From an uncultured Clostridia bacterium (lineage in GTDB: Bacteria; Bacillota; Clostridia; Oscillospirales; Ruminococcaceae), in NCBI GenBank assembly GCA_945923775.1, contig CAMELR010000024.1, forward strand, positions 1 to 40,447: DNA of 40,447 nucleotides. The letters run 5' to 3'. Below the pieces are notes generated by a model. That model worked only from the letters and a program-made list of their open reading frames with translations, searched no databases and had not been told where the DNA came from. Every line of letters begins with the position of its first letter. Positions within the stretch are counted from its first letter, which is position 1. Below, in pieces: positions 1 to 40,447 of this stretch. Both the position numbers and the translations under genes were made by a program.

Positions 1-146
1 GTTTACTAATCGTGCTTAATTCCTAATTTGTGGGATTTGTGCGGTGTTGCCTTAACTTTTACATCGAAAACGCAAAAACGAAGTTTTAAGGAAATTGCAC
101 AGGAATATCATTGTTGCACGGCTATAAAGCTGATCGGAGGCTGATT

Positions 147-2048
147 ATGAATAAAAAACCTGACAGTCAGAAAAAACGTGATCGTTACAGTACTTTTGGA
201 CTTATTTTTATTATTCTCGTAAGCGTACTTTTTTTATCTGGATATACATTTGTTCTTCAGAAAATGCACAGTGACAGTATTCTTGAAAACGCAGTAGAGC
301 AGAACAGCTCCAGGACTGACGCTATGCAGAAAGGCGTTTCGGGATTCATTACACGTGAGGATTTTACCGACATAAATTCGGCTGACGATATGGAGTCTGA
401 ATTGTATCAAACTCTTCAAATGCGGCTGAACCAGATAAGAAACATGAATTCCACGCGGTATTTTTATACGGCAAAGCGTGGAAGCGATGGAAGGCTGATC
501 TACCTTGTTGACGGACTCGATCTCAGCGCGGACGATTTTGCGTATCCAGGAACATACATTGAAGAAGAAATGATCCCGTACATCGACAGGGCACTGACTG
601 GAGAAACAGTATATTCTCAGGAGATAATCGACACGACATGGGGGCATATATTTACGGCTTGCTATCCTGTCATGGCAAACGACAGCTCCGACGAGGTGAT
701 CGGCGCACTGTGTATTGAGATGGATATGGAGCCAACATACGAGTTCATCAGTGAACGGAACCGTATCGCTGTGATAGTGGCAACAGTGGGCGTTATCTGC
801 GTCCTGATAATAACGGGGCTTGCGTTCATCTATATCAGGAAAAACAATAAGGACCGTGAGAAGCAGCAAATGCTTGAAAAGGCAGCTGAAGCAGCACTCT
901 CCGCTAACCGTGCCAAGTCCACATTTCTATTCAATATGTCGCATGATATTCGTACCCCTATGAATGCGATCATAGGCTATGTTGAACTTGCAAAAAGGAA
1001 CCTAAATAAGCCTGAAAAGCTGGCAGAATACATGAATAACATCAGTAACTGCGGTCAGAAGCTTCTTTCTCTGCTCAATAATGTGCTTGATCTTGCCAGG
1101 ATAGAAAACAACAACACGGTCGTGGAAGAATCCATCGAAGATATCGGTGACACCATTTCTTCATGTATAACAATGTTCCGCAATGAAGCGGAAAAGAAGA
1201 ACCAGACCCTCAATTATAGCCAGGAATTTAAGGATACATACGTATATATAGATTCAGGTCACCTCTCGGAGATACTCATGAACATACTTAGTAATGCTGT
1301 GAAGTACACCGGCAATGGAGGCAGCATTTCAGTTTCAGCAAGGCAGGAAAAGTCGGATACCGAGGGCTGGTGTAAAATAGTTGTTTCCGTCGCAGATACA
1401 GGCATCGGAATGTCCGAGGAGTTCCAGAAGCACATTTTCGAGGCGTTTGCACGCGAGCGTTCTTCGACGCTGAGCGGCATTGAAGGCGCCGGCCTTGGCA
1501 TGGTGATAGTCAAAAAGCTCGTTGACATGATGGGCGGTACTATAACAGTCGAAAGCAGGATCGGCGCCGGTTCTAACTTTACTGTCTCGATACCGTGCCG
1601 AGTATCTTCAAAAGAAGAAGCGCAGGCTAAACGTGCGGATTCTGTTATCGACAAGACCATACTCGCCGGAAAGCGGATCCTGCTTACCGAGGATAATGAT
1701 TTAAATGCGGAGATAGCAACTGAGCTTCTGACAGAAGAAGGGATTGAAATAGAGCGTGCGGCTGACGGCGTGGAATGTATTGAAATGCTGGAAAAGTCAG
1801 AGCCGGGATATTACGACATTATCCTTATGGATATACAGATGCCTGTAATGAACGGGTATGAAGCTGCATTAAAAATCAGACGCATTGATGATAAGGCAAA
1901 GGCGGAAATACCAATAATAGCAATGACCGCAAATGCGTTTTCAGAAGATAAGGACAAGGCGCTGGAAGTTGGCATGAACGATCACGTTCCAAAGCCGATA
2001 GACATGAATGTTGTTCTGCCTGCCATTGCAGCACAGCTCAGGAAGTGA
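147..2048 (+). CDS. Hybrid sensor histidine kinase with C-terminal receiver
   Basis: Membrane sensor kinase of 633 residues. The first ATG of the open frame lies at 111, but the ATG at 147 follows CGGAGG at 135-140 with ideal spacing, so 147 is chosen. TM helices lie at about residues 16-37 and 207-231 and enclose an extracytoplasmic sensor region of about 170 residues that I do not recognise. The HisKA H-box MSHDIRTPMNAI puts the phosphorylated His near residue 266. The HATPase domain shows ADTGIGM and GAGLGM. The receiver at about 510-630 has the LMDIQMP acceptor Asp near residue 562. There is no DNA-binding output domain, so phosphate presumably passes to a separate Hpt protein or regulator. 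A similar kinase follows at 2355, and an own terminator lies at 2058-2087. The ligand is unknown. Confidence 0.9.
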   Translation: MNKKPDSQKKRDRYSTFGLIFIILVSVLFLSGYTFVLQKMHSDSILENAVEQNSSRTDAMQKGVSGFITREDFTDINSADDMESELYQTLQMRLNQIRNMNSTRYFYTAKRGSDGRLIYLVDGLDLSADDFAYPGTYIEEEMIPYIDRALTGETVYSQEIIDTTWGHIFTACYPVMANDSSDEVIGALCIEMDMEPTYEFISERNRIAVIVATVGVICVLIITGLAFIYIRKNNKDREKQQMLEKAAEAALSANRAKSTFLFNMSHDIRTPMNAIIGYVELAKRNLNKPEKLAEYMNNISNCGQKLLSLLNNVLDLARIENNNTVVEESIEDIGDTISSCITMFRNEAEKKNQTLNYSQEFKDTYVYIDSGHLSEILMNILSNAVKYTGNGGSISVSARQEKSDTEGWCKIVVSVADTGIGMSEEFQKHIFEAFARERSSTLSGIEGAGLGMVIVKKLVDMMGGTITVESRIGAGSNFTVSIPCRVSSKEEAQAKRADSVIDKTILAGKRILLTEDNDLNAEIATELLTEEGIEIERAADGVECIEMLEKSEPGYYDIILMDIQMPVMNGYEAALKIRRIDDKAKAEIPIIAMTANAFSEDKDKALEVGMNDHVPKPIDMNVVLPAIAAQLRK

Positions 2049-2057
2049 ATAAAGATG

Positions 2058-2087
2058 ATCGAGGGGGCTGCAGCTCCCTCGATTTTT
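2058..2087 (+). terminator. Rho-independent terminator after the first histidine kinase
   Basis: ATCGAGGG pairs with CCCTCGAT around a GC-rich centre and is followed by TTTTT. It begins 10 nt after the kinase stop codon. Confidence 0.85.
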
Positions 2088-2354
2088 AGTATATTATTCA
2101 TATAAATTAATATTTACTTTTAATAGTGCATAATTGACCCACTTAATTAATTGATATACTATACAAAATAACCAAAAAGACATTTTATGTCCTTTTTTGC
2201 TTGTTTTTTCAAAATAAAGTGATATAATATAATCATGTTATTCTTATGATCCTCTTTTTTCTTAGTGACGCATATAACCCCACTTTTTTAAGAGAAGAAA
2301 TTACTTATAACGAATGTTGCTGTCGGAACGTAATGTTATTAGGGGGAACTTAAT
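2088..2354 (+). promoter_or_regulatory. AT-rich intergenic region with candidate sigma-A promoter
   Basis: This region separates the two kinases. TTGTTT (2201-2206), a 16-nt spacer and TATAAT (2223-2228) form a plausible sigma-A promoter, leaving a leader of about 120 nt before the ATG at 2355. A short hairpin of the AGACATTTTATGTCCTTTTTT type lies at about 2178-2198 and could stop read-through. I recognise no riboswitch in the leader. AGGGGGA at 2341-2347 is the ribosome binding site of the next gene. Confidence 0.5.
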
Positions 2355-4271
2355 ATGTGGCATGTTGAAACGGACTATTTCGCATTAGCTGTATTCCTTA
2401 TAATGTTTATCAAGGAATTTACCCTGCGCCGGGAAAGAAAAGAGAAGCAAAAACAAAGATTAGCGAAATCTGACATTCAGAGCGACGCTTTTTACTTTGT
2501 CCTTATTTTAAGCATTGTCAGCGTTGTTATTGACATCGTGTCATCAACAGCGATGAACGATGTTACCAACTGGTGGGTTTACCAGATCGCAATGACGATC
2601 TATGTGATAAGTATGCCTCTGCTGGCGGCGACGTGGGTGGGTTATGCCTATGTCCTGATACATCAGGATTTCCCTCTGAAAAAGCTGCTTAAACATATAT
2701 CGTTTATAATGATACCGTACGGTATTTATGCACTTGTAGCGCTGAGTAATCCGTTTACAGGTCTTTTTTTCACGCTCTCGGAAAACATTGAGTACGAGAG
2801 GGGTGTATTATTCATGCCCGTGGGAGTCGGCTCCATTATGCTGTACTCCGGAATCGGGCTTTTTCTTGTATTATTCTGCTGGAGGAAAATCACTCCTCGT
2901 TTTAACGCTCCGCTGCTGACTGCGTTCTTTGGAATAACCGCCGTTTTTATCTGGGTCCAGCTTGCAAATCCGGGCTGGCTGATAATCGACGCAAGCTATG
3001 CGGTAATTTATGTGTGGTGCGATATTTCGGTAGAGGACCAGCGCAGAAAAGAGCTTTACAAAAGCATCAGCGAAAAGAATGACGAACTGAAAAGAATAGC
3101 CGAAAAAGCGGAACAGGCGGCGCAGGCCAAAACCGAGTTCCTGTCAAGAATGAGTCATGATATCAGAACTCCCATGAACGCTATCATAGGTCTGACCCAT
3201 CTTGCAAAGAAAGAGGACGACCTTCAGGTTGTACGGGAGCATCTGGACAAAATAGACGTATCCAGCAAGTTCCTGCTTGGACTTATCAATGACATTCTGG
3301 ATATGAGCAAAATCGAAAACGGCGATATGACGCTGAATGAAGCTCCGTTCACCTGCGAGGAATTCACGGATTCCATTCTGACAGTGATAAAGCCGCTTAT
3401 TGATAACAGAAACATCAACTTTGTGTTCAAGATGGGCGGAGGTACAGGCTGTATCATGGCAGACCGCCTGCGGTTCAGCCAGATATTTTTCAATCTGCTT
3501 TCAAATGCGGCGAAGTTCACACCGCCGGGAGGAACGATAGAGTTCATCTCTGAACGTATAGAACCAAAGGAAACCGATGATCCCCAAAAAATCGGCCTGC
3601 GATTTTACGTCCGGGATACCGGCGTCGGTATGAGCGAGGAATTCCTGAAGTATATGTACGATCCGTTTACGCAGGAGCGCTCAGGACTTGGCGACAAGTC
3701 GAGGGGTACAGGGCTTGGGCTTCCCATCGTAAAGAGCCTTGTGGACGCCATGGGCGGCACAATAAGCGTAAAAAGTCAGCTTGGCAGGGGATCTGAATTC
3801 AAAATCGAACTATATGTTGCGCAGGCTGAGGCTTCAGCAAAGGAACAAACGTCAGCGGACAGTGAGCAGGACCTGAACGGCGCGCATATCCTCCTTGTGG
3901 AAGATAATGATATCAACGCTTACGTTGCAAAGACTATACTTGAACAGTTTTCATGCGTGGTCGATTCAGCGGGAGACGGACAGCAGGCGGTAACTAAGTT
4001 TGAGTGTTCGCCTGAAGGTTACTACGACGTAATACTCATGGACGTACATATGCCGGTAATGGACGGTATCGAAGCCACAAAACAAATTAGAGCAATGAGC
4101 CGCGGCGACGCAAAAACTGTCCCGATCATCGCAATGACAGCGGACGCATTCGACAAGGAAAAAGCCAAGACGCTTGACGCGGGAATGAACTTCCACCTGC
4201 CCAAGCCGATAGATCCTGATATGCTTTATCAAACGCTTTACCGCAATATTCATGATCGCTCCGCAGATTGA
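2355..4271 (+). CDS. Hybrid sensor histidine kinase with multi-TM N-terminus and receiver
   Basis: A 638-residue kinase with a different sensor from its neighbour. The first ~225 residues are a polytopic membrane domain of about six or seven helices with almost no extracellular loop, so it may sense the membrane or a small hydrophobic ligand. A short coiled coil (residues ~230-255) leads to HisKA with MSHDIRTPMNAI (His near 268), HATPase motifs RDTGVGM and GTGLGLPIV, and a receiver with LMDVHMP (Asp near 563). The ATG at 2355 follows AGGGGGA. No output domain is fused. The catalytic and receiver halves closely resemble those of the preceding kinase, so the two probably arose by duplication and exchange of the sensor. 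They may feed one phosphorelay, but no Hpt protein or stand-alone regulator is encoded beside them. Confidence 0.9.
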   Translation: MWHVETDYFALAVFLIMFIKEFTLRRERKEKQKQRLAKSDIQSDAFYFVLILSIVSVVIDIVSSTAMNDVTNWWVYQIAMTIYVISMPLLAATWVGYAYVLIHQDFPLKKLLKHISFIMIPYGIYALVALSNPFTGLFFTLSENIEYERGVLFMPVGVGSIMLYSGIGLFLVLFCWRKITPRFNAPLLTAFFGITAVFIWVQLANPGWLIIDASYAVIYVWCDISVEDQRRKELYKSISEKNDELKRIAEKAEQAAQAKTEFLSRMSHDIRTPMNAIIGLTHLAKKEDDLQVVREHLDKIDVSSKFLLGLINDILDMSKIENGDMTLNEAPFTCEEFTDSILTVIKPLIDNRNINFVFKMGGGTGCIMADRLRFSQIFFNLLSNAAKFTPPGGTIEFISERIEPKETDDPQKIGLRFYVRDTGVGMSEEFLKYMYDPFTQERSGLGDKSRGTGLGLPIVKSLVDAMGGTISVKSQLGRGSEFKIELYVAQAEASAKEQTSADSEQDLNGAHILLVEDNDINAYVAKTILEQFSCVVDSAGDGQQAVTKFECSPEGYYDVILMDVHMPVMDGIEATKQIRAMSRGDAKTVPIIAMTADAFDKEKAKTLDAGMNFHLPKPIDPDMLYQTLYRNIHDRSAD

Positions 4272-4357
4272 GCATTATATAACGTCCGGTGGAAATAGCA
4301 ATTGCTGATTCTCAATTTGGGCAGAGCAGTTTTCCCTGTACAATGATTTAACAAAGA

Positions 4358-4383
4358 ATCCCCCTTCCAGCAGGAAGGGGGAT
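4358..4383. terminator. Terminator hairpin between convergent kinase and hydrogenase genes
   Basis: Perfect 11-bp stem ATCCCCCTTCC / GGAAGGGGGAT with an AGCA loop, between the convergent kinase (ends 4271) and hydA (ends 4390). T-tracts are weak on both sides. It best serves the hydrogenase operon on the minus strand. Confidence 0.7.
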
Positions 4384-4389
4384 AATATT

Positions 4390-6066
4390 TTACTTGTTGT
4401 ACTCAACGTGCAGGAGCTCATGCTCTCTGCCCTTGAGAATGCCGTTGTAGAGGGATTCAATAAGCGGGTTCTCCTCGCTGGACTTTATGCTGCACATTCT
4501 GTCTGCGTCGTAAAGTCCGTTGGAGCGCGCCTGCTTTTCCTCTTTGTGCACGAAGGGCTGACCGGCTCCGTTGATACAGCCGCCGGGACATGCCATCACC
4601 TCGACGAAATCGAAGTGCTCGCCGCCCTTTATGCGCTGAATGAGTTTCTCAGCGTTTCCAAGACCGCTCACAACGCCTATATGCAGCGTCTTGTCGCCGT
4701 AGGGAATGTTGACTTCCTTCACGCCCTCAAGACCACGGAGCGGCTGGTACATAATGCCGTCGCCGCGCTTGTTGTCGGAGATACGGCGGAGCACTGCCTC
4801 GGTAACGCCTCCGGTTGTTCCGAAGATAACGCCCGCGCCTGCCATCGTGCCGAACGGCATGTCTATAGCCTCCGGGCGGATACTCGTGAGCTGGATTCCG
4901 GATTCCTTCACCATCTGCACGAACTCCTGGGTGGTCAGAACATAGTCTACCATATGAGTCCCGTCAGCGGCGCGGAATTCCTCACGGAGAGCCTCGCGCT
5001 TCTTCGCGGTGCAGGGCATGAGCGCAATATGGACGTGCTTCTTCGGTTCTTCCCTGAACTGCTCTCGGATAACCGCCGCGAACATCTGCATGGGCGATTT
5101 GCAGCTTGAAACGTGCTCCATAAGCTCGGGGTGCTTGGTTTCAGCGTAGCGCACCCAGGCAGGGCAGCAGGAACTGAACAGCGGCAGCTCGTTTCCGGCA
5201 GTGACATGCTCCAGAAGCTCGGCTGACTCCTCCATAACGGTGAGGTCTGCGGCGGTGGAGGTGTCGTAGATCTCGTCAAACCCCATTCTGCGGAGCGCTG
5301 CGACGATAAGTCCCATCGCGTTCTGACCGTCCTGGAGACCCAGCTCGCGGCCGATAGCGACGCGCACTGCCGGAGCGATCTGTATAGTTACCATAGTATC
5401 CTTGTCGGAGAGCACCTTCCACACGTCGGAGATGTTGTTCTTTACAACGATTGCGCCGGTGGGACATACCGCCGAGCACTGACCGCAGCCAACGCAGTCG
5501 GTCTCGCCGATGGGCTTGTGGAACGCAGTTCCGACTACCATTCTGGAGCCGCGGTTCATGAAGTCGATAACGCCGACGTTCTGTATCTCGTTGCAGGTGC
5601 GCACGCAGTCGCCGCAGAGAATGCACTTGTGGTGGTCGATGGTTATGCAGGGGGAGCTGCCGTCAACATCGGGCTTGGAAGCCGCATTCGGGAACCGCAC
5701 TCCCTCAATGTGGAACCGCCTTGCTATGTCCTGGAGCTTGCACTTTTCGTTGTTGTCGCAGGTGGTGCAGTCGCGGCAGTGATTTGCGAGCAGCAGCTCG
5801 AGTATAACCTTGCGGTACTTTCTCAGGCGCTCGGTGTTGGTACGTATCTCCATGCCGGGTTTGGGCGGGGTAGAGCAGGAAGCGTGAAGGGTCCCCCACT
5901 GATCCTCGACCATGCACATGCGGCAGGCGCCGTATGTTGAAAGCTCCGAATGATAGCAGAACGTGGGCATTTTAATGCCGACCTTCTGGATAAGCGCCAG
6001 CAGGTTCTTTTCGCCGTTTATTTCAACGGGGACACCGTCGATAGTCATATATCTGTTATTGTCCAT
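4390..6066 (-). CDS. hydA: [FeFe] hydrogenase catalytic subunit HydA (HndD-like)
   Basis: Catalytic subunit (558 residues) of a multimeric cytoplasmic [FeFe] hydrogenase that interconverts protons and H2. In order it has a [2Fe-2S] ferredoxin domain (C37, C48, C51, C64), a His-Cys3 [4Fe-4S] site (H96, C100, C103, C109), two [4Fe-4S] motifs (CILCGDC, CVGCGQC), and the H-cluster domain with motif L1 SSCCPAW (C300, C301), L2 MPCTAKK (C352) and L3 CPGGC (C493, C497). L1 usually begins with Thr; Ser here is a mild variant. It starts 1 nt after the hydB stop, so translation is probably coupled. With HydB and HydC it should form an NAD- and ferredoxin-dependent (electron-bifurcating type) complex. 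It lacks the extra C-terminal [2Fe-2S] domain of Thermotoga HydA. No HydE, HydF or HydG maturase is in the window. Confidence 0.95.
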   Translation of the reverse strand: MDNNRYMTIDGVPVEINGEKNLLALIQKVGIKMPTFCYHSELSTYGACRMCMVEDQWGTLHASCSTPPKPGMEIRTNTERLRKYRKVILELLLANHCRDCTTCDNNEKCKLQDIARRFHIEGVRFPNAASKPDVDGSSPCITIDHHKCILCGDCVRTCNEIQNVGVIDFMNRGSRMVVGTAFHKPIGETDCVGCGQCSAVCPTGAIVVKNNISDVWKVLSDKDTMVTIQIAPAVRVAIGRELGLQDGQNAMGLIVAALRRMGFDEIYDTSTAADLTVMEESAELLEHVTAGNELPLFSSCCPAWVRYAETKHPELMEHVSSCKSPMQMFAAVIREQFREEPKKHVHIALMPCTAKKREALREEFRAADGTHMVDYVLTTQEFVQMVKESGIQLTSIRPEAIDMPFGTMAGAGVIFGTTGGVTEAVLRRISDNKRGDGIMYQPLRGLEGVKEVNIPYGDKTLHIGVVSGLGNAEKLIQRIKGGEHFDFVEVMACPGGCINGAGQPFVHKEEKQARSNGLYDADRMCSIKSSEENPLIESLYNGILKGREHELLHVEYNK

Positions 6067-6067
6067 T

Positions 6068-7942
6068 TCACTTCACCTCTATCGCATGGAACGGGCAGGT
6101 GGTAACGCACGCCCCGCACTTGATACACTTGCTCTGGTCGATAACGAACGGTGACTTGATCACGCCGCTGATCGCCCCGACAGGACAGCCGCGGGAGCAC
6201 TTGGAGCAGCCCTTGCACTTGTCGGGCTGGATCTCGATGCGCTTAAGCTTCTGACAGACTCCAGCCGGGCAGCGCTTTTCGTTGATATGCGCCTCGTATT
6301 CCTCGCGGAAGTTCTTTATCGTGCTTACGACAGGGGAAGCCGCGGACTTGCCCAGACCGCACAGCGCAGTCGCGGAGATGGTCTCGGCAAGCTCAAGGAG
6401 CAGGTCGATGTCGCCGGGTTCGCCGTTGCCTGCAACGATGCGCTCGAGTATCTCAAGCATGCGCTTTGTGCCTTCGCGGCAGGGAACGCACTTACCGCAG
6501 GATTCGTTCTGAGTGAAGTTCATGAAGAATCTTGCGACCTCTACCATGCAGGTCTTGTCGTTCATGACTACCAGACCGCCGGAGCCTATCATTGCGCCCG
6601 CCTTCTTGACGGAGTCAAAGTCGAGGGGAAGGTCGAGATCCTTTTCGGTCAGCGTGCCGCCGGAGGGGCCGCCGATCTGGACCGCCTTGAACTTTCCGCC
6701 GCCGCGTATGCCGCCGCCTACGTCGTAGATGACTTCGCGCAGGGTGGTTCCCATCGGGACTTCGATAAGACCTGTATTTTCGATGTCGCCGGTGATGGCG
6801 AACGCCTTGGTTCCGGGGCTTTTCTCAACGCCTATTCCCTTGAACCAGTCGGCTCCGCGAAGCACGATGGAGGGCACGTTTGCATAGGTCTCAACGTTGT
6901 TGAGCACCGTCGGGCTGTCAAACAGACCGTGCTCAACGGTGCGCGGGGGCTTAACACGCGGCATTCCGCGCTTGCCTTCGATGGATGCGGTCAGCGCGCT
7001 GCCCTCGCCGCAGACGAACGCGCCTGCGCCGCGGTTGATGTGAAGCTCGAAATCAAAGCCGCTGCCGAGTATATTCTTTCCGAGCAGGCCTATCTCCTTT
7101 GCCTGGGCGATGGCGGTCTTTAAGCGCTCGACTGCCAGCGGGTACTCAGCACGGACGTATATGTAGCCCTCGGTGGCACCGCATGCCGCGCCTGCTATCA
7201 TCATTCCCTCGAGCATTCGGTGCGGGTCACCTTCCATAATGCTTCTGTCCATGAAGGCTCCGGGGTCGCCCTCGTCGCCGTTGCAGACAACGTACTTCTG
7301 CGCGGCGTTCTGGCGCTTTACCTGCGCCCACTTCCTGCCGGCAGGGAATCCTCCGCCGCCTCGTCCGCGCAGTCCGGAGTCGCTAACTTCCTCGATGACC
7401 TCGTCCGGAGTCATGTCGAACAGAGCCTTTTCAAACGCGGAGTAACCGCCCTGCGAGAGGTACTCCTTGACTGAGAGGGAATCAATATGACCGCAGTGCT
7501 CCAGAACGACTCTGGTCTGCTTTTTGTAGAACGGGATCTCCTCCTGGGTCTTGTAGATCTCGCCGTTTTTCTGGAATGCGAGACGCTCGATATGTTCACC
7601 GTTCACGATGGTCTTTTCTACGATCTCCTCGCAGTCCTCGACCTTCACCTTCGTGTAGAGCCAGCCCTCCGGCTCGATACGCACCAGCGGGCCTCTTTCG
7701 CAGAAGCCGTGGCAGCCGCTCTTCTTGAGGGCTACGCCTTCGGATTCCGGCTCGTGCTCAAGCTCCACCGCGCAGTGGATACCCTTCGCTTCGATAAGCT
7801 CGCGGAGCCTTGCGTAGATGTTCAGCGAGCCGCTGGAAACGCAGCCTGTGCCCGCGCAGACGAGTATCTTTCTCTTGTATGCATTGTAAGCTCTGACGCA
7901 TTCCTCGCGGAACGCCCTGAGTTCCTGTCTGTCCTTTAACAT
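6068..7942 (-). CDS. hydB: Hydrogenase NuoF-like subunit HydB (HndC-like)
   Basis: Flavin and NAD(H)-binding subunit (624 residues) of the HydABC hydrogenase. The N-terminal ~110 residues are a thioredoxin-like [2Fe-2S] domain with CAGTGC and GCHGFC. The NuoF core has the Gly-rich RGRGGGGFPAGRKW segment and CNGDEGDPGAF for NADH/FMN binding, then SCGKCVPCREG, which ligates a [4Fe-4S] cluster. The C-terminus adds a two-cluster ferredoxin (CKGCSKC...CP and CIKCGAC...CP). The ATG overlaps the hydC stop by 7 nt (ATGTTAA), and hydA follows after 1 nt. The fused thioredoxin-like domain takes the place of the separate HndB subunit found in Desulfovibrio Hnd. By family knowledge this subunit carries the bifurcating flavin; I infer the same here. 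Confidence 0.94.
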   Translation of the reverse strand: MLKDRQELRAFREECVRAYNAYKRKILVCAGTGCVSSGSLNIYARLRELIEAKGIHCAVELEHEPESEGVALKKSGCHGFCERGPLVRIEPEGWLYTKVKVEDCEEIVEKTIVNGEHIERLAFQKNGEIYKTQEEIPFYKKQTRVVLEHCGHIDSLSVKEYLSQGGYSAFEKALFDMTPDEVIEEVSDSGLRGRGGGGFPAGRKWAQVKRQNAAQKYVVCNGDEGDPGAFMDRSIMEGDPHRMLEGMMIAGAACGATEGYIYVRAEYPLAVERLKTAIAQAKEIGLLGKNILGSGFDFELHINRGAGAFVCGEGSALTASIEGKRGMPRVKPPRTVEHGLFDSPTVLNNVETYANVPSIVLRGADWFKGIGVEKSPGTKAFAITGDIENTGLIEVPMGTTLREVIYDVGGGIRGGGKFKAVQIGGPSGGTLTEKDLDLPLDFDSVKKAGAMIGSGGLVVMNDKTCMVEVARFFMNFTQNESCGKCVPCREGTKRMLEILERIVAGNGEPGDIDLLLELAETISATALCGLGKSAASPVVSTIKNFREEYEAHINEKRCPAGVCQKLKRIEIQPDKCKGCSKCSRGCPVGAISGVIKSPFVIDQSKCIKCGACVTTCPFHAIEVK

Positions 7943-8418
7943 TCGCCGTCCTCCTTCAGTTTTTTCAGGATAGCGGAAGCCTTATCCGGGGTCATTTCCG
8001 CGTGAACGTGGTCGTTGACGGTGATGACCGGGGCTAGTCCGCATGCGCCGAGGCAGGAGACCGTTTCCACGGTGAACATCAGGTCGTCGGTGGTCTTTTT
8101 GGTCTCGGAAAGTCCGAGCTCCTGCCGGAGCCTTGCCAGGATAGGCGGCGACTGTCTGACATGACAGGCGGTTCCGTCGCAGACCTTGATAACGAACTTC
8201 CCCTTTGGCTCGAGCGAGAAATTCTCGTAGAACGTGGCAACGCTGAACAGCCGCGCCTCCCCGACCCCGAGCCGCTTTGCGATGTGCGGGAACACCTCTT
8301 TCGGCAGGTAGCGGTAGTGCTCCTGAACTCCCTGAAGGATCGAGATGATGTTCTTCTCCTCGCAGCCGATGCCGTCGATGATCTTGTCGACCTCGTCGAG
8401 CTGAATGGTGCTTTGCAT
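7936..8418 (-). CDS. hydC: Hydrogenase NuoE-like subunit HydC (HndA-like)
   Basis: Small subunit (160 residues) of the HydABC complex, NuoE/24-kDa family. The N-terminal half is the helical bundle of the family. The thioredoxin-like C-terminal half binds one [2Fe-2S] cluster through CDGTAC and CLGAC. It is the first gene of the minus-strand operon hydC-hydB-hydA. The ATG is preceded by AAGGAGG (reverse complement of CCTCCTT at about 8426-8432). I could not find a convincing -35/-10 pair in the AT-rich upstream region. Confidence 0.94.
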   Translation of the reverse strand: MQSTIQLDEVDKIIDGIGCEEKNIISILQGVQEHYRYLPKEVFPHIAKRLGVGEARLFSVATFYENFSLEPKGKFVIKVCDGTACHVRQSPPILARLRQELGLSETKKTTDDLMFTVETVSCLGACGLAPVITVNDHVHAEMTPDKASAILKKLKEDGEC

Positions 8419-8654
8419 AAATGTACCTCCTTCGCTGATGTGCGGAAATATACGGTATCTCTGCTATGTACTGTTATTACTCCGTTGATATGACGGATTC
8501 TTTTAACAGCAGTAAAAAACTTTTGTTAAGCATTACTATAATTTTACCACACAATATGCCAGTTGGGTATTGCCAAAGTGATATAATACCATGCTTTTTT
8601 AACATATATGTCACTTTAACTCAAGTTAACAATTCTCTTTTGTGCATTATCTCC
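8419..8654. other. AT-rich upstream region of the hydrogenase operon
   Basis: No gene is seen between hydC and the mnmA terminator. It must hold the hyd promoter, but no clean sigma-A match stands out on the minus strand. A dyad TTAAC-TCAA-GTTAA lies at 8616-8629. The half-site TTGTTAA at 8523-8529 resembles half a Rex operator, but the second half is absent. Confidence 0.4.
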
Positions 8655-8693
8655 AAAAACAAAAAGAGCCGCCCGGATATATCCGGACAGCTC
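8655..8693 (-). terminator. Terminator of the rrf2-nadA-mnmA operon
   Basis: Read on the minus strand, an imperfect GAGC...GCTC stem with core CCGGATATATCCGG is followed by two T-runs (TTTTTGTTTTT). It starts just downstream of the mnmA stop. Confidence 0.85.
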
Positions 8694-8708
8694 CACAGTA
8701 TTCAGATT

Positions 8709-9800
8709 TTATTCAGCGGAAATGATCGTGCCGCCGCCTACGACGATATCGCCGAGGTAAAGCACGACCGCCTGACCCGATGTGACAGCCCTCTGCGGCT
8801 TCTTGAACTCAACGTGTACGGTGCCGTCAGGGTCAGCCCAGACCATCGCCTCGGCTTCTCTGCCGTTGTAGCGCGTGCGCGCGGAGACCTCCACCGGCTC
8901 AGACGGAGCATTCTCCCAGAGGATCCAGTTGAAATCCCCGGCGGTGAGCCTGCTGGAGTACAGCCCCTCCTCCCGGGAAAGGGTCACGGTGTTGTTCTGC
9001 ATGTCCTTCGAGCAGACGTACATGCGCTCCCCGAAGCCAACTCCCAGCCCCTTGCGCTGACCTATCGTGTACCTGATGATTCCGGAATGCTCCCCGATAA
9101 CGTTGCCGTCTGTGTCAAGGAACGCTCCGTGCGGGTAGGTCTTTCCGGTGCGCATTCGTATGAACTCCGCGTAGTCCCCGTCGGGAACGAAGCAGATATC
9201 CTGGCTGTCGTGCTTGTGCGCGTTCAGAAGTCCCAGCTTTTCCGCCAGAGCGCGGACTTCCTCCTTGCTTTCGAACTCTCCGAGCGGGTATATCGTGTGC
9301 GAAAGCTGCTCCTGCGTCATGGAGTAGAGAACGTAGCTCTGATCCTTGGCGAGGTTTCTTGCCTTTTTCAGCACCCATCTGCCGTATTCCGGAAGGAATT
9401 CCGTGCGGGCGTAGTGACCGGTCACGATGTACTCGCAGCCGAGGGCGCGTCCGCGCTGATACAGCAGCTCGAACTTCATGTAGCGGTTGCAGTCAATGCA
9501 GGGATTAGGGGTCTGGCCGTTCTCGTAGGCGCTGATGAACCGCCCGATAACGTCCCGCTCGAACTCGTCCACGAAGTTGAAAACGTAGAACTTCATGCCC
9601 ATCGAATAGGCGACGTTTCGCGCGTCCTCGGCGTCGTCGGCGGTGCAGCAGGATTTTTCGGTGCAGGCGCAGTCGGAGTTGCTGCGCAGCTTCATGGTGA
9701 CGCCTATGCAGTCGTAGCCGCGCTTAACCATGAGCGCCGCCGCGACCGAGCTGTCAACTCCTCCGCTCATTGCGATGAGCGCGGTGGGCTTTTCCGTCAT
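8709..9800 (-). CDS. mnmA: tRNA 2-thiouridylase MnmA
   Basis: tRNA-specific 2-thiouridylase (363 residues, normal length), which installs s2U34 in tRNAs for Lys, Glu and Gln by ATP-dependent activation and sulfur transfer. The N-terminal PP-loop is SGGVDSS near residues 11-17. NPCIDC contains the first catalytic Cys and SQDICF the second. The C-terminal beta-barrel ends the protein. The ATG overlaps the nadA stop by 4 nt (ATGA), so the two are translationally coupled. MnmA takes sulfur from a cysteine desulfurase. In many Firmicutes an iscS-type gene sits between the rrf2 regulator and mnmA; here nadA occupies that place and no desulfurase is in the window. Confidence 0.95.
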   Translation of the reverse strand: MTEKPTALIAMSGGVDSSVAAALMVKRGYDCIGVTMKLRSNSDCACTEKSCCTADDAEDARNVAYSMGMKFYVFNFVDEFERDVIGRFISAYENGQTPNPCIDCNRYMKFELLYQRGRALGCEYIVTGHYARTEFLPEYGRWVLKKARNLAKDQSYVLYSMTQEQLSHTIYPLGEFESKEEVRALAEKLGLLNAHKHDSQDICFVPDGDYAEFIRMRTGKTYPHGAFLDTDGNVIGEHSGIIRYTIGQRKGLGVGFGERMYVCSKDMQNNTVTLSREEGLYSSRLTAGDFNWILWENAPSEPVEVSARTRYNGREAEAMVWADPDGTVHVEFKKPQRAVTSGQAVVLYLGDIVVGGGTIISAE

Positions 9801-10711
9801 TCTCCGAGCCTCAGCATTTCATCTATGCAGTGCTTTGCCGCGAGGCGCTCCTGCTCTTCAATGTTGATCTCGAAGCCGTCGCGGCCCTCAAGGGTGTGCA
9901 GTACGTCCGCGATGGTTGTGACCTTCATGTTGTGGCATACGCAGTCCTTGGAAAGCGGGAAGAACAGCTTCTCCGGGTGGTCGATACCGAGGTGCTGAAC
10001 GATACTGTTTTCGGTTCCGATGATGAATTCCTTGGCGTCGCTCTTTGCGGCGTACGCCATGATCTCAGTGGTGCTTCCGGTGAAGTCGGCAAGCTCTACT
10101 ATCTCGGGACGGCACTCGGGGTGAACGAGCAGCAGCGCGTTCGGGTGGAGCTTCTTAGCCGCGCGGACATCAGCAGCGGTGAGCTTCGCGTGGGTCGGAC
10201 AGCCGCCGTGGATAAGCTGGATCTCCTTCTCGGGGACCTGCTTCTTCACGAAATCGCCGAGGTTGCAGTCAGGAATGAACAGTATCTTGTCAGCGTCGAG
10301 CTTCTTGATTATCTTAACTGCCGAGGAGGAGGTCACGCAGACGTCGGAGAGGGTCTTGAGCGCCGCGGTGGTGTTGATGTAGGCAACGACCTTGTGGTCG
10401 GGATACATCTGCTTGAGCTGAGTGAGCATTTCAACGTCGAGCTGCTCCGCCATCGGGCAGCCGGCTTCCTCGCGGGGGATAAGCACGCGCTTCTCCGGCG
10501 AGAGGATCTTCACGGTCTCGGCCATGAAGCGTACGCCGCACATCATAACGGTAGCGTTGGGAGCCTTCGCTGCTTTCTGTGCAAGTCCGAAGGAATCCCC
10601 GACGAAATCAGCCACTTCGAGAATGTCGTGGGTCTGGTAGCAGTGCGCTAAAATACAGACGTCCTTTTCCTTTTTCAGCTCCATTATCCTTTTCTGGATA
10701 TCGTTCAACAT
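9797..10711 (-). CDS. nadA: Quinolinate synthase NadA
   Basis: Quinolinate synthase (304 residues), a [4Fe-4S] enzyme that condenses iminoaspartate with dihydroxyacetone phosphate in de novo NAD synthesis. Cluster ligands are in CGVRFMAET, HPEC and the C-terminal KDCVC region. The open frame extends upstream to 10798, but the ATG at 10711 is chosen because GGGAGGAGA lies just before it and the longer N-terminus does not look like NadA. It overlaps mnmA by 4 nt and lies 52 nt after the Rrf2-family gene. nadB and nadC, its usual partners, are not in this window. Fe-S dependence fits control by the adjacent IscR-like regulator. Confidence 0.95.
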   Translation of the reverse strand: MLNDIQKRIMELKKEKDVCILAHCYQTHDILEVADFVGDSFGLAQKAAKAPNATVMMCGVRFMAETVKILSPEKRVLIPREEAGCPMAEQLDVEMLTQLKQMYPDHKVVAYINTTAALKTLSDVCVTSSSAVKIIKKLDADKILFIPDCNLGDFVKKQVPEKEIQLIHGGCPTHAKLTAADVRAAKKLHPNALLLVHPECRPEIVELADFTGSTTEIMAYAAKSDAKEFIIGTENSIVQHLGIDHPEKLFFPLSKDCVCHNMKVTTIADVLHTLEGRDGFEINIEEQERLAAKHCIDEMLRLGE

Positions 10712-10763
10712 AAGTTTCTCCTCCCGGAAAGCGGCGCACCGGAGCGCCGCAGTCCAATGATCT

Positions 10764-11192
10764 TTAAATAGAGTAGTCCCCGCCGGTGGAATTATCAATG
10801 ATATCCTGCAGGGTAACGCTGTCGAGGTAGTTGTTTATCGCCTTGTAGAGCCCCTCCCACACGGGCAGGGTGATACACTCGGAGGCGCGCGGACACTCGT
10901 TTACGGGATACTGGAGGCAGCTCACGGGGCAGAGGCTGCCCTCGGTGACGCGGAGTATCTCGCCGACGGTGTACTGATCAGGGTTCTTCGACAGCGCGTA
11001 GCCTCCCTGATAGCCGCGGTTGGTGCGGAGCAGGTCCGCCTTGTTCAGCAGCGGAACGATCTGCTCTAAGTACTTTTTAGAAATGTTCTGACGGTCTGCG
11101 ATGTCCTTCAGCGCGATGAAACCGTCTGAACGGTGAACGGCGAGGTCAAGCATCATTCTCAGCGCATAGCGCCCTTTGGTAGATATTTTCAA
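10764..11192 (-). CDS. Rrf2/IscR-family transcriptional regulator
   Basis: Winged-helix regulator of 142 residues. The N-terminus KISTKGRYALRMMLDLA and the recognition region ISKKYLEQIVPLL are typical of Rrf2 proteins. Three Cys in SCLQYPVNECPRASEC (C-x7-C-x5-C) match the spacing style of the IscR [2Fe-2S] ligands, so it probably reads Fe-S status. Translation starts at TTG (11192) after AAGGGG at suitable distance; there is no in-frame ATG nearby. Its own promoter is at 11254-11282. It heads the rrf2-nadA-mnmA operon and is probably autoregulated. sufC-sufB at 13.6 kb is an obvious further target, but that is inference. Confidence 0.9.
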   Translation of the reverse strand: MKISTKGRYALRMMLDLAVHRSDGFIALKDIADRQNISKKYLEQIVPLLNKADLLRTNRGYQGGYALSKNPDQYTVGEILRVTEGSLCPVSCLQYPVNECPRASECITLPVWEGLYKAINNYLDSVTLQDIIDNSTGGDYSI

Positions 11193-11253
11193 TTTTATGC
11201 CCCTTTCAAGCCATGAAACACTCCGGGCATAGTTATCCCGGAACTATATCATA

Positions 11254-11282
11254 ATTATACCATAGGTTTAGTAGGTTTTCAA
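11254..11282 (-). promoter_or_regulatory. Sigma-A promoter of the rrf2-nadA-mnmA operon
   Basis: On the minus strand TTGAAA (11282-11277), a 17-nt spacer and TATAAT (11259-11254). The early leader contains a TCCGGG/CCCGGA hairpin at about 11222-11243. A-T-rich dyad sequence around the -10 could be the autoregulatory operator. Confidence 0.8.
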
Positions 11283-11364
11283 GAGGGTATTGAAAATTTT
11301 TTTTGACCTCCATGAAATTATACACTCCGGAGCGCAGTTTGTCAAGTAATAGCGCAATATGAAA

Positions 11365-11393
11365 TAAAAAAGGCGTACTTTTCAGCACGCCGT
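11365..11393 (-). terminator. Terminator of the 94-residue hypothetical gene
   Basis: Minus-strand GGCGTGCTGAAAAGTACGCC hairpin followed by TTTTTTATTT, 26 nt after the stop of the gene ending at 11419. Confidence 0.85.
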
Positions 11394-11418
11394 AAGAATA
11401 CTATTAATTAACAGCATG

Positions 11419-11703
11419 TCAGCCTTCCCAGCCCTGGATCCTTCGCCAGTGTTCTGGGGTGACAATGCTTGCAGTCCTGCTGGAGTTGCGGAAGAACAGC
11501 GTGTATCCGCTGCCGGGGTGTTCGTACCCGAAAAATGAGATAACGCTGCCGACCAGGAAATCCTCTCCCACCAGATCCTTTACCCGGTAAAAGCATGTGC
11601 GCCATTTTTCGTGGATTCCATAGACGCAGAACAGCGTTAAGGTTTCACCGATGCGGGTGTAATCAACGATCCTGCTGTCATAAAATTGGAAATCTCTGTA
11701 CAT
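11419..11703 (-). CDS. Hypothetical small protein, 94 residues
   Basis: I recognise no family. The protein is soluble and rich in aromatic residues (many Phe, Tyr and Trp) with no Cys motif beyond two scattered Cys, no signal peptide and no TM segment; predicted strands suggest a small beta fold. It is a complete single-gene unit: promoter TTGACA-17-TATACT at 11788-11816, ribosome binding site GAGGAGG at 11709-11715, ATG at 11703 (a TTG one codon upstream is possible but too close to the ribosome binding site) and its own terminator at 11365-11393. That full set of signals makes a real gene likely despite the lack of homology. Confidence 0.7.
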   Translation of the reverse strand: MYRDFQFYDSRIVDYTRIGETLTLFCVYGIHEKWRTCFYRVKDLVGEDFLVGSVISFFGYEHPGSGYTLFFRNSSRTASIVTPEHWRRIQGWEG

Positions 11704-11787
11704 CAACGCCTCCTCAACCGCTTTTACCGGGCATCAGAAAATATATAAAACCAAACCTATAATAGGAATAAATCGTTTCATGACTCA

Positions 11788-11816
11788 AGTATACCGCATG
11801 GAATGTAACATGTCAA
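11788..11816 (-). promoter_or_regulatory. Strong sigma-A promoter of the 94-residue gene
   Basis: Minus-strand TTGACA (11816-11811), 17-nt spacer, TATACT (11793-11788). Confidence 0.8.
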
Positions 11817-11961
11817 TGAAACCTTCCTGATTGTATTGAAAATCTTCCTATTTGTAGTTCAGGTCTTTAAAAATGCGAATGTACGTGCACAGTTGAGAAT
11901 TATATGTGCAAAATTGCTATAGATCTCTTCGTAAAATGTGATGGTTTTTGCATAAATATGG

Positions 11962-11990
11962 TTGACTTGTGCAGAGAAATGTGATATAAT
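11962..11990 (+). promoter_or_regulatory. Strong sigma-A promoter of the DUF4190-like gene
   Basis: TTGACT (11962-11967), 17-nt spacer, TATAAT (11985-11990), leaving a leader of about 50 nt with AGGAGG before the ATG. Confidence 0.85.
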
Positions 11991-12046
11991 GGTGATAATG
12001 ATCTGATAAGGTCATGAAATAACAACATTATTCAGGAGGTTTGGTC

Positions 12047-12346
12047 ATGACAACTAAGAATATGGCTATCGTATCTCTGGTTTGCGGTATCGTAGGTATC
12101 GTAGGCTCCTTCATTCCTTACGTATCCTATGTAGCTCCGCTGTGCGCTATTGCTGGTATTGTATTCGGCGCGCTCGCTCTCAAGAATGTCAAGGCAGGCA
12201 ACTGCGAGGGCAACGAGAAGGGTCTTGCAACCGCAGGTCTCGTACTCGGTATCGTTTCTACCGCTGTTTCTGTTCTTATGTTCGCTTGCGCTATCTGCGC
12301 TGTATGCGCAGCAGCTTCCATCATCGCTGCCGCTGCAAACAGCTGA
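12047..12346 (+). CDS. DUF4190-like small membrane protein
   Basis: A 99-residue hydrophobic protein with an N-terminal hairpin of two helices (about residues 6-45), a short polar loop (KNVKAGNCEGNEKG) and a third, Ala-rich helix (about 60-97). The repeated start of each half (NMAIVSLVCGIVGIVGS and GLATAGLVLGIVS) is typical of DUF4190-type proteins, whose function is unknown. The ATG at 12047 follows AGGAGGT; the TTG at 12041 in the same frame is too close to it. It has a strong promoter and its own terminator, so it is probably well expressed as a single gene. Confidence 0.85.
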   Translation: MTTKNMAIVSLVCGIVGIVGSFIPYVSYVAPLCAIAGIVFGALALKNVKAGNCEGNEKGLATAGLVLGIVSTAVSVLMFACAICAVCAAASIIAAAANS

Positions 12347-12366
12347 TCTAAGTTAACAGAGCTTTG

Positions 12367-12395
12367 AAGCCCTGCCCGCTCTGGGCGGGGCTTTT
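12367..12395 (+). terminator. Terminator after the DUF4190-like gene
   Basis: GCCCTGCCC / GGGCGGGGC stem with a GCTCT loop, followed by TTTTCTCTTT. Confidence 0.9.
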
Positions 12396-12428
12396 CTCTT
12401 TCGTATCGCCCGTCATTTTGGAGGTAAC

Positions 12429-13226
12429 ATGTTCCCTGGTTTTTACTTATTCGATAAATATATAAGCAGCTACGTTCTGACATCTCTCGCGGGAATTTTC
12501 ACCGCGTGTCCGCTTGCGATATATCATTATAAAAAGCGCGGCGGAAATGATATCAGCATGATATTTGTATTCCTGTTCGGCGGGATAGGCTGCATGTTCG
12601 GAATGCACCTGCTCTACGGCATAACAAATATCCAGCAGTGGGGGAGCCTTTTCTCGGCGGCAAGCTTCGGCGACTGGCTGGAAGCCGCACAGCTTATCTT
12701 CGGAGGCGCGGTGTTCTACGGCGGCCTCATCGGAGGGCTTGCCGTGGGATTCCTTTCGATACGCTATCAGAAGCTCGACCCGGCGGTGGTTTCGGATTGC
12801 GCTGCGCCTTCCATTGCGCTGTTTCACATGTTCGGACGTATCGGGTGCTTCCTCGGCGGCTGCTGCTACGGCGTGGAGTGGGAGCATGGCGTGACCTTCA
12901 CGAATTCCCTCATTGAGAGCGCCAACGGAGTGCCGAGAGTCCCGGTTCAGCTTTACGAAGCCGGTCTGGAGCTTGCGCTGTTCCTCGCGCTGACCCTGCT
13001 TCTTGTCAGGGGGAAACTCCGTGGAAAGCTGCTTGCCGTGTATCTGCTGGTCTACCCGGTGGGAAGGTTCCTGCTGGAATTCTGGCGCGGCGACGAGTAC
13101 CGCGGGTTCCTGTTCGGGCTTTCTACATCGCAGCTTATCAGCATTGCGCTGTTCATCGGAACTATCGTGTTTCTCGCTGTGAGCGCCGTTAAAAAACGGA
13201 GAACTCCCATGCCTATCGAAGAATAA
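12429..13226 (+). CDS. lgt: Prolipoprotein diacylglyceryl transferase (Lgt family)
   Basis: Polytopic membrane enzyme (265 residues) that transfers diacylglycerol from phosphatidylglycerol to the lipobox Cys of prelipoproteins. The family signature is seen in HMFGRIGCFLGGCCYG near residues 135-150, with about seven TM helices and a C-terminal RFLLEFWRGDEYRG segment as in Lgt. The N-terminus is slightly shorter than in Escherichia coli Lgt. The ATG at 12429 follows GGAGG at 12420-12424. It probably modifies lipoproteins such as the BMP protein at 28840. A duplicated terminator hairpin follows at 13233 and 13480. Because it is short, a divergent Lgt-like paralogue is possible. Confidence 0.88.
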   Translation: MFPGFYLFDKYISSYVLTSLAGIFTACPLAIYHYKKRGGNDISMIFVFLFGGIGCMFGMHLLYGITNIQQWGSLFSAASFGDWLEAAQLIFGGAVFYGGLIGGLAVGFLSIRYQKLDPAVVSDCAAPSIALFHMFGRIGCFLGGCCYGVEWEHGVTFTNSLIESANGVPRVPVQLYEAGLELALFLALTLLLVRGKLRGKLLAVYLLVYPVGRFLLEFWRGDEYRGFLFGLSTSQLISIALFIGTIVFLAVSAVKKRRTPMPIEE

Positions 13227-13515
13227 ACATTTAGCCGCTGTTATTTAGACAGCGGCTTGAGGCGGTTTATAAAGTTTATAATTTTTCGCGTAGCGTATTG
13301 GTTTTCGCTTCCTTTTGCCTACAAAAGGAAGCGGGAGTGTGAGGGCAGAGCCCTCACCACTCTGCGCGCTGGCGCTCAGTTAAACGATTTAATGGCGCTA
13401 AAGGGGCGTGGGGGAAAACAAGAGTTTTCCCCCACAGTTTTTTAATTTACTGTCGTTATAACTTTTTTTGACAAGCTGGAGCCGCTGTTATTTCGACAGC
13501 GGCTTCGTTTTTTAT
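13227..13515. repeat. Multi-hairpin intergenic element bracketed by duplicated terminator hairpins
   Basis: No convincing gene. AGCCGCTGT-7 nt-ACAGCGGCT occurs at 13233-13257 and again at 13480-13504, almost identical (one base differs), and only the second copy has a T-run. Between them are three perfect hairpins: 13307-13332 (11-bp stem, CCTA loop), 13339-13357 (8-bp stem, AGA loop) and 13408-13435 (11-bp stem, then T-rich). This looks like a repetitive intergenic element inserted beside, or duplicating, the lgt terminator. A 62-codon frame here is judged non-coding. Confidence 0.65.
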
Positions 13516-13555
13516 ATGTGCCAAAAGTCCGCTCAGGTGATTTTTTCGCGGTATA

Positions 13556-13584
13556 TTGACATAATCAGGTCATTATGATACAAT
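13556..13584 (+). promoter_or_regulatory. Sigma-A promoter of sufC-sufB with internal dyad operator
   Basis: TTGACA (13556-13561), 17-nt spacer, TACAAT (13579-13584). The spacer carries a perfect inverted repeat CATAAT-6 nt-ATTATG at 13560-13577, well placed to act as a repressor site, for example for the Rrf2-family regulator at 10.8 kb (inference). Confidence 0.8.
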
Positions 13585-13642
13585 AATAAGGCAGAGAATT
13601 CATGCCGTATCAGTGATAAGGCACAAGGAAAGGGGCATTTCA

Positions 13643-14386
13643 ATGCTTGAATTGCAAAACCTCGTCTGGGAACTCCCCGGCGGAGGCTCAATTATAAATG
13701 GAGTAAGCTGTAAGCTCGGCAGCCGGCTGACCGTTATCACGGGTCCGAACGGCGGAGGAAAGACCTCGCTTGCAAAGCTGATCGCCGGAGTGGAGAAGCC
13801 CACAAGCGGCAGAATACTGCTCGACGGCGAGGACATCACCGACCTGGATATCACCGGGCGCGCAAGGCTGGGAGTTGCGTATGCGTTCCAGCAGCCGGTA
13901 AGGTTCAAGGGGCTGACCGTCCGCGACCTGCTGGAGCTTGCGGCAGGGAAGAAGCTCACTGCGGACGAGCAGTGCGGCCTGCTGGCGAAGGTAGGTCTGT
14001 GCGCCGAGGAGTATATCGACCGCGAGATGAGCGCGGCGCTCTCCGGCGGCGAGGCTAAGCGGATCGAGATCGCAACAGTGCTTGCACGCGGCGCGAAGCT
14101 CTCCGTGTTCGACGAACCGGAGGCGGGCATCGACCTGTGGAGTTTCGCACGCCTTGTGGAGACCTTTGAGGATATCCGCAGCAACACTTCCGGTTCACTG
14201 GTGATAATTTCTCACCAGGAGCGCATACTCTCCATCGCAGACGAAATAGTAGTCGTAGCGGACGGAAAGGTACGCACCGCCGGACCGCGCGAGGAGATAC
14301 TCCCGCGGCTGCTGAAGGGCGAGTTTACAGCGCGCTGCCCTGCGGCGTTTGACGTTCATGGAAAGGCTGGTGAGTGCAATGGCTGA
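13643..14386 (+). CDS. sufC: SufC-like Fe-S assembly ATPase
   Basis: ABC-type ATPase of 247 residues that drives Fe-S cluster assembly on its SufB partner in the cytoplasm. Walker A is GPNGGGKTS, the signature is LSGGEAKR, and Walker B is LSVFDEPEAGID, the SufC form. The ATG at 13643 follows AAGGAAAGGGG; an earlier in-frame ATG at 13613 lacks a ribosome binding site. The gene overlaps sufB. No sufS, sufU or sufD is adjacent, so this is the two-gene SufBC type found in many anaerobes and archaea (called SMS, a SUF-like minimal system, in recent literature). The sulfur donor must be encoded elsewhere or be sulfide. Confidence 0.93.
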   Translation: MLELQNLVWELPGGGSIINGVSCKLGSRLTVITGPNGGGKTSLAKLIAGVEKPTSGRILLDGEDITDLDITGRARLGVAYAFQQPVRFKGLTVRDLLELAAGKKLTADEQCGLLAKVGLCAEEYIDREMSAALSGGEAKRIEIATVLARGAKLSVFDEPEAGIDLWSFARLVETFEDIRSNTSGSLVIISHQERILSIADEIVVVADGKVRTAGPREEILPRLLKGEFTARCPAAFDVHGKAGECNG

Positions 14387-15323
14387 GATGAAGGACAGCT
14401 TCAACGAAGTTACCGCAGAAATGCTGAAGGTCATTTCTGATTACGACAGCGTGACCGGATTCCAGGGCGCGTACAATATCCGCCAGGACAGCATGTGCGC
14501 CGGAAGGAAGAACTCCGAAAACATCACGATAGAGTCCAAAACGGACAAGCCCGGAATCAACATCAGGGTCAAGCCCGGCACTAAGGGGGAAACGGTGTAC
14601 ATTCCCGCATGCGTTACCCATTCCGATGTTGACGACCTGGTTTACAATGATTTCTTCATCGGCGAGGGCGCCGACGTCACGATAGTCGCAGGCTGCGGAG
14701 TTCACAGCGACGGCTCCGAGACCGCGCGCCACAACGGCATACACCGCTTTTTCCTGGAGAAGGGCGCGAAGGTGCTGTACAAGGAAAAGCACATCGGCAC
14801 CGGCAAGGGCACGGGGCTTCGCAAAATAGACCCGGTAACTGACGCGTATCTCAAGGGGGATTCCTACCTCGAGATGGACACGGTGCAGCTCCGTGGAGTC
14901 GACCGCACGACCAGAAGCACCTCCGCCGTGCTTGACAAGGGCGCGAAGATAGTCGTACGCGAGCGAATCATGACCGACGGCGACGAGGACGCAGTAACGA
15001 AATTCAAGGTTGAGCTCAACGGCGAGGACTGCGGCGCGGACGTTGTATCGCGCTCCGTAGCCCGTGGTAACTCCCACCAGGCATTTTATTCGGTTATCGA
15101 AGGAAACGCGCGCTGCACCGGGCATTCCGCCTGCGACGCGATTCTTGCCGATAACGGCAGGGTGGACGCTCAGCCGGCTCTGAACGCCGCAAACGTCGAC
15201 GCCGCGCTTATCCATGAAGCGGCAATCGGAAAGATCGCCGGCGACCAGATAATGAAGCTCTGCTCGCTGGGTCTGACCCGTGAGGAAGCCGAGGAGAAGA
15301 TCATTGAGGGATTCCTGAAGTGA
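14379..15323 (+). CDS. sufB: SufB-like Fe-S scaffold protein
   Basis: SufB/SufD-family beta-helix scaffold of about 314 residues, shorter than classical SufB (about 470-490) because the N-terminal part is missing, as expected for the minimal SufBC type. The C-terminal HEAAIGKIAGDQIMKL and GLTREEAEEKIIEGF are the hallmark of the family's C-terminal domain. The start is uncertain: ATGs at 14358, 14379 and 14388 are all in frame and overlap the sufC end (14386). 14379 is chosen as the middle option with a purine-rich GGTGAG upstream. A terminator follows at 15345. It probably forms a SufB2C2 complex. Confidence 0.9.
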   Translation: MAEMKDSFNEVTAEMLKVISDYDSVTGFQGAYNIRQDSMCAGRKNSENITIESKTDKPGINIRVKPGTKGETVYIPACVTHSDVDDLVYNDFFIGEGADVTIVAGCGVHSDGSETARHNGIHRFFLEKGAKVLYKEKHIGTGKGTGLRKIDPVTDAYLKGDSYLEMDTVQLRGVDRTTRSTSAVLDKGAKIVVRERIMTDGDEDAVTKFKVELNGEDCGADVVSRSVARGNSHQAFYSVIEGNARCTGHSACDAILADNGRVDAQPALNAANVDAALIHEAAIGKIAGDQIMKLCSLGLTREEAEEKIIEGFLK

Positions 15324-15344
15324 CATTCGGAACAATATAGAATA

Positions 15345-15370
15345 AAGGGAGCCGTATCTGGCTCCCTTTT
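15345..15370 (+). terminator. Terminator after sufB
   Basis: AAGGGAGCC / GGCTCCCTT stem with a GTATCT loop, then TTTGTGT. Confidence 0.85.
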
Positions 15371-15401
15371 GTGTAATTTTAAACTGAGAGGAGTTAAAAA
15401 G

Positions 15402-16247
15402 ATGACGCATTACGAGATATTCCGGGAGTGCTTCCCGGAACTGAAACTGACCGAGGAACACTACAATACTCTTGCCGAGGAAAAACTCTGCCGTGAATTT
15501 GAGCTTCCGGAGGGCTTCGCTCTGGTGAAGGGAAACGAGCTCCGGCTGCTGTGCGTGCTTCCTGAAAAGCGCGGTAACGGTGCGGGAACGCGCCTTTTCC
15601 GCTCCGCTGAGGAGTATATCCGCGGCCAGGGCTCTGAGCGCATGGAAATAGGCGGGGCAGGCTCCGGGCTGCTGATAGGCGCTCCGGATGATACCTGCGG
15701 GTTCTTCGAGAAGATGGGCTGCACCCTGGACGACCGCGTTGCGGAAATGTCCATCGGTGAACTGAACCTGCCCAATAAGCCGCTTTCCGGCGCGGATTTC
15801 GGCATCTATACCGGGGACAGTCGAAAGCTTCACGAAGCTGTTGCGAAGGTCGACCCGGACTGGGTTCAGTATTTTGGCTCCGGCGATGAAGCGGAGCAGC
15901 GGAAAGCCGCGGCTCCCGAAACTGACTGGGCGCAGTTTGTCGGCGGCAGAGACGTGTTCTGCGCGACAGTTGGCGGCAAGATAGCGTCATTCTGCATTCT
16001 CGGATACAACGACACCACGATACTTAACGACGGCGCAAAGCGCATGGGCAGCGTAGGCTGCGTAGGGACTGTTCCGGATTTCAGGCGGCGCGGAATAGGC
16101 CTTGAAATGGTCGCTGAAGCGGCTAAGCTGCTGTTACAGCGCGGCTGCGATGATATTTTTATCCACTACACGGCGGTGTACGATTGGTACTCAAGACTTG
16201 GATTCAAAACAAGGCTTTTCCTCAAACTCGGCGGGAAAAAACTGTGA
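15402..16247 (+). CDS. Tandem GNAT-family N-acetyltransferase
   Basis: Protein of 281 residues with two GNAT modules. The first has the acetyl-CoA pyrophosphate-binding motif RGNGAGTRLF near residue 56, the second RRRGIGLEMV near residue 230, followed by the usual YDWYSRLGF end of GNAT folds. The substrate cannot be told from sequence. The ATG at 15402 follows GAGAGGAG (15386-15393); the earlier TTG of the frame (15369) overlaps the sufB terminator. It sits alone between that terminator and the next promoter at 16265. Confidence 0.85.
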   Translation: MTHYEIFRECFPELKLTEEHYNTLAEEKLCREFELPEGFALVKGNELRLLCVLPEKRGNGAGTRLFRSAEEYIRGQGSERMEIGGAGSGLLIGAPDDTCGFFEKMGCTLDDRVAEMSIGELNLPNKPLSGADFGIYTGDSRKLHEAVAKVDPDWVQYFGSGDEAEQRKAAAPETDWAQFVGGRDVFCATVGGKIASFCILGYNDTTILNDGAKRMGSVGCVGTVPDFRRRGIGLEMVAEAAKLLLQRGCDDIFIHYTAVYDWYSRLGFKTRLFLKLGGKKL

Positions 16248-16264
16248 TCTTAACATAAAATGCC

Positions 16265-16293
16265 TTGTAATCATTGCCGACTTATGGTATAAT
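16265..16293 (+). promoter_or_regulatory. Sigma-A promoter of the kinase-FHA-AAA-PP2C operon
   Basis: TTGTAA (16265-16270), 17-nt spacer, TATAAT (16288-16293). The leader is only about 25 nt. No further promoter is evident before the end of the operon at 24178, so the seven genes are probably one transcript. Confidence 0.8.
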
Positions 16294-16326
16294 CATATAA
16301 AACACCAGACCGCAGGGGGTGAGCAG

Positions 16327-17973
16327 ATGAGCGGCGAAACAAGGCTGAATCCGGCCGTGCAGAACATACGCAGTGGCGGAGAGACCGTAATAAACCCGGC
16401 GCTGGGCATTGCTGCGGAGCTTCCCGCCGGTACGCTGCTCCCGGGCGGCTACGAGGTAGTCAGCAGGCTTGATGTCCCGGCTGGGGAGGCGGATATTTTC
16501 CTTTGCAGGAAGGACGGTCAGGACTACGCCGCGAAGCTCTACCGCCGTCAGATAGCGGTAAAAAGCGAAGTCCTGGCGGCGCTGGAGGGCGTTGACTGCC
16601 CCTACATCGCGCCGATGTACTATTCCGGGAGCTATTCCGGCAGGCACTTCGAGGTGCTGCCGTACTACCGCCGCGGCTCGCTGCGTGGCAGGCGATTCGG
16701 GATAGACGAACTGAAAAGCCGCATTATCCCGGAGATAAACGAGGCGCTGGGGGCGCTCCATGACGCGGGGATAATCCACAAGGATCTCAAACCGTCGAAC
16801 ATAATGCTCACCGACAGCGGCGACATAGCGATAATCGACTTCGGGATAAGCTCGGTTCAGTCGGACGGAAGCACCGTAATAGTCACAAGCACCGGCATGA
16901 CCCCGGAGTACTCCGCGCCGGAGACGTTCCGTAGGCTGTTCCTTGAGGAATCCGACTACTATTCCTTCGGGATAACGCTCTACGAGCTGTTCTGCGGGCA
17001 CACTCCCTACGCGGACATGACTGCGGAGGAGATCGCGCAGTACACCGCGATACAGCGTATCCCGCTGCCCGGCGGCATGCCGCAGGAGCTGAAAGGTCTG
17101 ATAACCGCGCTGACCTACTGCGACCTTACGAACCGCCGCAGGCGCTCCAGCCCGGACCGCCGCTGGACCTACACCGAGGTCGACAACTGGCTGAGGGGAG
17201 TTCCGCAGCCGATTCCCGGCGAGGGAGTTTCACAGAGGCGCGGTTTCCCGGCGTACAACTTCCTGAATATCACCTACAGCGACCTGCACAGTCTCGTTAA
17301 CGCGTTCGCGGAGAACTGGGAGCAGGGCAAGAAGCAGGTGTTCCGCGGGCTGCTGTCGGCGTTCCTGAAGCCATATGACCCGCAGCTCGCGGGGTACGCG
17401 CTCGACGCGGAGGAGGAAGTCTCCCGGGGCGAGGATACAGACGTTTCGTTCTTCCGGCTGCTGTACCGCCTCGACCCGCAGCTGAAGGCGTTTTGCTGGA
17501 AGGACAGGCGGTTTTCCGGGCTGTCGGCGCTTGGCGGGTTCATTCTGAACGACGCCCGGGAAAACGGCGTTTCCGGGGAGTTCGCCGGGGAGGTTCTCTC
17601 GCGGCGGCTCATTTCGGAGTACGTAAGGCTGACCACCGCAGACGAGCGGCTGTTTGAAGCGGCTCGGTCGGTGGAGGACAACGCAAGGCTCAGCGCCGGG
17701 GACCTCCGTGGGGAACTATGCGCGAGATTCACGGCGGGATTTGCGCTTGCAAAAGAGCGGAAGCTCCATGTTGACGACCTTGAATTCTCAAGCCCCGGGG
17801 AAATTACGGCTCTGCTTAATTCGCTGCTCAGAACCGACGTGCTGATGTTCGAGCGGCTGATAACCAGGCTTACAGGCGTGGACGGTACGTTAGACCCGCA
17901 GTTCGAGGCGTGGCTTATCGCGCTTGGCAGGCGTGCTGAGGTGGAAAAGTGGAAATCATCGCAGGAGGTGTGA
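16327..17973 (+). CDS. Cytoplasmic Ser/Thr protein kinase
   Basis: Hanks-type kinase of 548 residues with no TM segment or PASTA domain. The ATG at 16327 follows AGGGGGT; the much longer open frame upstream overlaps the GNAT gene and is rejected. The catalytic domain is complete: AAK lysine K70, HKDLKPSN with D153, DFG D171 and an APE motif ending near E199. HKD replaces the common HRD. Ahead of the domain are two copies of an ETxxNPA motif (T5 and T20). The last ~250 residues, after RRWTYTEVDNWLRG, are an unrecognised mostly helical region. As first gene of a seven-gene operon with an FHA protein and a PP2C phosphatase, it probably writes the phosphothreonine mark of this system. The substrates are unknown. 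Confidence 0.92.
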   Translation: MSGETRLNPAVQNIRSGGETVINPALGIAAELPAGTLLPGGYEVVSRLDVPAGEADIFLCRKDGQDYAAKLYRRQIAVKSEVLAALEGVDCPYIAPMYYSGSYSGRHFEVLPYYRRGSLRGRRFGIDELKSRIIPEINEALGALHDAGIIHKDLKPSNIMLTDSGDIAIIDFGISSVQSDGSTVIVTSTGMTPEYSAPETFRRLFLEESDYYSFGITLYELFCGHTPYADMTAEEIAQYTAIQRIPLPGGMPQELKGLITALTYCDLTNRRRRSSPDRRWTYTEVDNWLRGVPQPIPGEGVSQRRGFPAYNFLNITYSDLHSLVNAFAENWEQGKKQVFRGLLSAFLKPYDPQLAGYALDAEEEVSRGEDTDVSFFRLLYRLDPQLKAFCWKDRRFSGLSALGGFILNDARENGVSGEFAGEVLSRRLISEYVRLTTADERLFEAARSVEDNARLSAGDLRGELCARFTAGFALAKERKLHVDDLEFSSPGEITALLNSLLRTDVLMFERLITRLTGVDGTLDPQFEAWLIALGRRAEVEKWKSSQEV

Positions 17974-17974
17974 C

Positions 17975-19246
17975 ATGAGCGGTCCCAAAACATCAAGATA
18001 TAAACTTACCCCGGCGCAGCGCCGAATGCTCATCGCGCAGAGGGAGCGCCAGCGCAGGAGCGGCGAGGCTTCGGCGTTTCTTGCGGGGATACGCGCGAAG
18101 CTTTGCAGGCTGAAACAATTCCCCGCAGATGAACTTGAGCGTACGGAAATACTCATGCAGCGCACCGGCGAGCAGGCATACTCTGAAAAGCAGGACGAAC
18201 TCTGCCAGCGCGTGCAGGAGGTTATCGGGAAAATAGACGAGGTGAAGGGCAGCAATGATCCGGCGCTCCTTGAAAGAACTCTGGAGCAGGCAAAGCAGGA
18301 GTACGAAAGACTGCTGACCCAGCGCGGAGAACTGGACGGAATATCCTGCGAGATCGCCGCGAAGCTCCGCCGGGACGTTCACGACGGAATCGACAAGGCG
18401 TTCAGCGCGGACTTGTCCGGGCTTGGTTCCGAGGAGGAGCGCCGCTCAGCGGAACTCAGGGAGGCGATATTTGCCAGGGTGGAGCGGTTTTCATCGCCGG
18501 AGCTTTCCGAGCCGCTGAAGCTGGACGTCATGGAGGTTCGGGAGCGCCTGGCAAAGCTGAACAGCGCCGACGAGCTGTCGAATTTCAGCGCGCTGACGGT
18601 CGCGCCGCTGGAAAGGCGCTGCCGGGAATACGAGCAGCTCCGCAGGGAGCACGGCGCGGAGTTCGACCGGCTCACGGCGCGGTATCACGCGCTCTGCATG
18701 GAACTCGGCAGAAATCCGGAAGCAGTCCCGCTGGAGCGGGGAGCAGTCCAGCGGCTGGAAACGCTGATTGCTGAGCTTGAAGCTGAAATTCAGCACGCCG
18801 AGGAGCAGGCGTACATAAACCGCTGCATTGACGAGGTTATGGAGGAGATGGGCTACCGCCTTATCGGAAAACGTAGCGTAGTGAAGCGCAGCGGCACGAA
18901 GCTCCGCAGCGAGCTTTACAGCTTCAGCGAGGGCATGGCGGTCAACGTGACCTACTCCAGCAGCGGCAGCATTACAATGGAGCTTGGCGCAGCGGACGTC
19001 CGCAGCAGGCTCCCCGGAGAGGACGAAGCAAAGCGCCTGACTGAGGATATGCGCAGCTTCTGCGGAAGCTTCCAAGAATTCGGGCGGCGGCTGCTCGAAA
19101 AGGGCGTCGAGGCAGAGCATTTGTCGCTGCTCCCTCCGGAGCCGGAGTACGCGCAGATAATAGATATCAGCGGCTACGAAATGACCGGGGAATCAGCCCG
19201 GGACTTCACCACCGCCGCACCAAAGGAAATGAGCGCAGATGAGTAA
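17975..19246 (+). CDS. Coiled-coil protein of the kinase operon, unknown function
   Basis: 423 residues, no recognised family. The very charged N-terminus (MSGPKTSRYKLTPAQRR) leads into long heptad-like helices at about residues 20-130 and 200-300, consistent with coiled coils. A more globular C-terminal third has beta-type segments (SYxFSEGMAVNVTYSSSGSI region). There is no signal peptide or TM segment. The ATG at 17975 lies 1 nt past the kinase stop, with AGGAGG inside the kinase 3' end. The stop overlaps the FHA gene by 8 nt, so it is translationally coupled on both sides. It may be a scaffold or a phosphorylated substrate of the system (inference). Confidence 0.88.
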   Translation: MSGPKTSRYKLTPAQRRMLIAQRERQRRSGEASAFLAGIRAKLCRLKQFPADELERTEILMQRTGEQAYSEKQDELCQRVQEVIGKIDEVKGSNDPALLERTLEQAKQEYERLLTQRGELDGISCEIAAKLRRDVHDGIDKAFSADLSGLGSEEERRSAELREAIFARVERFSSPELSEPLKLDVMEVRERLAKLNSADELSNFSALTVAPLERRCREYEQLRREHGAEFDRLTARYHALCMELGRNPEAVPLERGAVQRLETLIAELEAEIQHAEEQAYINRCIDEVMEEMGYRLIGKRSVVKRSGTKLRSELYSFSEGMAVNVTYSSSGSITMELGAADVRSRLPGEDEAKRLTEDMRSFCGSFQEFGRRLLEKGVEAEHLSLLPPEPEYAQIIDISGYEMTGESARDFTTAAPKEMSADE

Positions 19247-19841
19247 ATTCAAGATATGCCCGGACTGCGGCAGGCGCAATCCGCCGGGAAGAATAGAATG
19301 CGAAGAGTGCGAGGCTGACCTCACCGCAGTCCCGCTGACTGACGGAGGGCTCCTAGAAAATCCCGCGCAGAGCGCCGCTGTGCAGTCTGAACCGCCCGTG
19401 AAGCCGCGCCCGGTGAGAATATGCGCCTGCGGGGCTGAGAATCCTGCGGCGGCGCGGGTATGCGCTTCCTGCGGGGAGGATATATCGGATATAATCCCGA
19501 CAACTCCCGGGGAAATATGCTGCACGCTTGCCGCCTGCGATGGAAGCTGGGCGCTCGCGCTGGCTTCCCCGGAGCTCATTCTCGGCAGGGAGCGGGAGCT
19601 TGCGGAGCATTTCGCCGCGAAGCCGTTCGTGAGCCGTGTCCACGCAAAGCTGAGCATGTCAGGCGGCAGAGTGTTCATCGAGGACATGGGCGCGACGAAT
19701 CACACCTACGTCAACGGCGAGCTTGTGACAGGGGAGCCGCGGGAGCTTCTTAACGGCGACGTTGTCGGACTGGGCGGCAGTTCTCCGGACGATGAGACCC
19801 AGCGCGGCGCGGCGTACTTCAACGTGCGCATATGCCGATGA
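19239..19841 (+). CDS. Double zinc-ribbon FHA-domain protein
   Basis: 200 residues. Two small zinc-ribbon-like modules come first (C7-x2-C10 with C21-x2-C24, and CxC with CxxC near residues 68-84), then an FHA domain (about 100-195) that binds phosphothreonine peptides. FHA landmarks are LGR near residue 115, SRVHAKL and TNHTYVNG. The last has His where Gly is usual (N-G-T) but keeps the binding Asn. It overlaps the preceding gene by 8 nt and the next by 10 nt. In this operon it is the likely reader of the kinase mark; the N-terminal ETxxNPA repeats of the kinase are candidate ligands. Confidence 0.9.
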   Translation: MSKFKICPDCGRRNPPGRIECEECEADLTAVPLTDGGLLENPAQSAAVQSEPPVKPRPVRICACGAENPAAARVCASCGEDISDIIPTTPGEICCTLAACDGSWALALASPELILGRERELAEHFAAKPFVSRVHAKLSMSGGRVFIEDMGATNHTYVNGELVTGEPRELLNGDVVGLGGSSPDDETQRGAAYFNVRICR

Positions 19842-20485
19842 TGTACGCGGCGAGGATCCTATATCCAGTTAAAACGCTGGGTCCCGGCGACCGGATAGGA
19901 ATATGGCTCTGCGGCTGCTCTCACGGCTGCCAGGGGTGCAGCAATCCCGAGCTGTGGAGCCGCGGGGAGCAGTTTCGAATCACCCGGGAGCGGCTGCTGC
20001 AGCTGGTAGGCTCGATCGCACAGGGCGCGGAAGTCGACGGCTTCACGCTGACAGGCGGCGATCCGCTCGAACAGGCCGAGGAGCTTGCGCTGCTGCTTCC
20101 GGAACTGCGGAAGATCAGCGGAGACATACTTGTCTACACAGGCTACACGCTGGAGCAGCTCCGCGCAATGGACTCCCCGGCGGTGGAGAGCGTTCTGAGG
20201 AACACCTCCGTACTAATCGACGGCGAGTACATTCAGCAGAGGAACACTGGGCTTCCGCTGCGCGGGTCGGATAATCAGCGGATAATATACCTTGATGAGA
20301 GCCTGCGGGCGCGGTACGAGGAGTACATCAGCGGCGGGAGCGGGATACAGGATTTCCCGGCGGCGGACGGAATCGTTTCGGTCGGGATACACCGCCCGGA
20401 TTACCCGCAGGAGCTTGAGCGGCGGCTTGCGGAGAAGTCCATAATAAAATGCGATACAGAGGAGAACGGAAATGACGGAGCTTGA
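19832..20485 (+). CDS. NrdG-like radical SAM protein
   Basis: 217 residues, 4Fe-4S single-cluster radical SAM family related to the activase of anaerobic ribonucleotide reductase. The CxxxCxxC motif is C29, C33, C36, preceded by WLCGC; the GGDP motif (LTGGDPLEQ) follows. It cleaves S-adenosylmethionine to make a 5'-deoxyadenosyl radical. There is no nrdD or other glycyl-radical enzyme beside it; instead it is embedded in a phosphosignalling operon, overlapping its neighbours by 10 and 14 nt. Three Met codons (19832, 19838, 19841) are possible starts; the first is given. Its target is unknown and may be another product of the operon. Confidence 0.9.
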   Translation: MPMMYAARILYPVKTLGPGDRIGIWLCGCSHGCQGCSNPELWSRGEQFRITRERLLQLVGSIAQGAEVDGFTLTGGDPLEQAEELALLLPELRKISGDILVYTGYTLEQLRAMDSPAVESVLRNTSVLIDGEYIQQRNTGLPLRGSDNQRIIYLDESLRARYEEYISGGSGIQDFPAADGIVSVGIHRPDYPQELERRLAEKSIIKCDTEENGNDGA

Positions 20486-21575
20486 TGAACTGAAACAGCG
20501 CCTGGAGATAGAGGAACTCCGCGGGAGACTGTCGGCGGCGGAAAAGCAGATTTCAATACTGACCGACACGCTTGCCACCCTGACCGAGATACAGACCTCT
20601 GACCGGCTGGGGAGCTATATCAACAGTCAGGTGCGGCTGCTGAAGGCTGCGGAATTCCTCAATTCCGTGTCAGACGGCGAGAAGATTGACCCGCAGCTCC
20701 AGCGGCAGAGCGTTGAACAGGCGGGGCTTCGCAAGTCGGAGCTTGACGCGCATATCTCCGGTGCGGTGCAGCTTTCAAAGGAAAAGAGCCTGCATACCGT
20801 CGACAGCCGCATAGCGAAGGCGGTCGATAACTGGCAGAGCAGCGCCTCAACGCAGGATACTAAACTGTTTACTTACCGCAACGAGGGCGGCGGGATCACG
20901 ATAACAGGTCTGGTACAGCGGCGGGACTTCGACGGCGAGGTGATACAGCCGTCAGTGCTGGAGATACCGTCGGCGATAAACGGCATTCCTGTCACAAAAA
21001 TAGGCGACGGAGCGTTCCGTGGGTGCCATGTTCAGAAGGTGAAATTCCCGGAGGGGCTGCGCACTATCGGGAAGGACGCTTTCAGCGGCTGTGGACAGCT
21101 TTCCGCGGCGGTTTTCCCGGATTCGCTGATGTCGATAGGCACGGGAGCGTTCGCAAGCTGCGGATTTCACTCGCTGCACCTTGAAAATACCAGTCTCACT
21201 GTTATCCCCGAGAAGTGCTTCGGCTGGTGCAGCGGACTTCAGAAACTGGCGCTTCCGGAATGCCTGCTTTCCATCGAGAACAACGCGTTTGCGGAGTGCC
21301 GGGCGCTCACGCGGCTGATAGTTCCTGAAAACACGCTGACGGTCGAAAGTCCGTTCAGCAGCTTCACCGGAGGGGAGCGGCGCTCCATAGCGGTGATAGG
21401 CATGAACACAAAACTGGTGGATATCTGCGGGCTGACCCTTTCCGGAGCGCTTTTCGGCGGCAAGCCGATGGTGCAGAATCTTACCGTGTACTGTCTGCCG
21501 GACAGCGCGGCGCAGCGCTACTGCCTTGATAACGGCGTTCCGTGCAGACACCTTTCAGAGTTTCCCGCAGAGTAA
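20472..21575 (+). CDS. Intracellular leucine-rich repeat (LRR_5, BspA-like) protein
   Basis: 367 residues. The N-terminal ~60 residues form a charged coiled coil (LDELKQRLEIEELRGRLSAAEKQ). A helical linker follows, and from about residue 150 there are LRR_5-type repeats (IGDGAFRGC, IGKDAFSGC, IGTGAFASC, IENNAFAEC). BspA-like LRR proteins are normally secreted; this one has no signal peptide or anchor, so it is probably cytoplasmic. It overlaps the radical SAM gene by 14 nt and is 12 nt ahead of the AAA+ gene. A protein-binding adaptor role is the natural inference; nothing shows the partner. Confidence 0.87.
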   Translation: MTELDELKQRLEIEELRGRLSAAEKQISILTDTLATLTEIQTSDRLGSYINSQVRLLKAAEFLNSVSDGEKIDPQLQRQSVEQAGLRKSELDAHISGAVQLSKEKSLHTVDSRIAKAVDNWQSSASTQDTKLFTYRNEGGGITITGLVQRRDFDGEVIQPSVLEIPSAINGIPVTKIGDGAFRGCHVQKVKFPEGLRTIGKDAFSGCGQLSAAVFPDSLMSIGTGAFASCGFHSLHLENTSLTVIPEKCFGWCSGLQKLALPECLLSIENNAFAECRALTRLIVPENTLTVESPFSSFTGGERRSIAVIGMNTKLVDICGLTLSGALFGGKPMVQNLTVYCLPDSAAQRYCLDNGVPCRHLSEFPAE

Positions 21576-21587
21576 AGGAGGCGGCAC

Positions 21588-23450
21588 ATGTCGAATACCC
21601 CGAAATGGCACCGCGAGCTTGAGATATTCAGCCGCATAAAGCCCCTTATAATGCTGGAGGGGAATATCCTGGACAGCTATCAGTTCCCGTACGAGGGAAG
21701 CGTTCCGAAGGGCAGTATACTGCGGCTCAGCGACTATCTCCATTATTTTTATAAGGACATGGGCTACGGGAGCATTGTGTTCTATGACAGCCGCCGGGGG
21801 TTCTATAATTCCTGCGAAAGCGGCTACACCGAGGGGTTTTCCGAGCTGACAGGCGCGGAGGTCAGCGGCGGTTTTATCGAAGCAGGATTCCGCACCGGTG
21901 AGGCCGCCCGGCTGATACAGCGCGCTCTCTCGCAGAACAGAACGCCTTGTGTGGTGGTGATGAACTTTGCGTCCAGGTGCATAGCCTCGCCGGAGCGGCT
22001 CCAGCAGCCGGAGGTTGACAGCTTCACCGCGCTTTTGCAGGCTGTGATGGATTCCGCAGAGGTGCGGACGGACGGCGGTAAGCTGCGTAATCTGCTGATC
22101 CTTGCGGTGAACAAGTCAAATGATATTCCGGCGTGGTTCTACCTTGACAACCCGAACGAAAAGACAATAACCATCGGCACTCCCACCCGCGATGAGCGGC
22201 TTGAGTTCGTAAGCGGCGGGAATTTCCCGGCGTTCTTCACATCGGAAAACTACCGCCAGGGCATGGAGTGGTACGGTTCCCGCGGCGATGAGCTTCGCGC
22301 GGTTCAGGAGCGCTTTGCGGCGCTGACCGAGGGTTTCAGCTTTACGGAGCTGAACGGTCTGCGAAAGCTCTGTAAGAACGAAGGCTTCGCGATGAAGGAC
22401 ATGTGCGGAGTTATCGACCTCTACAAATACGGCGTTCGTGAGAATCCGTGGCGCAGCCTTGACATAGAGAAGCTGCGCGGTGCAGAGGAGTACTTCCGCA
22501 GCCGCGTGAAGGGTCAGGACGCGGCGATAGTACGCACGCTTGACGTGGTAAAGCGCGCAGTGACCGGGCTTTCCGGGCTGCAGGGAAGCTCCCACACCCG
22601 GCCAAAGGGAGTGCTTTTCTTTGCGGGTCCTACCGGCACGGGTAAAACAGAGACTGCAAAGACGCTTGCGGCGCAGCTTTTCGGTGACGATAGCTGCTGT
22701 ATCAGGTTCGATATGAGCGAGTACAGCCAGTCGCACAGCGACCAGAAGCTGCTCGGAGCGCCCCCGGGATATGTGGGCTACGAGGCTGGAGGTCAGCTCA
22801 CCAACGCAGTCAGGAACTCGCCGTTTTCGATACTGCTTTTCGACGAGATTGAGAAGGCGCACACGTCGGTCATGGATAAATTCCTGCAAATCCTCGAGGA
22901 CGGCAGAATGACTGACGGTCAGGGGAACACCGTGTATTTCTCAGAGTGCGTAATAATTTTCACCAGCAATCTTGGAATATACACGCGCACTCCGGACGGC
23001 GGAAGGCAGCAGAATGTAACGCCCGACATGCCGTACCCGGAGGTTCAGAAGCGCGTCCGCAGCGCGATAGAGGAGCATTTCAAGCTGGAGCTTGGCAGAC
23101 CAGAGATACTGAACCGAATCGGCGAGAACATCGTTGTGTTCGATTTCATACGTCCCGAGGCGGCTCGGAATATACTGCGTTCGCAGGTCGACAGGATATT
23201 CCGAGACCTGTCGGCGGAGCGGCGAATTGAGATGATGATATCAGAGCGGGCTTATTCCGTTCTTCTGGAGCATGCGCTTGGGAATCTGGAAAACGGCGGC
23301 AGGGGAATAGGGAACATCGTAGGCGCGCTTCTGATCGACCCGCTGTCGAGATATCTTTTTGATAACGGCATTTTTTCCGACGCACGGCTTGAGATAACCG
23401 GAATAGACGCGCAGTCAACGCCGGCGTGCCTTGAGTGCCGCAGGAGCTGA
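21588..23450 (+). CDS. ClpB-like AAA+ ATPase with degenerate first module
   Basis: 620 residues. The second half is a full Clp/Hsp100 D2-type AAA+ module: Walker A GPTGTGKTE (about residues 347-355), pore-loop region GAPPGYVGYE, Walker B ILLFDEIEKAH (about 415-424), sensor TSNLG, and arginine/sensor-2 region RPEILNRIGENIVVF, followed by a ClpB-C small domain. The first ~300 residues resemble an AAA module in layout (VVVMNFASR in Walker B position, LLILAVNKSN) but lack any Walker A, so I infer a degenerate D1. There is no ClpP-binding loop that I can see and no N-domain. The ATG at 21588 follows AAAGGAGG. It is probably an unfoldase or remodeller controlled by phosphorylation in this operon. 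Confidence 0.9.
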   Translation: MSNTPKWHRELEIFSRIKPLIMLEGNILDSYQFPYEGSVPKGSILRLSDYLHYFYKDMGYGSIVFYDSRRGFYNSCESGYTEGFSELTGAEVSGGFIEAGFRTGEAARLIQRALSQNRTPCVVVMNFASRCIASPERLQQPEVDSFTALLQAVMDSAEVRTDGGKLRNLLILAVNKSNDIPAWFYLDNPNEKTITIGTPTRDERLEFVSGGNFPAFFTSENYRQGMEWYGSRGDELRAVQERFAALTEGFSFTELNGLRKLCKNEGFAMKDMCGVIDLYKYGVRENPWRSLDIEKLRGAEEYFRSRVKGQDAAIVRTLDVVKRAVTGLSGLQGSSHTRPKGVLFFAGPTGTGKTETAKTLAAQLFGDDSCCIRFDMSEYSQSHSDQKLLGAPPGYVGYEAGGQLTNAVRNSPFSILLFDEIEKAHTSVMDKFLQILEDGRMTDGQGNTVYFSECVIIFTSNLGIYTRTPDGGRQQNVTPDMPYPEVQKRVRSAIEEHFKLELGRPEILNRIGENIVVFDFIRPEAARNILRSQVDRIFRDLSAERRIEMMISERAYSVLLEHALGNLENGGRGIGNIVGALLIDPLSRYLFDNGIFSDARLEITGIDAQSTPACLECRRS

Positions 23451-23476
23451 AACTAACGGCGGAGGGAGTGAACGAG

Positions 23477-24178
23477 ATGAAAGTAAGCGTGATAACGCGG
23501 AGGGGCACCGGAAGCGAAGCAAGTCAGGACCGGGTGCTGATAGGCGGGCGTGTGCTCTGCGACGAGGAGTTCTCCGGGGAGTTCGATCAGCCATGCGCAG
23601 TCGGAATAGCGGACGGCGTAGGCGGGAACGCCGGCGGGGATATTGCGGCCGAATTCGTGTGCAGGGGGCTTTCGTCTCTGAGCGTGTTCACACCGCAGGA
23701 GGCTTTCCGTGTAAATTCCGAACTTCTGGAGTACGCCGGGGCAATTCCGGGAATGGAGAACATGGCGTCGACTTTCTCGGGGATATTTCCGGGCGGGAAG
23801 CTGTTACATATCGGTAACACGCGTATATGCGCGGTTCAGGGAGGGTATCTCAAGCAATTGACCACCGACATGACCACGCGGAATTACCTGGCGTCTCTCG
23901 GGCGCTCCGAGGAAGCGGAGCATTGTAACAGCAGTGAGATCACGGCGTGTTTCGGCGGAGGTCGGGAATCGTTCTATGCTCCGGTGATTTTTGAGATTCC
24001 GCTGACAGGCACGCTGCTGATGACCTCCGATGGAGTTCACGACCACGTAACCGCTGATGATCTCGAGAGTATTATTTCTGATTCGGGAAGCGATCCCGAC
24101 GTGCTTCGAAGAATGATTTCCCGTGCGCTGGAATGCGGTTCGGAGGACGATCTGAGCGCGGTTCTGCTTAGGTTCTGA
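23477..24178 (+). CDS. PP2C-family Ser/Thr phosphatase
   Basis: 233 residues. Metal-binding Asp motifs of PPM/PP2C phosphatases are present: SQDR near the N-terminus, DGVGGNAGG (about residues 48-56), SDGVHDH, and DDLSAVLL at the end, where DN is more common. The frame opens at 23435 inside the AAA gene, but the ATG at 23477 has GGAGGGAG 8 nt upstream and is chosen. It is the last gene of the operon and the natural eraser for the kinase encoded first. It is soluble and slightly short for the family. Confidence 0.9.
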   Translation: MKVSVITRRGTGSEASQDRVLIGGRVLCDEEFSGEFDQPCAVGIADGVGGNAGGDIAAEFVCRGLSSLSVFTPQEAFRVNSELLEYAGAIPGMENMASTFSGIFPGGKLLHIGNTRICAVQGGYLKQLTTDMTTRNYLASLGRSEEAEHCNSSEITACFGGGRESFYAPVIFEIPLTGTLLMTSDGVHDHVTADDLESIISDSGSDPDVLRRMISRALECGSEDDLSAVLLRF

Positions 24179-24253
24179 TTTTGCGGTTCTGGAGAGCTTG
24201 CGAGGATGTTTTCACATTTTAGAAAAAATATTTGAAAAAATTCAGAAAAACAC

Positions 24254-24282
24254 TTGACAAATCGGAATAAAGATGTTATAAT
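24254..24282 (+). promoter_or_regulatory. Promoter of the tRNA-Arg gene
   Basis: TTGACA (24254-24259), 17-nt spacer, TATAAT (24277-24282), 25 nt before the tRNA. Confidence 0.88.
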
Positions 24283-24306
24283 ATATGAGTGCTCAAGAGA
24301 GCGTAA

Positions 24307-24383
24307 GCGCCAGTAGCTCAGCTGGATAGAGTATCTGGCTACGAACCAGAGGGTCGGGGGTTCGAATCCCTCCTGGCGTGCCA
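24307..24383 (+). tRNA. tRNA-Arg (anticodon ACG)
   Basis: 77-nt cloverleaf with encoded CCA. The acceptor stem GCGCCAG/CTGGCGT closes with G-U. The D stem is GCTC/GAGT, the anticodon stem TCTGG/CCAGA with loop CTACGAA, and the T stem-loop GGGGG-TTCGAAT-CCCTC. ACG (read as ICG) decodes CGU, CGC and CGA. Such tRNA genes are common integration sites. Confidence 0.97.
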
Positions 24384-24386
24384 TAA

Positions 24387-24425
24387 GAAAACCGCTTAAC
24401 CAATAGGGTTGAGCGGTTTTTCTTT
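24387..24425 (+). terminator. Terminator of tRNA-Arg
   Basis: AAAACCGCTTAACC pairs imperfectly with GGTTGAGCGGTTTT, followed by TCTTTT. Confidence 0.85.
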
Positions 24426-24521
24426 TGCTTCGTTTTCTTTGGTCACAGGCGAAATGGTCACACTTTTGGTCACACTTGAGTTTGAGTGCTTCTCCGAACG
24501 AGTGGGGGTTCGGGTCAATTT
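24396..24521 (-). pseudogene. Possible 3' remnant of an integrase-like gene at the tRNA
   Basis: A 41-codon open stretch on the minus strand ends against the tRNA terminator and contains a triple VTK motif from three GGTCACA repeats (24441, 24456, 24468). Integrases of elements inserted at tRNA 3' ends often finish in this position. No catalytic part remains, and another frame is also open here, so this is a weak call. Confidence 0.25.
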
Positions 24522-24567
24522 TTATTTAGACACAGAAAATTGTACAGTAATGCATATAATTACAGAA

Positions 24568-24600
24568 ACAGGAGTACCGATTGAGATGCGGTACTCCTGT
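24568..24600. terminator. Strong hairpin terminator of the HTH regulator gene
   Basis: Perfect 12-bp stem ACAGGAGTACCG / CGGTACTCCTGT with a 9-nt loop, 18 nt downstream of the regulator's stop on the minus strand, followed there by TTCTGTAATTAT. Confidence 0.7.
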
Positions 24601-24618
24601 TTGTATTATCTCTGATTG

Positions 24619-25095
24619 CTATTTACCGTGTTTGTCACCGAGGCAGGGCTGTTTATTATCCCTTAGTGCTTCGTTGATGTCATAATAACTCTGCCCGTGT
24701 AACAGCCCGTAATAAATTATTGCATCGCGTTCGTCCTTTGCGCGCAGGGCGCTGCATTTTCCCAGTTTCAGGATGCGGTTGGTTTCGTCAACCGTCAGCC
24801 CCATGGCGATGGAAATTTCCAGCAGCGTTTCACGAGAGGGCTTCTCCTTGCTGTCAAAGGCGAATACACGATATACATACGACTTGTTAAGGCTGGTAGA
24901 GTCAACAATCTTGCTGATAGTTACCTTGCCCTCCTTGCCGGCAAGCAGGGCGTTCAGATACTGAGACAATGTCTGGTTTTCCGTCTGCCTTAGCTGCTTA
25001 AGAAATTCGGAAATTGTTTTAGCTTTTTTCAGCCGTTCGTCCTGCACGGCACTGCTCGCTTCAAAATGGTTTGTATCCTTAAATGAATCAGACAC
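24619..25095 (-). CDS. HTH (XRE-like) regulator
   Basis: 158 residues. A helical N-terminal arm (about 20-60) precedes a Cro/C1-type helix-turn-helix region (VTISKIVDSTSLNKSYVYRVF followed by PSRETLLEISIAMGLTVDE), so the HTH lies at about 65-115. The C-terminal ~40 residues are polar. The start is GTG at 25095, after GGGAAGG; the ATG two bases upstream is out of frame. The promoter is at 25122-25150. The gene is divergent from the vWA-phosphatase pair and probably regulates it and itself (inference from layout). Similar regulators sit next to kinase or phosphatase genes in other Firmicutes, but I cannot name the family. Confidence 0.82.
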   Translation of the reverse strand: MSDSFKDTNHFEASSAVQDERLKKAKTISEFLKQLRQTENQTLSQYLNALLAGKEGKVTISKIVDSTSLNKSYVYRVFAFDSKEKPSRETLLEISIAMGLTVDETNRILKLGKCSALRAKDERDAIIYYGLLHGQSYYDINEALRDNKQPCLGDKHGK

Positions 25096-25121
25096 ATTAT
25101 CCCTTCCCTTTGGATTCCTAT

Positions 25122-25150
25122 ATTATACACCATTTCCGCAAATTTTGCAA
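25122..25150 (-). promoter_or_regulatory. Sigma-A promoter of the HTH regulator
   Basis: Minus-strand TTGCAA (25150-25145), 17-nt spacer, TATAAT (25127-25122). A dyad of the GTCTCC-TGACA-GGGGAC type at 25157-25173 lies between the divergent genes and could be an operator. Confidence 0.75.
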
Positions 25151-25247
25151 GTAATCTGTCTCCTGACAGGGGACGACCATTTTGCTTGCTTTGAGTATAA
25201 TTTAATTAAAGGAAGCCGAAAGGCGGCAGAGTTGAAAGGAGTACACC

Positions 25248-26036
25248 ATGAAAAAGGGACTGACAGAATTGGTATTTATAGTAGACAAAAGCGGCTCTAT
25301 GAGCGGGCTTGAGAGCGACACCATCGGCGGTTTCAACTCCATGTTGAAAGAACAGCAAGGCGTTGCGGGCGAAGCAGTTGTTACGACGGTGCTTTTCAGC
25401 GACCGTGTGAAGCTTCTGCATGACAGGCTGGACATTCAGGCGGTTGCGCCCCTGACCGACGAGGACTACTCCGTCGGCGGTAACACTGCTCTGCTGGACG
25501 CTCTTGGTGCGGCAATGCACAAGGTTAAGGAATCGCGTCGCAATATGCGCAAGGAATTTCTGCCCGAAAAGGTGATGTTCGTTGTTATCACCGACGGCGA
25601 GGAAAACGCAAGCAGGCACTACACAGCCAAGATGATTCGCGAGCGCATTGAAAAGTTCAGGAAAATGGGTTGGGAATTCATCTTCTTCGGGGCGAACATG
25701 GATTCGGTTACACAGGCGGGAACGCTTGGAATATCTGCTGACCGTGCCTTTGACTACTTCTCTGATTCCGTTGGCACACGCTCGGCATACTCGGAGATTT
25801 CGGCAATCTCTTCTGCGATTCGCACCGGTGCAGCTGTGCCGAAATCCGGAGCAAACGATGTGAAGAATGCCTTGGGAAATCTCAAGAACATTGTCGGAAA
25901 TCTTCGCGACTCGCTCAGCGACCTTACCTCAGACATTTCGGAGATTAACGCAGCCGCAGAAAACAACGGCGGCAGTATTGCAGATGTAAACGAGATTATG
26001 AGGGATTTCTTCAACAGAAAAAGCAAGGAGGACTAA
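25248..26036 (+). CDS. von Willebrand factor A domain protein
   Basis: 262 residues. The vWA fold fills about residues 7-190, with a complete MIDAS: DKSGS (D13, S15, S17), a Thr in GGNTALLDA and the ITDGEE Asp. It resembles soluble TerY-type vWA proteins. The C-terminal ~70 residues (SALGNLKNIVGNLRDSLSDLTSDI region) look like an amphipathic coiled coil. There is no signal peptide. A -10 like TATAAT lies at 25196-25201. The stop is 2 nt before the phosphatase start, so the pair is co-translated. vWA proteins usually bind a partner through a metal ion; the phosphatase is the obvious candidate. Confidence 0.9.
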   Translation: MKKGLTELVFIVDKSGSMSGLESDTIGGFNSMLKEQQGVAGEAVVTTVLFSDRVKLLHDRLDIQAVAPLTDEDYSVGGNTALLDALGAAMHKVKESRRNMRKEFLPEKVMFVVITDGEENASRHYTAKMIRERIEKFRKMGWEFIFFGANMDSVTQAGTLGISADRAFDYFSDSVGTRSAYSEISAISSAIRTGAAVPKSGANDVKNALGNLKNIVGNLRDSLSDLTSDISEINAAAENNGGSIADVNEIMRDFFNRKSKED

Positions 26037-26038
26037 TT

Positions 26039-26731
26039 ATGAAATACGCTGTTTCCGACCTTCACGGAAGATATGACAAGTACAAGGCACTCATTAAAAT
26101 GCTGGACAAGAACGACACACTCTACATTCTCGGTGATGTAATCGACAGAGGCCTCGACGGGTTCAGAATACTTCTTGACATGGCACAGCGCCCGAATGTT
26201 GTAGGGCTTATGGGCAACCATGAGGACATGGCGCTTAAAGCACTATCCGGGCTTACAAGCAAATCCCGCAGAGGAAAATCACGAACTAACCTGAGCGGTC
26301 TTGAACTATGGTTCAGCAACGGCGGTGCGGTTTCGATGAAGGGGCTTATGAATATGAAGCCCGATGAGCAGCAGAAGGTTCTTAACTATATGCAGTCGCT
26401 GCCGCTGTACAAAGAAGTCAGCGCGGGCGGCAGGGATTTCGTGCTGGTTCATGGCGGGCTGGAGGGATTCTCCCCCTCCAAGCCGCTCGAAAAATACAAG
26501 CGTGATGAGCTGCTGTGGTGTCGTCCCAAAAAGGGCATGAAGTATTACCCGGACAAGTTTGTGGTTTTCGGACATACGCCCACGATTTTTGAAAGCCACT
26601 TCACTGCAAGCGTTGTTCCGGGAAAAATCTACCGCAAGAGCGGCTGGGCAGATATCGACTGCGGCTGCGTCTATGGAAGCGACAATCTTGGGTGTCTGTG
26701 CCTGGATACGATGGAGGAGATTTATTTGTGA
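26039..26731 (+). CDS. PPP-type metallophosphatase (Ser/Thr phosphatase-like)
   Basis: 230 residues. All metal and phosphate motifs of the PPP/PrpA-like bacterial phosphatases are present: SDLHGR near the N-terminus, GDVIDRG, GNHED, LVHGG and VFGHTPT. It probably removes phosphate from Ser, Thr or His residues, or acts as an Ap4A-type hydrolase, which shares these motifs. It follows the vWA gene by 2 nt. With the PP2C at 23.5 kb it is the second phosphatase family within 3 kb. Confidence 0.9.
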   Translation: MKYAVSDLHGRYDKYKALIKMLDKNDTLYILGDVIDRGLDGFRILLDMAQRPNVVGLMGNHEDMALKALSGLTSKSRRGKSRTNLSGLELWFSNGGAVSMKGLMNMKPDEQQKVLNYMQSLPLYKEVSAGGRDFVLVHGGLEGFSPSKPLEKYKRDELLWCRPKKGMKYYPDKFVVFGHTPTIFESHFTASVVPGKIYRKSGWADIDCGCVYGSDNLGCLCLDTMEEIYL

Positions 26732-26750
26732 TAGTGGCAAGGAGAAAATA

Positions 26751-27032
26751 TTAACTGTAAATCAGTATGTGTACGGGAATTGCAGACAGGCTTGAATTAT
26801 CGCTTTTCCATATCATTTTGCAGCCGCTGAAATCGCTGTCAAGGGCGGCTTCAATCGCCTGTTCCTCCGCACTGTCGTAGCCACAGGAAAATTCCAGCAC
26901 ATAGAGGGTGTGATTATCCTTGTTGTAGTCGGAGCTGTCCGATTTGTATCCAACGCCTTCCATGCCGCTTATCGCCGACAGTTTATCCTTATATCCTCTT
27001 GGGATGGCGAAAAAAACTGCGACAGCGTTCAC
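26751..27032 (-). CDS. Hypothetical protein, 93 residues
   Basis: Open frame from GTG at 27032 with an in-frame stop just upstream, ending convergent with the phosphatase gene. The composition is protein-like (acidic, with a GYDSAEEQAIEAAL helix), but there is no clear ribosome binding site or promoter. I do not recognise it. It could be the 3' part of a decayed gene. Confidence 0.4.
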   Translation of the reverse strand: MNAVAVFFAIPRGYKDKLSAISGMEGVGYKSDSSDYNKDNHTLYVLEFSCGYDSAEEQAIEAALDSDFSGCKMIWKSDNSSLSAIPVHILIYS

Positions 27033-27063
27033 AAAACACTAATCCGCCAAAATGGCAAAGCGG

Positions 27064-27100
27064 ACAACCCTTGCAAACCGTCGGGTATCGCAAGGGTTGT
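27064..27100 (-). terminator. Hairpin downstream of the chemoreceptor gene
   Basis: ACAACCCTTGC / GCAAGGGTTGT, an 11-bp perfect stem with a 15-nt loop, beginning 21 nt after the MCP stop. There is no strong T-run, so termination is not certain. Confidence 0.5.
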
Positions 27101-27121
27101 GAAATTATTAAAGAACCGGTA

Positions 27122-28825
27122 TTATAGTCTGAATTCGTTCACGCACTGTGAAAGTTCATCGGCAATGCGCTTAAGATCTGTTGCGGAATGACCGATCTGC
27201 GAGAATCCCGAGGACATCTCCTCAGTTTCTCTGCTGGTTCTGTTGGAAAGCTCGGCGGTAGTTCCTGCAATAGCAGTCAGATCATCTACAATTTTTACAA
27301 TATCCCCACGGACATTTTCAAGCTGTGCCGTATGCTTTTCGATTATGCGGATACTATCGGCGGAAGAGTGTATTCCTCCGATGACCTCGCTGACAGCATC
27401 AGCAGTATGTTCCATACTTACGCTCTGGTCGGTAATGATCTGTTTGGTTTCCTTCATCGTTTTCATGGTAAGCTTAGAATCTGTGGTAAGGCGCTCTACA
27501 AGCTCTTGGATCTGTCTTCCGCACTTTGTGGATTCCATAGCAAGAGTTCTTACCTGAGAAGCGACTACTGCAAATCCTTGTCCGTATTTCCCTGCTCTTG
27601 CAGCCTCAATATTGGCATTGATACTGAGGATAGAGGTCTGCTCGGCGATTTTCGACACCATTTTTGCAGCTGCGCTTATTTCATTGATCGAGCTGTCTGT
27701 CTGAGCCGTGCTCTCACCGATCATATCAATAGAGTCTCTTACTTTACTGTTTACGTCAAGGAGATTTTTAAGATTTACCGCCGCAGTATCGCTGTTTCGG
27801 AGCATGCTTTCCGAGTTCTCATTAAGTGCAGCGATTTCATCGGTAGTAGTGCCGATAACGCTGCTCATTACAGACACGCTGTTGCCTGCGCTGTTCATTT
27901 CTTCAGCCTGCCTATTTGCGCCCACGGTCATATCCGAAATGGCAGACTCAAAGACGCCCAGAGTATCCATAGTCCTTGCTGCCATATTATTGAGTATTTC
28001 CGATGCATTTAACAGCGAATCCGAGTTTGTTTTAAGTCGGGAGATGATATCCGTCAAAGAATTCTTCAGATCAACAACCGCTTTTGCAAGCTCGCCTGCT
28101 TCATCTCTGCGGCGTGTGATACTCCTCGGAACTTCCGCCGACAGATTGCCGGAAGCAAGCTCCTTGAGAACATTAACGCCCCTGTTAATAGCGCCTGTTA
28201 CCGACAGAGCCACGAAAACTGCCAGAATCAGCCCTGCCGCTGCGATAACGAATACTACAACAAGTATATTGCTGATAAGGCTGTTTATGGTGCTGTCAAC
28301 TTTTTCCTTTATTTGCCCTGCAAAAACCATTCCGATGGGCGAACTGTCGCTGTCCTGATATACAGGTATGTAATATCCGTAATAAACCGTTCCGTCAATA
28401 TAAACGGAGCTGCTGAAATATTCGTTTCCGCCCTCGAGCACCTCGGAAACTATCTTGTCGCCTGCAGGAGTGTCAAGGAGCCTTCTGCCTTCGCTGTCCT
28501 TGGCGGAGGTCATTATTCTGTCCGCACCGTAAAAGAATGTTACAACCTTTCCGTCATCGCCTGCAATACCGTCTATAAGATTGTCGGAAAGAGAAATATT
28601 ATATCCGCCCTTCCAAACGTCACCGTTTTTGGAAATATAGTATTCTCCCGAATTTGTTTCATAAGCGGCGAGAGTACAAGTAGCCGTATTTCTCATCGCA
28701 TTTTGAGCCTGTTCCAGAACAGAGCTTCGGAAGGTTGTTTCGGCAATGTAGTATATTACTCCGCCCAGAACAAGAATAGGAAGAACCGCTCCGCAGAGGA
28801 ATTTAGCAAGTATACTTACTTTCAT
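27122..28825 (-). CDS. Methyl-accepting chemotaxis protein with Cache-type sensor
   Basis: 567 residues. TM1 is at about 5-27; an extracytoplasmic single-Cache-like domain (about 35-185) contains SNGEYYISKNGDVWKGG-type strands and YYGYYIPVYQDS; TM2 is at about 187-212. HAMP follows (about 212-265), then a long signalling coiled coil whose hairpin tip EQTSILSINANIEAARAGKYGQGFAVVASQVR is partly degenerate relative to the canonical EQTNLLALNAAIEAARAGE. The gene lies 14 nt after the BMP lipoprotein gene (28840) and is probably its co-transcribed receptor. No CheA, CheW or flagellar gene is in the window. BMP proteins could present a ligand to this receptor (inference). Confidence 0.92.
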   Translation of the reverse strand: MKVSILAKFLCGAVLPILVLGGVIYYIAETTFRSSVLEQAQNAMRNTATCTLAAYETNSGEYYISKNGDVWKGGYNISLSDNLIDGIAGDDGKVVTFFYGADRIMTSAKDSEGRRLLDTPAGDKIVSEVLEGGNEYFSSSVYIDGTVYYGYYIPVYQDSDSSPIGMVFAGQIKEKVDSTINSLISNILVVVFVIAAAGLILAVFVALSVTGAINRGVNVLKELASGNLSAEVPRSITRRRDEAGELAKAVVDLKNSLTDIISRLKTNSDSLLNASEILNNMAARTMDTLGVFESAISDMTVGANRQAEEMNSAGNSVSVMSSVIGTTTDEIAALNENSESMLRNSDTAAVNLKNLLDVNSKVRDSIDMIGESTAQTDSSINEISAAAKMVSKIAEQTSILSINANIEAARAGKYGQGFAVVASQVRTLAMESTKCGRQIQELVERLTTDSKLTMKTMKETKQIITDQSVSMEHTADAVSEVIGGIHSSADSIRIIEKHTAQLENVRGDIVKIVDDLTAIAGTTAELSNRTSRETEEMSSGFSQIGHSATDLKRIADELSQCVNEFRL

Positions 28826-28839
28826 TTCATATTCCTCCT

Positions 28840-30033
28840 TTATTCAAGCACGGTCACGGTCTTGAAATACCAGTCAATGCCGCCTGTTATTTCCGAATCA
28901 CTGAGAGTAGAGCCTTCCTCGCCCACAGTATCGCCCGTATTTGTTTCAATCACCCCGTCAAAAACGTTGAAGCTGCCGTCCAGCATCTTCTGTGTTGCCT
29001 CGGCAACCTTTTCATCGCATTCGGGATTGCAGAAATCAGACGTATTTGTAATGCCCACAAGTCCCTCTGCAAGTCCGCCGAAGTAATTCTCGCCGTCCCA
29101 TGTTCCGTTGATAATACTCTGAACAGCTTCGGTATAATAAGCGCTCCATGTCCATATTACGCTGCACAGCACCGAATCGGGAGCCTCCTTGCTCATATCG
29201 GAATTGTACCCGATAGCATAAGCGCCCCTGCTTTCCGCATTTATCGCAGGGTAAGCCGTGTCGGCGTGCTGAGCGATAACGTCGCAGCCTGCGTCAAGAA
29301 GTTCAAAAGCGTACTGCGATTCAAGGTCGGGGTCATACCAGCTGTTTGTGACCTTGACCAAAATCTCTGCGTCCGGATTTACAGAATAAACTCCTAAAGC
29401 AAATGCGTCAATTCCTCCCGTTACCTCAGAGCTTTCGGTACCCATTGCCGCAACATATCCTATCTTGTCCGACTCCGTGTTAAGTCCTGCGACGATACCG
29501 CTAAGATATCTTGCCTGATAAATTCGTCCGAAGTAGTTGGTGAAGTTTTTTCCGTTGGAAAGATAGCCCGTTCCGTGTGAGAAATATACATCGGGATATT
29601 TCTCTGCACAGGCAGCGGTCGTTTCCATATAGCCCCAGCTTGTGGTAAAGATAACATTGCAGCCGTCCTCAACAAGCCCGTTTATTGCCTGTTCGGTAGC
29701 CACGGGGTCAGCATCGTCCACAATAACACGGTGTATTTGGTTGTCACTGATGCCGAGATTCTGCTCCATTCCCAGTATTCCAAGGTCGTGAGTGTAGGAA
29801 TATCCGCTGCCCTCAGCAGGATCGGATATGTACAGAACTCCTACCTTTATATCTTCCTTTGAGATTCCGACACCCGATACCATATCGGTCTGGGCTTGTT
29901 CATTTAATTCTGCGGGAGTATTTACCACATAATCATCGTAGCTTGTTGATTCAGTGTCTGCAGCACAGCCGCCTAAAACTGAAACGGACACTACAAGACA
30001 GAATAATAGTGCAAAAAGCTTTCTTGAGTTCAT
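28840..30033 (-). CDS. BMP/PnrA-family substrate-binding lipoprotein
   Basis: 397 residues. A type II signal peptide ends in the lipobox LGGC (Cys about 23), so the protein should be lipid-anchored outside the membrane. The rest is a periplasmic-binding-protein fold of the BMP (basic membrane protein) family, known to bind purine nucleosides in PnrA and related proteins: KVGVLYISD, NVIFTTSWGYMETTAACAEKYPDVYFSHGTG, IGYVAAMGT and CDVIAQHADT. No ABC ATPase or permease is nearby; it is followed by an MCP. A paralogue lies at 30182. Nucleoside specificity is by family only. Confidence 0.9.
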   Translation of the reverse strand: MNSRKLFALLFCLVVSVSVLGGCAADTESTSYDDYVVNTPAELNEQAQTDMVSGVGISKEDIKVGVLYISDPAEGSGYSYTHDLGILGMEQNLGISDNQIHRVIVDDADPVATEQAINGLVEDGCNVIFTTSWGYMETTAACAEKYPDVYFSHGTGYLSNGKNFTNYFGRIYQARYLSGIVAGLNTESDKIGYVAAMGTESSEVTGGIDAFALGVYSVNPDAEILVKVTNSWYDPDLESQYAFELLDAGCDVIAQHADTAYPAINAESRGAYAIGYNSDMSKEAPDSVLCSVIWTWSAYYTEAVQSIINGTWDGENYFGGLAEGLVGITNTSDFCNPECDEKVAEATQKMLDGSFNVFDGVIETNTGDTVGEEGSTLSDSEITGGIDWYFKTVTVLE

Positions 30034-30056
30034 TTGATCACTTCCTAGATATAATA

Positions 30057-30161
30057 TCAGATATCGCCAGAATCATTCATACATTCCGACTCTGACACAA
30101 AGACTTCTGTTTTTTTAGCAAGAGTATGTAATGTCTTTTCATCAATTGACACAACTATCAT
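30057..30161 (-). CDS. Possible 34-residue small protein between the BMP genes
   Basis: ATG at 30161 with AGGAGA at 30170-30175 (8-nt spacing) opens a 34-codon frame that ends 24 nt before the next gene and nearly fills the gap. The start, MIVVSIDEKTLHTLAKK, vaguely recalls the first strand and helix of a receiver domain, so it may be a remnant of a response regulator rather than a true small gene. Confidence 0.35.
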   Translation of the reverse strand: MIVVSIDEKTLHTLAKKTEVFVSESECMNDSGDI

Positions 30162-30181
30162 ATCACATTTCTCCTAATTTG

Positions 30182-31387
30182 TCATTCAATTGTTATAACA
30201 TCTTGCAGGACATAGTGAAACGACGGTGCAGAACTGTCTGCGTTTTCGTTGTATCCGTCTTTCAAATCAATGGTGTCCGACGGGTCGTAAGGATTAACTC
30301 CTATATAATCCCCGCAAAAAACCTGAATCTGATTCCGGCGGAATTTATAGATTAGTTCATCAACCTTTTCCTGAGTTCCTTTCGGTGTGATAAACTCGTT
30401 GATTTCCAGCATCTGAACCCAGTTGTTCTTAAATCCCGAACCGATATCGTTGCCGTTAACATTTCCTGTGACGCATTTTTCGATTATCTTATCGTCGAGC
30501 ACTGCCTTAACCGCACCTGTCATATACGGACACCAGTTGATTTTTGAACCTGTAAGGTATGTCGTCGGTGCAATATCCCTCATGCTCTCGTTGTAGCTGA
30601 CATAATACACCATCTGAGACCTGTCTGTTTGTTCGCAGGCTGCCGCAGGTCCCGATGTGTCGGAATGCTGAGAAATGACAATGCAGCCTTCTTCTATCAG
30701 TTCCTCGGCGTATTTCTTTTCAAGGTGATAATTGCTCCACGAATTCGTGTATTTCACTGTCATGGTTGCTTCGGGTACGACAGACCTCACGCCGAGAAAA
30801 AATGCGGTATATCCCGAAATAACCTCTGCATAAGGAAAGGCTCCGATATACCCTATCTTTGCCTGTTCTCCCGTAATTCTGCCTTCCTTGATAAGCGAAT
30901 CCAGCTTCATTCCGGCAACAACGCCCGAAATGTAGCGCCCTTCGTAGATATTTCCCATAAAGGTGTGATAGTTACTCAGAAACGGCTCGTCGTTTGCGTT
31001 GCTGCAGGTTGCCTGACAGAACTGTATGTCGGGATATTTCGCCGCATACTCCTTGGTCTTTTCACCGTAGCCATAACTTGTTGTGAAAATCAGCGAGCAA
31101 TTTGCTTCAGCAAGTTCAGCAAGAACAGGCTCTACCGAGTCCTCCGGCACATTGTATTTCGGCAGAGTTTCAACCTGATCTCCATACATCTTTTCGATTT
31201 CATGCTGTGCCTTTGCAAAATTGTTCGTGTATGCGTCGCTTAAATCTCCGACGTATACGAATCCCACCTTAATGTTTTTCTCCGCATTTTTTTCGGAAAT
31301 GATAAAGTGTATGCCAAAAGCGATAACCACAGCCACAACCGAGCATATCAATGTAATCAGTATCTTATGTTTTGCGTCAGATTTCAT
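30182..31387 (-). CDS. BMP/PnrA-family binding protein, membrane-anchored
   Basis: 401 residues. The N-terminus has one uncleaved-looking TM helix (about 8-27) and no lipobox Cys, so unlike its neighbour it is probably a membrane-tethered protein. The BMP fold follows with KVGFVYVGD, SLIFTTSYGYGEKTKEYAAKYPDIQFCQAT, IGYIGAFPY and GCIVISQHSDT. The ATG at 31387 is preferred to the ATG at 31393, because GAGGAG is only 1 nt before the latter but 7 nt before the former. It overlaps the end of the HD-GYP gene by 11 nt. It is a likely sensory partner of that protein or of the MCP (inference). Confidence 0.88.
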   Translation of the reverse strand: MKSDAKHKILITLICSVVAVVIAFGIHFIISEKNAEKNIKVGFVYVGDLSDAYTNNFAKAQHEIEKMYGDQVETLPKYNVPEDSVEPVLAELAEANCSLIFTTSYGYGEKTKEYAAKYPDIQFCQATCSNANDEPFLSNYHTFMGNIYEGRYISGVVAGMKLDSLIKEGRITGEQAKIGYIGAFPYAEVISGYTAFFLGVRSVVPEATMTVKYTNSWSNYHLEKKYAEELIEEGCIVISQHSDTSGPAAACEQTDRSQMVYYVSYNESMRDIAPTTYLTGSKINWCPYMTGAVKAVLDDKIIEKCVTGNVNGNDIGSGFKNNWVQMLEINEFITPKGTQEKVDELIYKFRRNQIQVFCGDYIGVNPYDPSDTIDLKDGYNENADSSAPSFHYVLQDVITIE

Positions 31388-34300
31388 TTGCATACTCCTC
31401 GCTTAACTTTTTCCCATAGATTTGCTCAACGTCTACTGTTCCGTTTTCGATAAGCTTCAGCATAATATCCACAAGCTTTGGGTCAAACTGCGTTCCTCTG
31501 CCTTTTTTCAGTTCTTCAATGACGTAATCAAGGTCAAGCTTCTTTCGGTAAACACGGTTTGCCGTCATAGCGTCGAATGCGTCCGCAATACCGATTATAC
31601 GTGCATTAAGCGGAATTTCTTCACCTTTTAGTCCGTTGGCATATCCGCGTCCGTCGTATCTTTCGTGGTGATACAATGCGCCGTCGGCAACGTTCTCAAT
31701 CATCGTAAATTTTCTGAGTATTTCCGCACCTCGGATAACGTGGGATTTCATAATAGCATATTCCTCATCGGTAAGCTTTGCGGGCTTATTTAGAACCCTG
31801 TCGGGAATACCTATTTTGCCGATATCGTGCAGTATTGCTATCTTTCGCAGGTTTTCGCATTGTTCATCGCTGTAACCAAGCTCTTTTGCAATCATAACAG
31901 AATACTCCGATACTCTGACGGAGTGTTGGCTTGTATTCTCGTCCTTTGCGTCAACCGCCTGCGCTATGGTAAGAATGGTTTCGTTGCCCATTTTTATTTG
32001 ATTCTTTGCGAAATCAAGCTCCATTTTCTGCATACGCAGGGTCTTTTGGATCTGCGTCCTGAAAATCAGCCATGTGAGGTATGCAATCGCAATTACAGCA
32101 ACCGTGCCTGCATATAACCTGAACCACCAGTTGTCGTATATTTCTCTTTCTTTGGAGAGCTTGTACGTGTTTTCGGCGATTGCGTTTCCTGTTCTGCTAT
32201 CCAGTATCGCCAGCCTGAACACATATTCTCCCGACGGGATATTGGAATACGTTATGCTTTCCATTTCGCTCTGAGGCATAACTCTCGGCTCTGCGTCAAA
32301 GCCTTCGAGATAAACGCTGATGTCGGGGTCGTTTACAGAGAAGTTGACTATTTCGGGGGTGAACACAATCTCCGAGGTTCCTGCCGGAATTACGGTTTGC
32401 GCGCCCTTTTCAATAAGGAAACTTTCGCCGTCGGCTACGATTTCGTTAAGCAGAACACGATATGATCTCATAGAAAAATCATATTCATTTATGTTAAAAT
32501 AAACTGCGCCGGTATCTCCCGATAAATACAGATTGTCATTTTCATCAATGTAATTCCATGAGTTTGGAGTAAGCGCAATACGCAGCCCCTTTTTTGCGTC
32601 CAGAAGAAGATAATTGACATTTCCGCCCGCAAGGAGTTCCGTTTTGTCAACGACAAAAATACCCGCTGAGCAAAGCACAAACAGCTCATTTCTGTTTCCT
32701 TCGATTACGTCGTAGTTATTGTAATAAGGGAAGTTGTTCAGTATGCGTATTTTGTTTTCGCTGTTCAGATAACACAAACCATTTCCCGTTACAATAAAGT
32801 AGCCGTCATCGTCGGAGTTCTTTACAATTCGCAGGATAATATCCGAACTCAGCCCGTCCTCCTGCTTGATTTCCTGTACAATTCTTCCGTCCTTTATTAC
32901 TGCAATGCCGTTTCCGTCCGTTCCCGCAAGAATACTTCCGTCGGTTTTCTCGCAAAGCGTAAGCAGCTTTGGATTTGTCAGACCCTCGGACGAGCCAATA
33001 GCGTCGATTACCTTCCCGTTATTTATAAACGAAACTCCGTAATCTCCCGCCGCTGCAATCGTACCGTCCTTAAGCTCTATTGCAGAGCGGAATTTTTCTC
33101 CCAGAGCACCGTTTGAACTGTCGTACTTTTCTATATTTCCGTTCGGAGCAACCTCCCATACGCCCTTACCGGAAGTGCAAATCCAAAGGTTGTTTTCCGA
33201 GTCTGACATAAGGCAGCGTATACGCACACCGTCAAGTGCTTCGACAAGCCGAGTTGAAATTTCGCTTTGATTATAGTTTGCCGCTTCAAGACCGCTGTCC
33301 GTACCGAAATACAATGTACCCTGCCATTTCGCCACAGTGTTCACAACGTTTCCCGACAAACCGTCAGATTCGTTCATTTCCGTAAACACAGACCTGCACA
33401 GACAGAGCAATCCCAGACGCGAAGATGTAAACCAGAGATTACCCTGATAGTCGATTAACATATTCTCAATCGAGCTGTTAAAGCCGGAAACATCAATCGA
33501 ATGATATTCGTTGCCGCCCGTGATGTATCCCGCGCCATTCTCCGCGCACAAAAACAGCCTTCCGTCATCCGAACAGGTAAGCGAATTTATTCCCGCAAGC
33601 TGCCCGCATTCAATCGAAGCAAGTTCTTTGAAAGTACCCTCGGAGATATCATATTTTTTCACCGTATTAAGCGATGAGCCGACATACAGCGCCCCGTTTT
33701 CATCAAAAGTGCAGCTTCTGAAACTCTCGCTGTGTCGGTCGGGAGTAATCTTTGCGATGACTTCAGTGCCCTTGATAAGATACAGCGATCCCTCGTCAGT
33801 AACCGCCGCGACATTTCCGTTCTTGTCGGCGCATATTCTCTTTGCGTAGACAATTTCCCGAATAGTATCATACACCTTCAGTCCGCCTGACATTGTAAGC
33901 ACAACAAGGCTGTCGGTAGTACCTGCATAGTAAAATCCGTTTGACCCCTCGGTAATGCAGCGCACGGAATTTGACGGAAATCCGTCGTATTTTGTTAGCT
34001 CGTTAGTGATTTTATCGTTTATGTATATGGCTAAACCGTTGTCGTTTGTGCCTATCCAAAGCCTGCCCGCTTCGTCTGTATAAAGGCAGTTTACGGTCTT
34101 TATGGACTTGATATTATTCATCCACTCTATGCTGTTGCCGCAATAACGATAAAGTCCGCCGTATGTGCCTATCCACAAAACGCCGTCCTTTGTCTGAACG
34201 ATATCGTTTGCCATTCCTCCGGGCAGACCGTTATCTCTGTTGTAAACCTTGCGAATATACTTGTCGAAATCATTGTCGGAACCATTCGTGCCGTCTGCCG

Positions 34301-34955
34301 CAGCAGATGTAAAATCCAAAGGGCAGAAAACCGATGAAACCAACAGCACCGCTAATATTGCGGAAACGGTGTTTGTTTTATTCTTAAGTGATTTCTTCTC
34401 TTTTGCGGGCTTGTCCTTATTTCGGTTCATAAGACGAACTATCAGGAAAAACAATACCATCGTAAGAGTTTTATCCAGAAAATCCATATAAAACTCACCG
34501 ACGATACAGCTAACCGTATTATTTAAGCCCAATGTACGGCAAAACGCAATCATTCCATCTCCCCACATATTTCCGACATTTCCGTCTGCGAGGAGAAAAT
34601 TCAGCGGAGTAGATACTGCAACCGATACAATTGTTATGACAAACGCGGTTGAAAGAAATCCGAACAGGTCCTTTAACAGTCCCTTTTTCTCAAAAATGCC
34701 GACAATTATTCCAACAGATATATTGGTAAGAACGTATAAAAACGCTATCGGTGAATAAATGCCGTATATGATATTGGTTGCCTCGCCAATGACAGCACCG
34801 CAAAAAGGGCCTAACGCATACGCCGCCAAAACCGTACCCAATGCGTCAAGCCATAGCGGCAGCCCCCAAAATTCGGCAAGCGCCTTTCCGCCGCAATTTA
34901 ATATCAGGCAGCCAAAAACAAACAGGCACAGCCAAAAGCTCTTTCCTAGTTTCAT
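31377..34955 (-). CDS. Membrane beta-propeller sensor with HD-GYP output
   Basis: 1192 residues, a fusion. The N-terminal ~190 residues form about five or six TM helices resembling the S component of ECF transporters (LDALGTVLAAYALGPFCGAVIGE). A short linker ends in another hydrophobic segment. Residues ~230-870 are a two-component-type beta-propeller with many Reg_prop repeats (VLWIGTYGGLYRY, RLWIGTNDNG, NLWFTSS, NLWICTSGKG), then a Y_Y_Y domain, a TM helix (about 965-985), and an HD-GYP domain with HDIGKIGIPD, HHERYDGRGY and DAFDAMT. HD-GYP proteins hydrolyse cyclic di-GMP. It thus looks like a hybrid two-component sensor in which the kinase is replaced by a phosphodiesterase. The ATG at 34955 follows AAAGAGGAG. 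Confidence 0.92.
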   Translation of the reverse strand: MKLGKSFWLCLFVFGCLILNCGGKALAEFWGLPLWLDALGTVLAAYALGPFCGAVIGEATNIIYGIYSPIAFLYVLTNISVGIIVGIFEKKGLLKDLFGFLSTAFVITIVSVAVSTPLNFLLADGNVGNMWGDGMIAFCRTLGLNNTVSCIVGEFYMDFLDKTLTMVLFFLIVRLMNRNKDKPAKEKKSLKNKTNTVSAILAVLLVSSVFCPLDFTSAAADGTNGSDNDFDKYIRKVYNRDNGLPGGMANDIVQTKDGVLWIGTYGGLYRYCGNSIEWMNNIKSIKTVNCLYTDEAGRLWIGTNDNGLAIYINDKITNELTKYDGFPSNSVRCITEGSNGFYYAGTTDSLVVLTMSGGLKVYDTIREIVYAKRICADKNGNVAAVTDEGSLYLIKGTEVIAKITPDRHSESFRSCTFDENGALYVGSSLNTVKKYDISEGTFKELASIECGQLAGINSLTCSDDGRLFLCAENGAGYITGGNEYHSIDVSGFNSSIENMLIDYQGNLWFTSSRLGLLCLCRSVFTEMNESDGLSGNVVNTVAKWQGTLYFGTDSGLEAANYNQSEISTRLVEALDGVRIRCLMSDSENNLWICTSGKGVWEVAPNGNIEKYDSSNGALGEKFRSAIELKDGTIAAAGDYGVSFINNGKVIDAIGSSEGLTNPKLLTLCEKTDGSILAGTDGNGIAVIKDGRIVQEIKQEDGLSSDIILRIVKNSDDDGYFIVTGNGLCYLNSENKIRILNNFPYYNNYDVIEGNRNELFVLCSAGIFVVDKTELLAGGNVNYLLLDAKKGLRIALTPNSWNYIDENDNLYLSGDTGAVYFNINEYDFSMRSYRVLLNEIVADGESFLIEKGAQTVIPAGTSEIVFTPEIVNFSVNDPDISVYLEGFDAEPRVMPQSEMESITYSNIPSGEYVFRLAILDSRTGNAIAENTYKLSKEREIYDNWWFRLYAGTVAVIAIAYLTWLIFRTQIQKTLRMQKMELDFAKNQIKMGNETILTIAQAVDAKDENTSQHSVRVSEYSVMIAKELGYSDEQCENLRKIAILHDIGKIGIPDRVLNKPAKLTDEEYAIMKSHVIRGAEILRKFTMIENVADGALYHHERYDGRGYANGLKGEEIPLNARIIGIADAFDAMTANRVYRKKLDLDYVIEELKKGRGTQFDPKLVDIMLKLIENGTVDVEQIYGKKLSEEYANEI

Positions 34956-35051
34956 ACAATCTCCTCTTTAATAATTACACATATTTTATTCATATCATAA
35001 TCCGTTGTTATCAGTTTTTCCGACAACGAACTTTTCTGTTTACGAATAGTA

Positions 35052-37409
35052 TCATATAAGCTTCATACCTCTTGCAGTCATGACCGCTTCGGTCTTGTTT
35101 TTTGCGTCAAGCTTACGATAAACCTCTTTTATCCTCGAACGCAGAGTTTCATAATTCATATTAAGCCTTACAGCAGTTTCCTGTATTGATAAACCGTCCG
35201 CAAGACAGGTCAGTATCCTTATATCCATAGGCTGAAGCTTTGGAAAATCCTTTGTCGACGCTTTCAGATACATGGGATAGCATCTTGTTATTCTGCCGGT
35301 TTCGCTTATCACTCGTGCAAACCATTCACGGTTTATCTTTTTGTTTCGGCTGCAGCTGTCAGCGCATTGATTCAGTAGCTCATATACAGCAGCGCCCTCC
35401 TCTGAAATAATAGGGATAAATCTGTATTCACATATTTTCTCCAGAGCTTTGATAAATCTGCTTTCCCATTCATCGCCTTTTCTGAACAGAATAACAGACG
35501 TCAGAATATCAAGCTCCATATTGATGTACTTTCTGTCGCAGCGTTCAGCATAATACCGCAGAGTTTCTATAAGAGCATATGCTCTGTCGTAATTTTCATA
35601 AGCTATATAACAGCGTATCTTTGTAAGATACCGATAACGTTCCAGAGCATTAAACATTCTGCTTTCATCGGGAGCGTTCTTCATCCATTGTCCCACTGCC
35701 TCCATGTCTCCGCTGTATAATGACATTCGGCACCTCATAGCCTCAATATTTGGAAACAGTCTGTGAAGTTTTTCGCTTTGAGCAGTCTTTTCAAAAGAAT
35801 TAAGCAGTTCCTTTGCATTATCCATTTCGCCGTGACTTATATACTGCCTGATAAGCGTTGCATTGGCAGCAAAAATAAGTTCGGTTTTTCCTCCTGCCTC
35901 CGCTTCAAGCTTAGCTTTTGAGATAAGGGAGATTATCTCGTATGGATCGCCGCCTTTTTCGTAAAAGCTTTCCGCAAGTGCCGCATTTGCCAATCCCTTA
36001 CCGTATTTTCCAAGAAAAGAGCAGACGATATTTCCCGCTGTTGCTGCTATCTCTCTGTCGTGCTTGCTCCAGTCACAGAAATCCTTACCGCCGTTCATCA
36101 ATGACGGCAGATTGCTTGTTACCGAAAATTCGGGAACGGACAGGGATTTTTCCGTAAGAAGCGTATAACAATCCTTGATTAGCTGCAAAATATTGACGCT
36201 TCCTCTGCCCGGCAGCCCAACATCAAGATAAGCAATAAGGCAAATCGCTTCACGCTGTTTTGAACCTATCGCTCTGTTCTTATATTCTTTCAGTTCGTTG
36301 TACCAATACTCGCTTTTATCAAAATCCAAGAGCATTGAATAGAGCATAGACATAGCAGACATCAGATAAGCATTGCTTCTGATATCCTCGTCGGATAGCA
36401 TAAGATAATACTTTCTCATTTCAATGAAATAACCCGTTTCGGGATTTTTCCTTGAATTACGTATCAAAAGCTCACGGATTCGGTCTGAATCATTGTATTT
36501 TGCATACAGTTCAAGCGCCTTGTTATCCTCGTTGCAGCTCTCATAATAACCTCCGGCAAGAACCGCGTAATTATGAAGGTCGTTCTTCGACATTTCCTTT
36601 CCGGCTTTTCTGCGCAGGGCGCATTTCATCTGCCAACGCAAAGTATATTCATCGTTCTTTTTTCTTATAAAATTACCCGAGTCCATTGTACGCTCAATAA
36701 GAGTGTTTACTGCTGAATTTCCTGTTATTATGGCAGCAAGCGCCTCGGTAAAACTGTCAACGATACTGATTTTCAGCAGAAAATCCACTATCTCCGTGCT
36801 GAGTTCAGAGATGATACTCTGTTCCAGATATCTCTGGTACATGATACTGTTCTGCTCAAAAAGCTCATTTCCTGTGCGTTTTCCTGCCAGAAGCTGTTGG
36901 GCAGCATATTTTATTCCGAACGCATTTCCCTCGCAGGTTTCGCGCTGAAAACGCAGCTCCTCCTCGGAAAGAATGATTCCTTCGGAGCGCATATATTTGT
37001 CAATGCCTTCATCAGTCAGTGCAAGGTCTTCTTCAGGTATTATAAGCATATGGCAGGTGACAACAGTGTCGTACAGCCAGCTTGGCATCATGCTTCGTCC
37101 AAGTATTATCACCCAGAGCTTTTTTCTTCTGCATAATTCCTTTATCTCGACGCGCAGTTCATCGCTGTCAATGGCATTTACGTTGTCTATCACGACGGTA
37201 ACGGTTCGTTCGCAGTCATCGGGAATAACTGACAGGTCACAGCTGTTCTGACTGCATGGAATGTATAAATATGTACCCTTTTTGAAATACTGCTTGACAA
37301 GCTCGGTTTTCCCATAGCCCGATGCTGCGTAAATATAGACATTCTGCTTTAAGAGATTGGCAGCATCAAGCTTCTTGAAGGCTTCGACGGGTTTTATATA
37401 TTCGTTCAA
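35052..37409 (-). CDS. LuxR/MalT-like STAND transcription regulator
   Basis: 785 residues. The N-terminal P-loop is ASGYGKTELVK (about residues 29-39) with a VVIDNVNA Walker B-like segment; a winged-helix and helical TPR-like middle (about 280-700) follows, and a C-terminal LuxR-type HTH (QPMDIRILTCLADGLSIQETAVRLNMNYETLRSRIKEVYRKL) ends the protein. This is the MalT architecture, where a ligand on the repeats allows ATP-dependent oligomerisation and DNA binding. It starts at TTG (37409) with GGGGTGAT upstream; there is no ATG at the right place. It is first of the sensory cluster that runs to 27122. An extended -10 TGGTATAAT at 37443-37451 lies 35 nt upstream. Confidence 0.92.
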   Translation of the reverse strand: MNEYIKPVEAFKKLDAANLLKQNVYIYAASGYGKTELVKQYFKKGTYLYIPCSQNSCDLSVIPDDCERTVTVVIDNVNAIDSDELRVEIKELCRRKKLWVIILGRSMMPSWLYDTVVTCHMLIIPEEDLALTDEGIDKYMRSEGIILSEEELRFQRETCEGNAFGIKYAAQQLLAGKRTGNELFEQNSIMYQRYLEQSIISELSTEIVDFLLKISIVDSFTEALAAIITGNSAVNTLIERTMDSGNFIRKKNDEYTLRWQMKCALRRKAGKEMSKNDLHNYAVLAGGYYESCNEDNKALELYAKYNDSDRIRELLIRNSRKNPETGYFIEMRKYYLMLSDEDIRSNAYLMSAMSMLYSMLLDFDKSEYWYNELKEYKNRAIGSKQREAICLIAYLDVGLPGRGSVNILQLIKDCYTLLTEKSLSVPEFSVTSNLPSLMNGGKDFCDWSKHDREIAATAGNIVCSFLGKYGKGLANAALAESFYEKGGDPYEIISLISKAKLEAEAGGKTELIFAANATLIRQYISHGEMDNAKELLNSFEKTAQSEKLHRLFPNIEAMRCRMSLYSGDMEAVGQWMKNAPDESRMFNALERYRYLTKIRCYIAYENYDRAYALIETLRYYAERCDRKYINMELDILTSVILFRKGDEWESRFIKALEKICEYRFIPIISEEGAAVYELLNQCADSCSRNKKINREWFARVISETGRITRCYPMYLKASTKDFPKLQPMDIRILTCLADGLSIQETAVRLNMNYETLRSRIKEVYRKLDAKNKTEAVMTARGMKLI

Positions 37410-37442
37410 TACCTATCACCCCATAATTTATACACTATTACT

Positions 37443-37671
37443 ATTATACCATAACTGCAAGGTTATGGTATAATTGTCCGATACGCACGAAGTTCGCCCA
37501 CGGCGAACGAATGTGCGAGGACATTGAGATAATGTAGAATAAATGCTTTGCGTTTATTATACCATAACCGCAAGGTTATGGTATAATTGTCCGATACGCA
37601 CGAAGTTCGCCCACGGCGAACGAATGTGCGAGGACATTGAGATAATGTAGAATAAATGCTTTGCATTTATT
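37443..37671. repeat. Two tandem 113-bp repeats built of hairpins
   Basis: Units at 37443-37555 and 37556-37668 differ at only two positions. Each unit folds into four stems: (A) ATTATACCATAACC-GCAA-GGTTATGGTATAAT; (B) TGTCC...GGACA enclosing CGCAC...GTGCG and GTTCGCC-CAC-GGCGAAC; (C) ACATT-GAGAT-AATGT; (D) AATAAATGC-TTT-GCATTTATT. Both differences (C/T in A, A/G in D) keep pairing through G-U. Hairpin A also carries TGGTATAAT outward on both strands, giving extended -10 promoters, the leftmost facing the LuxR gene. Confidence 0.85.
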
Positions 37672-37800
37672 CTATCATATTTTTTCATAAATGTCATCAC
37701 CTTTTCGGGTGAAAATAACAAAAAAGCCGCTTGGAAATCAATTGGTAACCATATAATATTAAATCAGTGATAGATTGTCAATACAAGTGCAACACAATTA

Positions 37801-37832
37801 TTGAGCATTCGGGCAATTGCCCGAATGCTCAA
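37801..37832. repeat. 32-bp perfect palindrome
   Basis: TTGAGCATTCGGGCAA followed directly by its exact reverse complement. It lies inside the IS30 remnant near its left inverted repeat, at or near the deletion scar. It has no loop, and T-runs do not follow. Confidence 0.85.
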
Positions 37833-37881
37833 TCCCTGGGCTTGCAAAACTCTTGATATGTGCTTGAATGCGGGCTTCGCC

Positions 37882-37941
37882 CTACCGCACAAATCTTGAC
37901 AACTCCCGCTCTTCTGTGGTAAAATGGGTGTAATGACACAT
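37882..37941 (-). pseudogene. IS30-family transposase, 5' fragment
   Basis: ATG at 37941 with GGAGGAG upstream opens MCHYTHFTTEERELSRFVR, the typical N-terminal HTH arm of IS30-family transposases, and ends at TAG (37882-37884). The HTH and DDE domain are deleted. Confidence 0.75.
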
Positions 37942-38128
37942 ATTGCTCCTCCTTTTGGGTTGTGTGGTTACTCCCATTATATCACGAGGTGCTTTATGTG
38001 TCATTATTTTTTTCGGGTGTTGCACTTAAATTATAAATCTATCACAAAAAAACAGAAATTTGATGTTAAAGTTCTTTCTGAACAAGTGGGCTTTAGACTA
38101 TAGAACGGCTAGATAGTTAAAATTGCTA

Positions 38129-38156
38129 TTGACAATAATAACGAAAAAATTATAAT
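38129..38156 (+). promoter_or_regulatory. Promoter of the MNT nucleotidyltransferase gene
   Basis: TTGACA (38129-38134), 16-nt spacer, TATAAT (38151-38156). Confidence 0.8.
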
Positions 38157-38187
38157 AAGGTAAGCGAGAGAAAAGCGAGGTGGTATC

Positions 38188-38526
38188 ATGCTTGACAAGA
38201 AGGAAATGACAATGCTGCTAAACGAGGCGGTTGACGGTCTTAAAGCAATTTACGGCAGTCATATTATGGGGATAATTCTGTTCGGCTCTTACGCAAGGGG
38301 CGATTTCACTAAGGACTCCGATATTGATATAGCTGTTATCCTTGATTTGCCGAGAGGACAGGAAAACGCTTTCAGGTCAAAGCTTATCGAGTTCTCATCG
38401 GACCTCGACCTGAAGTATGATACACTGACAAGCTTTCGCTGTATCCCCTACTCCGAATTTGAGCAGTGGAAAGATACCCTGCCGTTTTATCTGAGTATTC
38501 AGAGGGAGGGAATAAAGATTGCTTAG
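38188..38526 (+). CDS. MNT-type nucleotidyltransferase (HEPN-MNT antitoxin-like)
   Basis: 112 residues, minimal nucleotidyltransferase fold: GSYARGD at residues 33-39 followed by SDIDI with metal-binding D45 and D47. Such proteins pair with a downstream HEPN RNase in toxin-antitoxin modules, where the MNT partner AMPylates or masks the HEPN toxin. The ATG follows GAGGTGG with good spacing. Here the downstream HEPN frame is cut after 15 codons (38519-38566), so the antitoxin appears orphaned. Confidence 0.9.
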   Translation: MLDKKEMTMLLNEAVDGLKAIYGSHIMGIILFGSYARGDFTKDSDIDIAVILDLPRGQENAFRSKLIEFSSDLDLKYDTLTSFRCIPYSEFEQWKDTLPFYLSIQREGIKIA

Positions 38527-38566
38527 CAATGAACTTATTCCCCTGACAAAATATCAGCTTCAATAA
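38519..38566 (+). pseudogene. Truncated start of the HEPN partner gene
   Basis: A TTG overlapping the MNT stop opens a 15-codon frame ending at TAA (38564-38566). The residues (LSNELIPLTKYQLQ) resemble the first helix of HEPN-domain proteins, and the overlap is typical of MNT-HEPN operons. The integrase terminator begins immediately after, so the gene was probably cut by the element on the right. Confidence 0.45.
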
Positions 38567-38570
38567 CCAA

Positions 38571-38607
38571 AAAATAAATCACCGGAGAGGTTACGCGCCT
38601 CTCCGGT
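38571..38607 (-). terminator. Terminator of the integrase gene
   Basis: Minus strand ACCGGAGAGG-7 nt-CCTCTCCGGT (10-bp perfect stem), then GATTTATTTTTT. Confidence 0.9.
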
Positions 38608-38611
38608 TATC

Positions 38612-40009
38612 TTATTCATCGTCCTTCTTCAACTGTTCGCCTGGAGTAAGCAGAGCCTCCAGCTTGTCCGCAGCAATATCCTCAACAGAGCGCAGGGAGT
38701 GCCCGTAGATGTCGCTGGTCGTTGAGGCTAGCGTATGCCCCAGCCTCTTTGACACCGCCTTGAGCGGCACACCCTGCATAAGCAGCATGGTTGCCGATGT
38801 ATGCCGAAGCATATGCGGGGTTACATGTGGCAGACCGTTCCTCGCAGTAAACTTCCTCAGCCATGTGGTTACGCTTGACGGGTGAATCGGCAGACCGTTG
38901 CACTGCGTGAAAATCTTGCCGCTCTCCTGCCAGCCTTCGCCCATCTGCTCACGGATAGAGTTCTGATACTCCCTGAACTCCGCCAACATTGTCATCACCG
39001 ACTGCGGCAGCTTGACATAACGCTCGGAGCTTTCGGTCTTGGTGGAATCCTCATACATACCGACATTCGGCAGGTAAAGGGAATTGCGACAGATATGTAT
39101 GCAGCCGCTCTCCCAATACACATCGTTCCACTCCAGACCGCATATCTCCGCTCTCCTTGCACCGCTGAATATCATCAGCTTTACCATAACGGAATACTGA
39201 TACTGCCCTTTCTCGTCAAGTGCGTTTATCAGCTGAAGCGTCTGCTCCTCGTCAAGGCACTTAGCCTCACGGCGACGGAGCTTTGGCGGGTCAACCCGCT
39301 CGCAGGGGTTTGAGAACAGAAAGCCCCATTTAACCGCCTTTGCCAGAATCGCCGAAAGGCATCTGTGATAATGAAGCAGCGTTTTTGAGGAAAACTTCCT
39401 GTCTGTGCCAATCACGTCGAACAGCTCCTCCGGCTGGATTTCAAGCGCCTCGCTTATGCCGAGCGCTGTTTCCTTGCTGACATTGTTTCCTGCCGCCATG
39501 CTCTCCAGCGTGGTCATTGAAATGCCAGCCGCGTCTATCAGCTTGTAGCGCGAGATGTCGTTGTCCTTCATGAACTTACGAAAATCAATGCGGCATTTGT
39601 ACTTGTAGTCGATTCGTATGCCTTCCTCGGCGAGGTTCTTGTAGAAAGCATTGAGGTGGAGCGGTGTTATTTCGGACAGCTTCAGATGTCCGAGCGCCGG
39701 CTGTATTCGTTTGAGCAGGTCGTCGTAGTGCTTCTGCGTGGTGTTTTTGAGGTGCGTCTGCTCGTAGTCCTGCCGCCACTGCTCGATAAAGACGTTCAGC
39801 GTTATGGAGTCATCAATGTACTGCTCCTGTCGGCATTGTTCCTCGAACAAAACCTTTTGTCGGGTTATCTCCTCCTGCTTTTGCCGCTCGGTCATGTTCG
39901 GGTCAAGGTGTATTGTGCGGGTCTTGTATCGTCGGACATTGGTTTTGGGGTCAAAGCCGTCCGAAACTCTTATCCGCACGCTGTTTCCGCGGATTTGAAT
40001 GTTTCCCAT
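38612..40009 (-). CDS. int: Tyrosine site-specific integrase with inserted HTH domain
   Basis: 465 residues. The N-terminal arm-binding region (about 1-60) and SAM-like core-binding domain (about 60-230) precede the catalytic domain with SGARRAEICGLEW (first Arg), HVTPHMLRHTSA (H-x2-R) and LGHTLASTTSDIYGHS (His and nucleophilic Tyr). The core-binding domain is interrupted at about residues 138-200 by a Cro/C1-type HTH (KFMKDNDISRYKLIDAAGIS, then a GNNVSKETALGISEALE recognition part). The ATG at 40009 has AAAGGATGAT upstream; an earlier in-frame ATG at 40045 is less likely. It lies downstream of an excisionase-like gene on the same strand. The element should extend to the right, out of the window, with its left attachment site between about 38560 and 38611. 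Confidence 0.93.
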   Translation of the reverse strand: MGNIQIRGNSVRIRVSDGFDPKTNVRRYKTRTIHLDPNMTERQKQEEITRQKVLFEEQCRQEQYIDDSITLNVFIEQWRQDYEQTHLKNTTQKHYDDLLKRIQPALGHLKLSEITPLHLNAFYKNLAEEGIRIDYKYKCRIDFRKFMKDNDISRYKLIDAAGISMTTLESMAAGNNVSKETALGISEALEIQPEELFDVIGTDRKFSSKTLLHYHRCLSAILAKAVKWGFLFSNPCERVDPPKLRRREAKCLDEEQTLQLINALDEKGQYQYSVMVKLMIFSGARRAEICGLEWNDVYWESGCIHICRNSLYLPNVGMYEDSTKTESSERYVKLPQSVMTMLAEFREYQNSIREQMGEGWQESGKIFTQCNGLPIHPSSVTTWLRKFTARNGLPHVTPHMLRHTSATMLLMQGVPLKAVSKRLGHTLASTTSDIYGHSLRSVEDIAADKLEALLTPGEQLKKDDE

Positions 40010-40064
40010 AGTATCATCCTTTCCTGATATTAAGCCCATCTGCACGAAACAGACGGGCTAAGTA

Positions 40065-40391
40065 TCAACGCTTGATTCGTGCAGGAACTTTTCGGATTCC
40101 GTCCGCTGCTGCCATGGGGACAGACGCTTCCGGCTCCGGCTGTTCCGCCTTTACGCCGCCGCTCATCAGAAATTCCATAAGTACATTCCAGTTTATGAGC
40201 GTTTTGTTGCCAACCTTGATACAGGGTATCTGCCCTGTGCGGCAGAGAAAGCGCAAGGTGTTCTCGTTGAGACCTATGTGCCGTTCCCTGCAGCACTTCG
40301 CCGTCACAGAGATATTGTTTATCAGCTGCGGCGGCATTCCCTGGTTAAGCGGGAAAAAAGTGATTATCTGGACATTTGTGTTCTCGTCCAT
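40065..40391 (-). CDS. Excisionase-like small DNA-binding protein
   Basis: 108 residues from the ATG at 40391 (the frame continues to a TTG at 40436; the ribosome binding site is weak for both). The middle (LNENTLRFLCRTGQIPCIKVGNKTLINWNVLMEFL) matches the winged MerR/excisionase HTH family that guides excision by tyrosine integrases. It lies 55 nt upstream of int on the same strand, the usual xis-int order. The C-terminal tail is Pro/Ala-rich and basic. Confidence 0.8.
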   Translation of the reverse strand: MDENTNVQIITFFPLNQGMPPQLINNISVTAKCCRERHIGLNENTLRFLCRTGQIPCIKVGNKTLINWNVLMEFLMSGGVKAEQPEPEASVPMAAADGIRKVPARIKR

Positions 40392-40447
40392 AGTGTTCTT
40401 GTCAAGCAAAATTGTAACACTTTCCCCCAAAATCAAGCCATACGTTT

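Follow-up and report, generated by a model that had tools for sequence, protein, structure and literature searches.

A modular gene-cluster family with an AAA+/radical SAM core and a Ser/Thr phospho-switch: a candidate conflict system from an uncultured Clostridia bacterium

The window (the whole stretch of 40,447 nucleotides that was analyzed) carries seven co-directional genes, arranged according to their ORF coordinates in the order kinase, coiled coil, zinc-ribbon/FHA, radical SAM, LRR, AAA+, and PP2C (Table 1), with intergenic spacings from the kinase to the PP2C of 1, −8, −10, −14, 12, and 23 nt. The ORFs, the domain matches, and the tight gaps show that this set, pointed out in an earlier note on this DNA, is real. 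The note also placed it under a single short promoter. A promoter-like site is indeed present before the kinase gene (10 of 12 consensus bases, spacer of 17); however, the region holds seven such sites against 3.7 ± 2.1 in shuffles, and therefore the site alone is weak evidence. An alternative GTG start of the PP2C gene at 23435 would overlap the AAA+ gene. The operon ends before a tRNA-Arg gene (24307–24383). Genes for HTH, vWA, and metallophosphatase proteins beyond this tRNA were rejected as operon members, since their profiles matched only the window among 57 loci; the vWA gene (25248), for example, had no counterpart by profile at any of the other loci. The names SufC and SufD, where used, are putative labels of our own.

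Table 1. Features of the operon and of the site preceding it.
Feature	Coordinates	Strand	Evidence and occurrence
Promoter-like site TTGTAA-17-TATAAT, extended −10	16265..16293	+	Consensus match only
Ser/Thr kinase (KIN)	16327..17973	+	Pfam PF00069, 5.1e-28; homologues in 32/54 loci
Coiled-coil protein (CC)	17975..19246	+	No family; CC homologues of any type in 46/54 loci
Codon for CC Cys363	19061..19063	+	Invariant across 58 aligned non-minimal CC rows
Double zinc ribbon + FHA protein	19239..19841	+	PF00498, 1.2e-13; PF12773, 1.3e-6; 47/54 loci
Small radical SAM enzyme, NrdG/Fer4_12-like	19832..20485	+	Fer4_12, 3.8e-29; 52/54 loci
LRR_5 (BspA-type) repeat protein, accessory	20472..21575	+	PF13306, 1.6e-27; 6/54 loci
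AAA+ protein, family anchor	21588..23450	+	AAA_2, 1.9e-47
PP2C-type Ser/Thr phosphatase	23474..24178	+	NF033484, 8.5e-20, below cut-off; 41/54 loci

Family loci were found by a search with the AAA+ N-domain, and 54 loci from named genomes were counted. L042, L043, L046, L047, and L045 were taken as duplicates of L048, L049, L050, L092, and L100, respectively; L055 and L090 lie on one contig; L128 and L129, weak matches with no AAA-family label, were left out before the final gene-content count. The partners of the AAA+ gene were the radical SAM enzyme in 52 loci, the FHA protein in 47, the coiled coil in 46, the PP2C in 41, and the kinase in 32, and all six genes were present together in 26. 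The order KIN-CC-FHA-RSAM-AAA-PP2C is kept in 18 of the 54 loci when unlabelled genes are ignored, and in eight further loci with no kinase in view, so the homologues are not scattered. Copies of the same order in other families and phyla indicate that the operon is more than a chance arrangement, in agreement with the earlier suggestion that its genes were selected together. This holds for six of the seven parts; the LRR gene, found near the AAA+ gene in only six of the 54 loci, was ruled out as a core component and is a lineage-specific accessory. Within the genus of the window, the full operon occupies one chromosomal site in three genomes, with no evident island. Among named strains, the carriers include Mediterraneibacter agrestimuris DSM 111629, Clostridium drakei SL1, Ruminobacter amylophilus DSM 1361, Succinimonas amylolytica DSM 2873, and Aristaeella lactis WTE2008. 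Two queries with the N-domain, run against 50,697 phage records, found no copy. At the DNA level, no place in 5,426 E. coli genomes matched an AAA gene of the minimal form (see below) over 80% of its length, and the best ten of 1,479 matched records were Clp-type genes covering 16–17% of the query.

The AAA+ protein consists of an N-domain without a Walker A motif, which is probably a degenerate D1, followed by an Hsp100 D2-type ATPase. Walker A is kept in 52 of 55 family sequences, and the pattern occurs within the N-domain in two of 55, both of them shortened frames. The D2-type AAA_2 module is shared with ClpB, ClpC, and ClpV and matches PDB chains of ClpB/ClpC with E-values down to 4e-89, but the protein differs from these Hsp100 members in its N-domain and lies far under their cut-offs (ClpB model, 255.7 bits, curated cut-off 1232.1; ClpV, 209.8 bits, cut-off 884.95). 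On the ClpV score and that of the FHA protein against TagH (18.3 bits, cut-off 120.25), kinship with T6SS was rejected, in line with the earlier note, and a Pfam scan of 19 window proteins brought up no sheath, spike, or membrane-complex gene. The missing outer membrane, offered there as a further argument, is irrelevant, since relatives occur in Succinivibrionaceae and on proteobacterial plasmids, whose hosts are diderm. A broader alternative is that the operon derives, by reduction or exaptation, from a secretion or assembly machine akin to T6SS, T7SS, or contractile injection systems. T6SS also joins kinase, FHA, PP2C, and Clp ATPase, and a rotated variant of the locus, not forming one clade in the radical SAM tree, has an FtsK-type ATPase and neighbours of 302 and 189 aa; yet FtsK is present in only three of the 54 loci, and with the scores above and helicase-nuclease partners that do not fit, we regard this alternative as highly improbable.

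The AAA+ protein and the radical SAM enzyme are a near-universal pair. An AAA+ gene with this N-domain and a nearby radical SAM gene, the combination by which membership was defined, are found in the window and in 52 of the 54 loci; no radical SAM gene was seen in L060 and L064 of this set, and it does not adjoin the AAA+ gene in L044, L123, and L135. L135 (Geminocystis) has a 4Fe-4S gene about 9 kb upstream, and the AAA frame of L044 lacks the first ~118 residues and lies immediately behind IS-type transposase genes. Tree distances of the two proteins, calculated for 66 of 78 loci (one of them a duplicate), correlate with r = 0.896, against a permutation maximum of 0.25 (n = 500), which rules out random pairing and stays compatible with a shared vertical history.

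The enzyme itself carries CxxxCxxC and GGDP motifs, the former kept in 51 of 53 family members, with both misses being cut-off frames. Its best-scoring models are glycyl-radical activases (TIGR02491, 103.5 bits), below the NrdG cut-off of 126.1 bits. With 196.3 and 142.3 bits, two other proteins of the window genome exceed this cut-off; the gene for the housekeeping activase therefore probably lies elsewhere, and the operon enzyme was ruled out as that NrdG. The same matches bear on an explanation by stress or metabolic control, in which the AAA+ ring and the NrdG-like enzyme would serve a glycyl radical enzyme by activating or repairing it, at times set by phosphorylation. The activase-like scores, the setting of the window copy outside any evident island, and the anaerobic life of many carriers would suit it. 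Against these stand the two better NrdG candidates, the absence of any recognized glycyl radical enzyme among the recurrent neighbours in a non-exhaustive annotation, and plasmid relatives in Rhizobium, Acinetobacter, and Leisingera that adjoin helicases or nucleases, which together make this explanation rather unlikely.

The coiled-coil protein begins with MSGPK and is conserved in its C-terminal part, from residue 275 or so onwards. It matched no Pfam or PADLOC family, its best NCBIfam line was at chance level (0.0083), and among solved structures there was no relative beyond chance coiled-coil matches. In an ordinary alignment of 68 rows (67 distinct loci, as L045 = L100, several of them near-identical), the Cys363 column holds Cys in all 68 rows, the next best Cys column reaching 24. 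When all Cys were masked as a control, the column was recovered in 57 rows; the 11 rows off were ten minimal-form rows and L085. Profile comparison related the two types of coiled-coil protein only weakly (probability 23%, masked 12.5%), and their cysteines were not aligned. Because of these two results, Cys363 is claimed as invariant for the 58 non-minimal rows only, with a distinct cysteine in the minimal form. By this conservation, Cys363 is a candidate target of the radical SAM enzyme. A glycyl radical at a conserved Gly-Tyr of the same protein is unlikely, the glycine being E or D in two of 68 rows.

Part of the family is associated with helicase-nucleases from established or candidate defence families. 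A DUF4011 helicase-type protein lies near the AAA+ gene in 11 of the 54 loci and also on an Aristaeella lactis plasmid; in the other 43, where many contigs end early, none was seen. One of these, the L053 helicase, matches the PADLOC models PDC-S37 (E = 0) and Hhe (2.6e-171). In Rhizobium, a single chain combines kinase, DUF4011, SF1 helicase, and MTES_1575, with CxxC pairs that look zinc-ribbon-like by eye, and adjoins AAA+, radical SAM, and MSGPK proteins; over 247 residues, its kinase part shares 26% identity with the kinase of the window, a level that any two such kinases might show. The likeness to Hhe/PDC-S37 is confined to such relatives: the window operon has no helicase-nuclease, its AAA+, radical SAM, coiled-coil, FHA, and PP2C proteins match no Hhe model, and PF13195 (DUF4011), searched for in 20 chosen genomes, is absent from the window genome (93.8% complete). 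No helicase label, Mokosh-like or other, was found among the window ORFs. The lineage of the window is without the helicase. A minimal, plasmid-borne form comprises a Mokosh-like helicase, a PIN protein, the coiled coil, AAA+, and radical SAM, without kinase, FHA, and PP2C. In L133, which represents it, the helicase matches MkoA (8.7e-96) and the PIN protein weakly matches MkoB (1.1e-5). These relatives resemble Mokosh type I but add AAA+, radical SAM, and coiled-coil proteins, and in the window the kinase is encoded on its own. MkoA models match kinases as well, the window kinase part alone reaching 5.4e-21.

The phospho-switch is not a defining trait of the family, as the minimal form, which lacks all three of its genes, makes plain. 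Where present, the switch has mostly kept its motifs. The window kinase has HKDLKPSN and DFG motifs and a long uncharacterized C-terminal region; in the family, DFG is found in 33 of 34 kinases and an HRD-type loop in 30 of 34, and, less consistently and under strict patterns, SRxH is found in 36 of 48 FHA proteins and DG[VI]GG in 35 of 42 PP2Cs. The PP2C was assigned only via NCBIfam Stp1 (NF033484), at 71.2 bits against a cut-off of 230. Overall, Pfam/NCBIfam matches and mostly kept motifs bear out the writer, reader, eraser, ClpB-like motor, and radical SAM enzyme named in the earlier note; of the phospho-gated remodelling machine that it proposed, the co-selection of switch and motor stands, but the switch is not a fixed part.

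The joint presence of kinase and PP2C in the operon of 26 complete loci could also reflect a kinase/phosphatase toxin-antitoxin like KKP or Stk2, with the AAA+, radical SAM, coiled-coil, and LRR proteins merely regulating or sensing. In the accessible text of PMC11341870, KKP is a phospho-based antiphage toxin-antitoxin in which the PP2C is antitoxin to two toxic kinases, one with FHA and one with CSD; it offers a precedent and, like the window operon, brings FHA and PP2C together with a Ser/Thr kinase. As defined in that text, however, it needs two kinases, with CSD and FHA, whereas in the window there is a single kinase, the FHA domain belongs to another protein with a zinc ribbon, no cold-shock domain was found, and AAA+, radical SAM, coiled-coil, and LRR proteins are added. 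Stk2, an abortive-infection kinase of staphylococci (PMC6532042, PMC11341870, both as far as accessible), resembles the window kinase by description as a eukaryote-like Ser/Thr kinase (PMC6532042), but is described as a single locus (PMC11341870). The minimal form retains AAA+, radical SAM, and coiled coil but none of kinase, FHA, and PP2C. The core therefore lies outside the phospho part, and we consider a toxin-antitoxin unlikely.

The flanks of several loci contain defence genes: csm genes adjoin L124 and L125, the Moellerella copy is flanked by restriction and ArdA genes, and the Photobacterium copy has an HsdR-type gene alongside. PADLOC families (not distinct defence proteins) numbered 49 for 90 flank proteins, mostly csm genes from two related genomes, 128 for 121, and 2 for 90 control proteins; among the 25 families listed for each flank sample, every one was matched by only one or two proteins, with several kindred models. 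A SufC-like protein matched mad3. Drawn from 17 of the 18 stretches fetched, the first sample took in 90 of 122 proteins and its control 90 of 291; the second covered 121 of 134 proteins from 48 of the 54 loci. The enrichment of defence genes in the flanks is only suggestive.

TerY-P is a triad of kinase, PP2C, and vWA; the operon is without vWA, and the vWA gene at 25248 lies past the tRNA-Arg. According to the accessible part of PMC7159879, the vWA-MoxR, FtsH, and GTPase conflict systems have an NTPase chaperone core with swappable effectors, including a radical SAM effector in the FtsH theme and kinase, PP2C, and vWA in the GTPase theme. The window family is similar in this design but has another AAA+ type, and its operon lacks vWA. 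No PADLOC 2.0.0 model fits the AAA+, radical SAM, coiled-coil, or FHA protein beyond partial or generic matches. In line with the earlier note, no named system of this composition appeared in the PADLOC scans or in the literature searched, where subscription journals are thinly covered, nor in the accessible text of PMC10250203, PMC11291487, and PMC10925250. The loci apparently represent an undescribed modular gene-cluster family with an AAA+/radical SAM core.

Genomic context points to a role in defence, and we give a probability of about one half to the reading that the family is a phospho-switched modular conflict system with an AAA+/radical SAM/coiled-coil core, probably antiphage. For the trigger, the order of events, the radical SAM chemistry, and the output, we infer the following. 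The Hsp100-like AAA+ ring would handle the coiled-coil protein, with the dedicated NrdG-like enzyme working with both, and kinase, zinc-ribbon/FHA adaptor, and PP2C would form the switch. In healthy cells, the kinase would be held off by the PP2C; upon infection, it would phosphorylate a component, which the FHA protein would dock onto the AAA+ ring, and the ring would then remodel the coiled-coil protein. In a share of the relatives, the output may be the neighbouring helicase-nuclease (DUF4011-SF1-MTES_1575, or Mokosh-like helicase and PIN). Because no DUF4011 helicase was found in the window genome, the system there would act through toxic phosphorylation, like Stk2 and KKP, and/or through remodelling by the AAA+ ring, and the LRR protein may be an added sensor or adaptor. 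A more specific version, which we put forward tentatively and hold to be possible but doubtful, is a signalling protein primed by the radical SAM enzyme and operated by the AAA+ ring: a radical-made change in the coiled-coil protein, perhaps at Cys363, would be read or pulled by the ring, with kinase, FHA, and PP2C as timers and the helicase-nucleases exchangeable.

If this version is true, it would be a categorically new immune principle, in which a radical SAM enzyme acts on the system's own protein; in viperins, radical SAM chemistry makes an antiviral nucleotide. If the conflict-system reading is right, a widespread family would be missing from the current catalogue (PADLOC 2.0.0), one joining Ser/Thr phospho-signalling, Hsp100 remodelling, and radical SAM chemistry in a combination that is seldom seen. 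The modular series of minimal five-gene, fusion, full, and helicase-less forms allows the contribution of each part to be asked.

According to our analysis, the seven + strand genes of the operon are tightly packed, with intergenic gaps of 1, -8, -10, -14, 12 and 23 nt. The gene identities proposed in the earlier note were borne out by Pfam for the Ser/Thr kinase, the zinc-ribbon/FHA protein, the radical SAM protein (rSAM; Fer4_12), the LRR protein (LRR_5) and the AAA+ protein (AAA_2); PP2C was recognised in NCBIfam alone, below the cut-off. The second gene product (CC) matched no Pfam or PADLOC family, and scans of 35 homologues gave scattered single matches only. Judged from chance matches to designed and natural coiled coils, it is a predicted coiled coil; it begins with MSGPK, and its C-terminal region, some 120 residues long, is conserved.

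Coordinates of features in the window and in related loci (L-numbers, loci with a related AAA+ N-domain)
Locus	Positions	Feature	Remarks
Window	16265-16293	Promoter-like site	5' of operon
Window	16327-24178	Seven-gene operon	+ strand
Window	24307-24383	tRNA-Arg	Downstream of operon
Window	25248-26731	vWA protein, then directly metallophosphatase
Window	38612-40436	Tyrosine integrase gene (Phage_integrase 7.9e-28), small unclassified ORF	14 kb beyond tRNA-Arg
L042	8371-8808	Additional ~145-150-aa gene between rSAM and LRR	By eye like LRR protein N-terminal part; absent in window
L043	11949-12401	As in L042	As in L042
L045	7068-8797	Nucleotide-kinase-like gene, then another radical SAM gene	Directly downstream of minimal form; host distant from that of L133
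L133	14709-16691	As in L045	As in L045
L086	11872-18447	Two vWA-type genes, PP2C, weakly kinase-like 490-aa gene	Synergistaceae; beside core; also a Mokosh-like helicase cut by contig end
L124	2742-4499	Hsp70-like gene (by eye)	Close to operon and csm genes

The whole AAA+ protein matched in 61 of 61 genomes, mostly via its ClpB-type D2; its N-domain (residues 1-290) avoids these matches. Within the genus this domain was found in 5 of 43 genomes, and in an order-level sample in 4 of 394; its profile matched 15 of 398 genomes in a phylum-level sample, two of them weakly and without an AAA-family label. Named genomes yielded 54 loci, which by record title come mostly from Lachnospiraceae, Oscillospiraceae and other Clostridia; further hosts are Succinivibrionaceae (Ruminobacter, Succinimonas), Treponema bins and one Synergistaceae bin. 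Three genomes of the genus have the entire operon, namely the window genome (G000), G004 and G014, with the common upstream genes SufC and SufD (our naming) and GNAT (by Pfam). A fourth genome (G010) carries a minimal form, lacking kinase, FHA and PP2C, and the fifth (G005) an AAA frame that lacks its own start and lies behind transposase genes. The window's integrase gene is perhaps the mark of an element integrated near tRNA-Arg; an 18-base stretch from the 3' part of the tRNA was not found again within the window. The vWA and metallophosphatase profiles had no match in any other of 57 loci.

Labels were counted up to eight genes away on the same strand in the 54 loci, many of them truncated at contig ends; rSAM accompanied AAA+ in 52, FHA in 47, CC of any type in 46, PP2C in 41 and the kinase in 32. 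LRR is an accessory, present in six; the six other genes were found together in 26 of the 54 loci (19 of the 28 whose sequence extends 7 kb or more upstream and 2.5 kb or more downstream). Gene rSAM lies immediately upstream of AAA+ in 39 loci. With unlabelled genes ignored, the order KIN-CC-FHA-RSAM-AAA-PP2C (KIN, kinase) was read in 18 loci, the same without a kinase in view in eight, and a rotated form that ends with the kinase in six. In the phylum sample, four related genomes have KIN-CC-AAA-RSAM-FHA-PP2C, and two of these loci adjoin csm-type CRISPR genes. Downstream of PP2C, a DUF4236-type protein of ~280-365 aa was seen by profile in 8 of 54 loci (L050, L051, L053, L055, L056, L058, L059, L066; Pfam confirmation in L053 and L059), and in L090, L091 and L101 the rotated form is followed by 302-aa, ~190-aa and FtsK/SpoIIIE-type 1100-aa genes.

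Some relatives carry helicases. A DUF4011-SF1-MTES_1575-type protein lies near AAA+ in 11 of 54 loci and accompanies the operon on a 44-kb Aristaeella lactis plasmid; the one scanned matched the PADLOC defence models PDC-S37 (E=0) and Hhe (2.6e-171). In a published phylogeny of helicases, Hhe, MkoA and MkoC fall within SF1_Upf1 (PMC10925250). On a Rhizobium leguminosarum plasmid, kinase, DUF4011, helicase and nuclease are fused in one 2086-aa protein adjoining AAA+, rSAM and an MSGPK protein, and a Caballeronia plasmid resembles this form by labels. The minimal form comprises an MkoA-like helicase, a PIN protein, CC, AAA+ and rSAM; plasmid copies come from Moellerella, Acinetobacter, Polaromonas, Leisingera and Photobacterium, and bins of Treponema and Clostridia carry it too. 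The N-domain of this form matched 10 of 72,556 plasmid records, of which six are from Moellerella. Locus L086 is perhaps a bridge to vWA-kinase-PP2C sets.

The window type has LRR and no helicase. Among 20 genomes examined, PF13195 was not found in G000, G004 or G014 and was present in G422, whose operon carries both helicase and LRR. Since the window clade is nested in a larger AAA+ group whose members often, though not always, come with the helicase, we lean towards loss of the helicase in the window lineage.

The AAA+ and rSAM distance matrices correlate at 0.896 (66 of 78 loci; maximum 0.25 in 500 permutations), to which shared genome history contributes. The minimal, csm-adjacent-type and fusion groups are each a single clade in both trees, and the rotated group is strictly one in neither. 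In its C-terminal part the AAA+ protein has an Hsp100 D2 (ClpB and ClpC chains, E to 4e-89). Because the ClpA alignment starts at query residue 199, which we take to fall within ClpA's first AAA+ module, and no Walker A pattern was found in the N-part of complete copies, this part is probably an inactive D1. The rSAM protein is NrdG-like, scoring below the NrdG cut-off, and two other proteins of the window genome score above it. In CC a single column is fully invariant, the cysteine at residue 363 of the window protein (58 of 58 non-minimal rows, or 57 of 58 with cysteines masked before alignment); in the 10 minimal-form rows equivalence to Cys363 was not supported. With a conserved radical SAM enzyme alongside, this cysteine is a lead to a candidate target.

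At E<=1e-15, PADLOC gave 49 families for 90 flank proteins of 12 loci, mostly deriving from two csm clusters, and 2 families for 90 control proteins from 17 other stretches. A set of 48 loci, differing from the control in genome make-up, gave 128 families for 121 flank proteins, among them DpdF, PglZ, BrxH, PsyrT and HEC-01A. Among the matches listed (25 families for each flank set), each family was met by only one or two proteins and many models are kindred; we take the enrichment as no more than suggestive. Direct partner genes provide a firmer context: some relatives have helicase-nucleases, and plasmid copies adjoin restriction, ArdA, HsdR-type, integrase and transposase genes.

We give roughly even odds to the best-supported account, a phospho-switched conflict system, whose observed basis is gene content and order, motifs, parallel trees, the partner helicase-nucleases and context. 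Infection would be the trigger, PP2C the brake and FHA a docking piece, and AAA+ would act on CC; the rSAM chemistry and the output in the window lineage would be further steps. KKP (PMC11341870) and Stk2 (PMC6532042) offer precedents for kinase/phosphatase defence. On the features tested, the operon does not belong to T6SS, KKP, Mokosh or Hhe proper. No account of this gene set was found in the open-licence literature, and no PADLOC model fits the scanned AAA+, rSAM, CC and FHA proteins beyond generic or partial matches. We file the operon as an apparently undescribed variant among phospho- and helicase-linked conflict systems, the core of which may be new in kind.
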